Assembly: GCA_015206785.1 (NCBI GenBank)
Contig: JADEZQ010000008.1
Coordinates: 1-64,000 of the forward strand
Length of the DNA: 64,000 nucleotides
Direction of reading: 5' to 3'
Source: Quinella sp. 2Q5
GTDB taxonomy: Bacteria; Bacillota; Negativicutes; Selenomonadales; Selenomonadaceae
Each line of letters begins with the position of its first letter. The stretch's first letter is position 1. Positions 1 to 64,000 of the stretch are shown piece by piece. The translations under genes were made by a program, and so were the position numbers. The notes below the pieces were generated by a model that was given only the letters and a program-made list of their open reading frames with translations, searched no databases and was not told the DNA's origin.

Positions 1-51
1 TACTATTTTCCATTCTTCGTCGGTTAATTCATGATAAGATTTGTCTGCCAT
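1..51 (-). CDS. N-terminus of an IS-type transposase (partial, runs off the left edge)
   Basis: Seventeen codons are visible, starting at an ATG with an AAAGGAG Shine-Dalgarno sequence just upstream. The peptide reads MADKSYHELTDEEWKIV. The motif LTDEEW close to the N-terminus is typical of IS5-group transposases (the DUF4096-type N-terminal domain). That family assignment rests on this short motif alone. The gene points away from trpA, so an insertion sequence may lie directly to the left and may explain why trpA stands apart from other trp genes here. It could also be an unrelated small protein. Confidence 0.4.
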   Translation of the reverse strand, partial: MADKSYHELTDEEWKIV

Positions 52-97
52 GAGAATCTCCTTTAAGGATTTTTGCAAACTTATCTTATCAGATTTT

Positions 98-244
98 TCA
101 TGGCTTTATTTTTTCAACAGACCCTAGCATCTTAATCAGCATGTACACGAAGAACACCGCGTGAACCGCCGCAACTGCCACCACGAGCCGTATTCCCCAA
201 CGCATCCACTTCAACGCAATCACCCCCGCCGCCGAGTCTAGCAT
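98..244 (-). CDS. possible small single-span membrane protein
   Basis: An open frame on the minus strand encodes about 48 residues with one clear hydrophobic segment (around VVAVAAVHAVFFVYMLIKML) and a basic tail. I recognise no family. No good Shine-Dalgarno sequence precedes the ATG at 244, nor the upstream alternative used by the ORF track, and the 5' end overlaps the divergent trpA promoter. It lies between trpA and the transposase-like start. It may be real or chance; the hydrophobic segment is the only support. Confidence 0.25.
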   Translation of the reverse strand: MLDSAAGVIALKWMRWGIRLVVAVAAVHAVFFVYMLIKMLGSVEKIKP

Positions 245-256
245 AAAACTTTTTGG

Positions 257-285
257 TTGCCAATGCGTCGACGAAACGGTATCAT
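257..285 (+). promoter_or_regulatory. promoter of trpA
   Basis: TTGCCA, a 17-base spacer, then TATCAT, ending 33 bases before the trpA ATG. It gives trpA its own promoter, independent of other trp genes. Confidence 0.55.
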
Positions 286-318
286 ACGTCCAAAGCATTG
301 CAAAGGAGTTTTATCGAT

Positions 319-1095
319 ATGAGCAAGATTCAAGAGGCGTTCGCCCGCGGCAAGGCGTTTATCCCGTTCATCACGTGCGGCGACCCCGACCTGGCGACGA
401 CGGCTGCCGTGGTGCGTGAGGCTGTTGCCAACGGCGCGGACTTGGTGGAGCTGGGCATTCCGTTTTCCGACCCGACTGCCGAGGGCGTCGTCATTCAGGC
501 GGCGAATCTGCGTGCCCTGCAAGGCGGCGTGACCACCGACAAAATCTTTGACCTGGTGCGCGACCTTCGACGCGACGTGACCGTTCCTATGGTCTTCATG
601 ACCTATGCCAACGTCGTGTTCAGCTATGGCGCGGAAAAATTTATCTCGACCTGCGCGGCGATTGGCATTGACGGATTGATTTTGCCCGACCTGCCGTTCG
701 AGGAGAAGGACGAGTTCGCGCCGATATGTCGACGTTACGGCGTGGATTTGATTTCGTTGATTGCGCCGACGTCCGAAAACCGAATCGCTTTGATTGCCCG
801 CGAGGCTGAAGGTTTTGTCTACATCGTGTCGAGTTTGGGAGTGACGGGCGTGCGCAGCGAGATCAAGACGGACTTGACGTCAATCGTTGCGGCTGTCCGC
901 GCGAACACGAACATCCCCTGCGCTGTCGGCTTCGGCATCTCCACCCCCGCGCAGGCAAAGGCTATGGCAGGCGTCTCGGACGGCGCGATTGTCGGCTCGG
1001 CGATCATAAAAATTTTGGCTCAACACGGCGTCGAAGCTCCCAAGTTCGTCGGCGAATACGTGCGCACCATGAAAGACGCAGTGAGGGAGGCGTGA
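319..1095 (+). CDS. trpA: tryptophan synthase alpha subunit
   Basis: TrpA cleaves indole-3-glycerol phosphate to indole and glyceraldehyde 3-phosphate and passes indole to TrpB in the cytoplasmic alpha2beta2 complex. The 258-residue product has the family's usual length. The ATG at 319 is chosen over the longer ORF because AAAGGAG lies 11 bases upstream and MSKIQEAF matches normal TrpA N-termini. Visible motifs are VELGIPFSDP (catalytic Glu), GLILPDLPFEE, and the phosphate-binding GFGIS and IVGSAII segments. The second catalytic acid, Asp60 in E. coli, is Glu here (PTAEG), which I believe occurs in other anaerobic Firmicutes. TrpB and the other trp genes are not in the window. The next gene, a binding lipoprotein, starts 3 bases after the stop. 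Confidence 0.96.
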   Translation: MSKIQEAFARGKAFIPFITCGDPDLATTAAVVREAVANGADLVELGIPFSDPTAEGVVIQAANLRALQGGVTTDKIFDLVRDLRRDVTVPMVFMTYANVVFSYGAEKFISTCAAIGIDGLILPDLPFEEKDEFAPICRRYGVDLISLIAPTSENRIALIAREAEGFVYIVSSLGVTGVRSEIKTDLTSIVAAVRANTNIPCAVGFGISTPAQAKAMAGVSDGAIVGSAIIKILAQHGVEAPKFVGEYVRTMKDAVREA

Positions 1096-1098
1096 ACC

Positions 1099-2112
1099 AT
1101 GCGGAAAATTTTTCTGGCGTTACTTATGGTGACGATGTTCATGACGGGTTGCGGCGGCGGCGATAAACCTGCCGACACTTCCAAAAAAAATTCCGCCAAC
1201 AAGCTCGTCATCTACACGTCCATGAAAGAATCGCTCATCGGCGGAATTGTCGAAGGCTTCAAGGCGAAGTACCCCGACATCGAAGTCGATTGGCAGTCGG
1301 CGGGCGCGGGCAAGATTATGGCGAAGCTCGAAGCCGAACGCCAGAGCGGTCACCTTATGGCGGACATCATCTGGACGAGCGAAGTGCCCGACTTCTACCA
1401 CATGAAAGCTGAGGGTCTGCTCGAACAGTATCAGCCCGCGGGCTTTGAAGAGTTGCTCAATCCCTTCGACGACTACGACGGCTCATTCACCGCCGCAAGA
1501 CTCGGCACGCTCGGCATCGTCATCAACACCAACAAAGTTTCCACGCCGCCGACAAGTTGGGAGACCATCGCCACCGACGCGCTGTATAAAAATTCTTTCG
1601 GCATAGCTGACCCCGCTTTGAGCGGCACGGCGTTCATGAGCATTGCGCTGCTCGAAAAACAATTCGGCTGGGATTACATCGTTCGCCTGCACGATAACGG
1701 CGCGTCGAAGAGCAAAGGCTCCGGTCGCGTCGTTGAAGACACAGCCAACGGCACCTTGAACGCGTGCCTCGGCGTCGACTACATCACCGCCAGCCAAATC
1801 GATAAGGGTGCGCCGCTCAAAATGATTTACCCGCACGAACTTCTGATGGTGCCGAGCCCCGTCGCCATCTTCAAGGACGCCGACAACAAGGACAACGCAA
1901 AGAAATTCGTCGACTATCTCTTGACGCAGGAAGCCCAGCAGAAAGTTGCCAACGCAGGGACAGTTCCCGTGCGCCGCGATGTGACCTTGCCCGAACGCTA
2001 TAACCTGCCCACGCCCGAAGACGCCCTCGCCAACGGCATCAAAGTCAACTACACCGACGTGCTCGCCGCCAAAGACGAGACCATCAAAAAATTTTCCAAC
2101 CTGTTCAAATGA
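1099..2112 (+). CDS. ABC transporter substrate-binding lipoprotein, family 1 (Fe3+/AfuA-like)
   Basis: The protein of 337 residues starts with a lipoprotein signal (MRKIFLALL... FMTGC), placing it on the outer face of the inner membrane. After a Gly/Lys-rich linker the mature part begins LVIYTSMKESL and carries the periplasmic-binding fold of the iron/putrescine/phosphonate type: ADIIWTSEVPDFY, GTLGIVINTNKV, PTSWE, FVDYLL and a C-terminal EAQQKVANAGTVPVR. AfuA/FbpA-like proteins bind ferric iron or small organic anions; the ligand cannot be read from the sequence. No permease or ATPase is adjacent. It appears co-transcribed with trpA (3-base gap, GGGAGG at the trpA end), a pairing with no obvious logic. 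Confidence 0.85.
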   Translation: MRKIFLALLMVTMFMTGCGGGDKPADTSKKNSANKLVIYTSMKESLIGGIVEGFKAKYPDIEVDWQSAGAGKIMAKLEAERQSGHLMADIIWTSEVPDFYHMKAEGLLEQYQPAGFEELLNPFDDYDGSFTAARLGTLGIVINTNKVSTPPTSWETIATDALYKNSFGIADPALSGTAFMSIALLEKQFGWDYIVRLHDNGASKSKGSGRVVEDTANGTLNACLGVDYITASQIDKGAPLKMIYPHELLMVPSPVAIFKDADNKDNAKKFVDYLLTQEAQQKVANAGTVPVRRDVTLPERYNLPTPEDALANGIKVNYTDVLAAKDETIKKFSNLFK

Positions 2113-2133
2113 CGCGACGACATACGACAATCG

Positions 2134-2166
2134 AAAACCCCCGTCGAAGGTGGCGGGGGTTTTTTT
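2134..2166. terminator. bidirectional intrinsic terminator
   Basis: AAAACCCCC pairs with GGGGGTTTT across a 12-base loop and is followed by a T run. It lies between convergent genes (the binding lipoprotein and minE) and has A and T runs on both sides, so it can serve both. Confidence 0.85.
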
Positions 2167-2178
2167 GTGCGGAAATTT

Positions 2179-2445
2179 TCAACGGGCGTGCCGCATGGAA
2201 TTGACGGGAATATTGGCGACGAGCGCGACAGAGTCAGCGTCGTTCTCCAAGGCAATCTCCATATCGGCGCGGTTAATGTTCATGTACTTGCTCAAGACGG
2301 CGATGATCTCTTCCTTGATGCGCTCCATAATCTCCGGCGAAACGCTGGCGCGGTCATGAATCAGCACCACCTGCAGCCGCTCCTTAGCGACGGTGCCCGA
2401 TTTCTTCTCGCTCATGCCGAAGACTCGTTTCAAAACGTCCAGCAT
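2179..2445 (-). CDS. minE: cell division topological specificity factor MinE
   Basis: MinE stimulates the ATPase of membrane-bound MinD and drives MinCD pole-to-pole oscillation, so that the division ring forms at midcell. The 88-residue product starts MLDVLKRVFG, the N-terminal amphipathic segment, followed by AKERLQVVLIHDRA (anti-MinCD region) and the topological-specificity domain (EIIAVLSKYMNIN). The ATG at 2445 has AGGAGG 7 bases upstream; the ORF track used an in-frame TTG two codons earlier. It is the last gene of minC-minD-minE, 12 bases after minD. Confidence 0.95.
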   Translation of the reverse strand: MLDVLKRVFGMSEKKSGTVAKERLQVVLIHDRASVSPEIMERIKEEIIAVLSKYMNINRADMEIALENDADSVALVANIPVNSMRHAR

Positions 2446-2457
2446 TGGCAAACCTCC

Positions 2458-3249
2458 TTACATCAGCCCGAAAAGTTTTTTCAGCCGAGCGAAGAAGCCT
2501 TCTTTCTGCGGCTTGAGGAAGGGGACGCTCTCGCCGCAGAGCCTGGCGACGATATTTTTGTATGCCTGCCCCGCCATTGAATCGCTCATGGTGATGACGG
2601 GCTCGCCGCGGTTCGTGGCGACGACAACATTTTCGTCGTCGGGAACTTGCCCGATGCACGCGATGGATAAAATTTCGTCGATGTCGCTCATGTCGAGCAT
2701 GTCGCCCTTCTCGACCATCTGCGGGCGAATGCGATTGACGATGAGTTTAACGTCTTCCTTTTCCGCGCGACCGAGTTCGCCGATGATTTTGTCCCCGTCG
2801 CGCACGGCAGAAATTTCCGGTGTCGTCACGATAAGGGCGGTTTCGGCGGGAGCTATCGCGGTTTGGAAGCCCTGTTCAATGCCGGCGGGGCAATCGATGA
2901 TGATGAAGTCAAACTCTTTTTTCATTTCCTCGCAGAGTTTGACGAGCTGTTCGGGGGTGACGGCGGACTTGTCCTTAATCTGCGACGTTGGCAACAGATA
3001 CAGGTTCTCATACTTTTTGTGCCGCACGAGAGCTTTTTTGTATTGCACGCGCCCGCTGGTGACATCAACCAGATCGTAGAGGATGCGATTTTCCAGACCG
3101 AGCAACAGGTCGAGATTGCGAAGCCCCGTGTCCGTGTCGATGAGCGCGACTTTGTTGCCGCGCATGGCAAGCCCGACACCGATATTCGCCGTGGTGGTCG
3201 TCTTGCCGACGCCGCCTTTGCCCGACGTGATAACCAAAACTTGACTCAT
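2458..3249 (-). CDS. minD: septum site-determining protein MinD
   Basis: MinD is the ATP-dependent membrane switch of the Min system; it recruits MinC and is released by MinE. The 263-residue protein has the deviant Walker A motif GKGGVGKTTTTANIG at residues 10-24, DTDTGLRNLDLLLG (switch I), IIIDCPAGIEQGF (switch II/Walker B) and a C-terminal amphipathic membrane-targeting helix (FFARLKKLFGLM). The length is normal. It lies between minC and minE on the same strand with short gaps, the usual order. Confidence 0.97.
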   Translation of the reverse strand: MSQVLVITSGKGGVGKTTTTANIGVGLAMRGNKVALIDTDTGLRNLDLLLGLENRILYDLVDVTSGRVQYKKALVRHKKYENLYLLPTSQIKDKSAVTPEQLVKLCEEMKKEFDFIIIDCPAGIEQGFQTAIAPAETALIVTTPEISAVRDGDKIIGELGRAEKEDVKLIVNRIRPQMVEKGDMLDMSDIDEILSIACIGQVPDDENVVVATNRGEPVITMSDSMAGQAYKNIVARLCGESVPFLKPQKEGFFARLKKLFGLM

Positions 3250-3273
3250 AGAATTATTCCTTTCGCAAAAATT

Positions 3274-3912
3274 TTACCGCGCCACCGGTTCGAAGATAAT
3301 CATGTTGTCGCGAATCATGGCGCGTTCGGCTTGGCTGACCTGTTCGGGTTCGTCGGGCGCGCGGGCAATGATATCGGCAATGCGAATCTGCGACGGCATC
3401 AACCTGTCCGCCACAACGAAGGCAGTCTTGTCGCCGAAGGCTCCCGCATGCACGAAGCCCCGACACGTCCCGCGAACGTCGATTGAGCCGCCCGCGATGA
3501 TCTGTGCGCCAGGGTTGACGTTGCCGCAGATGAGCACCGAGCAATTGACCTTGACCTCTTGACCGCCGCGCACCGTTCGGTTGATGACCATCATCTTCTG
3601 GGCTTCCTCGACACTCTCGCGGAATTTCTTCGCGGAAGATTTTTCGTCGCGCTGAGGCGGAGCAAGGTTGGGGCGTTTCAGTTCCGTGCTGAAAAGCATT
3701 CCGTGCCGATGGAACATTCGCCGCAAAATTTCGTTCTGCTCCTCGGCGAAGTGATCCTTTGGCACGAAGACCGTCGTCCCGCGCAGAAAGAAACCGTTGC
3801 CCGATTCGAGCTTCTCCAGCAGATTTGCCTGAATGTCCTCGAAACTCGCCCCCTTGGCAAACGTCAGCTGCAAGCCGTACTTGAGCCCCTTAATCGTAAC
3901 TATGTCGTTCAC
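3274..3912 (-). CDS. minC: septum site-determining protein MinC
   Basis: MinC inhibits FtsZ polymerisation and is positioned by MinD. The 212-residue protein has an N-terminal FtsZ-interacting domain (IKGLKYGLQLTF, FFLRGTTVFVP) and a C-terminal beta-helix dimerisation and MinD-binding domain: VRGGQEVKVNCSVLICGNVNPGAQI, GSIDVRGTCRGFVHAGAFGD, RIADIIARAPD. A charged linker (PPQRDEKSSAKKF) joins them. It is the first gene of the operon, under a near-consensus promoter 40 bases upstream. Confidence 0.93.
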   Translation of the reverse strand: MNDIVTIKGLKYGLQLTFAKGASFEDIQANLLEKLESGNGFFLRGTTVFVPKDHFAEEQNEILRRMFHRHGMLFSTELKRPNLAPPQRDEKSSAKKFRESVEEAQKMMVINRTVRGGQEVKVNCSVLICGNVNPGAQIIAGGSIDVRGTCRGFVHAGAFGDKTAFVVADRLMPSQIRIADIIARAPDEPEQVSQAERAMIRDNMIIFEPVAR

Positions 3913-3951
3913 TTTAAATCACCGCCTGTTGAATAGAATGATTCCGCCTGC

Positions 3952-3980
3952 ATTATACATAATCTTGCCGCGCTTGCCAA
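3952..3980 (-). promoter_or_regulatory. promoter of minCDE
   Basis: On the minus strand TTGGCA, 17 bases, TATAAT. It is one of the strongest-looking promoters in the window and lies 40 bases before the minC start. Confidence 0.75.
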
Positions 3981-4015
3981 TATTGTTTACAGTTTTTTTT
4001 CAGCGATTCGTCCGA

Positions 4016-4045
4016 CAAAAAATCCCCGACGAGTTGTCGAGGATT
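4016..4045 (-). terminator. intrinsic terminator of ilvD-murB
   Basis: TCCTCGAC pairs with GTCGGGGA (one G-T pair) around a five-base loop, followed on the minus strand by six T. It lies just after the murB stop. Confidence 0.8.
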
Positions 4046-4069
4046 CGGTTGCGTTGAGATGTCGTGGTG

Positions 4070-4990
4070 TCATTCTTCGCCGATGATGCGAACTTCGGGG
4101 CTCAAGGTGACGCCGTAGGATTCGTGGACGCGGCGTTTGACCTCTTCGATCAGGTTGAGAACATCTTGAGCGGTGGCGTTGCCGGTGTTGACGACGAAGC
4201 CCGCGTGTTTTTCCGAGACCATTGCCCCGCCGACGCGCAAGCCCTTCAAGCCCGTCTTGTCGATGAGGGTGCCGGCGAAGTGTCCTTTGGGGCGTTTGAA
4301 GGTCGAGCCCGCGCTCGGCATATCGAGCGGCTGACGGCTTTGGCGGCGGAGGGTCAGGTCTTCCATTTTGCGGCGGATGTCGTCGATGTTGCCGCGCTGC
4401 AGAATCAATTCCACCTCGCAGATGGCGCAGCCGTTCTCTTGGAAGATGCTGTGCCTGTAACCGAGCTGAAGACTTGCGCCGCTGAATTCGACTTCCTCCC
4501 CGCCGCGCGTGACTGCCTTGACGAAGGCGACCGCGTTCTTCATCTCGCCGTCGTAGGCACCCGCGTTCATGAAGATTGCGCCGCCGATTGAGCCGGGGAT
4601 TCCGACGGCGAACTCCATGCCCGTCAAGCCGTTGTCCGCCGCGAAGCACGACACGTCCTTGAGCTTGGCACCCGCGCACGCCGTTAATCGCTGACCGTTG
4701 CAACTCATGCCGCCGAAAAATTTTTCGGTGAACTTGATGACTGCGCCGCGAATTCCCTTGTCGCGCACCAGAACGTTCGAGCCATTGCCCAGGACGACGC
4801 AGGGCAGATTGAATTCGTTGACGAGCCGAAAAATTTTCGCCACGTCCGCCGCGCTTGAAGGGAAAATCAGAACGTCCGCCGCGCCACCGATTTTGAACGT
4901 GGTGTGCTCATTCATCGGCGCGTGGAAGATGAACTGCTCCGCCCGCAAAAATTCTCCTAGCCTGTTGCCGAAACTTTCTTCCCAATCCAT
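4070..4990 (-). CDS. murB: UDP-N-acetylmuramate dehydrogenase
   Basis: MurB reduces UDP-GlcNAc-enolpyruvate to UDP-MurNAc with NADPH, the second committed step of peptidoglycan precursor synthesis. The 306-residue FAD protein shows NEHTTFKIGGAADVLIFP, the FAD-binding VLGNGSNVLVRD, the FAVGIPGSIGGAIFMNAGAY motif, GYRHSIF, and the C-terminal SAGSTFKRP and AGFVVNTGNATAQDV segments. It follows ilvD after 5 bases and is probably translated from the same mRNA, though the two pathways are unrelated. Confidence 0.95.
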   Translation of the reverse strand: MDWEESFGNRLGEFLRAEQFIFHAPMNEHTTFKIGGAADVLIFPSSAADVAKIFRLVNEFNLPCVVLGNGSNVLVRDKGIRGAVIKFTEKFFGGMSCNGQRLTACAGAKLKDVSCFAADNGLTGMEFAVGIPGSIGGAIFMNAGAYDGEMKNAVAFVKAVTRGGEEVEFSGASLQLGYRHSIFQENGCAICEVELILQRGNIDDIRRKMEDLTLRRQSRQPLDMPSAGSTFKRPKGHFAGTLIDKTGLKGLRVGGAMVSEKHAGFVVNTGNATAQDVLNLIEEVKRRVHESYGVTLSPEVRIIGEE

Positions 4991-4995
4991 TCGGG

Positions 4996-6651
4996 TCAGC
5001 TCCTCAAGACGGCTCCCGTGGACGCGCTGGTCGTGAGCTTGGCGTAGCGGGCAAGGTAACCGCTCTTGATCTTGGGTTCGGGCTTCGACCAGGCGGCGCG
5101 GCGTTCGGCAAGTTCTTCGTCGTTGATTTCGAGTTCGAGCTTGCGGTTGGGGATGTCGATAAAAATTTTGTCGCCGTCACGAATCAGCGCAATGGGACCG
5201 CCTTCCATAGCTTCGGGGCTGATGTGACCAATGCAAGCACCTTGGCTGGCTCCGCTGAATCGACCGTCGGTGATGAGCCCGACCTTCAAGCCCGCGCCGG
5301 TGATTGCCGCCGTGGGGTTCAACATCTCCTGCATACCGGGACCGCCCTTGGGTCCTTCGTAGCGGATGACGACAACGTCGCCGTCGTGAATGTCGCCGCC
5401 CATGATGGCGTTGATTGCCGCTTCCTCGCTGTCGAAACATTTCGCCGCGCCGCGATAGACGAGCATGTCTTCGCTGACGGCGGAGGCTTTGACAACGGCG
5501 CAATCGGGGCAAAGGTTTCCGTGCAAGATGGCGATGCCGCCCGTGGGACGATAGGGATTGTCCACCGTGCGAATAACGTCGTCGCGTTCGATTCGTGCGT
5601 CGGCAATTCTCTCGCCCATTGTGCCCGTGACAGTCAAAGCGTCCGTGTGAATCAAACCTTTGCGGCTAAGTTCGTGCATGACGGCGCAGATGCCGCCCGC
5701 CTCGTCAAGGTCTTGCATGTGATGATGACCCGCGGGGCTGAGCTTGGTGATATATGGCGTGCGCGCTGAAATGTCGTCGAAGAGCTGCGCGGGGATTTGA
5801 ATGCCGCATTCGTTGGCAATCGCCGTCAAGTGCAGGACCGTGTTCGACGAGCCGCCGATACCCATGTCGACGGTTATGGCGTTCTCGAAAGCCTCGCGCG
5901 TCAAAATATCCCGCGGGCAAATGTTCTTGGCAATCAAATCCATGACGACTTTGCCTGCGCGTTTGGCAAGAATCAGACGTGCTCCGTTGTATGCGGCGGG
6001 AATTGTGCCGTTGCCTGGCAGAGCCATACCCAACGCCTCGCTCAAGCAGTTCATCGTGTTTGCGGTGAAAAGTCCCGCACATGAGCCGCAACCGGGGCAA
6101 GCGTGCGCTTCAAGGTCAGTCATCTCCTCGGCAGACATCTTGCCCGCCGCGAATTTGCCCGCCGCTTCGAAAGCCTGACTGACGCTGATATCTTTGCCGT
6201 GGAAACGCCCCGCGAGCATTGGACCGCCGCTGACAATCACCGACGGAATGTTGAGCCGCGCCGCCGCCATCAGCATGCCCGGGACGACCTTGTCGCAGTT
6301 CGGAATCAGAATCAGCCCGTCGAAGCCCGAAGCCATCGTCACCGCCTCAATCGAATCGGCAATCAGCTCACGGCTTGCCAATGAAAACTTCATGCCCGTG
6401 TGACCCATTGCAATGCCGTCGCACACGCCGATTGCCGGAAACTCGACAGGGGTTCCTCCCGCCGCAGCCACGCCCAACTTCGCCGCCTCGGTTATCGACT
6501 TCAGGTGCATGTGACCGGGAATTATCTCGTTGAAGGAATTGCATATGCCGATGAGCGGTCGGCTCAATTCTTCCGCGCCGAAACCGTTTGCGTGAAACAG
6601 ACTCCTATGCGCACAACGCGTCGCGCCCTTCTTGACTATATCGCTCCTCAT
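4996..6651 (-). CDS. ilvD: dihydroxy-acid dehydratase
   Basis: IlvD dehydrates 2,3-dihydroxy-isovalerate and dihydroxy-methylvalerate to the 2-keto acids of valine and isoleucine, using an Fe-S cluster and Mg2+. The 551-residue protein has the normal length. Cluster cysteines are visible in [11 protein letters not shown] and [20 protein letters not shown], with the family motifs [36 protein letters not shown] and [21 protein letters not shown]. It heads ilvD-murB. Other branched-chain genes (ilvB, ilvN, leuB) are scattered elsewhere in the window. Confidence 0.97.
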
Positions 6652-6681
6652 GAATTGACCTCCTTGCGAAAATTTCTAGGG

Positions 6682-6710
6682 ATTGTACAACATTTGCCGC
6701 CGACGTGCAA
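6682..6710 (-). promoter_or_regulatory. promoter of ilvD-murB
   Basis: On the minus strand TTGCAC, 17 bases, TACAAT, 30 bases before the ilvD ATG, which has AAGGAGG. I see no T-box or leader peptide in the short leader. Confidence 0.65.
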
Positions 6711-6712
6711 CA

Positions 6713-6756
6713 AAAAATCGGGAGCCCGTCAGCAGACCCCCGATGAAAATTTTTTG
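6713..6756 (-). terminator. probable terminator of carA-carB
   Basis: On the minus strand, after the carB stop, ATCGGGGG...CTCCCGAT forms an imperfect hairpin followed by a T run. The loop is longer than usual. Confidence 0.55.
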
Positions 6757-9700
6757 TTAGGCTAGAGCATCTCCTCCGCCGACGTAATCTTGCAACGCCA
6801 GCGAATAGACCAATCTCCTGTCGCGCATGAAGCTCAGCACGCGCATGACTTCCCACGCCGTGTCCAAACTAGTCAGGCAGGGAACGCCCAGTTCGACAGT
6901 CGCGCGGCGGATTCGGAAACCGTCCTTGGCGATGTGTTTGCCTGGTGCCTGAGTGTTAACGACCATGTGAATTTTGCCGAGCTTGATCATTTGAATGATG
7001 TCGCTTGAACGCTGATGAACTTTGCCGACGACCTCCGCGTCAATGCCAATCGACTGCAGAGCTTTGGCGGTGCCTTCGGTAGCGACGAGCTTGAAGCCCA
7101 GTTCGTAGAAAGCTTTGGCAAGCTGTTTCATCTCGTCCTTGTCTTTGTCGGCGACGGTGAAGAGTATGCAACCGTGCTTGGGAATGTTCATGCCCGCGCC
7201 GGTGATTGCCTTGTAGAGTGCGCGCGCGTAGTGATAGTCAATGCCCATGACCTCGCCGGTGGATTTCATTTCGGGACCGAGGCTGATGTCGACGTCCTGC
7301 ATCTTCGCGAAGGAGAACACCGGAGCTTTGACGGCGACATAGGGTTTCGGCTCGACCAGACCCGAATAGTAGCCCATGTTCTTCAACGTGGCACCGAGTG
7401 CGCAGCGCGTGGCTACGGCGACCATTTTGATATCGGTGACCTTGCTGAGGAAGGGGACGGTGCGGCTGGAACGGGGGTTGACCTCGATGACGTAGACCTT
7501 GCCCTCCGCCACGACGTACTGAATGTTGAGCAGACCTTTGACGTGCAGAGCGAGTGCCATGCGTTTGGTGTAGTCGGTGATGGTGTAGATGACTTTGCTC
7601 GGCAGAGTCTGCGGCGGATAGACGGCAATGCTGTCGCCGCTGTGAACGCCCGCGCGTTCGACGTGTTCCATTATGCCGGGGATGACGACGTCCTTGCCGT
7701 CGCAGATGGCGTCGACCTCGACCTCGGTGCCCTGCATATATCTATCGACCAGCACGGGATGATCGGGCGTGACCTTGACGGCGCGGCTCATGTAGTCGCG
7801 AAGTTCTTCCTCGTTGTAGACGATTTCCATTGCTCGCCCGCCAAGCACGTAGCTCGGACGAACCATGACGGGATAACCTATTGCCGCCGCGCCAGCGATT
7901 GCGTCGTTCAAGTTGGTGACGCTGATACCTTTCGGTCTGGGAATGTTCAGCTCGGTCAACATCTCGTCGAAGCGTTCGCGGTCTTCGGCTCGGTCAATGT
8001 CGTCGACGCTCGTGCCAAAAATCCTCACGCCCGCCGCCGCCAGAGACGCCGCAAGGTTAATCGCAGTCTGCCCGCCGAACTGAACGATGACGCCGTCGGG
8101 TTTCTCCTTGTCGACGATGTTCAAGACGTCCTCTGTCGTGAGCGGCTCGAAGTAGAGCTTGTCGGAGATGTCGAAGTCCGTCGAAACGGTTTCGGGGTTG
8201 TTGTTGATGATGATGGCTTCGATGCCCGCCTCGCGCAGAGCCCACACGCTGTGCACGGAGCAATAGTCGAACTCGACGCCCTGACCGATACGAATGGGGC
8301 CGGAGCCCAGCACGATGATTTTGTGGCGGTTGCTGACGGAAACCTCGTCGACCTCGCCGCGGAAGGTTGAGTAGTAGTAAGGCGTCGCCGCCTCGAATTC
8401 CGCCGCGCAGGTGTCGACCATCTTGTACACGGGAAGGATTTTGAACTGCTTGCGCATTGCGCGAACGTCGGTGACCTTCATGCCCGCAAGCTCGGCAATC
8501 GACACGTCCGCCAACCCGATGAGTTTAGCCTCGCGCAGAGTTTTGGCAGTGAGCTCGCCCTTGGTGAGGCGCAGTTCCATGTCGGTGATGTTCTTGATCT
8601 TGTCGATGAACCAGCGATCAATCTTGGTGATGTCGGCAACTTCCTCGACGGTGACGATTTTGCGGCGCAGAGCCTCGGCGATGAGGAAGAGCCTTTCGTC
8701 GTCGATGCGGCTCAGGCGTTTGCGAATCTTGTCGTCGTCCCAGTCGTCCATCTTGCTCATGTGCAGACGATTGACGCCGATCTCCAGGCTGCGCACGGCT
8801 TTGAGTATCGCGCCCTCAAAACTGCGGTCGAGGCTCATCACTTCGCCCGTCGCTTTCATCTGCGTGCCCAACGTCGTGTCGGCGTAAACAAATTTATCGA
8901 ACGGCCAGCGCGGGAACTTCACGACGATATAGTCAACGCTCGGCTCGAAGCAAGCTTTGGTCTTCTTGGTGACGGCGTTGGTGATTTCGTCGAGCGTGTA
9001 GCCGATTGCAATCTTGACGCTGACTTTGGCGATGGGGTAGCCTGTTGCCTTCGACGCCAGAGCTGACGAACGGCTGACGCGCGGATTGACTTCGATGACG
9101 TAGTAGCTGTCGCTGTTGGGGTCAAGCGCGAACTGAATGTTGCAACCGCCTTCGATCTCCAGCGCGCGGATAATCTTCAGGCTCGCCGAACGCAACAGCT
9201 GATACTCGTGGTCGTTGAGCGTCTGCGTCGGAGCTACGACAATCGAATCGCCCGTGTGCACGCCGACGGGGTCAAAGTTTTCCATTGAGCAGATGGTTAT
9301 GCAAGTGTCGTTGCCGTCGCGCATGACCTCATACTCGATTTCCTTCCAGCCCGCGATTGAACGTTCGATGAGCACCTGCCCGATCATTGAGTACTTGAGC
9401 CCGCGCAGTGTCGTCTCGATGAGTTCTTCCTCGTTGTTGACGATGCCGCCGCCCGTGCCGCCGAGAGTGTAAGCCGGTCGAACGATGAGCGGGTAGCCGA
9501 TGTCGTGGGCAAAGTCTATCGCGCCGTGGATATCCTCAACGATTGTCGATTCGGGAATGGGTTCGCCGATGCGCTCCATTGTCTCTTTGAAGAGTTCGCG
9601 GTCTTCGGCGCGTTTGATGGCGGTGATGGACGTGCCGAGAAGTTCCACGCCGAATTTTTCCAGCACGCCGCTTTCAGACAGCTGCACCGCGAGATTCAAG

Positions 9701-9990
9701 CCAGCTTGCCCGCCGAGCGTGGCGAGCAAACCGTCGGGGCGTTCCTTCTCGATGATGGCACTTAGGAAGTCCACCGTCAAAGGCTCAATGTAAACGCGGT
9801 CGGCAATGTTCGCGTCGGTCATAATCGTTGCGGGGTTGGAATTGACCAGAACGACTTGCAAGCCCTCTTCCTTGAGCGAACGGCAAGCCTGCGAGCCCGC
9901 GTAGTCGAATTCCGCCGCCTGCCCGATGACAATTGGTCCCGAACCGATGACGATGACTTTGTTGAGATTTTTTTTCTTAGGCAAGGTCAA
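6757..9990 (-). CDS. carB: carbamoyl-phosphate synthase large subunit
   Basis: CarB makes carbamoyl phosphate from bicarbonate, ammonia (from CarA) and two ATP, for pyrimidines and arginine. The 1077-residue protein is full length with the typical internal duplication: two ATP-grasp halves, each opening with a similar nucleotide-binding segment ([21 protein letters not shown] near residue 11 and [20 protein letters not shown] near residue 560). It ends in an MGS-like allosteric domain (residues about 940-1077, [22 protein letters not shown]). [22 protein letters not shown] and [16 protein letters not shown] are the ATP-grasp metal and substrate loops. The start overlaps the carA stop by 4 bases, implying translational coupling. 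Confidence 0.98.
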
Positions 9991-11069
9991 GCCCCCTTAA
10001 AGTTTCTCATGTGTTCGATGAACTCGTCGAAGAGGCGCACGCTGTCATTGGGACCGGGCGCGGCTTCGGGGTGATATTGCACGCTGGTTATCGGCAAGGA
10101 CGTGTGGCGCACGCCCTCAACGGTGCCGTCGTTCAACGAGACGTGTGTAACTTGAATGGGCAGACCCTTAAGCGAGGCGGCGTCGACAGCGTAGCCGTGA
10201 TTCTGCGCGGTGATGGCGACTTTGCCGTTGAGCAGATTTTTGACGGGCTGATTGCAGCCGCGGTGCCCGAACTTGAGCTTGTAGGTGTTTGCGCCCATTG
10301 CCAGAGCCAGAATCTGATGCCCCAAACAAATTCCGAACAGCGGCCGCTTGTCGAGGAGCTTTTTGACTTCGGCGATGACGGTCGGCACGTCCTTGGGGTC
10401 GCCGGGGCCGTTCGACAGAAAAATTCCGTCGGGATTGAGCGCGAGAATTTCTTCGGCGGAAGTCTTGGCGGGCACCACCGTCACGCGGCAGTTGAGCTTG
10501 CGCAGCGCGTCCAAAATATTTCGCTTGATGCCAAAATCCATCGTCACGACGTAAAGAGAATTCTTGCCCGCGTCCAACGTGTAGCTGACGGGCGTGGTCA
10601 CCATCTCGACGACGTTCTTGCGCACGGGCAGAGCCATCATCTCATCGATTGTCGATTGCGAAGTGTATTCGCTGACGATAACGCCCTTCATCGTGCCGAC
10701 AGAACGAATCTTGCGCGTCAAGGCGCGGGTGTCCACGTCGTAGAGGCAGGGAATTTTCTCCGCCGTCAAAAATTCCGGCAGGGTCTTTTCCATCGACGAG
10801 CTTGACGGTTTGTCGCAAAGTTCACCGACGACGAGCCCGCCGACAAAACTTTTGCGGCTCTGGTTGAATTGTTTCGCCGTGCCGTAGTTGCCGACGATTG
10901 GATAGGTCAGCGTGACGATCTGCCGACAGTAGGACGGGTCGGTCAAAATTTCCTGATAGCCGGTCATGCCCGTGTTGAAGACAACTTCGCCCTCGGTCGT
11001 AGCATTCGAGCCGCCGAACAGTTGCCCGCGAAAGGTCGTGCCGTCTTGCAGTATCAGTTTCCCTTTCAA
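9987..11069 (-). CDS. carA: carbamoyl-phosphate synthase small subunit (glutaminase)
   Basis: CarA hydrolyses glutamine and channels ammonia to CarB. It has an N-terminal CPSase domain ([30 protein letters not shown]) and a C-terminal class-I glutamine amidotransferase domain with the nucleophile elbow [10 protein letters not shown] and the His/Glu pair in SVQYHPEA. I prefer the TTG at 11069, giving [10 protein letters not shown] like other CarA proteins and with AGGTGA 5 bases upstream. The ORF track's GTG at 11078 sits inside that Shine-Dalgarno sequence. The product is about 360 residues. Confidence 0.96.
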
Positions 11070-11119
11070 AGCGTTCACCTACTAAGTCTCAAAAATTTTT
11101 GTTATACTGGCGCGGAAAG

Positions 11120-11147
11120 TTTATCACACGAAGCGCGGCGTTGTAAA
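11120..11147 (-). promoter_or_regulatory. possible promoter of carA-carB
   Basis: On the minus strand TTTACA, 16 bases, GATAAA. A perfect A5T5 tract lies between it and the start codon. No PyrR attenuator-like sequence is recognised in the short leader. Confidence 0.4.
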
Positions 11148-11179
11148 CGGTTGACGCTGTATACAAATCGCGGCACGGT

Positions 11180-12037
11180 TTACAGCCGCCCGACACGATA
11201 GCCGACGAACTTGGCCGCATCCCTGAAGATTGCGCCGAAGCAGTCGAGGGGATTTTTTTTTGCCAACGCCGCCAGCTTCATGAGGACGAATTTTTTTCCT
11301 GCGCCCTCCGCTGAACCGAACGTTTGACGAATCCACGGCTCCTGCGCGTGAAATTTTCCGATCTGCACGTAGCGACGAAATTCCTGCGCGGCGGTGAAGT
11401 TGTGCGAATGGAAGACCTGAGCTTGCGCCGCGTAAAAAATTTTCCGACCGCGCATCAACATCTTTGCCGCGACGAACATGTCTTCGCAAAGCGGCACGTT
11501 CTTCGGGAAGCCGCCGACCTCTTGCAACGCCGCGAGCCGATACGCCGCGAACGAGTTGGACGCGAACGCCGTCTTGAGCCCGAAAATTTTTCTGTCGTCG
11601 AACGAACGCAGTTGGCTCGTCGCGGGATAGTTGAACGCCCGAAGAAATTTCGCCTCCTCCGTTGCGTCGGCGTGGGGCAGCTGTCTGCCGTAGCTCATGC
11701 CGACCGTCGAGTCTTCCGCGAAAATTTTTACCAGCATTGCAAGCGCGTCGTCGTCGTGGAGCAAAACGTCCTGCGTCAGAAAAATTGCGACGTCGAGCGG
11801 CGAACGGCTCATCAGCGTTTCCAATGCCAGTTGACGCGTCGCGCCGTGGTTGAAAGTTTTTCGTTCGATGGTCAGCACGTCGAGCCCGAAGCTGCGTGCC
11901 AAATCCGCCGTGCCGTCCGTTGATTGCGAATCGACGATGAGTTTGGAAGTCGGCAACGATTGTGCGGCGAGCTGAACGAGCAGCGTGCGAAATTGTTCGC
12001 CGGCGTTGAGCGTCGGGATAATCAGTCCGAAGTTCAT
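11180..12037 (-). CDS. GT2 family glycosyltransferase (rhamnosyltransferase-like)
   Basis: A 285-residue GT-A fold enzyme. FGLIIPTLNAGEQF is the nucleotide-sugar binding start, VDSQSTDGTADLA the second motif, FLTQDVLLHDDDAL the metal-binding region in the TQD form seen in rhamnosyltransferases, and LCEDMFVAAKML the acceptor-side acidic motif. The C-terminus (HSHNFTAAQEFRRYVQIGKFHA) also resembles O-antigen rhamnosyltransferases. The likely job is surface polysaccharide assembly at the inner face of the membrane; donor and acceptor are not readable. The ATG at 12037 is preferred because GAGGTG lies just before it, overlapping the end of the carboxypeptidase gene; the tracked GTG at 12043 is inside that site. 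Confidence 0.85.
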   Translation of the reverse strand: MNFGLIIPTLNAGEQFRTLLVQLAAQSLPTSKLIVDSQSTDGTADLARSFGLDVLTIERKTFNHGATRQLALETLMSRSPLDVAIFLTQDVLLHDDDALAMLVKIFAEDSTVGMSYGRQLPHADATEEAKFLRAFNYPATSQLRSFDDRKIFGLKTAFASNSFAAYRLAALQEVGGFPKNVPLCEDMFVAAKMLMRGRKIFYAAQAQVFHSHNFTAAQEFRRYVQIGKFHAQEPWIRQTFGSAEGAGKKFVLMKLAALAKKNPLDCFGAIFRDAAKFVGYRVGRL

Positions 12038-12044
12038 GAGCACC

Positions 12045-13178
12045 TCACATCACAAGCGACAGGATAGCCACGATGATTGAGCCGAAGCTGAAGCCGCGGG
12101 GGACGTCCTCTTTGGCGACGAGCGGCACGCGTGCGACGGGCTTGCCGTCATAGCGAAGAACTGCCGTGCCCAAAACTTTGCCGGCCTCAATCTCGGCGTC
12201 GACGATGCGCGGAAGGTCATAGGTCACGCTCAAAAGTTTGGGGTCTTCGCCGGGCATGAGCGGGAAGCTGAAGTCGTCATCAATGCCCACGCGAACAGTC
12301 GCCTGTTTGCCGCCGCGCACGAAGACGTTTTTGTTGGATCGGTCCTTGTGAATGGCGTCGACCATGCGCACGCGTTCAAAGCCGAAGTCGAACATGTTCG
12401 CCGCGTCATCAAAGCGCGTGTCCTGATCCGCCGAACGCATGACGATTGCAATGAGCTCGACGCCGTCGCGTTTGGCAGAGGCAGCAAGACATCCGCCCGC
12501 CGCTTGAGTCCAGCCGGTCTTGATTCCGTTGGCACCCTTGTACTTGCCAAGCAGATGGTTCGTGTTGTTGAGCTCAGCCCATTTGTCTTTGGGCTTGAGC
12601 CAACGAATGGACGTGCGTTGCGTCTCGACCAGCTTGCGGAAGTCGGCGTTCTTCATGCAGCTCACGGCGATGCGTGCCATATCCGCGGCGGTGGAGTAAT
12701 GATTCGGCGCGGGCAATCCGTTCGGGTTGGCGAAGTGCGAATCTTTGCAGCCGATGGACTTTGCGCGCTCGTTCATCATCTCGGCGAAGCCCTGAACGTT
12801 TCCGCCGACAGCCTGAGCCAGAGCAACCGCCCCGCCGTTTTCAGAGACCAACATCACCGCGGTCATCATGTCCCACGCGCTAAGGATGTCGCCTTCGCCC
12901 CAAGCAAGCGTGTTGTCCTCGGTGTAGATTGTCGCGCGACTGACCGGCACCTCGTCCGTCGGCTTGAGATGTTCAAGCGCAAGCAGACACGTCAACATTT
13001 TGGTCATGGACGCGGGCTCACGTCGGGCGTCGGAATTTCTTTCGTAGAGTATGCGCCCCGTCGAAGCCTCAACCAAAACCGCCGCGTCCGCAGAAATTTT
13101 CGGCTCGTCCGCCGCCTGAACGACCGCGTTCAACATCAGCAACGCCGCGCAGATTGTCACCGCGAAAAAATTTTTCAT
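12045..13178 (-). CDS. dacF: D-alanyl-D-alanine carboxypeptidase (PBP5/DacF type)
   Basis: A serine-type carboxypeptidase that trims the terminal D-Ala of peptidoglycan stem peptides outside the inner membrane. The 377-residue protein has a Sec signal peptide (ending VVQAADEP), then the three penicillin-binding motifs: SMTK (SxxK, about residue 57), SEN (SxN, about 112) and KTGWT (KTG, about 221). A PBP5 C-terminal beta domain follows (KQATVRVGIDDDF). The last 15 residues are hydrophobic, which would anchor it to the membrane. The GT2 gene follows directly, suggesting a shared envelope transcript. The symbol dacF is by family resemblance. Confidence 0.93.
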   Translation of the reverse strand: MKNFFAVTICAALLMLNAVVQAADEPKISADAAVLVEASTGRILYERNSDARREPASMTKMLTCLLALEHLKPTDEVPVSRATIYTEDNTLAWGEGDILSAWDMMTAVMLVSENGGAVALAQAVGGNVQGFAEMMNERAKSIGCKDSHFANPNGLPAPNHYSTAADMARIAVSCMKNADFRKLVETQRTSIRWLKPKDKWAELNNTNHLLGKYKGANGIKTGWTQAAGGCLAASAKRDGVELIAIVMRSADQDTRFDDAANMFDFGFERVRMVDAIHKDRSNKNVFVRGGKQATVRVGIDDDFSFPLMPGEDPKLLSVTYDLPRIVDAEIEAGKVLGTAVLRYDGKPVARVPLVAKEDVPRGFSFGSIIVAILSLVM

Positions 13179-13195
13179 GTCTCCACCTCGCTACG

Positions 13196-13223
13196 AAAAA
13201 AGCCCCCGCACTCGACGGAGGCT
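13196..13223 (-). terminator. intrinsic terminator of tRNA-Pro
   Basis: AGCCTCCG pairs with CGGGGGCT around TCGAGTG, followed by T residues on the minus strand, 17 bases after the tRNA 3' end. Confidence 0.85.
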
Positions 13224-13239
13224 TTGGGGATTTCGTTAT

Positions 13240-13316
13240 TGGTCGGAACGACGAGACTTGAACTCACGACCTCTTCCACCCCAAGGAAGCGCTCTACCAA
13301 ACTGAGCTACGTCCCG
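13240..13316 (-). tRNA. tRNA-Pro (anticodon GGG), CCA encoded
   Basis: The minus strand folds into a full cloverleaf. The acceptor stem CGGGACG pairs with CGTTCCG (one G-T). The D arm is AGCTCAGTTTGGTAGAGC. The anticodon stem CTTCC/GGAAG holds loop TTGGGGT, so the anticodon is GGG (codon CCC). The T arm contains GTTCAAGTC, and A-CCA is encoded at the 3' end. It has its own promoter and terminator. Confidence 0.95.
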
Positions 13317-13326
13317 AACGGCTGTT

Positions 13327-13355
13327 ACTGTAGCACAGCGGAAAAATTTTTGCAA
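13327..13355 (-). promoter_or_regulatory. promoter of tRNA-Pro
   Basis: On the minus strand TTGCAA, 17 bases, TACAGT. The spacer begins AAATTTTT, one of several promoters here with an A/T tract beside the -35 box. Confidence 0.6.
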
Positions 13356-13372
13356 GCACTTTTTTTCGGCGG

Positions 13373-14257
13373 TCACTGCAGAGCCTTGATGAGCGTGACG
13401 GTATTGTTCAACATGCGGTCGACGTAGTCCAGAAGATTTTCGGGCTTAGCCTCGCCGGTGACGATTGGGTCAAGCTCAAAAATTTTCGCGCCGGTCTCGC
13501 GGGCGATGGTCTCTGCGGCTTTTGGGGAATACTGCGGCTCGGTGAAGATGACTTTATTCGGCAGCGTGTTAAGCTTGTCGATGGTCTCTGCAAGCTCCTG
13601 CGGCGTCGGCTCAGTGCCAGGCTCGCGTTCGATGACGGCGACGATGTTCAAGCCGAATTCTGCCGCAAAATACGGGAACGCCTCGTGGAAGGTGACGATG
13701 TCTTTGTTGGGCAACATCTCCAGCGACATATGCATTTCGTCGCGCAGGGTCGTCAGCTCATCGACGTAGTCCAAGGTGTGGCGTTTGTATTTTTCGGCGC
13801 GGGCAGGATCAAGTTCGCACAACTTGGAGTTGATGTTCTTGACCTGCGCAATCGAATAGGTGATGCTCGTCCAGACGTGGGGATTGGGCTCGCCGTCTTC
13901 CATGATGGGTGTTATGTCGGGCGTGTCGGAAGCGTCGATGATCTTCAGGTTCGGGTTCTCGGCGGTGACTTTGTCGAGGAAGCTCTCCATGCCCAAGCCG
14001 TTGACGACGAGAATGTCCGCGCCCTCAAGGTTCTTCATGTCTTCGGGCGTCAGCTGATAATCGTGCAAGCAACCGGTCTGCGGCGGCGTCAGGTTCACGA
14101 CCTCAACGCCTTCGACGCCGCGGGTGATGTTCATCACGTCCAGATACATCGGGTAGAACGACGTGACAATCTTCAACGTGCCGTCGTCTTTCTTTTCGGA
14201 GCCGCAACCCGTCAGCATGAGCGTCAGCAAAATCAGCGCGACAAAAATTTTTTTCAT
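13373..14257 (-). CDS. znuA: zinc/manganese ABC transporter substrate-binding lipoprotein (ZnuA/AdcA family)
   Basis: A 294-residue lipoprotein (MKKIFVALILLTLMLTGC) with the cluster A-I metal-binding fold: IVTSFYPMYLDVMNI at the start of the mature part, then candidate ligands in GCLHDYQLTPED, PNPHVWTS and FHEAFPYFAAEFGL, and a late acidic residue in FTEPQYSP. It would capture Zn2+ or Mn2+ outside the inner membrane and hand it to a ZnuB permease. No permease is beside it; a ZnuC-like ATPase lies 11 kb away. The ATG at 14257 has AAAGGTG 6 bases upstream; the tracked GTG overlaps that site. It follows the permuted family-3 binding protein by 12 bases. Confidence 0.88.
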   Translation of the reverse strand: MKKIFVALILLTLMLTGCGSEKKDDGTLKIVTSFYPMYLDVMNITRGVEGVEVVNLTPPQTGCLHDYQLTPEDMKNLEGADILVVNGLGMESFLDKVTAENPNLKIIDASDTPDITPIMEDGEPNPHVWTSITYSIAQVKNINSKLCELDPARAEKYKRHTLDYVDELTTLRDEMHMSLEMLPNKDIVTFHEAFPYFAAEFGLNIVAVIEREPGTEPTPQELAETIDKLNTLPNKVIFTEPQYSPKAAETIARETGAKIFELDPIVTGEAKPENLLDYVDRMLNNTVTLIKALQ

Positions 14258-14269
14258 GTCAATCACCTT

Positions 14270-15064
14270 TCAAAAGCCCGCGCCCAAATTAGACAGGTTA
14301 ACATTGACGACGATGTCCTGATAGTATGGGGCAGTGACGGCGACGCCGGCGGGTGTGTCAAAATTTTTCGGGCGGGAATCGTCTTCGGGCACAACGACCC
14401 AAAAGATGGCGTCCACTTCCCCCGACGTGAGAGCCGTCGCACGTGCCGCGCTGTCAAGCTGAATCAGCTCAATGTTCTCGTGAAGTCGTTTGGCAATTTC
14501 GGCGAGGACGGCGGTGTTGAATCCGGCGGGCGTGCCGTCAGCCAAAACCAAATCCAACGGCGGCAAGTCGCCCGTCACGCCAACGCGAATCGTCCTTGCG
14601 CCGTCGAAGGTCGGTATCGGCACGGCCGTCGGCGGCAACTTCAGTTCGCGGATAAATTTTTTCGTGATCTCGTCAAGCGTGCCGTCCGCCTTCATCGCGT
14701 TAATCGCCTCGTCAAGAGAATTTTTCAACGCGACGTCGTCTTCACGCACCGCCAAACAAAAATTGTCCGTCAGAGCGGTCGTGCGCTGTTCGTCGGAAAT
14801 TTTGAAGTCCGCGTCGGTTTCCGACATGTACTTGGCGACGATTCCATAGGTCTGAATGCTGTTGATCTGCTGCGCCTTCAACGCCATCTGCATTGAGTTG
14901 AAGTTGTCGTAGAAACTTATTTCGTCGCCAGAAATTTTTGCGGCTTGTTCGGGCGTGGAATTCAGCTGCGTCAGCGTGCCGACCTTGACGGTCTTATCGT
15001 TCGATGAGCCGCAACCCGTCAGCATAAGCGTCAGCACAATCAGCGCGGTAAAAATTTTTTTCAT
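14270..15064 (-). CDS. family-3 (amino-acid type) solute-binding lipoprotein with circularly permuted half-domains
   Basis: The lipoprotein of 264 residues starts at 15064 (MKKIFTALIVLTLMLTGC); the ORF track's 69-residue N-terminal extension is read-through from the aminotransferase region. Family-3 proteins normally begin with a VGxxxxYPPF...G.D half and end with an AV...L...LN.A...L..DG half. Here the order is reversed: residues about 25-150 carry the usual C-terminal features (FCLAVREDDVALKNSLDEAI, MKADGTLDEITKKF), and residues about 165-260 carry the usual N-terminal ones (IRVGVTGDLPPLDLVLADG, PAGFNTAVLAEIAKRL, SGEVDAIFW). The total length equals one ordinary binding protein, so permutation is more likely than fusion. 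It is a paralogue of the protein at 22832-23704. The ligand is unknown and no permease is nearby. Confidence 0.8.
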   Translation of the reverse strand: MKKIFTALIVLTLMLTGCGSSNDKTVKVGTLTQLNSTPEQAAKISGDEISFYDNFNSMQMALKAQQINSIQTYGIVAKYMSETDADFKISDEQRTTALTDNFCLAVREDDVALKNSLDEAINAMKADGTLDEITKKFIRELKLPPTAVPIPTFDGARTIRVGVTGDLPPLDLVLADGTPAGFNTAVLAEIAKRLHENIELIQLDSAARATALTSGEVDAIFWVVVPEDDSRPKNFDTPAGVAVTAPYYQDIVVNVNLSNLGAGF

Positions 15065-15068
15065 AAGC

Positions 15069-16253
15069 TCAGCCTCGATACTCAGCCGCCAACTTCTTGA
15101 ACAGCGGCAACGAACGTTGAATGGTGTCGGTCTTGATGCAGTAAGCCGCGCGGAAATATCCCGGCGCACCGAAATCCGCACCCGGCACCAGAAGCAAGTC
15201 GTACTTCTTGGCGCGCTCGCAGAAGGCGTAGTCGTCCTCCTCCAGAGCCTTCGGGAAGAGATAGAACGCACCCTGCGGCTTGACGCATTTGAAGCCCGCG
15301 TCGATAAGCCCGTTATAGAGCAGCATGCCGTTGCGTTCGTAGGGTGTGACGTCGACGGCTTTGCCCGCGCAGCGTGCGATGACCATCTGCCACAGGCTCG
15401 GTGCGTTGACGTGCGTCAAAACTCTGGCGGCACCCGCCACAGCTCCGAAGGTCTCGTTGAAGTTGTCCACGGCGTTGGGAACGACGATGTAACCAATGCG
15501 CTCGCCAGGCAATGAAAAACTTTTGCTGTACGAATAGCAGATGAGCGTGTTGAAGTAGAATTTCGTCAGCCACGGAACTTCCACGCCGTAAGCAAGCTCG
15601 CGATAGGGCTCGTCGCTGATGAGGAAGATTCTTTGCCCGTACTGGGTGAAGCGACGCTTGAGTATGTCAGCCAACTTCGTGAGCGTCTCGCGGGAATAGA
15701 CCGCGCCGCTGGGATTGTTCGGGCTGTTGATGATGACTGCTTTGGTCTTGGGCGAAAGTTTCCGGCTGAAATCGTCGAAGTCAATCTGCCAATCTTGCGG
15801 GCGAGGACGAACGACTTTGAGCTCGGCACCGACGGACTCGACGAAAACTTTGTATTCGGGGAAATACGGCGCGAAGGTTATAAACTCGTCGCCGGGCTCC
15901 GCCAAAGCCTTGAAGCAAATCGTAATAGCCGCCGCCGCGCCGCTCGTGATGAAAATATTTTTCCCGCTGAAGTGCGTGTCGAATCGGCGATTGAGGCTCT
16001 CGGCTATTGCCTCGCGGACGGAAGGCTTGCCCGGCGCGACAGTGTAGCCGTGCACGTCGGCGGACGGATAGCTGCGCAGAATGTCGACGGCGGCGTCGCG
16101 GACGAAGTTTGGCGTCGGAATGTTCGGGTTGCCCAGGCTGAAGTCGAAAATATTTTCTTCGCCGACCTCAGCGGCTCGCATGCGCCCGTACTCGAAAATC
16201 GTGCGAATGGTGGACTTCTTCGTGCCCAGCTCATACATCTTGGCTGATACCAT
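15069..16253 (-). CDS. PLP-dependent aminotransferase (class I/II)
   Basis: A fold-type I aminotransferase of 394 residues. The start MVSAKMYELGTKKSTIR with AAGGAG upstream matches a well-known Clostridia/Negativicutes family. Motifs: FDFSLGNPNIPTP, VHGYTVAPGKPSVREAIA, ITSGAAAAITICFKAL, VIINSPNNPSG (Asn of the PLP pocket), LISDEPYREL (Asp/Tyr), YSYSKSFSLPGERIGY (Lys Schiff base) and the C-terminal Arg region GYFRAAYCI. The amino donor is probably aspartate or another common amino acid, but this cannot be fixed from sequence. It lies in a minus-strand run; the permuted binding protein starts 4 bases after its stop. Confidence 0.9.
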   Translation of the reverse strand: MVSAKMYELGTKKSTIRTIFEYGRMRAAEVGEENIFDFSLGNPNIPTPNFVRDAAVDILRSYPSADVHGYTVAPGKPSVREAIAESLNRRFDTHFSGKNIFITSGAAAAITICFKALAEPGDEFITFAPYFPEYKVFVESVGAELKVVRPRPQDWQIDFDDFSRKLSPKTKAVIINSPNNPSGAVYSRETLTKLADILKRRFTQYGQRIFLISDEPYRELAYGVEVPWLTKFYFNTLICYSYSKSFSLPGERIGYIVVPNAVDNFNETFGAVAGAARVLTHVNAPSLWQMVIARCAGKAVDVTPYERNGMLLYNGLIDAGFKCVKPQGAFYLFPKALEEDDYAFCERAKKYDLLLVPGADFGAPGYFRAAYCIKTDTIQRSLPLFKKLAAEYRG

Positions 16254-16258
16254 GAAAA

Positions 16259-17287
16259 TCACTCCTTGCGTGTTAAACGATTGATTGCCGCTTCCAACTC
16301 GGAAAGCTTTGCCTGTTGCGCGTCGATGACGGTGAGGAACAGCGGCACCGTCGCCGAAACGTTGCCCGTGGAAAATTCGCCGTGAAAAATTTCATACATC
16401 TCTTGGGCGGAAAGTTGAGCTCGCGCCGACGCCGTGCGATAGAGGAACGTGTTGAGCAAATATTTCTGCGCGACGAACAACAGGAACGGCTCGGACTGCA
16501 GCAGCGGAATTTTTTTCGACAGCGCGTGCACAGCTTCCATGCCGTTGACGGCGTCTCGTGCGCACGCGGAGATTTGTTTTCGGGCGGAACGTTGCTTGAG
16601 CGTCACCGACTCGGCATTGGCGCGATAGAAGTACAGCGGAATCGGCAGGCGCAAAAATCTTTCGGCGCACCAGGCAACGTGAATCGACCAGAGAAAATCT
16701 TCGCCCGACGTTATCTGCGGGAAGGCGACGGCGTTTTCGGTCAAAAGCTTCCTCGCGACGAACTTCATGTACGCCATGTGGAAGAGGCCGTTGATTTGGC
16801 GGCGGCAAAGTTCCACGTGCTCCCCGACGGTCAAAGTCATCTCGTCGTTCGGATTGTTCGCGGTCTCCTCGTCGGTCATGAAGTCGACGGTGCCGTCAGC
16901 GTTGTACATGTAATATTTCGGCGTGTAGACGACGTCGGCTTTGGCATTGGTCGCGGCGGCGTAGAGAATCTCCAGCGCGGTCTCCACGACGAAATCGTCA
17001 GCGTCGGCGAAGAAAACGTATTCGCCGCGTGCAAGCTCCAGCCCGATGTTCCTGGGCAATGCCGCGCCGCCCGAATTCGTTTCCGTCTGCATGAGCTTGA
17101 GCCGCCCGCCAAACTGTTCGCGAAAACTTTCGGCAACGGCGACGGAGTTGTCAGTCGAGCAATCGTCCACGACAATCAATTCAAAGTCCGTGAACGTCTG
17201 CGTCAAAAAACTCTTCAGGCACGCGCCGATAAATCGTTCGGCGTTGAACACGGGAACGATAACGCTCACAGCGGGAAAATTTTTCAT
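16259..17287 (-). CDS. GT2 family glycosyltransferase
   Basis: A 342-residue processive-type GT-A enzyme: VSVIVPVFNAERFIGACLKSFL, VVDDCSTDNSVAVAESF, GGAALPRNIGLELARGEYVFFADADDFV (the DAD metal motif) and GEDFLWSIHVAWCAE in the acceptor domain. It probably adds a sugar to a lipopolysaccharide core, capsule or glycolipid. It is preceded by the phosphoethanolamine transferase gene (stop 5 bases upstream, GAGGAG overlapping it) and followed closely by the aminotransferase, so the three are likely one transcript. Confidence 0.9.
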   Translation of the reverse strand: MKNFPAVSVIVPVFNAERFIGACLKSFLTQTFTDFELIVVDDCSTDNSVAVAESFREQFGGRLKLMQTETNSGGAALPRNIGLELARGEYVFFADADDFVVETALEILYAAATNAKADVVYTPKYYMYNADGTVDFMTDEETANNPNDEMTLTVGEHVELCRRQINGLFHMAYMKFVARKLLTENAVAFPQITSGEDFLWSIHVAWCAERFLRLPIPLYFYRANAESVTLKQRSARKQISACARDAVNGMEAVHALSKKIPLLQSEPFLLFVAQKYLLNTFLYRTASARAQLSAQEMYEIFHGEFSTGNVSATVPLFLTVIDAQQAKLSELEAAINRLTRKE

Positions 17288-17291
17288 GAGA

Positions 17292-19148
17292 TCACTCCTC
17301 GTCTTCGGTCAGTTTGTGTTGCCCAAGCATCGTCGTCAAAGTCTCGCGGGTGAAGCTGTATTCGGCGGCGGAAAAATCCTGCGCGGGGTCGTAGCGATTG
17401 GATTTCGCGTTGATGATTCCGCAGAAGGTGTCGTAGAACATGTCGTTGGTGAAGTAGCCGGCGCGGCGGCTCTCAAGCGCGGCGACACGGTCGGGAAAAA
17501 TTTTTTCATACGCCGGCGAAAAATACATGAACATCGGCACGCGCAACATCTCGAAGCGGAAGACGTCGGGGTTGTGAGAAATCTCCAAGTCCTCGCCGTG
17601 GTCAGAGAAGTAGATCATCGCCTGCAGGTTGAGATTCGTCCGCGCGTAATCGAAAATCTTCGACAGGACGTAATCGGTATAGAGGATTGAATTTGCGTAG
17701 CTCGGTGCCGCAAGCATCATGCCGGTGCCGTCGCGGGTCACCCACTTTTTGAAGCGGCGCGGGTAGCGGCTGTTGTAATAGATGTGGCTGCCCATCAGGT
17801 GGAAGACGACGAAATTGTTTTCGTTCGGGTCGATGCGGTCGAAAAATTTCAGCAGAACTTCGTCTTCCAGCTCGCTGAAGTCAAAGGCGTCGTCCGTCCA
17901 ATCGGAAACGTCAGCGGTCTTGGCAACGAGAGTTATCGCGCTGTCGAATTCGCCGTAGCGTCCTTGGTTGCTGAACCAGTAGGTTTTGTAGCCGGCTTTG
18001 CGTGCGGCGTCGACAATCGATACGGACTCGAAAAATTCTTTGGCGTTGTATTGGCTCTGTTCAGTCAGCGCGCGTTGCAAGACGGGCACAGTCTGCGTCC
18101 ACGAGGCGTAAACGTTATCGAAGATGATAAACTTCCCGTCGGTAGCCGTCAAGGCGGGCGTGTTGTCGTCGGCTTGAACGTAGTCGGGATTGATGACGGC
18201 GTCGGCGGGCAACGGCGGCGTCGGAAAATTTTTCGCGAGTTTGCTGTCGAGCCAGGGCGTGTCGTCGAACGGGAAGGCGGGGTTATAGGCGTGCATGTAG
18301 GTCCGGCTCGCACTCTCACCTATGACGAAAATCACCGTGCCGTTCAATTTGGCGGGCAAGGTCTGCGTGGCGTCGATGTCAAGGTCGGCAAGACGCGCGG
18401 CGCGGTCTTCGCTGTAACGTTGGGTCTGCGCGGCGTAGTCGGTCACCGTTTTCCACAAGCCTGCCATAGACGTCTGCGGCGCGTAGAAAATCAGCGCGGC
18501 GAAACTTGCGAACATTGCAATGGCGGCGGCGGCAGTGTGCTCCGTGTCGAAGGTCAGCCGTCGTAAAAATTTTTCGTGAGACTTGTACGTCAGCCGCAAA
18601 AAAAATCCGACGAGCAACACGATCATCAACGCCGTCGGCAATCCAATCATCGCGCGGATAAATTCGCCCGCCTCGTGCCAATTGGTCAGGTACAGAGCCA
18701 TCAGCGACGCCGGCGACAGGCAATGCCACGTCATGCAGTAATAGACGACCTCCACGAGCGGCACCAGCCAGCAGATTAAATTCAGCGCGGCAATCGTCAG
18801 CGGCGCACGGAAAGTTATCAGCGCGGCGGTGAGGAAGACGAACATCGCCGTGCCGACCGCGAAGTCGTAGTATATCAGCGACATGAACCACTGCCTTTGA
18901 TATGTCCACGTGTACAGCAGAGGGAACGTCATCAGCCACGCCAGCCCCGTCAAAAAGTTCGGCAGGTGTTGGCGGTTGAAAAGCTCCGCCCCCGCGGCGA
19001 ACTGAATCAGCCACAGCATTGCAATCGTCGCGGGTATGGGCGGCAGGAAGTATTGTGGCGCGGCGGGCTGCCCGATGTCGATGTAAAACACTTCGCCCAG
19101 GTAATAGTACAGCGCGGCGCACAGCAAAAATTTTTTCGTGTCAGTCAT
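17292..19148 (-). CDS. phosphoethanolamine transferase-like membrane sulfatase-fold enzyme (EptA/CptA family)
   Basis: About 618 residues: roughly five transmembrane helices in the first 190 residues, then a periplasmic alkaline-phosphatase/sulfatase domain. The nucleophile region reads VIFVIGESASRTYMHAYNP, where EptA and CptA have GET or GEST. The metal site FSDHGEDL is intact, with FHLMGSH and RVPMFMYFS also present. The family transfers phosphoethanolamine from phosphatidylethanolamine to lipid A or LPS core, which fits an organism with an outer membrane. Whether Ser replaces the usual Thr nucleophile is an inference. The start is the ATG at 19148, 4 bases after the transporter stop; the tracked TTG start overlaps that stop. 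Confidence 0.85.
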   Translation of the reverse strand: MTDTKKFLLCAALYYYLGEVFYIDIGQPAAPQYFLPPIPATIAMLWLIQFAAGAELFNRQHLPNFLTGLAWLMTFPLLYTWTYQRQWFMSLIYYDFAVGTAMFVFLTAALITFRAPLTIAALNLICWLVPLVEVVYYCMTWHCLSPASLMALYLTNWHEAGEFIRAMIGLPTALMIVLLVGFFLRLTYKSHEKFLRRLTFDTEHTAAAAIAMFASFAALIFYAPQTSMAGLWKTVTDYAAQTQRYSEDRAARLADLDIDATQTLPAKLNGTVIFVIGESASRTYMHAYNPAFPFDDTPWLDSKLAKNFPTPPLPADAVINPDYVQADDNTPALTATDGKFIIFDNVYASWTQTVPVLQRALTEQSQYNAKEFFESVSIVDAARKAGYKTYWFSNQGRYGEFDSAITLVAKTADVSDWTDDAFDFSELEDEVLLKFFDRIDPNENNFVVFHLMGSHIYYNSRYPRRFKKWVTRDGTGMMLAAPSYANSILYTDYVLSKIFDYARTNLNLQAMIYFSDHGEDLEISHNPDVFRFEMLRVPMFMYFSPAYEKIFPDRVAALESRRAGYFTNDMFYDTFCGIINAKSNRYDPAQDFSAAEYSFTRETLTTMLGQHKLTEDEE

Positions 19149-19152
19149 TTTC

Positions 19153-20691
19153 TCACGAGACAATCATAGTGACGAGCCAGACGGCAAGCGGAATGGTCAC
19201 GCAGGCGATGCCGATGAAGTCGATGTAAACGCCCGTGGCAATCATCTTGGTTATCGGGACGTATCCACTGGCATAGACGATAGCATTCGGCGGCGTGGAA
19301 ACCGGCAACATGAATCCGAGCGACGCGCTCAACGCAATGCCGACCGACACGGGCACGGGACTCAGGTTCGCGGAAACGGCTATCGTTATCGCCAAAGGAC
19401 CAATCATGTTAGTCGCCGCCGTGTGTGATGTCAGCTCCGACAGCAACAGAGCCAGCACCGAGAATATCCCGACCAAGAAGAACTGCGTTGCCGAGCCGCC
19501 TATCTCGTCGACAATCAAGTCACCGATCCACAGCGACAGCCCCGTCTTGTACATCATGCCGCCCATTGCCAAGCCGCCGCCGAACAGAATCAGCGTGCCC
19601 CACTCAATGCCCGCGGACGCTTCCTTCCACGTGATGGTGAATTCGCGTTTGGCAAAGTTCACGGGCAACAGGAACAACATCATCGCGCCGACGAGTGCCG
19701 CAATCGCTTCGGGGAAGAGCGTTTCATACATTTTCATCACGGGGCTGGTTTCGCCGAGGAAGATGTTCAGAAAGCCGGGGATTATCCACAGCACCACCGC
19801 CGTCACGAACGCAGCCATAGTGTTCTTCTGCGCACGAGTCCAGTCACCCAGCTCAGCCACTCGCGCACGAATGAATTCTTCCGCGCCGTCGATTTTCTCC
19901 ACGTCCGCGGGGAAAAGTTTCGACAGCACCACATAGGCTATTGCGAAGTAACAGACCATCGCGATAGAGCCCCAGATCATCCACTCAAAGAACGAGACGT
20001 GAATGTTTTCCATCGAATCCAAGAAGCCGAGCATGATTAAGTTCGGCGGCGTGCCAATCGGCGTCAACACCCCGCCAATCGACGCGCTGTAGGCAGTCAT
20101 CAGCATCAGACCCGTGGCGTATTTGTATTCCGACAGATTTATTTCGCGACCGTTCGCCGCCATCATCTCCTTGATTGAATTGAGCAGCCCAAGGCAAATC
20201 GGGAACATCATCGCCGCCGTGGCAGTGTTGCTCACCCAGCCGGAGCACAGTGCCGTTGCCAGACCGATTGCCAGAAAAATTCTGCGCGGGTTTGATCCGA
20301 CCCATTTCCTGGACAGCAACCAGTAAGCAAAGCGTTTGTCCAGCCCGTGCATCATCATCGCCTTCGCCAAAATGAAGCCGCCCATGAACAGGAAAATCAT
20401 CGAGTTGGCGAACGAGGCGAACGCTCCCGAAACCGGCACAGCCCCCGTCATCACGGTCAGCGTGGGACCGAGCAACGACGTCACGGGAATGGGCACGGGT
20501 TCGGTTATCCACCACAGAGCCACGAGCGTCATTATCGCCAGCAATTTGTGCGCCTCCAACGTCAGCCCATCAATCGGCGTCAACATCACCGCCAACGCGG
20601 CGAGCGGTCCGACAATCAAGCCAAACGTCCGCCGCCTTCGGTCGAATGCCTGCTCAGCATCCTTGATCCTTTGCGCCTGCGAGGCTTGCAT
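19153..20691 (-). CDS. DASS/SLC13-family anion:sodium symporter
   Basis: A 512-residue polytopic inner-membrane protein of the INDY type, importing di- or tricarboxylates (or sulfate) with Na+. Both halves of the inverted repeat are visible. The first has SNTATAAMMFP and IGTPPNLIMLGF; the second has TSHTAATNMIGP and STPPNAIVYASGY. The first substrate/sodium motif is the classical SNT, while the second is SHT. The N-terminus is long and basic. AAAGGAG lies 10 bases before the ATG. It opens the long minus-strand run down to the ZnuA-like gene. The substrate is not determinable. Confidence 0.9.
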   Translation of the reverse strand: MQASQAQRIKDAEQAFDRRRRTFGLIVGPLAALAVMLTPIDGLTLEAHKLLAIMTLVALWWITEPVPIPVTSLLGPTLTVMTGAVPVSGAFASFANSMIFLFMGGFILAKAMMMHGLDKRFAYWLLSRKWVGSNPRRIFLAIGLATALCSGWVSNTATAAMMFPICLGLLNSIKEMMAANGREINLSEYKYATGLMLMTAYSASIGGVLTPIGTPPNLIMLGFLDSMENIHVSFFEWMIWGSIAMVCYFAIAYVVLSKLFPADVEKIDGAEEFIRARVAELGDWTRAQKNTMAAFVTAVVLWIIPGFLNIFLGETSPVMKMYETLFPEAIAALVGAMMLFLLPVNFAKREFTITWKEASAGIEWGTLILFGGGLAMGGMMYKTGLSLWIGDLIVDEIGGSATQFFLVGIFSVLALLLSELTSHTAATNMIGPLAITIAVSANLSPVPVSVGIALSASLGFMLPVSTPPNAIVYASGYVPITKMIATGVYIDFIGIACVTIPLAVWLVTMIVS

Positions 20692-20745
20692 TTTGAATCG
20701 TCTCCTTTTACTATGGTTGCAAAATTTATAGTGAGGTGCCCGCCA

Positions 20746-20958
20746 ATGACTACAGCGGAATTAATCGACCGATTGGAAAAAGTTCACGCGGAACGGAAGA
20801 TGGAATCTCATCACGACATGCTGTTCCAAAGCTACCCCGACATCGAGGCACTCGACGCCGTCATCAACCTGGTGAAATTTTTGGACGGGAAGAGACCTTC
20901 CGATACCGTGACCGTCGCCGAACTTCTGGTTCAGCTCACCGCGCCGCGCATGCCGTAA
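20746..20958 (+). CDS. small conserved-looking hypothetical protein
   Basis: A 70-residue soluble protein starting MTTAELIDRLEKVH, with GAGGTG a few bases upstream of the ATG. The ORF track shows it only as the end of a longer frame read against the transporter. It is rich in charged residues and predicted helical (ALDAVINLVKFLDG, VAELLVQL). It is transcribed divergently from the DASS transporter and convergently with the vWA-like lipoprotein, whose stop lies 5 bases past its own. I recognise no family. Support is the good ribosome binding site and protein-like sequence. Confidence 0.55.
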   Translation: MTTAELIDRLEKVHAERKMESHHDMLFQSYPDIEALDAVINLVKFLDGKRPSDTVTVAELLVQLTAPRMP

Positions 20959-20962
20959 CTTT

Positions 20963-22228
20963 TCACGGCGCGACGACGAAGTCAATCGTCAAGAGCACGG
21001 GACGCGCCGCCATGAACGCCGAATCTTTCAGCGAGCCGAGCAATCGCGATAGGTTCAAAGTCTTCGAGCCGTCGAAATTTTTTGCCGCACCGTCGACCGT
21101 CACGCTCCAAAGCTCAACCCACGGCGGCAACTTGTAACCCAGAGCCGTCGGCATCACCCGCGCGCGCACGAAATTCATCTTGCCTTCTGCCAGCGAACGA
21201 GTGGGTGTCAGCGCGACCTTGACGAAGAGATTTTCCGGACGCTTGTCGATCTTCATCAGACTAACGCGCACGTCGTTTGATTCGCGAGCAAGCCACTCGT
21301 CGCCGTTCACCGTGAAGATTTCCACGTCCGTATCGACCGCAGACAAATCCAGCGGGCAAGCTCCGAGCGGCGGCTCATACTTCCAGCTGAAGATGAACGA
21401 GGCGGGCGCGTTGAAGTCGTCCACGCCGAACTGTTTGACGCGGCTGTCGAGCCCCAACGTATCGTCCGAATAAAAATTTTCCTGCTCCTCAACGGTGAAG
21501 TTCGAGAAGTCCGCGGCGGTCTCCGTCAGGTTCCCCGACAGCAACAGATAGCCCGTGTCGTTGGGCAGAACTCTTTCGTTGAAGCGGCGCAGAAAATTTT
21601 TGACGACGGCGTCGCGACCCATGACCAGCAGATAGAACGGGCGGAAGCGTTCGGGGTTGTCCCACGAGTTGTAGCGGAACTTGGCGGCGTTCAAGCCCAC
21701 GTCAAAAATTTCGCCGTGGAACGAATTGCGAATGCCGATGACCGCGACGGCGAGCCGGTTGGCGAAAAATTTTTCGCGCAGGTTCTGCGTGACGTTGCTC
21801 CAATCCGAATCGCTCTCAAACAAATCCGTGACGATTATCGACAGATGATTCGTGTCGGCGGCGGCGACGACATTGGCGACGGCGGTAATCGGTTCGACAT
21901 AGACATCGGGCGTGGCGAATCGGCGGTGGTCTCTGCCTTCGAGCGCGTGAATCGTTTCGCCGAAGCTGAAGAACTTCACCGTGCCGAGCGCACCGCACAT
22001 GTCGCCGAGCATGTCGGGCAACGTGATGTAGACATTGCCCGCCGCGAGAGACGTGAAGCCTTTCATTGAAACCGTCGCGTCGAAGTAAACGTCGGTGTCG
22101 ATTTGTTCAGGCGCAGTCAAAGTGTTGGGCAACGTCCCCGGCAACGGCGGCACCTGCTGAACTTGTTGACCGCAACCGCAAACGATGAGCGTCGCCGCCA
22201 GCACGAGCATCAGAAAAATTTTCCGCAT
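20963..22228 (-). CDS. lipoprotein with a von Willebrand A-like domain
   Basis: A 421-residue lipoprotein (MRKIFLMLVLAATLIVCGC). The mature part has a vWA-like pattern: VYFDATVSMKGFTS resembles the DxSxS metal-site strand, SIIVTDLFESDSDW the later Asp site, and AVAVIGIRNSFHGEIFD a Rossmann strand. The C-terminal half is beta-rich without a recognised family. It would sit in the periplasm. Its ATG shares one base with the ilvN stop (TGATG), so the two are translationally coupled despite having no known functional link. The vWA call is by motif only. Confidence 0.65.
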   Translation of the reverse strand: MRKIFLMLVLAATLIVCGCGQQVQQVPPLPGTLPNTLTAPEQIDTDVYFDATVSMKGFTSLAAGNVYITLPDMLGDMCGALGTVKFFSFGETIHALEGRDHRRFATPDVYVEPITAVANVVAAADTNHLSIIVTDLFESDSDWSNVTQNLREKFFANRLAVAVIGIRNSFHGEIFDVGLNAAKFRYNSWDNPERFRPFYLLVMGRDAVVKNFLRRFNERVLPNDTGYLLLSGNLTETAADFSNFTVEEQENFYSDDTLGLDSRVKQFGVDDFNAPASFIFSWKYEPPLGACPLDLSAVDTDVEIFTVNGDEWLARESNDVRVSLMKIDKRPENLFVKVALTPTRSLAEGKMNFVRARVMPTALGYKLPPWVELWSVTVDGAAKNFDGSKTLNLSRLLGSLKDSAFMAARPVLLTIDFVVAP

Positions 22229-22728
22229 CACATTTGCTTGACGGGGATCGGTCCGCGCGAAAGAGCAATCGTCCCCGTGCGTGCAATCTCGACGATCTCG
22301 TAGTCGCTCAAGACTTCGCAGATGGCGTCGATTTTGTTTTGGCTGCCCGTCAACTCGATGACGACGTTCTCGCTGGTGATGTCGACGATTTGTGCGCGGA
22401 AGATATCCACGACGCTCACCAGGTCTGCGCGGGTCTGTTTATTGGCACGGACTTTGATCATAACCAGTTCGCGTTCAATCGACGGCGACTTGCTTAGGTT
22501 GACGATTTTAATCACGTCGATGAGTTTGCTCAGCTGATTGACGACCTGGTCAAGCTCGTTCTCCGATTCGACGCTCACGACGATATTGATTCGCGTGACG
22601 GACGGCTCCTCGGTGTAGCCCGCAGAGATGGATTCGATGTTGAAGGCGCGGCGGCTGATGAGACCCGAAACGTGCGCCAAGACGCCTGGTTTGTTTTCGA
22701 CCAGCACCGCCAGAAAATATTTCTGCAC
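22228..22728 (-). CDS. ilvN: acetolactate synthase small (regulatory) subunit
   Basis: A 166-residue ACT-domain protein: YFLAVLVENKPGVLAHVSGLISRRAFNIESI at the N-terminus and the ALS small-subunit C-terminal domain (RELVMIKVRANKQTRADLVSVVDIF, VIELTGSQNKIDAIC). It binds valine-type effectors and activates IlvB. The start is a GTG with GAGGAGG upstream. The catalytic subunit gene ilvB ends 1 kb upstream on the same strand; an inverted binding-protein gene and its terminator lie between, so ilvN probably needs its own promoter, which I could not identify confidently. Confidence 0.95.
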   Translation of the reverse strand: MQKYFLAVLVENKPGVLAHVSGLISRRAFNIESISAGYTEEPSVTRINIVVSVESENELDQVVNQLSKLIDVIKIVNLSKSPSIERELVMIKVRANKQTRADLVSVVDIFRAQIVDITSENVVIELTGSQNKIDAICEVLSDYEIVEIARTGTIALSRGPIPVKQM

Positions 22729-22751
22729 AGAAATTCCTCCTCAAGTTCGTA

Positions 22752-22780
22752 TTGAAAATTCGGCTTCCGCCCTGTATAAT
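22752..22780 (+). promoter_or_regulatory. promoter of the second permuted binding protein
   Basis: TTGAAA, 17 bases, TATAAT, then 51 bases to the ATG with AGGAGG. Confidence 0.7.
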
Positions 22781-22831
22781 GCAAGCGTCATTTATTGACG
22801 AGCAGTAAACATCTTTCACAGGAGGTTCGCC

Positions 22832-23704
22832 ATGAAACGTTTATTCGGAGCATTATTTGCACTCATCGTCCTGTTGACCTGCGCAGGTTGCGGCGGCGGC
22901 GACAAGCCCGCTGACAAACCCGACAAACCCGCGGCTTCCGAGCAAAAGTCCGACAAGGTCGGTGCGCTCATGCCAATCGGTTTGGACGAGGCGGGCTACA
23001 AGCGTTGGACGGAGAACATCGCCGAGAGCCAGGGGCAACCCGCCGGCTACGTCAACCCGCACAAGGTGATTTTCTTCAATAGCCTCAACGATTTGGTGAT
23101 GGCACTCAAGAACCAGCAGATTGACCGCTTCGCGACGTGCAAGACCGTCGGCAACTACATCGTGGCACGCAACGACGATCTCAAGATCATCGACGACAAC
23201 TACAAACCAATCCTCGGCTTCTCTATGGCAATGGAAGAAAAGTCCGCCGCGCAGATCGAAGAGATCAACGCCGCCATCAAAGCCATGCGTGAAGACGGCA
23301 CGCTCAAAAAGCTCGTGCAGGAGAACATCGCTGACTTGGCAGGAAAAGACCCCGTCGCCAAACCCATTCCCGTCATTGAAGGCGCGGACACCCTCAAGGT
23401 TGCCGTGACCGGCGACATGCCCGCAATGGACGTCATCCTTGCTGACGGCACGCCCGCCGGCTTCAACGTCGCGTTCCTCGGTGAACTGGGCAAACGCATC
23501 AACAAGAACTTCGAACTCGTTCCCATCACCGCCGAAGCCCGCGCCGCCGCATTGTCTTCGGGGCAAGTCGACGCGCTGTTCTGGGTTATCGGCACCTACG
23601 ACCAGCAAGGCAAAGCTCTTCCCTACCCGCTCGACAACATGAGGGGCGTCGCGATTTCCACGCCGTACCTCATGGACAGCCGCATCGGTGTTGAACGCAA
23701 GTAA
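22832..23704 (+). CDS. family-3 solute-binding lipoprotein with circularly permuted half-domains (second copy)
   Basis: A 290-residue lipoprotein (MKRLFGALFALIVLLTCAGC, then a Lys/Pro/Asp-rich linker). As in the 14270-15064 paralogue, the order of half-domains is reversed. Residues about 50-175 hold the normal C-terminal part (VIFFNSLNDLVMALKNQQID, INAAIKAMREDGTLKKLVQ). Residues about 185-285 hold the normal N-terminal part (LKVAVTGDMPAMDVILADGTP, GFNVAFLGELGKRIN, SSGQVDALFWV). Shared landmarks such as MALK.QQI, DGTLK and DALFW show common ancestry. It has a consensus promoter and a terminator and is a single-gene unit lying between ilvB and ilvN on the opposite strand. No permease is nearby; the ligand is unknown. 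Confidence 0.82.
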   Translation: MKRLFGALFALIVLLTCAGCGGGDKPADKPDKPAASEQKSDKVGALMPIGLDEAGYKRWTENIAESQGQPAGYVNPHKVIFFNSLNDLVMALKNQQIDRFATCKTVGNYIVARNDDLKIIDDNYKPILGFSMAMEEKSAAQIEEINAAIKAMREDGTLKKLVQENIADLAGKDPVAKPIPVIEGADTLKVAVTGDMPAMDVILADGTPAGFNVAFLGELGKRINKNFELVPITAEARAAALSSGQVDALFWVIGTYDQQGKALPYPLDNMRGVAISTPYLMDSRIGVERK

Positions 23705-23725
23705 CCTCGGCAAATCAGTCGAACC

Positions 23726-23752
23726 AAGCACCTCGCAAGGGGTGCTTTTTTC
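23726..23752 (+). terminator. intrinsic terminator
   Basis: AAGCACC pairs with GGTGCTT around TCGCAAGG, followed by a T run, 22 bases after the binding-protein stop. Confidence 0.8.
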
Positions 23753-23765
23753 GTGTCGTCAATAG

Positions 23766-25457
23766 TCACGCGTCGCCCAGAACCATTTGATCGAGCCGCT
23801 TGCCGCCCGGCACCATTGGCAGAACGTTTTCCTCTTCGGGGACGTAGACGTCGATGACAGCCGCGCCCTTCGAGAACATGATTTCGACCAGCTCGTCTTC
23901 AAGCTCTTGCGCCTTTGTCAGCCGATAGCCGCGCACGCCCATTGCGTTGGCAATCTTGACGAAGTCGCGCTTATACTTGAGCTCCGACGCCGAGTAGTGA
24001 TGATTGTAGAACAGCCGCTGCCATTGCCCGACCATGCCGAGAATGAAGTTGTGGACGATGACGATCTTTATGTCGATGTCGTGGTCAGCAATCGTGGCGA
24101 GTTCCTGAATGTTCATCATGATTGAGCCGTCGCCCGTGAAGAGCACGACGTTTTTGTCGGGGCAAGCGAGTTTGGCACCCATTGCCGCGGGCAGACCGAA
24201 ACCCATTGTGCCGAGCCCGCCGCTAGTGAGGAATTGACGGGGCTTGCGTGCTTTGAAGAACTGCGCCGCCCACATCTGGTGTTGCCCGACGTCGGTGACG
24301 GCGATGGTGTTTTCGTCGCAAATGCTGCTGATCTTGCTGATGAGTGCGCCGGGCTTAATGGCGTCTTCGGCGTCCGTCCACGTGAAGGGGTGTTCGTTGC
24401 CTTTGGCGATGGCGTCGGCTTTCCACGCGGCGAACTTTTCGGCGAAGTCCGTCGCGGAGGCGTCGAGCTTGCCTTTGAATGTCGGCAGGGAGTAACGCAG
24501 GTCACCGATGACTTTCAAATCCGCGGCGACGTTCTTGTTGACTTCGGCGGGATCAATCTCGAAGTGGACGATCTTTGCGTTGGGCGCGAAATCTTTCACG
24601 CGGCCGGTAACTCTGTCGCTGAAGCGCATGCCGATACACAAGAGCAGGTCGCAAGATTGAATCGCCATGTTCGCGCCGAAGGAGCCGTGCATTCCCGCAA
24701 AGCCCAGGTAGCCGTCGGTGTCGGGGTCAATGCAACCCAAACCCATCAGCGTGGACGTGGACGGGCAACCCAAACGTCTGATGACGTCGCGCAGTTCGTC
24801 GGTTGTGTCGGAGCTCACGACGCCGCCGCCGCAGAAAATCAGCGGGCGTTGACAATTTTCCACCGCCGCAACGACTTCGTCCACCTCAGAAACTTCGACG
24901 GGGTTCTTGCCGCTGTAGCCGCGCAGATTAATTTCGTCGGGGTAAACAAAATCAATCTCGGTGTTGAAGACGTCTGCGGCAATGTCAATCGACACGGGAC
25001 CGGGTCTGCCCGTGCGCGCGATAAAGAACGCTTCCTTCACGACGCGCGGCAGTTCGTTGGCGTCTTTGACGAGATAATTGTGTTTGGTGATGGGCGTGGT
25101 GATTCCGTAGACATCGACTTCTTGGAACGAGTCCTTGCCGATTGCGGGGTTAGCGACTTGCCCCGTGATGCAAACCAGCGGAATGGAATCCATGTTCGCC
25201 GTGGCAATGCCCGTAATCAAATTCGCCGCGCCCGGTCCTGATGTAGCGAAGACCACGCCGACCTTGCCGCTTGCTCGCGCATAACCGTCCGCCGCGTGAA
25301 CTGCGCCCTGTTCGTGCCCCGTCAGTATGTTGGGGAAGTTCATCTTGTAGACTTCGTCGTAAAGCTTCAGCACCACGCCGCCGGGGTAGCCGAAAACCAA
25401 ATCGACGCCCTCTCTCTTGAGGCTCTCCAGCAGAGCCCGCGCTCCGTTCATCTTCAA
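23766..25457 (-). CDS. ilvB: acetolactate synthase large (catalytic) subunit
   Basis: A 563-residue ThDP enzyme condensing two pyruvates, or pyruvate with 2-ketobutyrate, in branched-chain amino acid synthesis. It shows FGYPGGVVLKLYD and the catalytic Glu in LTGHEQGAVHAADGYAR, FATSGPGAANLITGIATA, a central FAD-type domain, and the ThDP motif TGDGSIMMNIQELATI. That motif ends in VHNFILGMV where most relatives have an Asn-Asn pair. A TTG start fits AGGAGG at 8 bases spacing; an in-frame ATG follows two codons later. It is separated from ilvN by an inverted gene. Confidence 0.96.
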   Translation of the reverse strand: MKMNGARALLESLKREGVDLVFGYPGGVVLKLYDEVYKMNFPNILTGHEQGAVHAADGYARASGKVGVVFATSGPGAANLITGIATANMDSIPLVCITGQVANPAIGKDSFQEVDVYGITTPITKHNYLVKDANELPRVVKEAFFIARTGRPGPVSIDIAADVFNTEIDFVYPDEINLRGYSGKNPVEVSEVDEVVAAVENCQRPLIFCGGGVVSSDTTDELRDVIRRLGCPSTSTLMGLGCIDPDTDGYLGFAGMHGSFGANMAIQSCDLLLCIGMRFSDRVTGRVKDFAPNAKIVHFEIDPAEVNKNVAADLKVIGDLRYSLPTFKGKLDASATDFAEKFAAWKADAIAKGNEHPFTWTDAEDAIKPGALISKISSICDENTIAVTDVGQHQMWAAQFFKARKPRQFLTSGGLGTMGFGLPAAMGAKLACPDKNVVLFTGDGSIMMNIQELATIADHDIDIKIVIVHNFILGMVGQWQRLFYNHHYSASELKYKRDFVKIANAMGVRGYRLTKAQELEDELVEIMFSKGAAVIDVYVPEEENVLPMVPGGKRLDQMVLGDA

Positions 25458-25489
25458 ATCGGTTGCCTCCTAACAATAAAACTGCGCCG

Positions 25490-25518
25490 ATTATACAACG
25501 AACGCCGCGCTTTGGAAA
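25490..25518 (-). promoter_or_regulatory. promoter of ilvB
   Basis: On the minus strand TTTCCA, 17 bases, TATAAT, about 33 bases before the start codon. It is back to back with the promoter of the ABC ATPase gene. Confidence 0.6.
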
Positions 25519-25522
25519 TATC

Positions 25523-25551
25523 TTGAGCCGCCAAAATTTCTCTGCTATAAT
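25523..25551 (+). promoter_or_regulatory. promoter of the ZnuC-like ATPase gene
   Basis: TTGAGC, 17 bases, TATAAT, then AAGGAGG before the ATG at 25575. Confidence 0.65.
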
Positions 25552-25574
25552 CTCGCGAACGTAAGGAGGCTCTC

Positions 25575-26300
25575 ATGAAGCACCATCAATCCAAACTGTG
25601 CACCACCAGCGTCGAAAGTTTCGGCGTGAAGGTCGGTGCGCTCACCATCTTCGAAGACGTGAACTTTACGATTCATTGCGGGGAACTCACCGCGCTCATC
25701 GGTCCCAACGGCGCGGGCAAGTCCACGTTGCTCAAGTCCATCCTCGGCGAAGTTGATCACACCGGCTCGCTGAATTATTTCGACGCCAAAGGCGAACACC
25801 TGCGCCCCATCATCGGCTACGTGCCCCAGACGCTCAAGTTCGACGCGACCAGCCCGACCACCGTGCTCGATTTGTTCATGGCGTGTCTATCTGCGCGACC
25901 CGTCTGGCTTTGCAGTTCCAAATTCATTCGCGGGCGCGTGACGAAAAATCTTCGCCGCGTTAAAGCCGAACACCTAATCGACCGAAGGCTCGGAGCTTTG
26001 AGCGGCGGCGAACTGCAACGCGTCCTGCTCGCCCTGGCACTCGACCCCTTGCCCGATCTGCTGCTGTTGGACGAACCCGTCAGCGGCGTCGACAGAATCG
26101 GTCTGCGCATCTTCTACGAACTCGTCGCTGAACTCAAATCCGCCGAGGACATGGCAATCCTGCTCATCTCGCACGATTTGGACATGCTCGAACGTTTTGC
26201 CGACAAAGTCATCCTGCTCAACAAGCGCGTGCTAAAATTCGGCACCGTCCGCGAAGTTTTCGGCTCAGCGGAAATGCAAGAGGTCTTCCGAAACAGGTGA
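25575..26300 (+). CDS. metal-type ABC transporter ATP-binding protein (ZnuC/MntB-like)
   Basis: A 241-residue ABC ATPase: Walker A GPNGAGKSTLL near residue 47, Q-loop YVPQTLKF, signature LSGGELQRVLLA, Walker B DLLLLDEPVSGVD and switch His ISHDLDMLERF. The GGELTALIGPNGAGKSTLLKSILG and DxxxPTTVLDLF context resembles zinc/manganese ATPases. It would power a membrane permease in the cytoplasm, but no permease gene adjoins it; a FHA gene with its own promoter comes next. It may serve the ZnuA-like lipoprotein at 13373-14257, with a permease outside the window. Symbol withheld because the substrate is inferred. Confidence 0.85.
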   Translation: MKHHQSKLCTTSVESFGVKVGALTIFEDVNFTIHCGELTALIGPNGAGKSTLLKSILGEVDHTGSLNYFDAKGEHLRPIIGYVPQTLKFDATSPTTVLDLFMACLSARPVWLCSSKFIRGRVTKNLRRVKAEHLIDRRLGALSGGELQRVLLALALDPLPDLLLLDEPVSGVDRIGLRIFYELVAELKSAEDMAILLISHDLDMLERFADKVILLNKRVLKFGTVREVFGSAEMQEVFRNR

Positions 26301-26322
26301 CCGCTCCCTGAAGACCGCGACG

Positions 26323-26351
26323 TTGCGAAAAATTTTTGCGCCGTGTATAAT
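26323..26351 (+). promoter_or_regulatory. promoter of the FHA-domain gene
   Basis: TTGCGA, 17 bases, TATAAT; the spacer starts AAAATTTTT. Confidence 0.65.
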
Positions 26352-26380
26352 CTGCCCAAAATTCAAGGAGGCGAACGAAC

Positions 26381-27145
26381 TTGAAGTTGGCGAGCGTCAT
26401 CAGCGGTCAAATCGCGAACCTTTTCCAGAAGCGCGGCGAAGTCCGGCCGAACGAACTGATTAAGGCACTCGAACGCGAAGTTGCCAAACGCAAGACCAAG
26501 GGAAATCTCGTCCCGAACGCCTACACGATTTTTTTGTGCGAGGACGACTGCCACCGATTGAGCGCGGCGCGGCTGATGAAGGCTCTGCACGAAGCCGCCC
26601 TGCGCAAAGTCATCCGCGAAGATTGTTTCATGGACGGCGCGTTGACGATCCGAATCGAAAAAAATTCCGCCGACGACGCCATCACAATCGCCGCCGATTA
26701 TGTCGACGAGCCCGCGCCCGAAGAAGACACAATCGACCTGGCAAACGACGTCTTGAGCCCCACGCTCATTGAGGACAAAAGCTCCACCGACGAGGACGAG
26801 ACCATCGTTGCCGAGCGGGAAAAAATTTTGGAGACCATGCGCACTTCCACGCGGCGTGTCGACTACGACCTGGCAGTCATCACTGACCACACGGCGCGCG
26901 AAATTGTCTTCGGCGAACGGCAAATTTATCTCGGCCGCAAAAACACCAACGACTTCGTGCTGGACGACGACAGTGCCTCGCGCATTCATGCTTACGTTGC
27001 CTACGAACGCCACCGCCACGTTCTCTACGACGCGGGCAGCCTCAACGGCACGTTCGTCAACAAAAAGCCCGTCAGCCGCCACGAACTCAAGGACGGCGAC
27101 AAAATTCTCATCGGCGCGACGACTTTGACCTACAAAGTTCTTTGA
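26381..27145 (+). CDS. FhaA-like protein (DUF3662 plus FHA domain)
   Basis: A 254-residue cytoplasmic protein. Residues about 1-105 match the DUF3662 domain at the N-terminus of FhaA (ISGQIANLFQKRGEVRPNELIKAL, LVPNAYTIFLCEDD). An acidic linker follows, then a FHA phosphothreonine-binding domain from about 165 (IYLGRKNTNDFVLDDDSASRIHAYV, LNGTFVNKKPV). FhaA-type proteins usually lie beside Ser/Thr kinase, PP2C and cell-shape genes; none is adjacent here. The start is a TTG with AAGGAGG upstream. The radical SAM gene starts 16 bases after the stop. Confidence 0.85.
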   Translation: MKLASVISGQIANLFQKRGEVRPNELIKALEREVAKRKTKGNLVPNAYTIFLCEDDCHRLSAARLMKALHEAALRKVIREDCFMDGALTIRIEKNSADDAITIAADYVDEPAPEEDTIDLANDVLSPTLIEDKSSTDEDETIVAEREKILETMRTSTRRVDYDLAVITDHTAREIVFGERQIYLGRKNTNDFVLDDDSASRIHAYVAYERHRHVLYDAGSLNGTFVNKKPVSRHELKDGDKILIGATTLTYKVL

Positions 27146-27161
27146 CGGAGGAAAATTTTTT

Positions 27162-28337
27162 ATGATCAGCGTGACGAAGTTGCTCTTTGCCGATAATTAC
27201 TTCGGCGACAGCCTGCGCTACACCAAGGACGCTCACCTCATGACCAACGGCGCGGCGCAAGGCGTCGGTCCCGTCGTCGTGTGGAATTCAACGCGCACGT
27301 GCAATCTCAAATGCCGGCACTGCTACATGAATTCCGACAGCCGCAAGTATCGCGACGAACTCACCACCGACGAGGCGAAACGTTTCATCGACGACCTTGC
27401 CGAATTCAAAGTTCCCGTGCTTTTGTTCAGCGGCGGAGAACCTCTGATTCGCCCCGACTTCTTTGAGCTGGCTGCCCATGCCGCGGCGAAGAATGTCCGC
27501 CCGACGCTCTCGACCAACGGCACGCTCATCACCCGCGACGTCGCCCGCGAAATCAAAGCCATCGGCGTCGGCTACGTCGGCATTTCGTTGGACGGTCTGC
27601 GCTCCGTCAACGACAAGTTCCGCGGCATGGAAGGTGCCTTCAACCTGGCAATGGCGGGCATTGAAAACTGCGTCGCTGTCGGTCAACGCGTGGGGCTTCG
27701 CTTCACAATCAACCGCCACAACTTCACCGAGCTCGACAAAATTTTTGACTTCATCGAGGCTGAACGGATCAACCGCGTGTGCTTCTATCATCTGGTCTAC
27801 AGCGGCAGAGGTTCGCAGATGTTGGACGAGGACGTCACGCCCGCCGAGTCCCGCCAGGCAATGGACACGATTATCCGCCGCGCCAAAGACTTTGCTCGCC
27901 GCGGGCTCGCCGTGGAGATTTTGACGGTCGACAATCACTGCGACGGCGTCTACATGTATCTGAAGGCCCTTGCCGACGGCGACGACGCCACTGCCGCGCA
28001 GATTCGCAAATTCATCGGCATGAACGGCGGCAATCGTTCGGGCATCGCTTTCGGCGAAGTTGATCCGCTCGGCTACGTCCACCCCGACCAATTCACCCAG
28101 CACATCACCTTCGGCAACGTCCGCGAAAAAAAATTCGCCGACATCTGGACGGACACGAGCCATCCGATTTTGGCGGGGCTGAAGAATCGCAAGCCGCTGC
28201 TCAAAGGACGCTGCGCACGCTGCAAATTTCTCGACAACTGCAACGGAAACTTCCGCACGCGTGCCGAGGCAGTCACCGGAGATTTTTGGGCGAGCGACCC
28301 TTCGTGCTACCTGACCGACGCGGAAATCGGTCTGTGA
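27162..28337 (+). CDS. radical SAM/SPASM protein, NirJ1/AhbC-like (tetrapyrrole side-chain modification)
   Basis: A 391-residue protein with the radical SAM cluster motif CNLKCRHCY near residue 47, LLFSGGEPLIRPDFF, STNGTLI and GISLDG. A C-terminal cysteine cluster (GRCARCKFLDNC, then DPSC) is of the SPASM/auxiliary-cluster type. The opening MISVTKLLFADNYFGDSLRY and VVWNSTRTCNLKC match, from memory, the NirJ1 proteins of Heliobacteria, Clostridia and Negativicutes, which act in heme d1 or alternative heme synthesis from siroheme. No partner genes (nirJ2, ahbAB) are adjacent. Periplasmic CbiK at 45.9 kb is the only other tetrapyrrole gene in view. GGAGG lies 10 bases before the ATG. Confidence 0.82.
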   Translation: MISVTKLLFADNYFGDSLRYTKDAHLMTNGAAQGVGPVVVWNSTRTCNLKCRHCYMNSDSRKYRDELTTDEAKRFIDDLAEFKVPVLLFSGGEPLIRPDFFELAAHAAAKNVRPTLSTNGTLITRDVAREIKAIGVGYVGISLDGLRSVNDKFRGMEGAFNLAMAGIENCVAVGQRVGLRFTINRHNFTELDKIFDFIEAERINRVCFYHLVYSGRGSQMLDEDVTPAESRQAMDTIIRRAKDFARRGLAVEILTVDNHCDGVYMYLKALADGDDATAAQIRKFIGMNGGNRSGIAFGEVDPLGYVHPDQFTQHITFGNVREKKFADIWTDTSHPILAGLKNRKPLLKGRCARCKFLDNCNGNFRTRAEAVTGDFWASDPSCYLTDAEIGL

Positions 28338-28348
28338 AAAAAAATTTT

Positions 28349-28383
28349 CCCCCAACGTCGCGTTGACGTCGGGGGATTTTTTT
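28349..28383. terminator. bidirectional intrinsic terminator
   Basis: CCCCCAACGTC pairs with GACGTCGGGGG (one mismatch) around GCGTT, with A and T runs on both sides, between convergent genes. Confidence 0.85.
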
Positions 28384-28388
28384 ATTGC

Positions 28389-30338
28389 TCAGTCTCGACG
28401 AACCGCCTTCATCGCCAACTTGTTCTTGTACATGTCGGCATCGGCGCGCTTGAAAACTTCTTCGACGCTGTTGTCGTCGTTCGTGCAGTAAGCGACACCG
28501 ACCGCGGCTGAAACTTTTTCCCAGGGCTGGAGTTTGTCGTTGACGCGGAAAAGTTCAATGGCGGCTCTGATGTTGGCGACGCACTTGTCGCAACGAGCAA
28601 CGTCTTCGCCGCCGAGCACCGCGACAAATTCATCACCGCCGACGCGATAGACATTCTCCGTGCCGAAAATTTTGCAGGCGAGCTTTGCGGCGTTGATGAG
28701 GTACTCGTTGCCGCGCTCGTGACCGTAAGTGTCGTTGACGCGTTTAAGATAGTTCACGTCAATCATCACGATGGCGAAGGCGGCGTTCCCCGCGGCAATG
28801 TCGGCGTCGAGGCTGGCGGTGTCTTTGTTGTAGGCGGTCTTGTTCTTGAGACCGGTCAACGCGTCCTTGTGAGCGAGTTCATCCATCACGGCGAGCTGAA
28901 TCTTCGACCGCTTGAGATTCTCGAAGTAATTCATGCTGTCGGACGTCGTCTTCAAGAACGCGGAATACAAGTTCTCAATCTCGTCGTGCGTTCGGATATC
29001 CAACTTGCGCATGCGGTCGATGTTGCTTGCGCGAGCCTCCTCGCTGTCGTAGGCAAAGTTTCGCGCGCAGTATGCCATTGTGTTGACGGGCAGGATAATG
29101 TTGTTCTCGATGAACGTCAGGCTCAGCACGAAGATCAGAATCAGCGTGCCCGCGAACATTGCCACGACCTCGGCGATGAACATTCTGCCATAATCGTTGA
29201 GCTGATCCATTGAGAAGTCTATGCCCGCATAGCAGACGCAACGCCCTTCGCTGTCGTAGACGGGCTTGTAAATCGTCAGCAGGTAGCCGTATTCGCCCGT
29301 GCCGATGATGGGCGCAATGGGTCTGCCCGCGAGCAAATCGTCCTTGCGTTCCAAAAAGTAGCCGTCAAAATCTTCCACGGAGCCGGGCTCAGAGGCTTCG
29401 ATTGCCGCCGTGTCCAAGTCGAAGACGACATGACAGCCGTCGTCCAAAATTTTGTAGACGTAGAGAAACTTTATGTCGCTGTTGCAGGCGCGAATCTTGT
29501 AAAGCGTCCGTTCCACGTCGTGATAGCCTTCGGCGTCGCGTCCGCGGGCAAGGAAGTCGTCCACGCGCCGCGGATTGATCTCGTTGACGACCATGGTGAT
29601 TATCCCGTCGGCTATGCGGATTCGTTCCCTGATGGCGAAGTCGCGGTAGATGTTGTAGCTTATCAGCGAAATCATTCCCGCGATGACAATGGTGACGAAC
29701 AGCAACTGCGAGACCATCTTCGTGCGAAGCGAGGCGATGAACTTGTTGCCGGTGTTGATGGCGCGGCGCATCTCGTCGGGGACGGGGGCTTGCATCTTGC
29801 CGAGCGTGTGGAAGTTTTCTTTGACGGTTGGCGGAATGATTTTCAGCGCGAAGAACACAATCAGTATGGCGACACTTTTGTCGGGCAGCTCGTTGGAAAA
29901 GTTGTCGCACATGTGGCGGAAGAGTTTGGCCAGCGAGGCGAACGAGTCGAACGAATTGGACAGGCTCATCAGCTCTTCAATCAGTGCGCCCGAAAAGCTC
30001 GTAACCAGAATCAACAACGGGATCGTCATCAAAACTTTGGGTAGCGTCTTATAGTAGCCCCTGTGCGCGAAGAACGCCGTCAACACTGCGACGAGGACAT
30101 TGACCAGCCCGAAGTAGATGTTGCGGCTGTCGAAGGCGGTAGCGAACAGGTTGGTGAAGAAACCGACCGCGATGCCCGGCATGTAGCCGCCGAGTGCCGC
30201 GATGAAGATTGTGCCAAGGGTATCCAGATAGACTTCCAGGTGTAGCGTGACTGCCACGAACGCGCCCAACACGTTCAGCGCGATGCCCGCCGCGCAGATT
30301 ATCGCCAGCCTGATTGTCATTTCTTCGAATTTGAACAT
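28389..30338 (-). CDS. membrane diguanylate cyclase (GGDEF) with extracytoplasmic sensor
   Basis: A 649-residue protein. The first ~170 residues carry about six hydrophobic segments (VLGAFVAVTLHLEVYLDTLGTIFIAALGGYMPG onward). A second membrane-anchored part (about 215-410) has an extracytoplasmic sensor flanked by two helices, possibly Cache-like (DIKFLYVYKI, YKPVYDSEGRCVCYAGIDFS). The GGDEF domain begins near 485 (HKDALTGLKNKTAYN) with IDVNYLKRVNDTYGHERGN and the intact active site VGGDEFVAVL. I see no RxxD inhibitory site five residues before GGDEF, so product inhibition may be absent. It would make c-di-GMP in response to an outside signal. The ATG has a GAGG 10 bases upstream. Confidence 0.9.
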   Translation of the reverse strand: MFKFEEMTIRLAIICAAGIALNVLGAFVAVTLHLEVYLDTLGTIFIAALGGYMPGIAVGFFTNLFATAFDSRNIYFGLVNVLVAVLTAFFAHRGYYKTLPKVLMTIPLLILVTSFSGALIEELMSLSNSFDSFASLAKLFRHMCDNFSNELPDKSVAILIVFFALKIIPPTVKENFHTLGKMQAPVPDEMRRAINTGNKFIASLRTKMVSQLLFVTIVIAGMISLISYNIYRDFAIRERIRIADGIITMVVNEINPRRVDDFLARGRDAEGYHDVERTLYKIRACNSDIKFLYVYKILDDGCHVVFDLDTAAIEASEPGSVEDFDGYFLERKDDLLAGRPIAPIIGTGEYGYLLTIYKPVYDSEGRCVCYAGIDFSMDQLNDYGRMFIAEVVAMFAGTLILIFVLSLTFIENNIILPVNTMAYCARNFAYDSEEARASNIDRMRKLDIRTHDEIENLYSAFLKTTSDSMNYFENLKRSKIQLAVMDELAHKDALTGLKNKTAYNKDTASLDADIAAGNAAFAIVMIDVNYLKRVNDTYGHERGNEYLINAAKLACKIFGTENVYRVGGDEFVAVLGGEDVARCDKCVANIRAAIELFRVNDKLQPWEKVSAAVGVAYCTNDDNSVEEVFKRADADMYKNKLAMKAVRRD

Positions 30339-30369
30339 ACAGCATTGACCTCAAAAAATTTTTGCGCAG

Positions 30370-30399
30370 ATTATACCACGAACTTTTTCCCGCGAACAA
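30370..30399 (-). promoter_or_regulatory. possible promoter of the diguanylate cyclase gene
   Basis: On the minus strand TTGTTC, 18 bases, TATAAT. A long AAAAATTTTTT tract lies between the -10 box and the ribosome binding site. Confidence 0.5.
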
Positions 30400-30408
30400 G
30401 CGGCGGCG

Positions 30409-30437
30409 TTGCAAAAAATTTTCCGCGGTGTTAGATT
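30409..30437 (+). promoter_or_regulatory. promoter of cmk-hypF
   Basis: TTGCAA, 17 bases, TAGATT; the spacer starts AAAATTTT. The ATG with AAAGGAG follows. Confidence 0.5.
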
Positions 30438-30459
30438 ATCGCGGAAAGGAGAATGGCTC

Positions 30460-31092
30460 ATGAAGAAAATTATTGCGGTGGACGGACCTGCCGGCGCGGG
30501 CAAGAGCACCATCAGCAAAATCTGCGCGGCACGTCTCGGTTACACTTACATTGACACGGGCGCGATGTATCGGGCGGTGGCTCTGAAGGTTTTGCAGAGC
30601 GGCAAGGACGCCGTCGACGTGGCTAGCGATATCCAAATCGAACTCGACGAGGCGGCTCGTGTCTTTGTGGACGGGCGCGACGTCACCAACCAAATCCGCA
30701 CGCCCGAAGTCAGCCGCGCGGCTTCCGACGTGGCAAAGATCGGCTTCGTTCGCAAAAGATTGACGGAGCTTCAGCGGCAGATGGCAGCGCGTGGCTCGGT
30801 CATCATGGACGGGCGCGACATCGGCACGCAGGTCTTGCCCAACGCGGACTTGAAAATTTTTTTGACGGCTTCGGCTGATGAACGGGCACGCAGACGTTTC
30901 GAGGAGCTCAAGGCTAAGGGCATCGCCGCGGACATCGACAACATTCGCGAAGAAATCATTGCCCGCGACAAACAGGACTCGGAACGGGAAATCGCGCCGC
31001 TCGCTCAGGCTGCGGACGCCGTGCCGGTGGATTCGACGCGCATGACCATTGACGAGGTCGTCGCGGAAATTTTGCGGCTGGCGGCGTGCTGA
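30460..31092 (+). CDS. cmk: cytidylate kinase
   Basis: A 210-residue CMP/dCMP kinase. P-loop VDGPAGAGKSTISK, then YIDTGAMYRAVALK (CMP site), the INS domain with VTNQIRTPEVSRAASDVAKI, GRDIGTQVLPNADLKIFLTAS, and the lid DKQDSEREIAPL. The ATG at 30460 with AAAGGAG is used; the ORF track's earlier start lies in the promoter. hypF begins inside its last codons. In many Firmicutes cmk lies with ispH and rpsA; here those are 6 kb away on the other strand. Confidence 0.96.
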   Translation: MKKIIAVDGPAGAGKSTISKICAARLGYTYIDTGAMYRAVALKVLQSGKDAVDVASDIQIELDEAARVFVDGRDVTNQIRTPEVSRAASDVAKIGFVRKRLTELQRQMAARGSVIMDGRDIGTQVLPNADLKIFLTASADERARRRFEELKAKGIAADIDNIREEIIARDKQDSEREIAPLAQAADAVPVDSTRMTIDEVVAEILRLAAC

Positions 31093-33308
31093 ACGTCAAA
31101 GTCTTCGGCATCGTCCAAGGCGTCGGCTTTCGTCCGTTCGTCAGCAGAATCGCCGTCGCCAACAAAATCGCGGGCACCGTCGCCAACCGCGGTTCCTACG
31201 TCGAGATCATTGCTCAAGGTTCGGACGTCGCGCTGAAAAATTTTTTGCGTGAACTGCGCGAGGCGGCTCCTGCTCGTTCGACGATACTCGACATCACGAC
31301 GCGAGAGGTGCCCGACGAAAATTTTGACGGCTTCCAAATCGTCGACAGCTTGCACGAGGCGGGAGACATCTTCGTTTCGCCGGACATCGCCACCTGCGAC
31401 CAATGCGCCGCCGAACTCTTCGACCCCGACGACCGACGCTATCTGCACCCGTTCATAAATTGCACCGCCTGCGGTCCGCGGCTGACCATCTTGCAGAACA
31501 TGCCCTACGACCGCGAACGCACGAGCATGGGCGCGTTCCCGATGTGCGACGAATGCGCCGAAGAGTATCACAATCCCGACAGCCGACGCTTCGACGCGCA
31601 ACCCGTCTGTTGCAACGACTGCGGTCCCGAAATTTTTCTGCTCGGTGAAAATCTGCGCGGGCTTGAGGCTCTGCGTCGTGTGCGGGAAATTTTGTCGAAG
31701 GGCGGTGTCGTCGCGGTCAAGGGCATTGGCGGTTTTCATCTGGCGTGCGACGCTCGAAACTTCGCCGCGGTGGAACGTCTGCGCCAATCGAAGACGCGCC
31801 CGACCAAACCGTTCGCCGTGATGTTCAGGGACGTGGACGCCGTGCGCCGCGAATGCCGACTGAACGCCGCCGCCGAAAAATTTTTGACGAGCCCGCAACG
31901 ACCAATCGTCCTGTTGCCGAAAGTTCCGACGGGATCAATCGCCGCCAACGTCGCGCCGAACATCAATCGCCTCGGCGCAATGCTACCCTACACGCCGCTT
32001 CACATGTTGCTGTTCGATTTGCCTGACGCGCTGAAAAATTTCCCCGACGCGTTGATTATGACGAGCGGCAATCCGTCCGGCGTGCCAATCACAATCGACG
32101 ACGCCGACGCGAAAAATTTTGACGTGGACGCGATATTGACGCACGACAGAAAAATTTTGCTCCGCGCGGACGATTCGGTTATCGATCTCGTTGACGACGG
32201 CCCGTTGATGATTCGACGCAGCCGCGGATATGCGCCGCTCCCAATTTTCTGCGACGCCCCGTCCGCGACGAAAGTCCTTGCCATCGGCGGCGAACTCAAG
32301 AACACGTTTTGCCTGACGAAGAACAATTTGCTTTACGCCTCGCCATACATCGGCGACGTCGGCGACCTGCGCACGGCTGAAGTTCTTCGCGCGTCGATTG
32401 CCCGAATGTGTGACCTGCTGGAGATTTCTCCTGACGTCATCGCCTGCGACTTGCACCCGCGATATCAGACGACCGCTCTTGCCGCGCAGATTGCCCGCGA
32501 ATTCGGCGCACCGCTCGTCAAGGTTCAACATCACTTCGCGCACGTGCTGAGCTGTTTGGCGGAAAACAATTTCCCCGACGCGGCGATTGGCGTGGCGTTC
32601 GACGGCACGGGCTTCGGCTCCGACGGCACGGTTTGGGGCGGAGAATTTTTTATCTGCGACGCGAATCACTTCACACGCGCGGCGACGATCAGCCCCTTCA
32701 AGCAGGCGGGCGGCGACAAATCTTCGCGGGAGGGCTGGCGAATCGCGGCAGCTTTGATTGACGACGACACTGCCCGCGAACTCAATATCGCCACCGACAT
32801 CGAGCTTGCCGCGCAAAAATTTTTGCTCACGAGCGGCTTGAATTGCGTCGAGTCCACGAGCGCGGGCAGATTGTTCGACGCGGTTGCCGCGGTGCTCAAT
32901 GTCTGTCGCGTGTCGAGCTACGAAGGCGAGGCGGCGATGAGGTTGCAAGCTTTGGCTGAGCGTTCGACAAAAATTTTCCGAACGAACTTCGCAACGACCG
33001 CCGAGATTTTTTCCGAAGTGGTGAATCGTCGGCTGAACGGTGAGGACGTTTGCGACGTGGCGAAATTTTTTCACGCGGCTCTTGCCGAATGGATTGCCGA
33101 CACCTGCCGCGAGCTGAGCTTGTCGGCGGGAATTGCGACCGTTGCGTTGAGCGGCGGCGTCTTCCAAAATTCCCTGCTGACATCTTTGACGGCGGACAGT
33201 CTTTGCAAGCGCGGGCTCAACGTCCTGCGCCACGCGATGATTCCACCAAACGACGGCGGCATTTGCATGGGTCAGGCACTTCACGCGCGGGCAGTTGCGG
33301 TGTTATAA
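31086..33308 (+). CDS. hypF: carbamoyltransferase HypF ([NiFe]-hydrogenase maturation)
   Basis: A 740-residue protein that makes the thiocarbamate precursor of the cyanide ligands of [NiFe] hydrogenases on HypE. Domains in order: acylphosphatase (VQGVGFRPFV, residues 9-18), two zinc-finger segments (CDQCAAELFD...CTACGP; CDECAEEY...CCNDCGP), a YrdC-like domain (GGVVAVKGIGGFHLACDA) and a Kae1-like carbamoyltransferase domain (VQHHFAHVLSCLAEN, FDGTGFGSDGTVWGGEFF, LSGGVFQNSLL). It begins at a GTG 7 bases before the end of cmk. The acylphosphatase part is somewhat short at its start. No other hyp or hydrogenase genes are in the window. Confidence 0.96.
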   Translation: MLNVKVFGIVQGVGFRPFVSRIAVANKIAGTVANRGSYVEIIAQGSDVALKNFLRELREAAPARSTILDITTREVPDENFDGFQIVDSLHEAGDIFVSPDIATCDQCAAELFDPDDRRYLHPFINCTACGPRLTILQNMPYDRERTSMGAFPMCDECAEEYHNPDSRRFDAQPVCCNDCGPEIFLLGENLRGLEALRRVREILSKGGVVAVKGIGGFHLACDARNFAAVERLRQSKTRPTKPFAVMFRDVDAVRRECRLNAAAEKFLTSPQRPIVLLPKVPTGSIAANVAPNINRLGAMLPYTPLHMLLFDLPDALKNFPDALIMTSGNPSGVPITIDDADAKNFDVDAILTHDRKILLRADDSVIDLVDDGPLMIRRSRGYAPLPIFCDAPSATKVLAIGGELKNTFCLTKNNLLYASPYIGDVGDLRTAEVLRASIARMCDLLEISPDVIACDLHPRYQTTALAAQIAREFGAPLVKVQHHFAHVLSCLAENNFPDAAIGVAFDGTGFGSDGTVWGGEFFICDANHFTRAATISPFKQAGGDKSSREGWRIAAALIDDDTARELNIATDIELAAQKFLLTSGLNCVESTSAGRLFDAVAAVLNVCRVSSYEGEAAMRLQALAERSTKIFRTNFATTAEIFSEVVNRRLNGEDVCDVAKFFHAALAEWIADTCRELSLSAGIATVALSGGVFQNSLLTSLTADSLCKRGLNVLRHAMIPPNDGGICMGQALHARAVAVL

Positions 33309-33309
33309 T
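33280..33309 (+). promoter_or_regulatory. possible promoter of the SpoIIE-type phosphatase gene
   Basis: TTCACG, 18 bases, TATAAT; the -10 box overlaps the hypF stop codon. Confidence 0.4.
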
Positions 33310-33338
33310 GGCGGAAAAAATTTTTTGGAGCAGTGCAG

Positions 33339-35573
33339 ATGAAACTCAACATCCACAAAAAAGTTTTGTTACTGGTGCTGGGCGCGGGCTTGGCGGCGTT
33401 CATTGCACTTCTTGTAGTTTCCTATGTCGGCTACGGCGTTGCCAAAAACGAGATACGAAACATGAGCGTGGAGCTTGGCGAAAAGAGCGCGAGCTACACC
33501 ACCGAGCTTTTGCTGGAACAGCTCAAGTACACCTTCGGCGAGCTGGCCGAGGCGCGGGCGCAGTTCATCGATAGGGAAATGTCTATCATGCGCGAGGACG
33601 CGGAAATTTTGGCGGACACGATGACAAAAATTTTTTCGCAACCCGAAAACTTTCAGCCGAAGACCCTGCCGGACCCGCGCAACGGTCCTGTGAAGATGGG
33701 CGAACCTTACATCATTTACGCGCCCGACCTGCGCAACAACCTGACGCCAAAAATCCAAAACGATATCGCCATTGCCGCGAACATCAGGGAAATCCTGTTC
33801 GAAATTCTGATCACGTACGAAGACAACAACGCCACTGCCTTCGTCGCCTCGGAGGACGGCTGGCATATTTGCGGGCGGCTCGTGGTCAATGAAAACGGCA
33901 AGGTTGACTTCAACCAAATGGTCACGCTGTCTAACGAACGCATCTATGAATTTGATCCGCGCCTGCGCCCGTGGTTTATCGCCGCCCAAAACGCCGGTGC
34001 GCCTGTCATTTCCAACCTGTACCGCACGATTGAAACCGAAGGCAACCATTCCTACCTGCAAATCGGCGCGTCTGCCCCGTTCTATGACGCGGCGGGCAAC
34101 ATTATTGGCGTGGCGGGCGTGGACGTATCGAACAACGATCTTTACGATTGGGTAAACGATGTGAATCAGAACAGCGGGCTTGCGAATTTCGTCTTGAACG
34201 ACGACGGGGAAATTCTGTTCTCGTCGCAGACCGAGGGAATCTTTGCCGTTAAGAAATCCGACACCGACCTGGTCAGCCGCAAAGATAGCAACGACTTGCG
34301 CAAGAGCTCGAATCAATCTTTGGCGGCGGCGGCAGAGAAGATGGTCAAGGGCGAAGAGGGCACGGTTCTTGTCGACATCGGCGGCGAAAATTTTTATCTG
34401 GCATTCGCGCCTATGGAAGAGACCGGCTGGTCATACGCCATGATCATTTCCGAAGAGGAAGTCCTGAAAAATTCCGAGAACACCCGCGAATATTTCCTGG
34501 AGCAAGTCGCCAGTCTTCAAAACAAGATAGGCAACGAGTATTCCTACGTCAACAATATCGTCGTGATGGTTCTTGCGTTCCTGCTGATAACTTTGTTCCT
34601 GATGAGCACGTACCTTTCGCGGCGTTTCGTCAGACCGATTCACGACCTGTCTGACGGCGTGCGCGAAATTTCCAGCGGCAACCTCGACAAGAAGCTGGAT
34701 ATCCTAACCGAAGACGAGATTGGACATTTGGCGAAGAGTTTCAACGCTATGACCGACGACCTGAAAGGTTACATGGCGAACTTGACGAAGGTCACCGCCG
34801 AGAAGGAACGCATTGCCACCGAACTCGATGTCGCCGCGGAAATTCAGAGCGGAATGTTGCCGAAGGATTTCCCGACGCGCGACGATTTCGAGCTGTTCGC
34901 GACGATGACGCCCGCCAAAGAAGTCGGCGGCGATTTCTACGATTTCTACATGCTGGACGAGACGCACCTGGCGATAACGGTCGCGGACGTCTCCGGCAAG
35001 GGCATTCCTGCCGCGCTGTTCATGGTTATCACGAAGACCGTGTTGCAGAACTTTGCCGCGAGCTTCTATCGGCAGAACGGCTTGGCGAACGTCGTTGCCG
35101 CCGCAAACGAAAAGCTCTGCGCACAGAACGAGGCGATGATGTTCGTGACGGCATTCGTGGGCGTGCTGGATTTGGAGACGGGCGAGTTCGTCTACGTCAA
35201 CGCGGGTCACAATCCTCCCGTGCTGTATCGTGCGGCGGAGAATCACTGCGAATTCCTGGACGTCAAGAAAAATTTCGTGCTCGGTCCGATGGACGGCATT
35301 CCCTTCGTCGAACAACACGTCACGTTCAAGCGCGGCGATTTGCTGTTCCTGTACACCGACGGCGTCACCGAAGCTTTGAACACGTCCGACGAGGAGTATC
35401 TGCCCGAACGACTGATCAACTTCATGAACTCAACTGATTGCCGCGTCGACCTGCACGAGCTGTTGAAAAATGTCCGCGGCGATGTCGCTGACCACGTGGG
35501 CGAGGCTGAGCAGTCCGACGATATCACGATGTTCGCGCTGAGATTCGTTGGGAGGGCACGCGATGGAGATTGA
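33339..35573 (+). CDS. membrane Cache/HAMP/PP2C (SpoIIE-type) serine phosphatase
   Basis: A 744-residue signalling protein. A transmembrane helix (KKVLLLVLGAGLAAFIALLVV) is followed by an extracytoplasmic double-Cache sensor (about 45-360, with PWFIAAQNAGAPVISNLY and GVAGVDVSNNDLY). Then come a second helix (about 405-430), HAMP (RRFVRPIHDLSDGVREISSGNLDKKLD) and a SpoIIE/RsbU phosphatase domain from about 500: AAEIQSGMLPKDFP, EVGGDFYDFY and DVSGKGIPAALFM. RsbU-like enzymes dephosphorylate anti-anti-sigma factors; no such partner is adjacent. The ATG at 33339 follows GGAG. The OGG1-type gene overlaps its end by 11 bases. Confidence 0.92.
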   Translation: MKLNIHKKVLLLVLGAGLAAFIALLVVSYVGYGVAKNEIRNMSVELGEKSASYTTELLLEQLKYTFGELAEARAQFIDREMSIMREDAEILADTMTKIFSQPENFQPKTLPDPRNGPVKMGEPYIIYAPDLRNNLTPKIQNDIAIAANIREILFEILITYEDNNATAFVASEDGWHICGRLVVNENGKVDFNQMVTLSNERIYEFDPRLRPWFIAAQNAGAPVISNLYRTIETEGNHSYLQIGASAPFYDAAGNIIGVAGVDVSNNDLYDWVNDVNQNSGLANFVLNDDGEILFSSQTEGIFAVKKSDTDLVSRKDSNDLRKSSNQSLAAAAEKMVKGEEGTVLVDIGGENFYLAFAPMEETGWSYAMIISEEEVLKNSENTREYFLEQVASLQNKIGNEYSYVNNIVVMVLAFLLITLFLMSTYLSRRFVRPIHDLSDGVREISSGNLDKKLDILTEDEIGHLAKSFNAMTDDLKGYMANLTKVTAEKERIATELDVAAEIQSGMLPKDFPTRDDFELFATMTPAKEVGGDFYDFYMLDETHLAITVADVSGKGIPAALFMVITKTVLQNFAASFYRQNGLANVVAAANEKLCAQNEAMMFVTAFVGVLDLETGEFVYVNAGHNPPVLYRAAENHCEFLDVKKNFVLGPMDGIPFVEQHVTFKRGDLLFLYTDGVTEALNTSDEEYLPERLINFMNSTDCRVDLHELLKNVRGDVADHVGEAEQSDDITMFALRFVGRARDGD

Positions 35574-36375
35574 GATTCGTGACGACTTCGACCTGAAGAA
35601 AATCGTTGACAGCGGGCAATGTTTTCGTCCGCGAGATATCGGCGGCGGAGTCTTCCGTTTCATCTGCGGCGAAAAAATTTTGCACATCAGCGCACGCGGC
35701 GACGTCCTCGATGTCGATTGCACGGCGGAAGATTGGGCGACGGTCTGGGGAAATTATTTCGACCTGGGCACCGATTACGCGGCGGTTCGTCGCGACGTGG
35801 AGACTTTCGCGGCGGGCAAGCCGTACGAAAAAATTCTGCGCGGCGCGGCGGATTTCGGCAGGGGCATTCGCATTCTGCGGCAGGAGCCGTTCGAGATGCT
35901 CATCAGCTTCATCATCAGCCAACGGAAAAATATTCCCGCCATCCGCAGTTCCGTCGAGCGCATCTGTCAACGCTTCGGGCGGCGCGTGGGAGATGTGCAC
36001 CTGTTCCCGAAGTTCGACGAGATTTGCGGCGCGACTGTCGACGACTTGACGGGGCTGGGGCTGGCGTATCGCAAGGATTACATTTTGGACGCGCTGGCAA
36101 AAATTTCCGACGGCACCGTTGACTTCGACGCGCTGAAAAATTTTTCGGACGACGCGCTTGTCGACAGGCTCAAGACGATTCGCGGCGTCGGCGACAAGGT
36201 TGCCAACTGCGTCGCGCTGTTCGCCTATCACCGCGTGGATCGTGCGCCCGTGGACGTTTGGATCAAACGCGCCATTGACGAGGACTTCGGCGGGGAAAAT
36301 ATCTTCGACGCCTTCGGACGAAACGCGGGAATTCTGCAACAGTACGTCTTCTATCACAAGCGTTCGCGCAAATGA
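35563..36375 (+). CDS. ogg: 8-oxoguanine DNA glycosylase (OGG1 type)
   Basis: A 270-residue base-excision enzyme removing 8-oxoguanine, with AP-lyase activity in the family. An N-terminal OGG-like domain (FDLKKIVDSGQCFRPRD) precedes the helix-hairpin-helix GPD domain: IRGVGDKVANCVALFAYHRVDRAPVDVWIKRAI contains the catalytic Lys (GDKVAN) and Asp (VDVW). The match to archaeal/clostridial OGG1 proteins is good. The ATG at 35563 with GGGAGG is used, overlapping the upstream gene, so the two are translationally coupled. Confidence 0.9.
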   Translation: MEIEIRDDFDLKKIVDSGQCFRPRDIGGGVFRFICGEKILHISARGDVLDVDCTAEDWATVWGNYFDLGTDYAAVRRDVETFAAGKPYEKILRGAADFGRGIRILRQEPFEMLISFIISQRKNIPAIRSSVERICQRFGRRVGDVHLFPKFDEICGATVDDLTGLGLAYRKDYILDALAKISDGTVDFDALKNFSDDALVDRLKTIRGVGDKVANCVALFAYHRVDRAPVDVWIKRAIDEDFGGENIFDAFGRNAGILQQYVFYHKRSRK

Positions 36376-36377
36376 AA

Positions 36378-36415
36378 AGAGCGGGCAACACGAGTTGCTC
36401 GCTCTTTAAATTTTC
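36378..36415. terminator. bidirectional intrinsic terminator
   Basis: AGAGCGGGCAAC pairs with GTTGCTCGCTCT (one G-T) around ACGA, followed by TTTAAATTTT, between convergent genes. Confidence 0.85.
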
Positions 36416-36429
36416 GGGAGTCTTGTGGA

Positions 36430-37611
36430 TTATTCTTCGGTCGCCTCCGCAACTTCTTCGGCGGGCTCTTCAACCGGCGGCTGCCAGCGTTTGACGGGGG
36501 CGTTGGGATTTTCGCGGCGGGCGCGGTTAATCGACAGGGAAATCCGTTTGCGCTTGAGGTCGATTCGCATGACCTTGACCCTGCAGATATCGCCGACGGC
36601 AACTGCCTCGTCCGCGTTCTCAATGCGCCGATCACTGAGCTCGCCCATAGGAATCAGACCGTCGAAGCCGGGCTCAATCTCCATGAACGCGCCGAACTTG
36701 GTGAGCTTGACGATTTTGCCTTCGATGAGGTCGCCTTCGCGATAATTTTCCGCACGATCAAGCCACGGGTCGCGCTGAGTCTGCTTGACGGAAAGGGAAA
36801 TTCTGTGCGCGTCGGGGTCAACGTTCTTGACGTAAACATCGACTTCCTGACCAACCTTGAGCACGTCGGAGGGATGGCTGACGCGTTCCCAAGACAGATC
36901 CGAAATGTGCGCCAAGCCGTCCACGCCGCCCACGTCAATGAACGCGCCGTAATCGACCAGGCGTTTGACGGTGCCGGTGAGGACGTCGCCTTCGTGCAGC
37001 TTGCCGAAAACTTCCTGTTGCTTGAGTTCGCGTTCGCGTTCCAAAAGCTGACGGCGGCTCAAGACCAGGCGGCGTTTGTGCGATTCGATTTCAATCGGCA
37101 GAGCCTGCACCGTTTGCCCGACGTAATTGCTCAAATCCTTGACGAAGTGCAGTTCCATTTGCGAGGCGGGAATGAAGCCGCGCAGGCCGTTGACGGTGGC
37201 AGTGAGCCCGCCCTTGACGACGTTGGTGATGTGCGCGTCCACGGTCTTAAGGTCGTTGGTTTCGGGGTCTTCGTTGTGCAATTTGATAGCGCGCAGTTCG
37301 TCCCAAATGACCTCGTTGTCCGCCTTGACCTTGCTGAGCACGCCGCCGTTTTCGCCGCCGAGGGATTGGATGTAAACTTTGATCCTGTCGCCCTGTTTGA
37401 CGACGTCTTCTGCCGAATCGGGTTCAGGGTACGCCAGCTCCTTCTTCGGTATGGCAATTTCCTGCTTGTAACCTATGTCGACGTAGGCCTCATCGCGATT
37501 GACCAAAACGACGGTGCCTTCAACTACTTCGTGTTCGCGAATGTCCTTTAAGCTTTCGGACTCATCAAGCCAATTACCCATGTCTTCCACGTTTTTCAAA
37601 TCATCTGACAC
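36430..37611 (-). CDS. rpsA: 30S ribosomal protein S1 (four S1 domains)
   Basis: A 393-residue RNA-binding protein with four S1 repeats: about 28-100 (VEGTVVLVNRDEAYVDIGYKQE), 120-185 (VDAHITNVVKGGLTATVNGLRGFIP), 205-275 (GTVKRLVDYGAFIDVGGVDGLAHISDLSW) and 290-360 (EGKIVKLTKFGAFMEIEPGFDGLIP), then an acidic tail. Firmicutes-type S1 is shorter than the six-domain E. coli protein, as here. It starts 16 bases inside the end of ispH; in some Clostridia the two are a single fused protein. Confidence 0.93.
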   Translation of the reverse strand: MSDDLKNVEDMGNWLDESESLKDIREHEVVEGTVVLVNRDEAYVDIGYKQEIAIPKKELAYPEPDSAEDVVKQGDRIKVYIQSLGGENGGVLSKVKADNEVIWDELRAIKLHNEDPETNDLKTVDAHITNVVKGGLTATVNGLRGFIPASQMELHFVKDLSNYVGQTVQALPIEIESHKRRLVLSRRQLLERERELKQQEVFGKLHEGDVLTGTVKRLVDYGAFIDVGGVDGLAHISDLSWERVSHPSDVLKVGQEVDVYVKNVDPDAHRISLSVKQTQRDPWLDRAENYREGDLIEGKIVKLTKFGAFMEIEPGFDGLIPMGELSDRRIENADEAVAVGDICRVKVMRIDLKRKRISLSINRARRENPNAPVKRWQPPVEEPAEEVAEATEE

Positions 37612-38417
37612 TGTTTATAAACCTCCCCGATAATCCAGTCCGGCGTTGAGGCTCCGGCTGTGATACCGACTTTGTCGGCTTCGTCTAACCAAACGGGCTT
37701 AAGTTCCGCGGCGGTTTCGATGTGGTGTGTTGTGCAACGCTCGGCGCAAAGTTGAGCGAGCCGCGTGGTGTTTGCGCTGTTTCTGCCGCCGATAACGAGC
37801 ATGACGTCGACTTTGGACGCGAGCTCAAGGGCTGCCTTTTGCCGCTGATCGGTGGCGGTGCAGATGGTGCGCAAGATGCGGATGTCGGGTGACTTTGCCA
37901 AAAGATGCGCCACGATTCGGACGAAGTTTTCGCCGCTGACCGTCGTTTGGGAAACGATGCCGAGTTTGGCGCACGGCGGAAAGTTTTGCGCGTCCGTCTC
38001 CGTTTCCAAGATGACTGCGCGCTTTTGGGACCACTCGAAGATACTTTTGACTTCGGGGTGATTTTTTTCGCCGACGATGATAACCTGCCGTCCGTCTTCA
38101 ACCAGCTCTTCGGCGGAAAGCTGCGCCTTCTTCACGTGCGGGCAAGTGGCGTCCACCAGATTCAGACCGCGTTCGCGTGCCTGTTGGTAGATTTGCGGAC
38201 CCACGCCGTGTGAGCGAATAATTATCGTGCCCTCCTCCATCGCCGACAAATCTTCGACCGTGCCGACGCCTTCGGCCTTGAGTCGTTCGACCATTTGCGG
38301 ATTGTGGATTATTGGACCCAACGTGCAGCTTTTCCCATCCGCGTGCTCCTCGGCAATTTTGATCGCCCGCTTGACGCCGTAGCAGAAACCCAAACATTCC
38401 GACAAGATTACTTCCAT
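37596..38417 (-). CDS. ispH: 4-hydroxy-3-methylbut-2-enyl diphosphate reductase
   Basis: IspH makes IPP and DMAPP in the last step of the MEP pathway with a [4Fe-4S] cluster. The 273-residue protein shows the three cluster cysteines in LGFCYGVKRAI, DATCPHVKKAQ and RTICTATDQRQ, plus IIHNPQMVERL, IIRSHGVGP, HPEVKSI and TAGASTPDWIIGEV. The ATG at 38417 is chosen (MEVILSECLGFCYGV is the normal start); the ORF track's earlier start is read-through. It overlaps rpsA by 16 bases. Confidence 0.96.
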   Translation of the reverse strand: MEVILSECLGFCYGVKRAIKIAEEHADGKSCTLGPIIHNPQMVERLKAEGVGTVEDLSAMEEGTIIIRSHGVGPQIYQQARERGLNLVDATCPHVKKAQLSAEELVEDGRQVIIVGEKNHPEVKSIFEWSQKRAVILETETDAQNFPPCAKLGIVSQTTVSGENFVRIVAHLLAKSPDIRILRTICTATDQRQKAALELASKVDVMLVIGGRNSANTTRLAQLCAERCTTHHIETAAELKPVWLDEADKVGITAGASTPDWIIGEVYKQCQMI

Positions 38418-38470
38418 TGCCACCACCCGTTCGGTTGGTATCGACAAATAAAAAATCCTCAACCTGTCGA

Positions 38471-38483
38471 TAACTGCCAGTTA
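38471..38483. promoter_or_regulatory. perfect palindrome upstream of ispH, possible operator
   Basis: TAACTG-C-CAGTTA is a perfect 13-base inverted repeat. On the minus strand it lies just downstream of a TATGCT sequence that could be the -10 box of ispH-rpsA, so a bound protein would block initiation. No matching -35 box is convincing. Confidence 0.35.
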
Positions 38484-38543
38484 GTTTAGCATAATCGCAA
38501 AACGCAAGCAATAACCCTGCGAAAATTTTTTCACAAGGGAGAA

Positions 38544-39395
38544 TTATTCGGCGGCGGACAAAGTTTTCATCACGTAGGTCGGCAGGGCGAAGGCTCCGAC
38601 GTGAATGCGCGTGTTGTAGTAATTCGTTTGCAGGGCGAGTGAATTCCAACGGGCGAGGTCGACGTCGCGGGTCGGGTGAAATTTTTTCGACGCGAAACCG
38701 AAGAGCCATTGCCCCGCGGGATAGGTGGGAATGTGAATTTGGTAGGCACGCACGATTGGGAACGACGCCGTCAGACGTTTATGAGCGCGTTGCATTGCGG
38801 CGATGTCCGACGAATAGAACGGGTTCTCGTGCTGATTGACCATGATGCCGCCGACGGTGAGCGCGGCAAAGCAGTTGCCGTAGAATTCGCGTGTGAAAAG
38901 CCCTTCGCCCGCGCCGAGCGGATCGGTGTAGTCCACGATGATCAGGTCGTAGAAATTTTCTTTGCGGCGAATGAACTTCAAGCCGTCGGCGAAAAAAATT
39001 TCCACGCGCGGATTGTCGAGGCAAGCGGCGGTTTTGGGAATGAACTTTCTGCAAGCACGCACAACCGCTTCGTCAACTTCCACCAGATCAATCTTGTCGA
39101 TGGTGTCGTACTTGAGCAGCTCGCGCACGGAGCCGCCGTCCCCGCCGCCGACCAAGAGCACGCGTCGCACGTCGGGATTGACGCACAGCGGCACGTGCGT
39201 GATCATCTCGTGATAGATGAATTCGTCGCGCTCGGTCATCATTATGCGCCCGTCAATGACGAGTATCCGCCCGAACTCCGTCGATTCAAAGATATCCACG
39301 CGCTGAAATTCCGTCGTCTCGCTGAAAAGCTGTCGGTCGACTTTAATCGACAGGCGGACGTTTGGCGTGTGTTGTTCGCTGAACCAAAGCTCCAT
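38544..39395 (-). CDS. speE: spermidine synthase (polyamine aminopropyltransferase)
   Basis: A 283-residue enzyme transferring the aminopropyl group of decarboxylated SAM to putrescine or a related amine. Motifs: the N-terminal beta domain (VDIFESTEFGRILVIDGRIMMTERDEFIYHEM), VLLVGGGDGGSVRELLKY (dcSAM binding), DLVEVDEAVVRACRKF and IIVDYTDPLGAGEGLFTREFY (gate loop). It follows speA by 10 bases, so both act in polyamine synthesis. With an arginine decarboxylase upstream, agmatine is a possible acceptor. Confidence 0.95.
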   Translation of the reverse strand: MELWFSEQHTPNVRLSIKVDRQLFSETTEFQRVDIFESTEFGRILVIDGRIMMTERDEFIYHEMITHVPLCVNPDVRRVLLVGGGDGGSVRELLKYDTIDKIDLVEVDEAVVRACRKFIPKTAACLDNPRVEIFFADGLKFIRRKENFYDLIIVDYTDPLGAGEGLFTREFYGNCFAALTVGGIMVNQHENPFYSSDIAAMQRAHKRLTASFPIVRAYQIHIPTYPAGQWLFGFASKKFHPTRDVDLARWNSLALQTNYYNTRIHVGAFALPTYVMKTLSAAE

Positions 39396-39405
39396 AAGTT
39401 TCCTC

Positions 39406-40866
39406 CTAAACCATAACTTGCAGGCGGCGAATCGTCATGTCTTCGGGGCCGGTGATTTGGCAACCCTTGCGTTTGGCGTAGCGCACGTAGTCCAAAATCT
39501 CGCGGGTGATGCGTTCGCCAGGTGCCAATATCGGAATGCCGGGCGGGTAGCACATCAGGAATTCGGCGGCGGTCTTGCCGACGGTCTGTTCAATCGGCAG
39601 AGAAATTTTTTCGGCGTAGAAGGCGTCCTTGGGTGCGGCGTCGACGATGGGGTCAATGTATTCGACTTTCATCAGCCGCGAAGGATCCTTGCGATAAATT
39701 CTCTTGATGTCCGCCAGAGCACTGACGAGCCGTTCGATGTCCTTGACGCGGTCGCCGACGCTAACGTAAGCCAGAATGTTTGCGATGTCTCCGAACTCAA
39801 GCTGAATGTCGTATTCGTCGCGCAGAATGTCGTAGACTTCCACGCCCGCCAATCCGACGGCACGCGTGAACACCGACAGCTTCGTCACGTCGAAATCGAA
39901 GACAGAATCTCCGTCGACAAGTTCCTTGCCGTAAGCGTACCAGCCGCCGAGGGAATTGATTTCGTCGCGGGCATACTCGACCAGCTCAATCACGCCGTCA
40001 AAAATTTCTTCGCCGCGCAGAGCCAGGTTTCGCCGCGAAATGTCCAGACTCGCCATCAGCAGATACGAACCGCTTGTCGATTGCGTGAGGTTGATGATCT
40101 GGTGGACGTAGCCAGCGTTGACAGCCGCGCCCGTCAACAGCAGGGAGCTCTGCGTCAATGAGCCGCCGCTCTTGTGCATGGAGACCGCCGCCATATCCGC
40201 GCCGACCGACATTGCCGAAGGCGGAAGCTTGTCGCTGAAGTAGAAATGCGTGCCGTGAGCTTCGTCCGCCAAAACTTTCATGCCGTGTTCATGAGCGACG
40301 CGGGTTATCGTGGCGATATCCGAGCAGATGCCGTAATACGTCGGGTTGTTGACGAGGACTGCCTTGGCGTCGGGGTTGGATTCGATTGCCGCGACGACTT
40401 CGGCAACCTTCATGCCCAGCGAGATGCCGAGACGCTCATCGACCTGCGGATTGACGTAGACGGGTGTCGCTCCGCAAAGGATCAGCGCGTTGATTGCCGA
40501 GCGATGGACATTGCGCGGCAGAATTATTTTGTCGTCGGGCTTGCACGTGGAAAGAATCATCGCTTGCACCGCCGAGGTCGTGCCGCCGACCATAAGGAAC
40601 GAGTGCGCCGCGCCGAACGCTTGAGCCGCCAAAATCTCCGCGTCGCGAATGACGCTCACCGGATGGCAAAGGTTGTCCAGCGGCTTCATGGAGTTGACGT
40701 CCACGTCCAAACACGCCTGACCTAAAAATTCCGCCAGCTCACGGTTCCCGCGCCCGCGTTTATGTCCTGGCACATCGAACGGCACGAGCCGCGTCGCCTT
40801 CATCTTCGTCAACGCCTCAAGAATCGGCGCACGTTCCTGCGTCAAATAGTCGTCTCGCAAAATCAT
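39406..40866 (-). CDS. speA: fold-type I Orn/Lys/Arg decarboxylase (SpeA-like)
   Basis: A PLP decarboxylase of about 486 residues of the Bacillus SpeA/lysine decarboxylase type. VPGHKRGRG, VGGTTSAVQAMI, NNPTYYGICSDI, LADEAHGTHFYF (Asp pairing with PLP N) and SMHKSGGSLTQSS (Schiff-base Lys) are visible, with a C-terminal domain (YPPGIPILAPGERI). Substrate choice (Arg or Lys) cannot be read; the speE neighbour favours polyamine synthesis. AGGTGA directly abuts the ATG at 40866, so the in-frame TTG two codons on (giving MRDDYLTQ) may be the true start. The ORF track's 65-residue extension crosses the rpe terminator. Confidence 0.9.
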   Translation of the reverse strand: MILRDDYLTQERAPILEALTKMKATRLVPFDVPGHKRGRGNRELAEFLGQACLDVDVNSMKPLDNLCHPVSVIRDAEILAAQAFGAAHSFLMVGGTTSAVQAMILSTCKPDDKIILPRNVHRSAINALILCGATPVYVNPQVDERLGISLGMKVAEVVAAIESNPDAKAVLVNNPTYYGICSDIATITRVAHEHGMKVLADEAHGTHFYFSDKLPPSAMSVGADMAAVSMHKSGGSLTQSSLLLTGAAVNAGYVHQIINLTQSTSGSYLLMASLDISRRNLALRGEEIFDGVIELVEYARDEINSLGGWYAYGKELVDGDSVFDFDVTKLSVFTRAVGLAGVEVYDILRDEYDIQLEFGDIANILAYVSVGDRVKDIERLVSALADIKRIYRKDPSRLMKVEYIDPIVDAAPKDAFYAEKISLPIEQTVGKTAAEFLMCYPPGIPILAPGERITREILDYVRYAKRKGCQITGPEDMTIRRLQVMV

Positions 40867-40900
40867 CACCTGCCGAAAAATTTTCGCCGCGATTATCGCA

Positions 40901-40931
40901 AAAAAAAATACGCCCCGCAATATACGAGGCG
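40901..40931 (-). terminator. intrinsic terminator of rpe
   Basis: CGCCTCG pairs with CGGGGCG (one T-G) followed by TATTTTTTTT on the minus strand, shortly after the rpe stop. Confidence 0.8.
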
Positions 40932-40951
40932 GCAAAATTTTTGTGAGCGAT

Positions 40952-41629
40952 TCAATCGTCGTCGTCGTGGTGAACGATTTCCTTGCCGCGAATGTCTTTG
41001 ATTGCCTGAGCGATGTCCGCCGCGCCATAAACAGCCGAGCCCGCGACAAGAACGTTGGCACCCGCCTCGCGCACGAGCACTGACGTTTCGGGATTGATGC
41101 CGCCGTCGACTTCGATGTCGCATTCGGTTTCCATCTCGTCGATCATGTGATAGAGCATGTGAATTTTTCCGAGCATGGACTCGATGAACTTCTGCCCGCC
41201 GTAGCCGGGATTGACCGTCATAATCAGCACCATGTCGGCGAATTCGATGAGCTCTTCGATTGCGCTGAGCGACGTGCCGGGGCAGACCGCCACGCCCGCC
41301 TTGCAACCGAGCTCGTGGATTTTTTGGATGACGCGGTGCGCGTGATTGGTCGCCTCCACGTGAAAGGTGATGATGTCCGCGCCGGCCTTGGCAATGCTTT
41401 CGAGCTGCGTCTCCGGATGCTCAACCATCAGGTGCACGTCAAGCACGGCGTCGGTGACTTTGCGCAGATCCTTGATGACGCAGGCACCGAGCGTGATTTC
41501 GGGCACGAAGCTGCCGTCCATAACGTCGACGTGAATGTATTCCGCGCCGGCGTCGGTGACCTTCTTAACGTCGTCGGCGAGGTGAGCGAAGTTCGCCGAC
41601 AGAATTGACGGGGCGATGATCGTTGCCAT
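40952..41629 (-). CDS. rpe: ribulose-phosphate 3-epimerase
   Basis: A 225-residue TIM-barrel enzyme interconverting ribulose 5-phosphate and xylulose 5-phosphate. IIAPSILSANFAHLADDV, IHVDVMDGSFVPEITLG (metal His and Asp), DVHLMVEHPE, MTVNPGYGGQKFI and EVDGGINPET (second Asp) are all present. The C-terminus ends in an unusual VHHDDDD. The ATG at 41629 with AGGAGG is used. Confidence 0.96.
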   Translation of the reverse strand: MATIIAPSILSANFAHLADDVKKVTDAGAEYIHVDVMDGSFVPEITLGACVIKDLRKVTDAVLDVHLMVEHPETQLESIAKAGADIITFHVEATNHAHRVIQKIHELGCKAGVAVCPGTSLSAIEELIEFADMVLIMTVNPGYGGQKFIESMLGKIHMLYHMIDEMETECDIEVDGGINPETSVLVREAGANVLVAGSAVYGAADIAQAIKDIRGKEIVHHDDDD

Positions 41630-41660
41630 GAAAAAATTCCTCCTCGTGTGTTGATAATTC

Positions 41661-41689
41661 ATTATAGCCCGCCGCCCGTGAAAATTCAA
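41661..41689 (-). promoter_or_regulatory. promoter of rpe
   Basis: On the minus strand TTGAAT, 17 bases, TATAAT. Confidence 0.65.
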
Positions 41690-41791
41690 TCGCCGCCAAT
41701 CGACAGCCGCGTTCCCGAAAAAAAATTTTTAGCCGCGACGACTTTCCGACGAAATATTATCCGAGAAAACTTTTTGACGGAGGTGCCGACG

Positions 41792-42613
41792 ATGAAAAAA
41801 TTTTTGCTCGCCGCGACGATTGCGCTGTGCCTGATGAGCGCGGGCTGTTTTCAGGCGAAATACGACCTTATCATAACCGACGACGGCGCAGTCGTACGGA
41901 ATTGGAAAATGCTCGGCACTGCCCCGTTCAGCCGACAAATCGAACAGATGAAGGCGAACAACGAACGCCTCTTCCCCAACCTGAAGCTCAAGCCCATTGC
42001 CGAAGGCGACATGCTCGGCTATGCCTTCTCGCTCGAATATCCTGACCTGGAGTCTTTCGCGAAGTCGTACAGCGAATTGTATAACGCGCACGCAGGAAAG
42101 AGCACCGGCGTTTCTCGCCGCGAAGGTTGGTTCTTCGATGCATATGCCTTCGATTTCTACTGCACGGTCACTCGCGAAAATCTTCCGCCCGAAGTCGATC
42201 ACGTCACTCAAGCGGCACTAACAAGCCTCGTTTACGAACTGACGGTTCAGCTGCCATACGCCGCGGACTTTCACGACGCCGACGAAGTTTCAGCCGACGG
42301 AAAAGTTTTGACGTGGAAGCTGGCACCGTTGCTGATAAAAGGCGGCGAACGAAACTTGCGCGCGCAGTTCAAAATCTGGCACCGCGAAAAAATTTTCTTG
42401 ACGGCGGCGATTGGCGTGCTCATGTTGGCGGGGACGATTTTCTTTGGCGTGAAGGCTCGCCGCGAAGAATCTGTCAGCGTTGCCGACGATTTCCGATTCA
42501 AGCGCAACGTCTTCGGTTGGCTGTTCATTTCGCTGGCTTTGGTTGCGGCGTACGTGCTCCTGACGCCCATCGTCTTCACCGAAGCGGACATAATCTCCGC
42601 GGTCGTGCCGTAA
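41792..42613 (+). CDS. LppM/DUF3153-like lipoprotein with C-terminal membrane helices
   Basis: A 273-residue lipoprotein (MKKFLLAATIALCLMSAGC, start with GGAGG). The opening KYDLIITDDGAVVRNWKMLG and the following alpha/beta region resemble the LppM domain (DUF3153), where an N-terminal Cys is followed by a dGs-type beta strand. Two transmembrane helices lie near the C-terminus (TAAIGVLMLAGTIFFGV and WLFISLALVAAYVLLTPIVF). It would face the periplasm. Function is unknown and the family match is tentative. It is a single-gene unit between rpe (divergent) and dciA (convergent). Confidence 0.6.
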   Translation: MKKFLLAATIALCLMSAGCFQAKYDLIITDDGAVVRNWKMLGTAPFSRQIEQMKANNERLFPNLKLKPIAEGDMLGYAFSLEYPDLESFAKSYSELYNAHAGKSTGVSRREGWFFDAYAFDFYCTVTRENLPPEVDHVTQAALTSLVYELTVQLPYAADFHDADEVSADGKVLTWKLAPLLIKGGERNLRAQFKIWHREKIFLTAAIGVLMLAGTIFFGVKARREESVSVADDFRFKRNVFGWLFISLALVAAYVLLTPIVFTEADIISAVVP

Positions 42614-42646
42614 AAAAAATTTCCCGTCGCGTTGACGGGATTTTTT
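42613..42646. terminator. bidirectional intrinsic terminator
   Basis: TCCCGTC pairs with GACGGGA around GCGTT, with A and T runs on both sides, between the LppM-like gene and the convergent dciA-like gene. Confidence 0.85.
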
Positions 42647-43559
42647 ATTTGCGGGTCTTGGAGACGTAGCGTTGAATCTTCGGTTGCTCCGCCAGGTTGA
42701 ATTGCAAATCGATGAGTGCGCGGCGGATAATTGCCGGCGTCAATTTTTCGGGCGGCAGACGTTTGGCGAGCATGACCAATTTCATCACGTCGGGTGATTC
42801 TTCGTCGCCGAAGGTCACGCGGCTTGCCACCTTCTGAATCAGCGACGTTCGCGCCGATTCCACAACGTCGGGCGAACATTCGCGGCGCATGTGCGGCATT
42901 CGTTCCAGCAAAAGTTTCCGAGCTTCGTGCGTCTTGAGTTGCGGCGCGTCGTAAAAAATTTTGAACAGCTCCTCGACCATTGCCTCACGTTCGCGGATTT
43001 TGCACGGCTCGCAAAAAATTTCTTCGGGCGGACAAAGCGTCTCGCACGTTCGGCACGAATGCCAACCCGTCGCCAAACGGAAGCGTTGAACCCGCGCCTG
43101 CGTCAGCAATGTCTGCAGAACCGTGCGCCGAATTTTCTCGTCGGAAAATTTTTCGGCACGTGCCTCGCAACGCGCAACCTCCTCGTCCGTCAGCGTGATG
43201 TCTTCGAGCGTGACGGGCGGTTGAATCTGCGCGGGCGGCGAAATTTTTTCCGGCGGGCGTTCAGGAACTTGAAAGGCGCGGGCGATTCGGACTTGGCTCA
43301 CGGGCGCAGCGTCTTGCGGAAAATTTTCGTTGACGGCGTCGATGATGTCTTCGGCGAAAAATTTGAGCTGATCCTTGAACGCCGAGTTGGGCACGTCGAC
43401 GAAAAGCACGCCGTGTTCAAGCGCGACGGGTCGAACTTGTGCGGCGATGTCCGCGCCGACGATTTTGCTCCAGTCGTGAATCAGTTCGTTGAGCAAAAAC
43501 TTTCGATAGGTCTCCGTGCCGAACGAACGCATTTGATTGCGCAGGGCGTCGATGTTCAT
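42645..43559 (-). CDS. dciA: DciA-like (DUF721) replication protein with zinc-ribbon extension
   Basis: A 304-residue protein. Residues about 1-95 match DUF721/DciA, the helicase-loader family found beside recF (IHDWSKIVGADIAAQVRPVALEHGVLFVDVPNSAFKDQLKF). A long C-terminal part follows with a four-cysteine knuckle (CRTCETLCPPEEIFCEPC, about 170-190) and helical segments. DciA proteins load the replicative DnaB helicase in bacteria without DnaC. Its ATG shares one base with the recF stop (TGATG). The C-terminal extension is larger than in typical DUF721 proteins. Confidence 0.85.
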   Translation of the reverse strand: MNIDALRNQMRSFGTETYRKFLLNELIHDWSKIVGADIAAQVRPVALEHGVLFVDVPNSAFKDQLKFFAEDIIDAVNENFPQDAAPVSQVRIARAFQVPERPPEKISPPAQIQPPVTLEDITLTDEEVARCEARAEKFSDEKIRRTVLQTLLTQARVQRFRLATGWHSCRTCETLCPPEEIFCEPCKIREREAMVEELFKIFYDAPQLKTHEARKLLLERMPHMRRECSPDVVESARTSLIQKVASRVTFGDEESPDVMKLVMLAKRLPPEKLTPAIIRRALIDLQFNLAEQPKIQRYVSKTRK

Positions 43560-44650
43560 CAGCCAACAAGCCTCCCCGATTCGACGAAAAAAAATTTGCC
43601 GAAACTCTGCGGCGGGAAGTACGCGCGGTCGGTGGCGGTGATGAACGTTTGAATCCGTTCGCGGCGCAGGAATTCCGTCAACAGTTCGCGGCGAGCGGCG
43701 TCCAGTTCGCTCATTACGTCGTCGAGCATGAGCAGGGGGTATTCGCCGGTCACGGAACGGATGAACTGCAGTTCGGACAGCTTCAGAGCCAACGCCGCCG
43801 TGCGCAGCTGCCCCTGCGAGCCGAAAAGTTTCAGCTCCCGCCCGTTGACGAGGAACTTCAAATCGTCCAGGTGCGGTCCGAAACTCGTCGCGCCCTGCTG
43901 AATGTCGCGGAGTCTGCGCGTCCTCAAAAGTTGCAGGAAATTTTCCGTGATGTCCTGCGACGAATCAAGCGCACGCATTTCGTAGGCGACGGACAGACTT
44001 TCCGCCCGCGACGAAATTTCCCGCTGCATGGCGTCCGCCAGACGATTGAGCTTGTCGACGGCGGTCAACCTCCTGCCGACGACTTTGCCCGCGAGAATTG
44101 CCAGCTGCTCGTCCCAAAGATCCAGTTCGCCTTCGTGAGCCGTACCTTCGCGGATTTTTTTGAGCAGGGCGTTGCGAATCTCGACCAGCCGCGTGTAACG
44201 AGTCAGCTCCAGAAAAAAAATCGGCACCGCCTGCGAAATCTGCGCGTCCAGAAATTTTCTGCGAGTGGACGGCGAACCTTTGAACATGAACAGATCTTCG
44301 GGCGAGAACAGCACGGAGTTGAGCTTGCCCAAAAGTTCACGCGGGCGGATGGGGTTGGCGTCGAGCAGGATACGACGGCGGCGGTCTGTGGAAATTTCTA
44401 TCGCCAGCTCGTGAGTGATGCCCGCTTTGGAAAAATTTATTCGGATGAGCGCGGCGGTCTGCCCCCAACGAATCAGCTCGGACTCTTTGCTCGCCCGCGA
44501 CCTCAAAAGCGACGCGAAGTTGATTGCCTCCAAGATGTTGGTCTTGCCCTGCGCATTCCGTCCAAGGAAAACGTTTATCGCCGCGTCGGGTTGAACAGTC
44601 AGCTCGGCGATGTTGCGCCAGTCCCTGAAAAAAATTTCGGCGACAGACAT
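43559..44650 (-). CDS. recF: DNA replication and repair protein RecF
   Basis: A 363-residue SMC-like ATPase that helps RecA load at single-strand gaps. Walker A is GRNAQGKTNILEAI (about 30-43), the signature is SQGQLRTAALALKL (about 280) and Walker B is PLLMLDDVMSELD. FSPEDLFMFKGSPSTRRKFLD is the family's mid-region. It lies 0 bases after dnaN and overlaps dciA by one base: a dnaN-recF-dciA operon without the usual upstream dnaA or downstream gyrB. Confidence 0.96.
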   Translation of the reverse strand: MSVAEIFFRDWRNIAELTVQPDAAINVFLGRNAQGKTNILEAINFASLLRSRASKESELIRWGQTAALIRINFSKAGITHELAIEISTDRRRRILLDANPIRPRELLGKLNSVLFSPEDLFMFKGSPSTRRKFLDAQISQAVPIFFLELTRYTRLVEIRNALLKKIREGTAHEGELDLWDEQLAILAGKVVGRRLTAVDKLNRLADAMQREISSRAESLSVAYEMRALDSSQDITENFLQLLRTRRLRDIQQGATSFGPHLDDLKFLVNGRELKLFGSQGQLRTAALALKLSELQFIRSVTGEYPLLMLDDVMSELDAARRELLTEFLRRERIQTFITATDRAYFPPQSFGKFFFVESGRLVG

Positions 44651-45760
44651 TCAAGCGCGCACGGGCGTGGCGACGTAAACATAGCCGTCGTTGTCGGGCT
44701 CGGTGAAGACCGCGGGGCTAAGGCGGTTAGTCAGACCAATGTTCACCTTCTGCGAATCAATCACGCGCATGACGTCGGCGATGTAGTTGACGTTGAAGGA
44801 AATTTCCAGATCTTCGCCTTCGATTTCGGCTTTGACGTGTTTGACTGCGCCGCCAATTTCCGGCGAAGCGGAAGAGACTTCGATGTTGTTGTCGCCGAAG
44901 GTGAACTTGACCGTGTTGTATTCGGTCTCCTTGGACATGAGCGCGACGAAGTCTACGGCGGCTTTGAATTCCGCGGTGTCCACCGTGACAAGCGTAGTGT
45001 TGGTGGAAGGGATAACTCTGTCGTAGGGCGGGAACATTCCTTCAATCAGCCGCGACGACACGAAGACGTTATCGAACGAGAACATCAGGTAGCGCGTGGA
45101 ATAGCTCACCGTCACTTGATTGTCGACGTCGTCGGGGGATATTCGCGCCAAGAGCCCGCGCAAACTTTCGGCAGGCACGACGAACGAACAACTCGGATAA
45201 GTTTCGGGCAACAGTTCGCTTGCAAGGGCAAGGCGGTGCGTGTTGGTTGCCACCATCAAAATCCGATCCTTGGCGAGCTCGAAAGAACAGCCGGTGAACA
45301 CGGGTCGCGAGTCTTCCTTAGCGACGGCAAAGACTGTCTTGCGAATCAGGTCGCGCAAAGTTTTCGTGCGGATTTGGAAGGAGTTTTCGCCTTCAGAGTA
45401 TTTGACCTTTGGGAAATCGCTGCAAGACATCGTCAACAGCTCGACGCCGGCAGAGCTCGCGTCAATCTTCAAAACGCTGCTGTCAATCTCGTCGGACAGG
45501 ACAAGCGTTTCACCGGGAATGCTGCGAACGAATTCATGGAGCTTCTTGCCGTTGACGACGACCTCGCCGGGGATTTCCGTGTTCACGGGGATTCGCACGA
45601 TTATGCCCGTGGCAAAATTGTTGGAATGGATTTCCAGCACGGAGCCTTCCGCGCGCATATAGATGCCCGTCAAAATCGGCGTCATGGGCTTGACTGCCAC
45701 CGCCCGCACCGCGAATTGCAACGCCTCGTTCAAGTCGCTCTTGTAACAGGTGAATTTCAT
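44651..45760 (-). CDS. dnaN: DNA polymerase III beta sliding clamp
   Basis: A 369-residue clamp subunit of normal length, three topologically similar domains: MKFTCYKSDLNEALQFAVRAV, NNFATGIIVRIPVN, GKKLHEFVRSIPG, then FPKVKYSEG and a C-terminal PVFTEPDNDGYVYVATPVRA (usually MPMR or PMR). It heads the dnaN-recF-dciA operon. The gene upstream is divergent cbiK, not dnaA, so the replication-origin gene cluster is rearranged or the origin is elsewhere. Confidence 0.96.
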   Translation of the reverse strand: MKFTCYKSDLNEALQFAVRAVAVKPMTPILTGIYMRAEGSVLEIHSNNFATGIIVRIPVNTEIPGEVVVNGKKLHEFVRSIPGETLVLSDEIDSSVLKIDASSAGVELLTMSCSDFPKVKYSEGENSFQIRTKTLRDLIRKTVFAVAKEDSRPVFTGCSFELAKDRILMVATNTHRLALASELLPETYPSCSFVVPAESLRGLLARISPDDVDNQVTVSYSTRYLMFSFDNVFVSSRLIEGMFPPYDRVIPSTNTTLVTVDTAEFKAAVDFVALMSKETEYNTVKFTFGDNNIEVSSASPEIGGAVKHVKAEIEGEDLEISFNVNYIADVMRVIDSQKVNIGLTNRLSPAVFTEPDNDGYVYVATPVRA

Positions 45761-45803
45761 TGTTCTTCCTCCTTAAAAAAGTGCTTTGTGTAATTCAAGA
45801 TGT

Positions 45804-45831
45804 TTGACAAATTTCCTGCATGTGGTAGGAT
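45804..45831 (+). promoter_or_regulatory. promoter of cbiK
   Basis: TTGACA, 16 bases, TAGGAT, in the 136-base divergent gap between dnaN and cbiK. No cobalamin riboswitch is recognisable in the short leader. Confidence 0.55.
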
Positions 45832-45896
45832 AGTTGCGGGATTCCTCTGCCAGAGAGATGTATGAGCGTGCGAAAAAAATTTTGGGAGGAATTCCG

Positions 45897-46880
45897 ATGA
45901 AGAACTGGAAAAAATTTTTGGCGGTGAGCGTGGCGGCTTCGAGTCTGTTTATCTCCGCGCCCGCCGACGCCGCTTACCAACTCAACGACGAGGTTGCCAA
46001 CCCGCCCGCCGCGTTGCAGATGGCGACGCAAATCGGTGTGCTCAAGTACGAGAACCCGTCAATGATGAACGCCGCCGACAAGGACGCAATCGTCGTCCTC
46101 AGCTTCGGCACGACCTTCCCTGACCAGCGCACCAAATCCATCGACGCCACCGCCAAAGCAATTCAATCCGCGCACCCCAATGCCAAAGTCGTCACCGCCT
46201 TCACCAGCCACATCGTCCTTAAGCACATCGCCGAGAACGAAGGCAAATGCGATTACCTGACGCCCGAGGAGACGCTTGAACAGCTCAAGCGCGAAGGCTA
46301 CACGCGCATTGCGCTCGTCTCGTTGGACGTTATCCCCGGCATGGAATACAAGTATGACGTCGCCCTCTTCCACGAGTACAAAACGCAGTTCAAGAAGATG
46401 ACGCTCGGCGAGCCGCTGATGTATTGGCAGGGGCAGGAAAATCAGCGCGACGACGTCACGCAGGTTATGCAAGCTCTGCACTTGCCGTCGTATAAGAAAG
46501 GCACCGCGATTCTGTTGATGGCGCACGGCACGCCCGATCCTTCCAACGCATACTATTCCGTCATGCAAAACAAGCTCAGCGCAATGAAACGCCCCGACGT
46601 CCACGTCTACACCGTCGAAGGTTGGCCGCGGCTGGAAGATTGGGCGGGCAAGCTCAAAATGCGCAAGGTCGAACGAATTATCCTCGTGCCGCTGATGATG
46701 GTTGCAGGTGACCACGCCAACAACGATATGGCAGGCGACGAGGAAGACTCGCACAAAATGATTCTGCAGAAGATGGGCTTCACGGTCGAAACCAAGCTTC
46801 AGGGGCTCGGCGAAAACAAACGCATCCGCGATATCTTCGTCGAACGCGCCAACGAGGCATTTGACGCCCTAACGAAATAA
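45897..46880 (+). CDS. cbiK: periplasmic sirohydrochlorin cobaltochelatase CbiK
   Basis: A 327-residue type II chelatase. It starts MKNWKKFLAVSVAASSLFISAPADAA, a Sec signal with an AxA cleavage site, so it is exported like the periplasmic CbiK of Desulfovibrio. The chelatase fold has VVLSFGTTFPDQR, LMAHGTPDPSN (metal His), VYTVEGWP (Glu) and VPLMMVAGDHANNDMAG (second metal His). CbiK inserts Co2+, or Fe2+ and others, into sirohydrochlorin; outside the cytoplasm it is more likely to act in heme or metal traffic. The ATG at 45897 has GGAGGAA upstream; the tracked start is 63 bases too early. No cobalamin genes adjoin. Confidence 0.92.
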   Translation: MKNWKKFLAVSVAASSLFISAPADAAYQLNDEVANPPAALQMATQIGVLKYENPSMMNAADKDAIVVLSFGTTFPDQRTKSIDATAKAIQSAHPNAKVVTAFTSHIVLKHIAENEGKCDYLTPEETLEQLKREGYTRIALVSLDVIPGMEYKYDVALFHEYKTQFKKMTLGEPLMYWQGQENQRDDVTQVMQALHLPSYKKGTAILLMAHGTPDPSNAYYSVMQNKLSAMKRPDVHVYTVEGWPRLEDWAGKLKMRKVERIILVPLMMVAGDHANNDMAGDEEDSHKMILQKMGFTVETKLQGLGENKRIRDIFVERANEAFDALTK

Positions 46881-46894
46881 CCGACAACACCTCA

Positions 46895-46928
46895 GACGCT
46901 CGAAACTCTTCGGGCGTCATTTTTTTTC
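46895..46928 (+). terminator. intrinsic terminator of cbiK
   Basis: GACGCTCG pairs with CGGGCGTC (one T-G) around AAACTCTT, followed by a T run. Confidence 0.8.
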
Positions 46929-46984
46929 GCTAACGTGTAGACTGCCGCCGCCGCTTATGCTATCATTAACGACGATTGGTTACA

Positions 46985-47013
46985 TTGACTTTCCTTTCGC
47001 GTTAAACTACAAT
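46985..47013 (+). promoter_or_regulatory. promoter of the chemoreceptor leader
   Basis: TTGACT, 17 bases, TACAAT. It sets a start near 47020 and so a leader of about 220 bases before the chemoreceptor ATG. Confidence 0.65.
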
Positions 47014-47017
47014 CGGA

Positions 47018-47236
47018 AGGCTTAAAACACCACGGCGGGAAGGAACGCTTGCGGGAGGGGGCAGCCTATAGAAAATTTTCGGCAGGTTTTTGCTACCGCA
47101 CCGAACGGCGGAAGGTCACGCCCAATTTTCGGGAATCGTTCGCAGTTGAGATTGGCGGTTGACAGGACGAAGAGCTCCTGCCGTAAAATCTCAGGCGCAA
47201 AAAATTTTTCAGTCCGCCAAGCAAAGGAGGAAGTGT
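47018..47236 (+). promoter_or_regulatory. long structured 5' leader of the chemoreceptor gene, candidate riboswitch
   Basis: This gene-free stretch of about 220 bases is GC-rich and full of complementary segments: AGGCT (47018) with AGCCT (47063), CGAAC (47102) with GTTCG (47138), GGCG (47107) with CGCC (47119), and GAGATT (47148) with AATCTC (47187) enclosing CAGGA/TCCTG. Just before the AAGGAGG, GGCG (47194) can pair with CGCC (47215), which competes with pairing of GGCGG (47154) to CCGCC (47214). The run AATCTCAGGCGCAAA with an upstream CGAAG vaguely recalls the glycine riboswitch core, but the rest does not fit. I call it a candidate regulatory RNA of unknown ligand. Confidence 0.5.
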
Positions 47237-47240
47237 TTCT

Positions 47241-48986
47241 ATGTCATGGTTAAACAACATGCGAGTTGCGTACAAGCTGTTGCTTCTTAACGTTATCGCA
47301 CTCATCGGCATGATCGTCATCGGGCTCGTCGGCTACAGCGCGGTTATGACGGCGCAAAACGATTTGAACACAATCAGCCAGACGTACTTGAAGGGCATTT
47401 TTGAGATTGGTCGTTGCCGCCACGCCGTCCGCTATGCGCAGGTTCAGGCAGTCCTCGCGCCGTTGACGGTTGACCCCGCGCTCTATCAGTCCCGCCTGGA
47501 TAAATACAACGGCGGCGTCAAAGAGTTGGAAGAGTCCTTGGCACTCTACGAAGAGATCATCAAAGACGACGCGCAGGCTCGTGCCCAGGTCGACGCCGCT
47601 AAACGCGAATGGGCTAAATTTAAAGCCGGCGCGGACAAAATGTTCACGATGAAATCGCCGGTCGGTGATACCAGTGCCATTGCCGCGCACCGCAACGCTT
47701 CGCTCGAATTCTATCAGAACGAAGTTATGCCCTACGCGGTTTCCTGCGGCGAAGCAATTTTGGCAATCCAGCAGAAAGCTTACGAAGACTCCGACAAGAC
47801 CATCGAACGCAGCAACGAAGGCATCGCCTCTTCCGTTCGCAACCTGTTCATCGCGCTCGGTGCCACTTTCGTCCTGTTGATTTTCATCAGCTTGTCCATC
47901 ACCAAAGCAATCACCAATCCGCTCAGCAACATGGTTCAGGCACTTCACCTGCTCAAAGAAGGCGACTTCCGCCGCACCGATTTGCTTGACGCCGACCGCG
48001 GCGACGAATTCGGAGCAATGGCTCTTGCAGTTCGTGAAATGCGCCAGGCAATCAGCAAACTGATTCACCAGACCAGCGACTCCTCCAGCCAGTTCGCCGC
48101 TTCTTCCGAAGAATTGACCGCCTCCGCACATCAAAGCGCACAGGCTTCCGAACAGGTTGCCCAGTCCGTCACCAACAGCGCGGGTGCCGTCGTCGAACAG
48201 CAGAGCTACGTCAACGACGCTATGGACGCCATCAACAACGCGCTTGAATCCATCGACAACCTCGCCAAGACCGCCGACAAAGTCGCCGAGCACGTCGCCT
48301 CCGCAAACGACGAGGCAGCCGCCGGTACCGAAGCTGTCGAAACCGCAGTTAACCAGATTATCAGCGTCGAGAAGATCGTCAACGACTCCGCGCTCACCGT
48401 CGACAAGCTCGGCAAACGTTCTCAGGAAATCGGTCAGATCGTCGAAGCCATCAGCGGCATCGCCGAACAGACCAACCTGCTCGCACTGAACGCCGCTATC
48501 GAAGCTGCACGCGCCGGTGAACACGGTCGCGGATTCGCGGTCGTTTCCGAAGAAGTCCGCAAGCTCGCCGAAGAATCGCAGGAAGCCGCCCAGAAGATCG
48601 GCACGCTCATCGGCGACATTCAATCCGACACCACCGACGCCGTCGACTCCATGCAGAAGGGCAACGCCGCTGTCCGCACGGGCACCCAGTCCGTCGAGAA
48701 ACTGCGCTCCACCTTCGACAGCATCCGCGACGCCTCCAACAACGTCCAGAAGGAAGCCAACAACATGGTCAAGGAACTCAAGGAAGTCGAAAAGCTCACC
48801 TACACAATCCGCGACCGCTCCGAAAAAATTCTCGACAAGGGCACGCAGGTCTCCCGTGAAATGGAAAGCGTCTCTGCCGCCGCCGAGCAACAGTCCGCTT
48901 CCGCCGAGGAAATCTCCTCCGCCGCAGACGAACTCGCCCGCTTGGCGCAAGACCTGCAGAACTCCCTGCAACGCTTCCAGTATTAA
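47241..48986 (+). CDS. methyl-accepting chemotaxis protein
   Basis: A 581-residue chemoreceptor. TM1 is [27 protein letters not shown]; a four-helix-bundle ligand domain follows (about 35-200, with [13 protein letters not shown]), then TM2 ([18 protein letters not shown]), HAMP ([23 protein letters not shown]) and the cytoplasmic coiled coil with the invariant hairpin tip [31 protein letters not shown]-terminal methylation helices ([14 protein letters not shown]) are present. It signals to CheA/CheW, not in the window. It is expressed from its own promoter through the long leader described separately. AAGGAGG lies 10 bases before the ATG. Confidence 0.95.
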
Positions 48987-49012
48987 TCCACGACTTACAA
49001 CGCCAAATTCAG

Positions 49013-49039
49013 CCCCCGACTCACGTTGGGGGTTTTTTC
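49013..49039 (+). terminator. intrinsic terminator of the chemoreceptor gene
   Basis: CCCCCGAC pairs with GTTGGGGG (one G-T) around TCAC, followed by a T run. Confidence 0.85.
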
Positions 49040-49084
49040 GTGCAGTCGCGTGTTTGCAGAAAATTCGTGGCATATGCGGCGCGG

Positions 49085-49113
49085 TTTACTTTTTTATAGC
49101 CGCGTGATATAAT
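49085..49113 (+). promoter_or_regulatory. promoter of the pyruvate:ferredoxin oxidoreductase-leuB operon
   Basis: TTTACT, 17 bases, TATAAT, about 49 bases before the start codon. Confidence 0.65.
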
Positions 49114-49161
49114 CGCCCGCAAAATTATTTCCAGCAAATGAGAGGAGAGCTTTGATAGCTA

Positions 49162-52100
49162 ATGGCAAGAAAAATGAAGACGATGGACGGCAATCAGGCG
49201 GCGGCGTATGTATCCTACGCATTCACGGACGTAGCCGCGATTTACCCGATAACGCCGTCGTCGCCGATGGCTGAAGACGTTGACGTCATGGCGGCACGCG
49301 GCGTCAAAAATATTTTCGGGCAGAAGGTTCGGCTGGTTGAACTGCAATCCGAAGGCGGCGCGGCCGGCACGGTTCACGGCTCGTTGCAGGCGGGCGCATT
49401 GACCACGACATACACGGCGTCGCAGGGATTTTTGCTGATGATTCCCAACCTGTACAAGATTGCGGGCGAAATGCTCCCAGGCGTCTTCCACGTCTCCGCC
49501 AGAGCATTGGCGACGTCCACGCTGTCAATCTTCGGCGACCATCAAGACGTTATGGCGGCGCGACAGACCGGTTGCGCGATGTTCGCCGAATCGAGCGTGC
49601 AGGAAGTTATGGACTTGTCGGCGGTGGCTCATCTGGCGGCGATTAAGGGGCGCATTCCGTTCATCAATTTCTTTGACGGCTTCCGCACGTCGCACGAGAT
49701 CCAGAAGATTGAGCTGATCGATTACGCGGACCTTGCGAAGCTCACGGACTTCGACGCGGTCAATGAATTCCGCCACAGAGCATTGAACCCCGACCACCCC
49801 GTCATGCGCGGCACTGCGACCAACCCCGACGTCTACTTCCAAATTCGCGAGACCGTCAACAACAATTACGAGAACCTTCCCGACATCGTCGAAGAGATTA
49901 TGGCGGACGTCGCCAAAGTCACCGGCCGCGTGCATCACGTCTTCGATTACAGCGGCGCACCCGACGCCGAACGCGTTATCATTGCCATCGGCTCCGCTTG
50001 CCAGACGATTGAAGAGGCAGTCAACTATCTCAACGCCCGCGGCGAAAAAGTCGGCTGCGTCAGCGTGCACCTGTATCGCCCGTTCAGCGTCAAACACTTC
50101 CTCAACGCCATTCCCGCCACCGTCAAGAAAATCGCCGTCCTCGACCGCACGAAGGAGAGCGGTGCCGTCGGCGAACCGTTGTATCTGGACGTGAAGGCGG
50201 CGTTCTACGACCGTGACAACAAGCCCGTCATCGTCGGCGGACGTTACGGTCTGGGCGGCAAAGACACCACTCCCGACCAAATCCTTGCCGTGTTCGACGA
50301 GCTCACCAAGGACGTCCCCGCCAACGGATTCACCATCGGCATCAACGACGACGTCTCCAATAAATCACTCGCCGCCGCGCACCACGACGTTGACCTCACG
50401 CCCGAAGGCACCACCGCTTGCAAATTCTGGGGGCTCGGCTCGGACGGCACCGTCGGCGCGAACAAATCCGCCATCAAAATCATCGGCGACAACACCGACC
50501 TTTACGCGCAAGCTTACTTCGCATACGACAGCAAAAAATCCGGCGGCATCACCATGAGCCATCTGCGCTTCGGTGAAAAACCGATTACCTCGCCGTATCT
50601 CATCACCAAGCCCGACTTCGTCAGCTGCTCGCAGAAAAGTTACGTGCACCACTACAACTTGATTGCGGGCATGAAACGCGGCGGCACCTTCCTGCTCAAC
50701 ACCGACTGGAGCGACGAGAAGCTCGGCAAAAAGCTCAAGCCGTCAATGAAACGCTACATCGTCGACAACGACATTCAGGTCTACACCGTCAACGCCGTCA
50801 AGATCGCCGGCGAACTCGGTCTCGGCGGACGCTTCAACATGGTCATGCAAGCCGCGTTCTTCAAGCTCGCCAACATCATTCCGATTGACGACGCCGTTCG
50901 CTACCTCAAAGACGCCGTGGAAAAATCTTATGGCTCGAAGGGGCAGAACGTCGTCGACATGAACTGCGGGGCGATTGACCAAGGTATCGCCGCGTTGCAC
51001 AAGGTCGATATCAGCGCGTGGGACGTCGACGATACGAGCATGAATCAGCAGACGCAACAGGTTGACCCGCCCGAATTCATCACCGACATTCAGAACGTCA
51101 TCAACCGTCAGGAAGGCGACATCCTGCCCGTGAGCAAGTTCGTCAAGCTCGCGGACGGCACGTTCCCCGTCGGCGGCACTGCCTACGAGAAGCGCGGCAC
51201 CGCCATCAAAGTTCCCGCGTGGGACAAATCCAAATGCATCGGCTGCAACCAATGTTCATTCGTCTGCCCGCACGCGGCGATTCGTCCCGTGCTCACGACC
51301 AACGACGAGCTTGCCAACGCGCCCGAAGGTTTTGAGTCCATTCCGTCAAAAATTTCTCGCGGCGCATACAATCTCACAATCGCCGTGTCGACGTATGACT
51401 GCCTCGGTTGCGGCAACTGTGCGCAGGTCTGTCCGAAGCAAGCGTTGACTATGGTCAAGTTCGACGACGCGGCTAAGGCTCGGCAGAAAATTTTCGACTA
51501 CGGCTTGAAGGTCACGCCCAAGACAAATCCCACGAAGAAGACCACCGTCATCGGCAGCCAGTTCGAGAAGCCGCTGTTCGAGTTCAGCGGAGCTTGCGCG
51601 GGTTGCGGCGAGACTCCCTACGCGAAACTTTTGACGCAACTGTTCGGCGACCGCATGATGATTGCCAACGCGACGGGTTGTTCGTCAATCTGGGGCGCGT
51701 CGGCTCCGGCAATGCCCTACACCGTCAACGCCAAAGGTCACGGTCCCGCCTGGGGCAACTCGCTTTTCGAAGACAACGCCGAATACGGTCTGGGCATGTT
51801 CCTCGGCGTCAAGGCGGTGCGCGAAGCTCTTGCTGCCGACGTCGAACAGGCAATCGCCTCGGATATCAGCGACGAACTCAAAGCCGCGCTCACCGATTGG
51901 AAAGACAACCGCGACGTCAGCGACGGCACCCGCGAACGCGCTGACAAGTTGACGGCATTGCTCGAAGCTCAACGCGGCGACAACGAATTGCTCAACAAAA
52001 TTTTCGCCAACAAAGATTTCTTCGTGAAGCGTTCGCAATGGATTCTCGGCGGCGACGGTTGGGCTTACGATATCGGCTACGGCGGATTGGATCACGTCCT

Positions 52101-52680
52101 TGCCAGCGGCGAAGATGTCAACGTCTTCGTCTTCGACACGGAAGTCTATTCCAACACCGGCGGTCAGGCGTCCAAGGCGACTCCCGCGGCGGCGATTGCG
52201 CAGTTCGCGGCGACCGGCAAGCGCACGAAGAAAAAAGACCTCGGCAAGATGGCGATGAGCTACGGTTACGTTTACGTCGCGCAGGTGTCGATGGGTGCCG
52301 ACCAAAATCAGTTGCTCAAGGCTATCACCGAAGCCGAAGCTTATCCGGGGCCGTCGCTGATTGTCGCCTATGCTCCCTGCATCAATCACGGCATCCGCAA
52401 AGGCATGGGCTCCAGCCAGTTGGAAGGCAAGCTCGCCGTTCAATGCGGCTACTGGGCGAACTGGAGATACAATCCGCAACTCGTCGCCGCGGGCAAAAAT
52501 CCCTTCACGCTCGACAGCAAGGATCCCGACTTCAGCAAGTTCCAAGAGTTCCTCATGGGCGAAGTCCGTTACTCGTCGCTCAAACGCAATTACCCCGACG
52601 CCGCGCAGGCTCTGTTCGAAAAGACTCAACACGACGCCGAAGAACGCATCGCAGGTTACAAAATCCTCGCGGGCAAGTAA
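49162..52680 (+). CDS. nifJ: pyruvate:ferredoxin (flavodoxin) oxidoreductase, single-chain
   Basis: The 1172-residue enzyme oxidises pyruvate to acetyl-CoA and CO2, reducing ferredoxin or flavodoxin, the central step of anaerobic pyruvate use. Domains: pyrimidine-binding domain I (MKTMDGNQAAAYVSYAFTDVAAIYPITPSSPMAE), the transketolase C-like domain, the CoA-binding part, a two-cluster ferredoxin domain (CIGCNQCSFVCPHAAI and CLGCGNCAQVCPKQAL, about 690-760), and the ThDP pyrophosphate domain (CAGCGETPYAKLL, GDGWAYDIGYGGLDHVLASG, DTEVYSNTGGQASKATP). The start matches the family although the Shine-Dalgarno GAGGAG is about 14 bases away. leuB follows after 12 bases. Confidence 0.97.
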   Translation: MARKMKTMDGNQAAAYVSYAFTDVAAIYPITPSSPMAEDVDVMAARGVKNIFGQKVRLVELQSEGGAAGTVHGSLQAGALTTTYTASQGFLLMIPNLYKIAGEMLPGVFHVSARALATSTLSIFGDHQDVMAARQTGCAMFAESSVQEVMDLSAVAHLAAIKGRIPFINFFDGFRTSHEIQKIELIDYADLAKLTDFDAVNEFRHRALNPDHPVMRGTATNPDVYFQIRETVNNNYENLPDIVEEIMADVAKVTGRVHHVFDYSGAPDAERVIIAIGSACQTIEEAVNYLNARGEKVGCVSVHLYRPFSVKHFLNAIPATVKKIAVLDRTKESGAVGEPLYLDVKAAFYDRDNKPVIVGGRYGLGGKDTTPDQILAVFDELTKDVPANGFTIGINDDVSNKSLAAAHHDVDLTPEGTTACKFWGLGSDGTVGANKSAIKIIGDNTDLYAQAYFAYDSKKSGGITMSHLRFGEKPITSPYLITKPDFVSCSQKSYVHHYNLIAGMKRGGTFLLNTDWSDEKLGKKLKPSMKRYIVDNDIQVYTVNAVKIAGELGLGGRFNMVMQAAFFKLANIIPIDDAVRYLKDAVEKSYGSKGQNVVDMNCGAIDQGIAALHKVDISAWDVDDTSMNQQTQQVDPPEFITDIQNVINRQEGDILPVSKFVKLADGTFPVGGTAYEKRGTAIKVPAWDKSKCIGCNQCSFVCPHAAIRPVLTTNDELANAPEGFESIPSKISRGAYNLTIAVSTYDCLGCGNCAQVCPKQALTMVKFDDAAKARQKIFDYGLKVTPKTNPTKKTTVIGSQFEKPLFEFSGACAGCGETPYAKLLTQLFGDRMMIANATGCSSIWGASAPAMPYTVNAKGHGPAWGNSLFEDNAEYGLGMFLGVKAVREALAADVEQAIASDISDELKAALTDWKDNRDVSDGTRERADKLTALLEAQRGDNELLNKIFANKDFFVKRSQWILGGDGWAYDIGYGGLDHVLASGEDVNVFVFDTEVYSNTGGQASKATPAAAIAQFAATGKRTKKKDLGKMAMSYGYVYVAQVSMGADQNQLLKAITEAEAYPGPSLIVAYAPCINHGIRKGMGSSQLEGKLAVQCGYWANWRYNPQLVAAGKNPFTLDSKDPDFSKFQEFLMGEVRYSSLKRNYPDAAQALFEKTQHDAEERIAGYKILAGK

Positions 52681-52692
52681 GGAGCACACGTC

Positions 52693-53757
52693 ATGAAAAA
52701 AATCATCGTCATTCCCGGCGACGGCATCGGGCAGGAGATTACAGCCTCCGCCGTCAAAGTTCTGCGCAAGGTCGACGCGAAGTTCAACATCGGCATGGAA
52801 TTCGATTACCGCGACGCGGGCGGCACCAGCTACGAAAAATTCGGCACGCCGCTCACCGACGAAGCCTTGGACGCTTGCAAGAAAGCTGACGGCGTTCTCT
52901 TCGGCGCGGTCGGCGGCAAGAAGTGGGATTCGCTCCCCGTGCACCTGCGCCCCGAAAAAGCCATCTTCGGCTTGCGCAAAGGTCTCGGTCTTTTCGCGAA
53001 TCTTCGCCCGACGAAAGTTTATCCTGAGCTGGTGAATTCGTCGCCGCTCAAGCCTGAACTCGTCGGCGGCAGCGATTTGCTCATCGTGCGCGAATTGGTC
53101 GGCGGAATTTATTTCGGTCCGCGCTGTGAATCCGAAACTAAAGACGGCGTCGAGCAAGCGTGGGATACCGAAATTTATTCCGTGCCCGAAATCGAACGGA
53201 TAACCCGCCTCGCCTTCGAGACTGCCCGTCTTCGCCGCGGCAAAGTCACGTCCGTCGACAAGGCGAACGTTTTGGCGGCAAGCAGATTGTGGCGCAAGGT
53301 TGTCGTCGACGTGGCGAAGAACTTCCCCGACGTCGAGCTCAATCATCTGTACGTTGACAACGCCGCAATGCAACTCGTCCTCAACCCCGCGCAGTTCGAC
53401 GTCATCGTCACCAACAACATCTTCGGCGACATCCTCAGCGACGAGGCGGCGGTCATCGGCGGATCAATCGGGCTCATGCCTTCGGCGTCGATTGGTGAGC
53501 TAACCAGCCTGTACGAACCGATTCACGGCTCCGCGCCCGACATCGCCGGCAAAGGCATCGCCAACCCAATGGGCACGATCTTGAGCGCGGCAATGCTCCT
53601 GCGCTACAGTCTGAATCGTTCCGCCGCCGCCGCCGTAATCGAAACCGCAATCGAACGCACGCTTGCCGACGGATACAGAACCGCCGACATCTTCACCGAC
53701 GGATTCAAACGCATCGGCACCGACGAGGCGACCGAAATCATCTGCAACAACATCTGA
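52693..53757 (+). CDS. leuB: 3-isopropylmalate dehydrogenase
   Basis: LeuB oxidises and decarboxylates 3-isopropylmalate to 2-ketoisocaproate with NAD+. The 354-residue protein has [59 protein letters not shown], [18 protein letters not shown] [17 protein letters not shown] (metal Asp residues) and the adenosine loop [20 protein letters not shown]. It lies directly behind the oxidoreductase with its own AAGGAG, without other leu genes nearby. Confidence 0.96.
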
Positions 53758-53769
53758 CATCAATCGACG

Positions 53770-53807
53770 AGCACTGTCTTCCGCAAAGGTTGACGGTGCT
53801 TTTTTTG
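53770..53807 (+). terminator. intrinsic terminator of leuB
   Basis: AGCACTGTC pairs with GACGGTGCT (one T-G), followed by seven T. Confidence 0.8.
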
Positions 53808-53858
53808 TGCTATCATCAACGGAGCAGTTCAACCATCACGAACGGAGAGTGACTTTCT

Positions 53859-54422
53859 ATGAGCAGGAAGATTGTCGTGTTGAACGGGAGCCCGCGCGCT
53901 AAGGGCAACACTTCCGCGCTGGTCGAGGAGTTTGCACGCGGCGCACGCGAAGCGGGTTGCGACGTCGAAATTTTTTTCTTGGATCGCATGAACATTCACG
54001 GTTGCAAAGGTTGCTTCGGCGGCGGAAAAAATCCTGAGCACCCCTGCGTTCAGCGCGACGACATGGAAAAAATTTATCCCGCCTACGTCGCGGCGGATGT
54101 GGTCGCCCTTGCCTCGCCGCTGTACTATTGGAACTTGAGCGGGCAGTTGCGCACGGCGTTCGACAGATTGTTTGCCGTGGCGGAATGCGATCCCAACTAC
54201 GCCAACCCGAAGAAGGAATCCGTGCTGTTGATGGCGGCGGAGGGCTACGGCTTCGACGACGCGCTGACTTACTATCAGAACCTGATGAAGCACTTGGGCT
54301 GGACGGAGCGCGGTCATGTGTTGGCGGGCGGCGTGATGAAAGTCGGCGACATCAAAGGACACGCGGAGCTTGCCGCGGCGTACGAGCTGGGCAAAGCTGT
54401 CGCGGCGGGCAACGGTCTCTGA
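53859..54422 (+). CDS. flavodoxin-fold NAD(P)H-dependent FMN reductase / iron-sulfur flavoprotein family
   Basis: A 187-residue protein: VVLNGSPRAKGNTSALVEEF is the FMN phosphate loop, FFLDRMNIHGCKGCFGG carries a CxxC that in relatives precedes a further cysteine (PCVQRDDM), and ASPLYYWNLSGQLRTAFDRLF is the flavin-ring motif. Members reduce quinones, FMN or disulfide-type substrates; the partner is unknown. The ATG follows CGGAGAG. It is the last backbone gene before tRNA-Arg. Confidence 0.88.
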   Translation: MSRKIVVLNGSPRAKGNTSALVEEFARGAREAGCDVEIFFLDRMNIHGCKGCFGGGKNPEHPCVQRDDMEKIYPAYVAADVVALASPLYYWNLSGQLRTAFDRLFAVAECDPNYANPKKESVLLMAAEGYGFDDALTYYQNLMKHLGWTERGHVLAGGVMKVGDIKGHAELAAAYELGKAVAAGNGL

Positions 54423-54508
54423 AGAGATCTGGCGTCGTTGGTCGGGCGTTACAAATTTCTGGCGGGCTACGCTTTCAATTCATTGCGACGAAAATTTTTC
54501 GTCACCGT

Positions 54509-54537
54509 TTGACAAAACCCGCGCAGACAAATATAAT
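54509..54537 (+). promoter_or_regulatory. promoter of tRNA-Arg
   Basis: TTGACA, 17 bases, TATAAT: both boxes are perfect consensus. An AAAATTTTT tract lies just upstream. Confidence 0.85.
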
Positions 54538-54553
54538 CAAACCGCTTGTTTGA

Positions 54554-54630
<77 letters not shown>

Positions 54631-54644
54631 TATGAAATCAACAA

Positions 54645-54673
54645 AGTTTCGACTTCGGTCGGGGCTTTTTTCG
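54645..54673 (+). terminator. intrinsic terminator of tRNA-Arg
   Basis: AGTTTCGAC pairs with GTCGGGGCT (several G-T pairs) around TTCG, followed by a T run. Confidence 0.75.
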
Positions 54674-54738
54674 TTTTGCGGGTCCACTGTCAAAATCGAC
54701 GGACGGAACGGACAAACGGACTTTTTTGATTTGCAACA

Positions 54739-54827
54739 GTACATACAGGTAATCGGCAACGGCAAGTGATGTTATCGGTCAACCGGTGCCGATTTTGGCT
54801 TTTAGTAACCATCGTACATATAGGTAA
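54739..54827 (+). repeat. direct repeat GTACATAYAGGTAA, two copies before the excisionase-like gene
   Basis: GTACATACAGGTAA at 54739 and GTACATATAGGTAA at 54814, 75 bases apart, each followed 20-27 bases later by GTGATGT. They may be binding sites of the excisionase-like protein or a repressor, or the remains of a duplicated leader. The second copy is close to the AAGGAAGGTGAT ribosome binding site. Confidence 0.5.
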
Positions 54828-54843
54828 AGGAAGGTGATGTCCT

Positions 54844-55041
54844 ATGGACACAGGTAAAAGCAGTTTCTTGACGGTCGACGAGTTATGCGAATTCCTTAGA
54901 ATCGGTCGCACTTCAGCTTATCGGCTGTTGAAGTCGAACCAAATCGAGGCTGTGCATCTCAATCGCAAGTGGCTCGTCTCGGAACAAGCAGTTCAGGATT
55001 ATCTGCAGAAGCAGAGCAATAAACGGAGGAATTACAAATGA
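54844..55041 (+). CDS. excisionase-type helix-turn-helix protein
   Basis: A 65-residue protein of the HTH_17/excisionase family: FLTVDELCEFLRIGRTSAYRLLKSNQIEAVHLNRKWLVSEQAVQDYL is a winged MerR-like fold that binds DNA. Such proteins bend attachment-site DNA during excision or act as small regulators of integrated elements. It is the first gene after tRNA-Arg, as expected near an attachment site. The next gene starts just before its stop codon with GGAGG. Confidence 0.85.
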   Translation: MDTGKSSFLTVDELCEFLRIGRTSAYRLLKSNQIEAVHLNRKWLVSEQAVQDYLQKQSNKRRNYK

Positions 55042-55706
55042 GGTACTTTAGCATGATTTTCGACGGCGGTTTCAAACTGGCAAATTCGGCACGCGAGCTT
55101 CTTGACATTATGCCGACAGTCGAAAGAGTTCATATCATGGAGTTCGCCACTCCTGTCGACGCATATGTCCGGGCTTACAACGAGTATCAGGCTCGTTCGG
55201 GTGGCGCAACGGTTCCGACCTACGAAGAGATGATGAAGAATTCGCTTTTCTTTAAGCCGAATTACGTGCCGCCCGTTATCGATTATCGTTGTATCTACGC
55301 GGTGATGCACCCGTGGTACGTCGGGATATTCATCGATGAGGAAAAGTTGGTAGACGTTCTTGAGAGGCTCCCCTTCCCCGAAGTCATCGAAGCCGTGAGC
55401 ATAGACGACGCCAAAGCAATAATCGGATATTGGTATGTGCGCCAACACCCCATGGAAGTCACCACCTATCAGCGTGCGCCGATTTGCCCTGACTGGCCGT
55501 TAGATTTGATGATGCCCGTGGCAACCATTAAATGGTTTGAATATCTGCTACGAGAGCAGTACGGAATGCTTTTCGCCCCGCAAGCAACGGTGACGTTGAA
55601 GTTAGAGACGCCGAGGGACAAAGAACTCTTTGAGGATTTGGAGGAATACGAGTTGCCAGTAACGACAAAGCTCATCGTTTACCAAAATGGAAAGCCGGTA
55701 ATCTGA
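55038..55706 (+). CDS. hypothetical protein with two similar viroplasmin-like segments
   Basis: A 222-residue soluble protein. Two segments look alike: about 2-52 (RYFSMIFDGGFKLANSARELLD...EFATPVDAYVRAYNEY) and about 85-137 (IYAVMHPWYVGIFIDEEKLVD...VSIDDAKAIIGYWYV). The pattern of an aromatic strand, a short turn, a helix and a late strand-helix with a conserved Ala resembles the viroplasmin/RNase H1 N-terminal domain that binds nucleic acid, but this is tentative. It overlaps the excisionase-like gene by 4 bases and ends in a strong terminator, forming a two-gene unit at the element edge. Function unknown. Confidence 0.6.
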   Translation: MRYFSMIFDGGFKLANSARELLDIMPTVERVHIMEFATPVDAYVRAYNEYQARSGGATVPTYEEMMKNSLFFKPNYVPPVIDYRCIYAVMHPWYVGIFIDEEKLVDVLERLPFPEVIEAVSIDDAKAIIGYWYVRQHPMEVTTYQRAPICPDWPLDLMMPVATIKWFEYLLREQYGMLFAPQATVTLKLETPRDKELFEDLEEYELPVTTKLIVYQNGKPVI

Positions 55707-55729
55707 ACCAACAAGTGATAATCAGCAGA

Positions 55730-55765
55730 ACAGGGGTTGTCGTAATGACAGCCCCTGTTTTATTG
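55730..55765 (+). terminator. intrinsic terminator
   Basis: AACAGGGGTTGTC pairs with GACAGCCCCTGTT (one T-C mismatch position) around GTAAT, followed by TTATT. Confidence 0.85.
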
Positions 55766-55861
55766 GCAGTATCAAATTTTTTGTGTTTTTGAGTTGCTCG
55801 TGGCGTTGTGGCGCGATTCCTTTCCGCAATTACACAGAATTTATGACACAGTCGTTTTATT

Positions 55862-57564
55862 TCAGCTTATCGCTTCGGATATTATCGCTTGCCGTTGTGG
55901 TATAGGCAGGATTTTCTCTATCAAAGATTCCAGCTGGATCTCGTCGTCGGAAGGTATCAATAATGGAATTGTTCTGCGCCAATACTTCAGCAATGCCGAT
56001 TTCATCGTCTCTCGTAGCGTTTGTAACTCTACCGTGCGACAATTCATGAGCATATACATTTGCTCGGTCAACCATTGGCAAGACAAGAAGTATTCTTCCT
56101 CCGATAACGGCGAATCGATTTCCGTTTTCTCAAACCTTGCGCGAAGTTGTTTGACTAGAGCTTTAATCTTCAAATCGCGTCTCTTTTGGTCATCTTCGCG
56201 AGTGCTTATGTAGCCGCTGTGCAAAGGAATATCCGTGCCGTTATCCGACAGATACTCGTACAGATAGACAATCGCAACGACTTCGAGTCCGCTGAGACTG
56301 GAAAATTCATCTCGATTGATTCCCGAATTGTAAACACGTCCGACAATGGCATAATCGTCCTTGTGCCTTTCAATGCGAACGAAAAGTTTCCTAAGCTCGG
56401 TATCATCAGCTACATCTGCGTGAACAACTTTCGCCAAGCCTTTCTTATGCTTCCCGACAAAATCGGAAAGCTCGTCTAATGTAACGGAGGCAATATCGTT
56501 CGTCGTCAAAAAGGCTTCTGCTCGGTCGTAGAATCCTTCTTCAGCTTCCACAACGAAAATTTCCGAATAGAACTTGCTGTATTCTTCGTCGATAATGTCC
56601 GCCATCAAGAAATGCTCGTAGGCATATCGCTGAATGTAATCAGCATCATTATCCCTTGCCAATTCGGAAAGTGGCGTTGCATTGAGATTATCTATTACTC
56701 TTTCGTAGACTTTGCCGCAAATGAATCGTTTGATTCGGGGATTTGGAGATTCTATCTGCCGGAGCATGTGGTCGACGATTCCTTCGCTAAAGGCATTTAT
56801 GAAACTTCGGACGGCGTTGTTGTAACATTCCAACTTCATTACCAATTTGAAGTAGTCGATGTCTCTGGCTATTATTCGCGCCTTTATGAAATCCAGTGCT
56901 TTGCTGTACGATGTCGGAATCTTTGAGGTTTGCTTTAGGAACGAGAACCGCAAGAGGTACGCCAAATCTACTTCGCATTCGTAGATGCAGTCATGCAAGA
57001 TTTTGAGCAAACGCAACGTCTCATATTTCGCGCCTTGGTCACCGGATTTGTCGTCGTATTTTATACCGAAAAATTTGCCGAGGTAATTTTGGTTTAGCTT
57101 CCAGAGCTCGTTTCGTTTGCTGTCCTTGTCGAGAGGGTCAGCGTCTTTACCAAGAATCACTTCCGACAAATCGGCGATAGAAAATGCTCCGTCGGGATAA
57201 TTCGTGTGCGGGGTGAAATAAGCGTACTTTCCTTCCGCCGGTTCTTCATACCCAAGCGGATTGAGAGTCTTTCCAAAGTACAGCGTCGCTAGCTCGCCCA
57301 AAATATCTGGCGGGATATTCTTAGCCGCTTTGCCGTAGCGAAATTCGCTGAGCTCAAAAATCTCGTGGCAGGTTCTGATACAATGATTGAACAGAGCAAT
57401 GTGATCAATCTTTACGTCTTGCAGTTCGGCATTTACATCGCTGTATATATCCAAGTAAGGGTCATCGGCATTTAAATCGATATCATTTTTTCTTTTGCCG
57501 CTTCCTGAAACTTCGCCCTGCACGCTTCCAAGTCCAAGTTTTTAAAGAAGTCGCTACGGAACAT
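55862..57564 (-). pseudogene. large hypothetical element protein, apparently frameshifted near its start
   Basis: The main open frame (to about 57523, 553 residues) is helical, charged and of no family I recognise (KIDHIALFNHCIRTCHEIFELSEFRYGKAA; LSEEEYFLSCQWLTEQMYMLMNC). It has no ribosome binding site of its own. A strong one (AAGGAGAGGTAACTT) precedes an ATG at 57564 in another frame, which reads MFRSDFFKNLDLEACRAKFQEAAKEK and then hits a stop. An extra A in the A6 run at 57486-57491 would join both into a 567-residue protein. So this is either a recent frameshift or a homopolymer sequencing error. It sits near the element edge, a typical cargo position. Confidence 0.7.
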
Positions 57565-57592
57565 AAGTTACCTCTCCTTTCTTTGATAGCGA

Positions 57593-57622
57593 ATTATATC
57601 CCGCCGTTTGCCGCGTTGTAAA
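57593..57622 (-). promoter_or_regulatory. promoter of the large hypothetical gene
   Basis: On the minus strand TTTACA, 18 bases, TATAAT, about 28 bases before the ATG at 57564. A repeat array abuts the -35 box. Confidence 0.6.
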
Positions 57623-57625
57623 TCC

Positions 57626-57737
57626 GTTTCGCCACTTTCACCGATTTCACCACCTCTGCAAAATGATATGGGTATACGTTTGATTGGACAGTTACTCATT
57701 TCAAGCAATGGTGAAATTGGCGAATTTGGTGAAATGG
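57626..57737. repeat. two inverted arrays of a 9-base-spaced GGTGAAA motif
   Basis: On the minus strand at 57626-57654 the sequence reads GGTGAAATC GGTGAAAGT GGCGAAAC. On the plus strand at 57710-57737 it reads GGTGAAATT GGCGAATTT GGTGAAAT. Each array has three copies at 9-base spacing, and the two face each other across about 55 bases. The first array touches the -35 box of the large hypothetical gene. This looks like an operator or iteron for an element-encoded protein. Confidence 0.65.
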
Positions 57738-57748
57738 TTTTGTAATCG

Positions 57749-57779
57749 AAAAAAAAGCCTCGGTCAAACCGACCAAGGC
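57749..57779 (-). terminator. intrinsic terminator of the peptidase gene unit
   Basis: On the minus strand GCCTTGGTC pairs with GACCGAGGC (one T-G) around GGTTT, followed by eight T. Confidence 0.85.
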
Positions 57780-57798
57780 AATCGTTTATTCAATAATC

Positions 57799-58704
57799 TC
57801 AACGGAAGTAAAAGGGCGCAACTTCGTCGTTGTAGATTTGCCAAAGGATGCAATCGCCAAATTCGGCGCGGAAGGATTCAAGCTCGTTGACCGAATAGAA
57901 GTCCAGCAATAATTCGTAGATGTCGCGGAGGTCGGCAGGAACCCTGCACGGCAAGTAAATTGAATCATCACGTCGAATAAGCTTGCACGGTTCGGATATT
58001 GGCTGAATGTGCTCGATGTACTCAAAGCGCGGCAACTTTGCGGCGTCGTTGATGATGTCAACTACCTTGCCGATAGTGCCGTCAAGTTCTTTGCGGTTGA
58101 TGAACTCGTGGAGCGTGTGCGCGTTATGGTAACCGCTGGACAGATTTACAGCAGCTATTCCGAGCTCAGGAGCTACAAGAGAAATGTCAGAAAAGGAACC
58201 CCGCGCAGTATTGAAGTCCTTGCCGGTTATGTAAGCCTCGAAGTCAGTATTGGCACAATGGTAGAACACGGCGTCATTGGCTCCGCGACGATCTATCTCA
58301 ACGATAAACTTGAGCAAATCGAGTTCTTTGGGCAGTTGATTTTGCTTGTGAGCGAGGCAGAAAGCTTTAGCCCCGATTCCACCAATTTCCTCGTCGCATG
58401 TAAAGAGCAACCATGGTTTGACTTGAGCGGACTTGTAAATTTTGACGAGAGCGAAGCAACCGCAACGATCATCTCCGCCTATGCCCTGCGGGCTCATGAG
58501 GATATTGCCGTCAGCCGTTTTGCATATTTCTCGAACGGGTTCATCGTGAACTGTGTCCAAATGTGCGACCAACATCACAGGCACAATCCCGCGAACGAGA
58601 ATGAAGTTACCCTTGTTGATGAGCGTCTTGCCTTTGAATTTCTTGCAGAGTCGTTTGAAGAGTTGTTTTTGAGTGGGTCGGAGGAAGTCTTCAAGAATTT
58701 TCAT
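57799..58704 (-). CDS. M20-like metallopeptidase
   Basis: A 301-residue protein with the di-zinc peptidase core: VAHLDTVHD (His and Asp ligands), GIGGDDRCGC (bridging Asp), FTCDEEIGGIGA (catalytic and ligand Glu), VEIDRRGA and a late HNAHTLHEF (His ligand). This matches M20/M28-type aminopeptidases or carboxypeptidases. The lid/dimerisation domain looks short. A peptidase inside a phage-like element is unusual; its start overlaps the upstream zinc-ribbon gene by 4 bases, so both act together or at least are co-translated. Substrate unknown. Confidence 0.8.
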   Translation of the reverse strand: MKILEDFLRPTQKQLFKRLCKKFKGKTLINKGNFILVRGIVPVMLVAHLDTVHDEPVREICKTADGNILMSPQGIGGDDRCGCFALVKIYKSAQVKPWLLFTCDEEIGGIGAKAFCLAHKQNQLPKELDLLKFIVEIDRRGANDAVFYHCANTDFEAYITGKDFNTARGSFSDISLVAPELGIAAVNLSSGYHNAHTLHEFINRKELDGTIGKVVDIINDAAKLPRFEYIEHIQPISEPCKLIRRDDSIYLPCRVPADLRDIYELLLDFYSVNELESFRAEFGDCILWQIYNDEVAPFYFR

Positions 58705-60053
58705 GCGGAGACCTCCTCAAGTTCATGGCAGTGACGACAAACGCTGTCAACAAATTCGTCTTTCGGACGATATTCCTCGCACCGTTCGCAGAAGCGGTAG
58801 TGCTCGTCCAAACAGGCGGCGCAGACGTGAATGCGTTCGCCGTAGCTGTTGATAACGTCGAAAGTCTCGCGGCAACGTTCCTCGCACTCCTGACAGAATT
58901 CGTGTTCGTCAGAGTCGCAACCGGAACAGTAGAGCCCTTCGGAAGTTTCGTCGCCGCAGGAAATGCACAAACCGTAAGTGCCTATCTCGAACGTTTGGAA
59001 ATCGTGAGCGTGGTCGGCGCGTATGGAAATCTTGGCATTGAAATCGCGATGACTCCAATCGCAATAACCGCCGAAGCCCTCGCCCTTGCGAAAATAGACG
59101 CCGTGTTTGTTGCCGCAATATCTCTCGGTTTGCCAGAGATTGGGAACGCCTTCAAGTTCGGACAGTTCACGCTGAATTAAATCGCGATACAATTTGGACT
59201 CAGCTTGATTGCCGCAAGTTCCGCCGTTGGTATTGTAAAGGCGACTTTGCAAAAGTAGACCGTTGTAAGGTTTATAGGCGAAAATTTGGCGTGAAGTCTT
59301 GCGATTATTAAGCGTTTCAGGATTGTCGGGATCAGCCGCCGTGAAGACGATGAAAGTGTACTTGTCACGGGCATAACCGCTACAGCCGCAGTTATATTGA
59401 AGGTCAGTATAATTGAAGCTGTGGCAACTGGTGAGCATGGTGCCTCGCTCATCGTCTTTCGGGTTCGACATCGTGAGGAAATGGGCAGGATTAATTGACA
59501 CGAACAATTTGAAATCAATTTTGCGTGTGGAAAGTTCGTCAGCAAATTTCGCGAAAAGTTTCTGGAAATCACTGCCGGCAGAATTATCAGTGACGCCGAG
59601 AGAATCGCAAATCGCCTTGAAAATCCTACTGCGCTTTTTGCGCGGTGCGTAGGCATGAGGCGCAAGCTCATTGATAGCGTCGATATAGCTGTCGGGCTGA
59701 TTGTTGGGACGTGAGAAGAACGAAATAGCGCGGTCAATCAAATCGATTTTCCGCCAGTCTGCGTCATGCTTTGCAGGCGTGAGAATGGAGTTGGCGAGAT
59801 TGTGAACGAGAATGTAGTCGGGATTGTGCGTTTTCGTTCCGTTGATGATGATAGCTTGAAGATTTTCGTTCCAACCGCTTGACTGGCGGAAGAGGTCGCG
59901 AAGTTCGCGTTTGCTTTCGATAGTGTCGTCAGCAAGGCGGTCGACGAAAGCGGCGGAAATGTCGTCGCGCACTTCGGTCGAGTAGGTGTGACGGAAATAG
60001 TCGTCGACGGCGTTCCAAATGTTGTTGCGCGTGAGCGTTTGCAGATTGTTCAT
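58701..60053 (-). CDS. hypothetical element protein with C-terminal cysteine-rich zinc ribbons
   Basis: A 450-residue protein. Residues 1-150 are helical (NIWNAVDDYFRHTYSTEV). A middle part (about 150-330) is rich in conserved-looking aromatic and Gly/Cys residues (SCHSFNYTDLQYNCGCSGYARDKYTFIVF). The last 90 residues hold at least six CxxC-type pairs (CISCGDETSEGLYCSGCDSDEHEFCQECEERC... CAACLDEHYRFCERCEEY... CRHCHEL), likely binding several zinc ions. I recognise no family. It has GGAGG before its ATG and is coupled to the M20-like gene. Confidence 0.65.
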   Translation of the reverse strand: MNNLQTLTRNNIWNAVDDYFRHTYSTEVRDDISAAFVDRLADDTIESKRELRDLFRQSSGWNENLQAIIINGTKTHNPDYILVHNLANSILTPAKHDADWRKIDLIDRAISFFSRPNNQPDSYIDAINELAPHAYAPRKKRSRIFKAICDSLGVTDNSAGSDFQKLFAKFADELSTRKIDFKLFVSINPAHFLTMSNPKDDERGTMLTSCHSFNYTDLQYNCGCSGYARDKYTFIVFTAADPDNPETLNNRKTSRQIFAYKPYNGLLLQSRLYNTNGGTCGNQAESKLYRDLIQRELSELEGVPNLWQTERYCGNKHGVYFRKGEGFGGYCDWSHRDFNAKISIRADHAHDFQTFEIGTYGLCISCGDETSEGLYCSGCDSDEHEFCQECEERCRETFDVINSYGERIHVCAACLDEHYRFCERCEEYRPKDEFVDSVCRHCHELEEVSA

Positions 60054-60073
60054 GTTTAATACCTCCGGAAATA

Positions 60074-60102
60074 GAAAAAGCCCCGAACCGAAGTTCGAGG
60101 CT
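60074..60102 (-). terminator. intrinsic terminator after the ERF gene
   Basis: On the minus strand AGCCTCGAAC pairs with GTTCGGGGCT (one T-G) around TTCG, followed by TTTTTC. Confidence 0.8.
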
Positions 60103-60111
60103 GATTAACGT

Positions 60112-60675
60112 TTAAGCGACGGATTGTTGAGAGCGTTGACAATCGTAGCAAAGGAATCTGCCGAATTTGCCTTTGGAATAATCAGCGACGCGTTGAGTGA
60201 TATTCGCGCCGCAGTCATGGCAGGTCGGATTGTTAGCAGTCTTAGGTTGCATGACTTCATCAGTGTGGCGATCAGCTTCAGGGTCGTCATTGGTGGCAAT
60301 GGCAAGACTATTGAGATAGCAATATTTCAGCCCCATAGTTTGAGCTTTGGCGACGCTTTTATCCCCTGAATCTTGCCCAGAGCCGAGTCCCTTGAGCGTG
60401 AGAGTTTCGCCCGATTCGCTGTCAATAAGCGTGATGACTACTTCAACGGTGGCAAGCTGTTCGACGTTTCCTTTGGCGGTGGTGACTTGTTGCATGCTCA
60501 GCAAGTTCGGGGTGACGACGGAAGCAATTCCGTGCTTTGTGAGCGAGGCATTTACCTTTTCAAGCACGTCAGCTGCCGTGGCGTATTTGTAGCGGTGAAA
60601 CTCGTTAGTCCCATTTTTTGCGACGTGAGAGCAATCGCGCATAACCTCAACAAATTTCTTGGCGATTTTCTGCAT
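60112..60675 (-). CDS. ERF-family single-strand annealing protein with zinc ribbon
   Basis: A 187-residue recombination protein: KNGTNEFHRYKYATAADVLEKVNASLTKHGI and LKGLGSGQDSGDKSVAKAQTMGLKYCYLNSLAI are the ERF core, which anneals complementary single strands during phage recombination. A C-terminal zinc ribbon (CHDCGANITQRV...FLCYDC) is added. The ATG at 60675 with AGGTGA upstream is used. It follows the 192-residue hypothetical by 11 bases and closes the recombination unit. Confidence 0.88.
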   Translation of the reverse strand: MQKIAKKFVEVMRDCSHVAKNGTNEFHRYKYATAADVLEKVNASLTKHGIASVVTPNLLSMQQVTTAKGNVEQLATVEVVITLIDSESGETLTLKGLGSGQDSGDKSVAKAQTMGLKYCYLNSLAIATNDDPEADRHTDEVMQPKTANNPTCHDCGANITQRVADYSKGKFGRFLCYDCQRSQQSVA

Positions 60676-60686
60676 AAGCAATCACC

Positions 60687-61265
60687 TCAACGAATTTCAA
60701 TGAATCTGATGTCAATTTTGCTGAAGTCGTCGGGCGGCTTGTCCTCAATGGAAATGAGTTGCCACGCCCAGATACCGACGTTTTCAAAGCCGGTGTTGCC
60801 TTCGTGGAAATCGCCGCCACCACGATCGTTCCCGACAGCAGTGATCAAGGGCAAAGGATGAATGCACCAGCCGTGCTTGTCGATTGAATTTGCTTTGTAC
60901 TCATTCAAATCGATATATTCTTTCGTGTCGTAGTTGACGAGAAATTTATCGTCGAGAGTGAAGTCGGTGGAAGAAACGCCAACAGCCGAAACGCTGTCGC
61001 CCCAAACTTCGCCGTAGTACGGAACATAGAACGCCGAGCAGTTCGGGAAGTCGAAATCGTCAGGCTCGTCGGCATAGTCGCCAACCCAAGCCACGCGGCT
61101 CGGTTCGTTGTACAGAAACTCGGAAAAAGCATTGACGAACGAATTTTTCCACCACGAATGCTCAAGCAATTTGGCGAAGGTGTATTCGCCATCGACTGAA
61201 CGGTCAAAGACTTTACAGTTAAGCCCGAAAGCGTCACCAAGAATCGGGCGAAAATATTGCCCCAT
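60687..61265 (-). CDS. hypothetical element protein
   Basis: A 192-residue soluble protein starting MGQYFRPIL with AGGAG upstream; the tracked start is 22 codons too early. It is acidic and aromatic-rich (HSWWKNSFVNAFSEFLY, YVPYYGEVWGDS, KHGWCIHPLPLITAVGNDRGGGDF) with no family I recognise. It lies between the DUF3846-like gene and the ERF gene on the same strand, 5 and 11 bases away. Confidence 0.7.
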   Translation of the reverse strand: MGQYFRPILGDAFGLNCKVFDRSVDGEYTFAKLLEHSWWKNSFVNAFSEFLYNEPSRVAWVGDYADEPDDFDFPNCSAFYVPYYGEVWGDSVSAVGVSSTDFTLDDKFLVNYDTKEYIDLNEYKANSIDKHGWCIHPLPLITAVGNDRGGGDFHEGNTGFENVGIWAWQLISIEDKPPDDFSKIDIRFIEIR

Positions 61266-61270
61266 GAAAA

Positions 61271-61657
61271 TCATCTCCTGTTCTTGAGAAAATTGAGCAA
61301 TTTGGGAAATTGAGATTGAGCGAAATTCCAAAGTAAGTGAACTTCCTCGCGCTCAAGCTCGACAAAACCGCCGTCCTCGTCAGACTTAGCAAAGACAACA
61401 GAGCCGAAGATAATCAAGTCGTCGTCGATGTAAAGATTGGGCGTGGGCTTGTCTTTAAGCAAAGCTTCATCGTCCGACCACACGTCGAAAAACTTGCCGT
61501 TGACTTCAATTTGGGTGCAGGTAACGCAGTCGCAGTTGATGATTTTGTAGAGGTCATTGAGCACGTTGGCGGGCGAAATATATCTGACGTGGGGAGAAAT
61601 TGTTCTGCTTTCGTCATCACATTCAAGTGCAAAAACCCTAAGCAATGAGCCGTTCAT
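61271..61657 (-). CDS. small hypothetical element protein (DUF3846-like)
   Basis: A 128-residue protein (MNGSLLRVFALECDDESR). The middle, VLNDLYKIINCDCVTCTQIEVNGKFFDVWSDDEAL, followed by PNLYIDDDLIIFGSVVFAKSD, resembles phage DUF3846 proteins in which a short strand is followed by a D-x-I-x-G strand. The match is tentative. It overlaps the nuclease gene by 20 bases and is followed by the 192-residue hypothetical after 5 bases, so it belongs to the recombination unit. Confidence 0.65.
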   Translation of the reverse strand: MNGSLLRVFALECDDESRTISPHVRYISPANVLNDLYKIINCDCVTCTQIEVNGKFFDVWSDDEALLKDKPTPNLYIDDDLIIFGSVVFAKSDEDGGFVELEREEVHLLWNFAQSQFPKLLNFLKNRR

Positions 61658-62534
61658 CGTCGTTCGCCTCCTTTATCAGACTTTGAGCGTGCGGACAATT
61701 CTCACGCGCCGCGCAGTAGCCGAAGCATTTTTTGTCATTCCAACGTTCACGGAAAGAGCAGACAGGCGGCAGAGTGTTGGATTCAATGGCGTCGCGCAGT
61801 GCTTTTGCTTTATGCTGAAAGTAGCGCGTGAGCCAATGGTCGCTGATTTTGTTTATCGGGATTATGTAAACTGATTTAGTGATTCCACGTTCTGCGGCAA
61901 TGCGTAATCCCGAATCGCGGCACAAAGCTTGAATATACATTCGATTGACTTTGAAACCAGCTCGTTCAAGCAACATGCGATAATAGTTCAGCTGAATAGC
62001 CCAATCGAGCAAATCACGCACGCCATCGAAGCGAAGTTCTGACCTGAATTTGGGCAATCCCTTCTTCACGCCTGATTTGTAAACTTCGCCGGTATCGACT
62101 TTGGCTTTGTAAATGCCCAGAGCTTTCATCAGCTTGAAAGAACTCGTGACTTTCAAATCGCCGAGAACGCCGTCATCAGCGTCAAGGATTTTTCCGAACA
62201 AATCGAATTGACCGGACGTAATGTCATCTTTGAGGCGTTCTTCGGAGAGAATGTTGCCTTGAGTGTGTCGCTCGTTGATAGAGTGGACAGCTTGCCCGTG
62301 AAGCGCGTAAAGCACCGACGCAGGGTCGACAGCGTAATCAGTCGTTTTCTTCAAGTAAGTTTCGCGAGTTCCAGCAATCAGTTCGGTGACGGTTGGTTCA
62401 GAAAGCTTACGATCGAGAGAGTTGGCGACGGCTCGGAGCGTTGGCAGGAACATGCACCGTTGCGGGCAGGAGCGCAGACAATCTGTGATCCCAACGCGCT
62501 GACCGTCGGGGCAGATAAATTTAGCAGCGGGCAT
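61638..62534 (-). CDS. PD-(D/E)XK nuclease with Cas4/RecB-like iron-sulfur cysteines
   Basis: A 298-residue protein starting MPAAKFICPDG with GGAGG upstream (the tracked start is 55 codons early). GKILDADDGVLGDLKVTSSFK contains the D...DLK form of the nuclease motif, preceded by HGQAVHSINERH (RecB-type His). A C-terminal cysteine set CSFRERWNDKKCFGYCAARENC and two cysteine groups at the N-terminus suggest a 4Fe-4S cluster as in Cas4/AddB. Together with ERF it would process double-strand ends for element recombination. Confidence 0.75.
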   Translation of the reverse strand: MPAAKFICPDGQRVGITDCLRSCPQRCMFLPTLRAVANSLDRKLSEPTVTELIAGTRETYLKKTTDYAVDPASVLYALHGQAVHSINERHTQGNILSEERLKDDITSGQFDLFGKILDADDGVLGDLKVTSSFKLMKALGIYKAKVDTGEVYKSGVKKGLPKFRSELRFDGVRDLLDWAIQLNYYRMLLERAGFKVNRMYIQALCRDSGLRIAAERGITKSVYIIPINKISDHWLTRYFQHKAKALRDAIESNTLPPVCSFRERWNDKKCFGYCAARENCPHAQSLIKEANDDERLIA

Positions 62535-62549
62535 AATTGAACCTCCAAT

Positions 62550-62582
62550 CAAAAAGCCCCGACCACAAAAGCAGTCGGGGCT
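62550..62582 (-). terminator. intrinsic terminator of the DUF932 unit
   Basis: On the minus strand AGCCCCGAC pairs perfectly with GTCGGGGCT, followed by TTTTT. Confidence 0.85.
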
Positions 62583-62589
62583 GATTCGT

Positions 62590-62856
62590 TCATGACGCGG
62601 CGGAAAGTTCTTCGCTGTCGTCCTGTTCAATTTTGACGGTAAAGTTGCCAAAGTATTTTTCGTCGCACAGGTTGGCGAAGTCGATTTGCGTAAGCGCAAG
62701 CTCCAGATACTTCGCCAGAATGCGAACTTGCAACGGATTCAACGTGACGTGAACTGACGTGTTTGCGTCGTCGAGCGCGATGAAAATGACACTCCCGTCA
62801 AGGCGAATTGTTGCGTTAATGTCCGAATAAGCCGCGCAGTTGAAGAATGAGCACAT
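62590..62856 (-). CDS. small hypothetical element protein
   Basis: An 88-residue protein with GAGGAGG before the ATG. It has three strands (INATIRLDGSVIFIALDD, NTSVHVTLNPLQV) and a helix, ending acidic. I recognise no family. It follows the DUF932 gene by 12 bases and ends at a perfect terminator, so the two form one unit. Confidence 0.7.
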   Translation of the reverse strand: MCSFFNCAAYSDINATIRLDGSVIFIALDDANTSVHVTLNPLQVRILAKYLELALTQIDFANLCDEKYFGNFTVKIEQDDSEELSAAS

Positions 62857-62868
62857 GCGAAAGCCTCC

Positions 62869-63975
62869 TCAAGCTGAAATGGATTCGTATTCGGGCAACG
62901 ACTGATAGGCGACGAGGGTCGGCGGAGGCAACAGGTTTTGCGGGACGGGCAAGGAGAGAATTTCTCCGCCAATGCGTTCCAAGTCTGTTGCTCTTTCGTA
63001 GGATTTGGCAATTTTGCTTGCGGCAGTAACGGCGTTGATTAAGCCATAGCGCGAATTGTCGGCACCCATGAAGAGTTGGCGCAGAATATCGCCGCGTTCG
63101 TTTTCGGTGAGCTGAAATTTGTCGGCAAGAAGTTCGACGGCTTTAACAGGGTCGTGCTTGAGTGGAATTTGACTAGCTTCGCGCAGTTTGTCGACGGTGA
63201 GCATAAATTTTGTTTCATCAACAGCACAACGAACAACGTCTTGCACCTTCATGAAAAACGCCTTGTCGTCCTGTGCAAGCGTTTCATCGCTGTACAATTC
63301 GTAAGCCGAATCGTCAGAGGCATTAACCTGCCGCCCGACGTGATATTTCTTCTGCGCAAGGTCTTTGCAAATCAAGCCGTTCTTGCACACGAGGCGGAAG
63401 ACCAACGGTTCAACGCGCAGACTGCCCAGACCGACTTCGCTGTTAGAGACGACAAAACCGGCTTGCACCACGTCTCCGATTTTGACTTCAGCCTTGAGCC
63501 GACGGTTGACAACCTTCAAGTAGAGATGAGTGGAAGTGACTTCGCAGGATTCGATTGCCGCGCCTTTCATCTCGTTGATGACGGGTAAGACTGCCGCGCA
63601 CAATTCCAGATTATCCAATCGACGATAGCGGTCGGACAGGAACGCCCTGACATTGCCGTCGAGCACACGAATCATGCGGCGTTCGGGCGTTTGATTGAAC
63701 CAGCGATTAACATTTTGGTCGAGCAAGTCGGGTGCAGTCGCTTGCATTTTCTGATAGTAGCGGAAGGGAATGTTGAGCCGCGAAGCAATTTGCTGATGAG
63801 CGTTATCTCCAACTGTAAAGCTGTAGTCGTGTCTGTTGAGTGACATGCGCAGTGTCGAGCCGCAGGAATCCGACTGCATTTCCAGCGAGCGCGTGTCGGC
63901 AAGGAAATCCTGTCGATTTTGTCTTTGGCGTTGCAACTCTCTGCCGAGCTGAGCCAATGTCTTGCCTTGTTTCAA
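62869..63975 (-). CDS. DUF932 phage/plasmid-like protein
   Basis: A 368-residue protein of the DUF932 family: LNRHDYSFTVGDNAHQQIASRLNIPFRYYQKM, VRAFLSDRYRRLDNLELCAAVLPV, FVVSNSEVGLGSLRVEPLVFRLVCKNGLI and SYERATDLERIGGEILSL are typical. These proteins are common on phages and conjugative elements; their role is not known. The TTG at 63975 (MKQGKTLAQLG) with GGAGGAG 6 bases upstream is preferred over the tracked start, which lies inside that site. Confidence 0.85.
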   Translation of the reverse strand: MKQGKTLAQLGRELQRQRQNRQDFLADTRSLEMQSDSCGSTLRMSLNRHDYSFTVGDNAHQQIASRLNIPFRYYQKMQATAPDLLDQNVNRWFNQTPERRMIRVLDGNVRAFLSDRYRRLDNLELCAAVLPVINEMKGAAIESCEVTSTHLYLKVVNRRLKAEVKIGDVVQAGFVVSNSEVGLGSLRVEPLVFRLVCKNGLICKDLAQKKYHVGRQVNASDDSAYELYSDETLAQDDKAFFMKVQDVVRCAVDETKFMLTVDKLREASQIPLKHDPVKAVELLADKFQLTENERGDILRQLFMGADNSRYGLINAVTAASKIAKSYERATDLERIGGEILSLPVPQNLLPPPTLVAYQSLPEYESISA

Positions 63976-64000
63976 AGCTATCTCCTCCAATCAAAAAACG

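Follow-up and report, generated by a model that had tools for sequence, protein, structure and literature searches.

The leader of approximately 220 nt that precedes a chemoreceptor gene in the window (the whole stretch of 64,000 nt that was analysed) is, as judged by comparison with its relatives, composed of two independent RNA modules arranged in tandem, both of which are previously undescribed in that no Rfam family covers them. The explanation that we favor, with moderate confidence and on comparative grounds, is that the leader serves a single chemoreceptor gene as a conserved 5' UTR with a cis-regulatory role, that it probably acts on translation, and that it was perhaps assembled from domesticated parts of guide RNAs. 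To our knowledge, regulatory RNAs preceding chemoreceptors are few and little has been established about the origin of new riboswitch-like leaders; a literature search for riboswitches preceding methyl-accepting chemotaxis genes found no report combining these. With its covarying helices and a fold that recurs in transposon RNAs of the same genus, the present leader is a tangible example of a cis-regulatory RNA that may derive from guide-RNA parts.

The leader is located on a 76 kb contig of a 1.8 Mb draft genome (79% complete) in which two MCP genes were found, one of them with the leader. This gene, the ATG of which lies at position 47241, is flanked by cbiK on the 5' side and by a gene for pyruvate:ferredoxin oxidoreductase (PFOR) on the 3' side, and the exact-pattern matches among close relatives are Selenomonadaceae/Selenomonadales MAGs, derived for the most part from ruminants. 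As a separate observation, positions 45834-46880 of the window encode a homologue of CbiK-type cobalt chelatases with a signal-peptide-like N-terminus, and this homologue stays beside the chemoreceptor gene in close relatives. An earlier reading of the window from its sequence alone (the sequence-only reading) had placed a good promoter 228 nt before the chemoreceptor ATG. That promoter is present and is conserved among orthologous upstream regions, which mostly read TTGACATTCCTTTT.CGTT..ACTACAATC when aligned, and transcription from it would be predicted to start near position 47020. A second promoter-like site sits 47 nt further upstream, with its TATGCTATCAT kept in orthologous upstream regions, and a similar TAGAC..TATTATA site precedes leaders that carry module 2 only. 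The features of the locus are collected in Table 1.

Table 1. Features of the chemoreceptor leader and gene, in positions of the window.
Feature	Position	Strand	Basis
Upstream promoter-like site, TAGACT-N17-TATCAT, extended -10 TG	46938..46966	+	Sequence; orthologue alignment
Promoter, TTGACT-N17-TACAAT	46985..47013	+	Sequence; kept in most orthologues with modules 1 and 2
Module 1, conserved leader element	47033..47144	+	Model R2; matches in own genome and genus
Module 1 helices	47052-47054/47096-47098, 47103-47107/47137-47141, 47121-47123/47131-47133	+	Invariant pairs
Module 2, pseudoknotted leader element	47145..47222	+	Model R1; covariation
P1 5' strand UUGAGAU, pairs with 47188-47194 AUCUCAG	47146..47152	+	Covariation, strong in stand-alone relatives
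P2 5' strand UGGCGG, pairs with 47214-47219 CCGCCA (pseudoknot)	47153..47158	+	Two pairs changed on both sides (G-C/A-U/U-A; G-C/A-U)
P3 hairpin GACAGG...CCUGCC	47161..47182	+	4 of 6 pairs changed on both sides
Conserved GUAAA joint, 3' of P3	47183-47187	+	Leader alignment
P2 3' strand CCGCCA, directly before SD	47214..47219	+	Gap from core CCGCC to SD 3-9 nt, 33 leaders
Shine-Dalgarno (SD) AAAGGAGG	47223..47230	+	Sequence; kept in orthologue alignment
Chemoreceptor gene, 581 aa	47241..48986	+	Domains 4HB_MCP_1, HAMP, MCPsignal

The tandem arrangement emerged from DNA searches of the genus, in which the leader is present in many relatives and breaks at fixed points, such that aligned upstream regions fall into two blocks, module 1 and module 2. 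Specifically, module 1 occurs without module 2 in L051, L029, and L022, and module 2 occurs without module 1 in L057, L055, L059, L060, L064, and L066. Because each module occurs singly in some relatives, the two are regarded as independent units, either of which is able to stand directly before the SD. The receptors behind the latter six leaders share approximately 40% identity with the receptor of the window in their sensor half; the leader is kept, that is, while the sensor half diverges to this extent. In further module-2-only leaders (L105, L108, L111, L112, L157), a small conserved hairpin, CTTTCAG..CTGAAAG, is found on the promoter side of module 2.

Searches with models of each module suggest that both are confined, within the samples searched, to one genus of rumen Selenomonadaceae, where both precede one chemoreceptor group. 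Among 381 genomes of the class, model R1 (module 2), which was built from chemoreceptor leaders only, matches 47 genomes of the same genus and, weakly, two outside it (G294 and G228); these two lack much of the conserved core, the alignment of G228 additionally requires a 118-nt stretch, and both are attributed to chance. When 399 genomes from across the phylum were searched, R1 matched the own genome alone. Model R2 (module 1) recovers its own genome at E = 1.8e-25 and, with a cut-off of E<1e-5, finds the module in 25 genomes of the genus, with the downstream gene read in only part of them; an R2 match in L217 lies inside an ABC transporter gene and is likewise ascribed to chance. Module 2 was absent from phages, viruses, and plasmids when two exact patterns were compared with viral_contigs, a stand-alone element with phage records, and the leader with plasmid records.

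Module 2 forms an H-type pseudoknot, in which P2 crosses P1, and encloses a further hairpin, P3; the unpaired GUAAA and UUG are conserved. RNAalifold, applied to 17 leaders, proposed P1 and P3 with compensatory changes in 6 of 13 pairs, and P2 (GGCGG with CCGCC) was added to these. Across 32 distinct leader cores, 91.1% of cells are paired vs. 86.1 ± 0.6 in shuffles, and the covariation score of these leaders, cut to their helix strands, is 0.265 vs. 0.172 ± 0.010 under a shuffle control that leaves sequence kinship in. This score is reached by none of 500 shuffles, slid structures attaining at most 0.094, and 9 of the 19 pairs, spread over P1, P2, and P3, are changed on both sides. Since the letters CCG served to find the 3' strand of P2, little can be read from the three inner pairs of this helix; of its outer positions, one shows G-C, A-U, and U-A and a second shows G-C and A-U. 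The sequence-only reading had proposed Rfam and covariation checks and had regarded a lack of covariation among homologous leaders as counting against it. Both checks were run, and the helices do covary. A conserved structure with covariation in a 5' UTR, such as this leader possesses, is of the kind by which riboswitches are recognized.

This structure would not have been apparent from energy. The leader folds at -66.3 kcal/mol vs. a shuffle mean of -67.4 kcal/mol (z = 0.26), an ordinary value for a nested minimum free energy, and the density of complementary segments put forward by the sequence-only reading is, by this measure, no more than chance; the actual structure is evidenced by homologue covariation instead. 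The resemblance to a glycine riboswitch that had been drawn in the same reading did not withstand comparison, as RF00504 has no match in the leader even at E up to 10. The letters in question (CGAAG, AATCTCAGGCGCAAA) correspond in module 2 to the P3 loop and to J3/1-P1b, and what the two RNAs have in common is limited to short strings of letters, whereas their helices differ and the conserved core of the leader is accounted for by module 2. More broadly, Rfam 15 at E up to 10 yielded no relevant family and no described riboswitch class for the leader, c-di-GMP riboswitch families included; the sole match, to Bacilli-1 on the opposite strand, scored 13.7 bits vs. a 55.6-bit cut-off and is considered chance. 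What endures of the proposal that a small-molecule-sensing RNA controls the chemoreceptor is the conserved, structured RNA leader before the gene, with a probable regulatory role for which a small-molecule ligand would be one possibility, but without its likeness to the glycine class.

Module 2 holds a fixed place relative to the SD, CCG[CT] lying before the SD in 33 of 33 leaders analysed. For 18 of 33 leaders, though not for the window itself, the P2 3' strand (P2b) supplies through its CCGCC the strongest nested pairing available to the SD. This bears out in part the earlier suggestion of alternative pairings beside the ribosome binding site; the nested pairing is weak and partly forced, in that P2 fixes CCGC and the SD is purine-rich. 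Because the helices are under selection and hold a fixed position at the SD, we infer translational control, the sign and ligand of which would likewise be conjectural. Module 2 would most likely tune the start of translation by exchanging a state in which CCGCC is held in P2 for one in which CCGCC, once released, could pair with the SD or crowd it, and the equilibrium between these states would respond to the binding of a ligand, ion, or protein. Module 1, which is also able to sit directly before the SD, would probably provide a second input. No terminator-like site was found on the + strand within the leader.

With regard to known systems, we take module 2 to resemble the SAM-II and preQ1 classes, translational riboswitches with H-type pseudoknots in which the 3' strand of the pseudoknot likewise falls on or close to the ribosome binding site; module 2 differs from these in having no Rfam match, in containing P3 as an additional internal hairpin, and in the stretch of variable sequence that separates P1b from P2b. 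An HDV-like ribozyme was also considered, the strand order of which we presume to be alike, but was rejected because module 2 joins P3 to P1 through the conserved GUAAA and because no Rfam family matches. A strict metabolite or ion riboswitch, in which module 2 would be an aptamer whose ligand stabilizes P2 and so frees or blocks the SD, with module 1 as a second aptamer in tandem, is a possible though tentative account. It would explain the pseudoknot adjoining the SD, the conserved unpaired GUAAA and UUG, the compensatory changes, and the genus-wide tie to one gene group, but it is weakened by the absence of any Rfam riboswitch match and of any metabolic gene seen with module 2 as an ordinary leader. 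Additionally, the same fold is found on transposon RNAs that lack an SD, which makes a simple metabolite switch less certain.

These transposon RNAs make the leader more interesting than the glycine resemblance did. Model R1, trained on MCP leaders alone, unexpectedly matches the 5' part of stand-alone transposon RNAs with E down to 6.7e-12 per genome and up to eight matches per genome. The stand-alone RNAs possess their own promoter, followed by CTTTGAAAA, a box that we take to be boxA-like, and then by the module-2 fold; promoter, box, and module 2 are joined in this way in two or more different element types. In 37 distinct stand-alone sequences, many compensatory changes keep P1 and P3. 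For P2a, part of one group offers a possible pairing with a CGCA that immediately follows P1, and the other groups offer no clear partner; because P2a pairing differs in this way, the pseudoknot is not common to leaders and stand-alone RNAs in the same form. In group (i), Rfam places RAGATH-18 (RF03064), the scaffold of the IS607 TnpB guide RNA (PMC11061315), downstream of the module-2-like domain, and other groups finish in hairpins recognized by eye as IS200/IS605-like. Module 2 was not found within the tnpB-linked reRNAs examined, and a DNA search meant to link the group (ii) stand-alone RNAs to a tnpB gave one partial match, at a locus without a tnpB-like frame. Common ancestry of module 2 with the transposon RNAs is well supported.

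The same RNAs bear on the idea that module 2 is a 5'-terminal element that protects or antiterminates transcripts and senses nothing, as their module 2 starts right after the promoter and the (T)CTTTGAAAA box. This idea appears unlikely: the box is missing from chemoreceptor leaders, module 2 is internal wherever module 1 is present, and P2, with its compensatory changes, is wired to the SD.

For module 1, no covariation was found in the sampled sequences, its pairs being invariant and its sequence highly conserved. Its core, CUACCGCA.GAAC..CGGAAAGU.A.GCC, is common to IS200/IS605 TnpB omega-RNA; compared without gaps to a tnpB-linked IS605 omega-RNA it is identical at 24 of 29 positions (0 of 2000 shuffles), in a comparison of few sequences chosen post hoc, those from L174 and L191 mostly not aligning. 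When R2 was run over 74.6 kb of transposon loci, its two top-ranking matches fell on omega-RNA sites linked to tnpB. In contrast to omega-RNA, the hairpin CCGCAG-GAA-CUGCGG is broken in module 1, where GAACG pairs instead with a downstream CGUUC, and of the IS200/IS605 scaffold, right-end hairpin, and guide, the 29-nt core alone resembles anything in the leader, no right end being seen. Common ancestry of module 1 with transposon RNAs is suggestive, a weaker and partly post hoc link. Taken together, comparison of both modules indicates that the leader probably arose by domestication of part of the transposon guide-RNA elements (TnpB omega-RNA/reRNA) of the same genus, although the direction of evolution, domestication as against capture by a transposon, is one that we infer.

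Module 1 carries insertions in some species (L041, L042, L096, L097, L098, L102). Such tolerance, together with the resemblance of both modules to transposon RNAs, would be expected of a fossil, that is, a guide-RNA element which inserted upstream and supplied a promoter and UTR without any regulatory role; this is decidedly improbable given the compensatory changes that keep the module 2 helices across the genus and the CCG[CT] that precedes the SD in each of the 33 leaders. As observations in their own right, an IS607-like right end (TTTTCAGTAACGG) splits module 1 of one chemoreceptor leader (L097:1297-1472), and the insertions in L096, L098, and L102 are palindromic repeats.

TldR proteins, relatives of TnpB, are reported to regulate flagellin in other organisms, and their guide RNAs likewise tie transposon-derived RNA parts to motility genes (PMC13418256). 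The chemoreceptor leader differs from the guide RNAs described there in being part of the mRNA itself, and no TldR-like protein was identified. That a TnpB or TldR-like protein reads the leader, as guide RNA or binding site, and so couples chemotaxis to a transposon-derived regulator would accord with this precedent and with the omega-RNA-like sequence in both modules. Unlike the IS607 TnpB reRNA, however, the leader has no RAGATH-18 match, right end, or guide, and the omega-RNA hairpin is broken in module 1. Nor is tnpB among the neighbors of the leader (cbiK, MCP, PFOR) or PF07282 detectable in the own genome, and no TnpB/TldR partner common to all 23 leader-bearing genomes, which are incomplete drafts, was found. 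Because the TnpB C-terminal domain was not found in 8 of these 23 drafts, the own genome (79% complete) among them, a reader of this type is deemed highly improbable.

A bolder form of the favored cis-regulatory reading holds that the genus employs the same structured RNA domain as a sensor in two settings: it would act as a translational switch at the chemoreceptor and would form the 5' domain of stand-alone transposon guide RNAs, the leader being a domesticated guide RNA turned riboswitch. We regard this as quite unlikely; if true, one cellular signal would control both chemotaxis and RNA-guided transposon activity.

Two further groups of elements were encountered. Stand-alone IS605-like RNAs from another genus of the family and from genome G003 (L218:1501-1624, L219:1501-1624, L220:1501-1594) carry a different conserved 5' domain (GGAGTCTGAAACGTCGATAACCAAGGCAGTAAGCTCC). 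Separately, approximately 20 elements, 245-320 bp in length and bounded by terminal inverted repeats (CCGTTACTGA/TCAGTAACGG), sit between an SD (AGGAGGTGA) and a start codon, the latter 5-9 nt past the right end (L114, L117, L120-L122, L124, L130-L133, L141-L143, L145, L147, L154, L156). AGGAG is the published TAM of IS607 TnpB (PMC11061315). Judged by sequence, the genes behind these elements resemble housekeeping genes (adk, atpC, greA, dnaJ, rplK, efp), and pairing of the inverted repeats within the mRNA is predicted with a mean probability of 0.66-1.00, which could place the SD beside the AUG.
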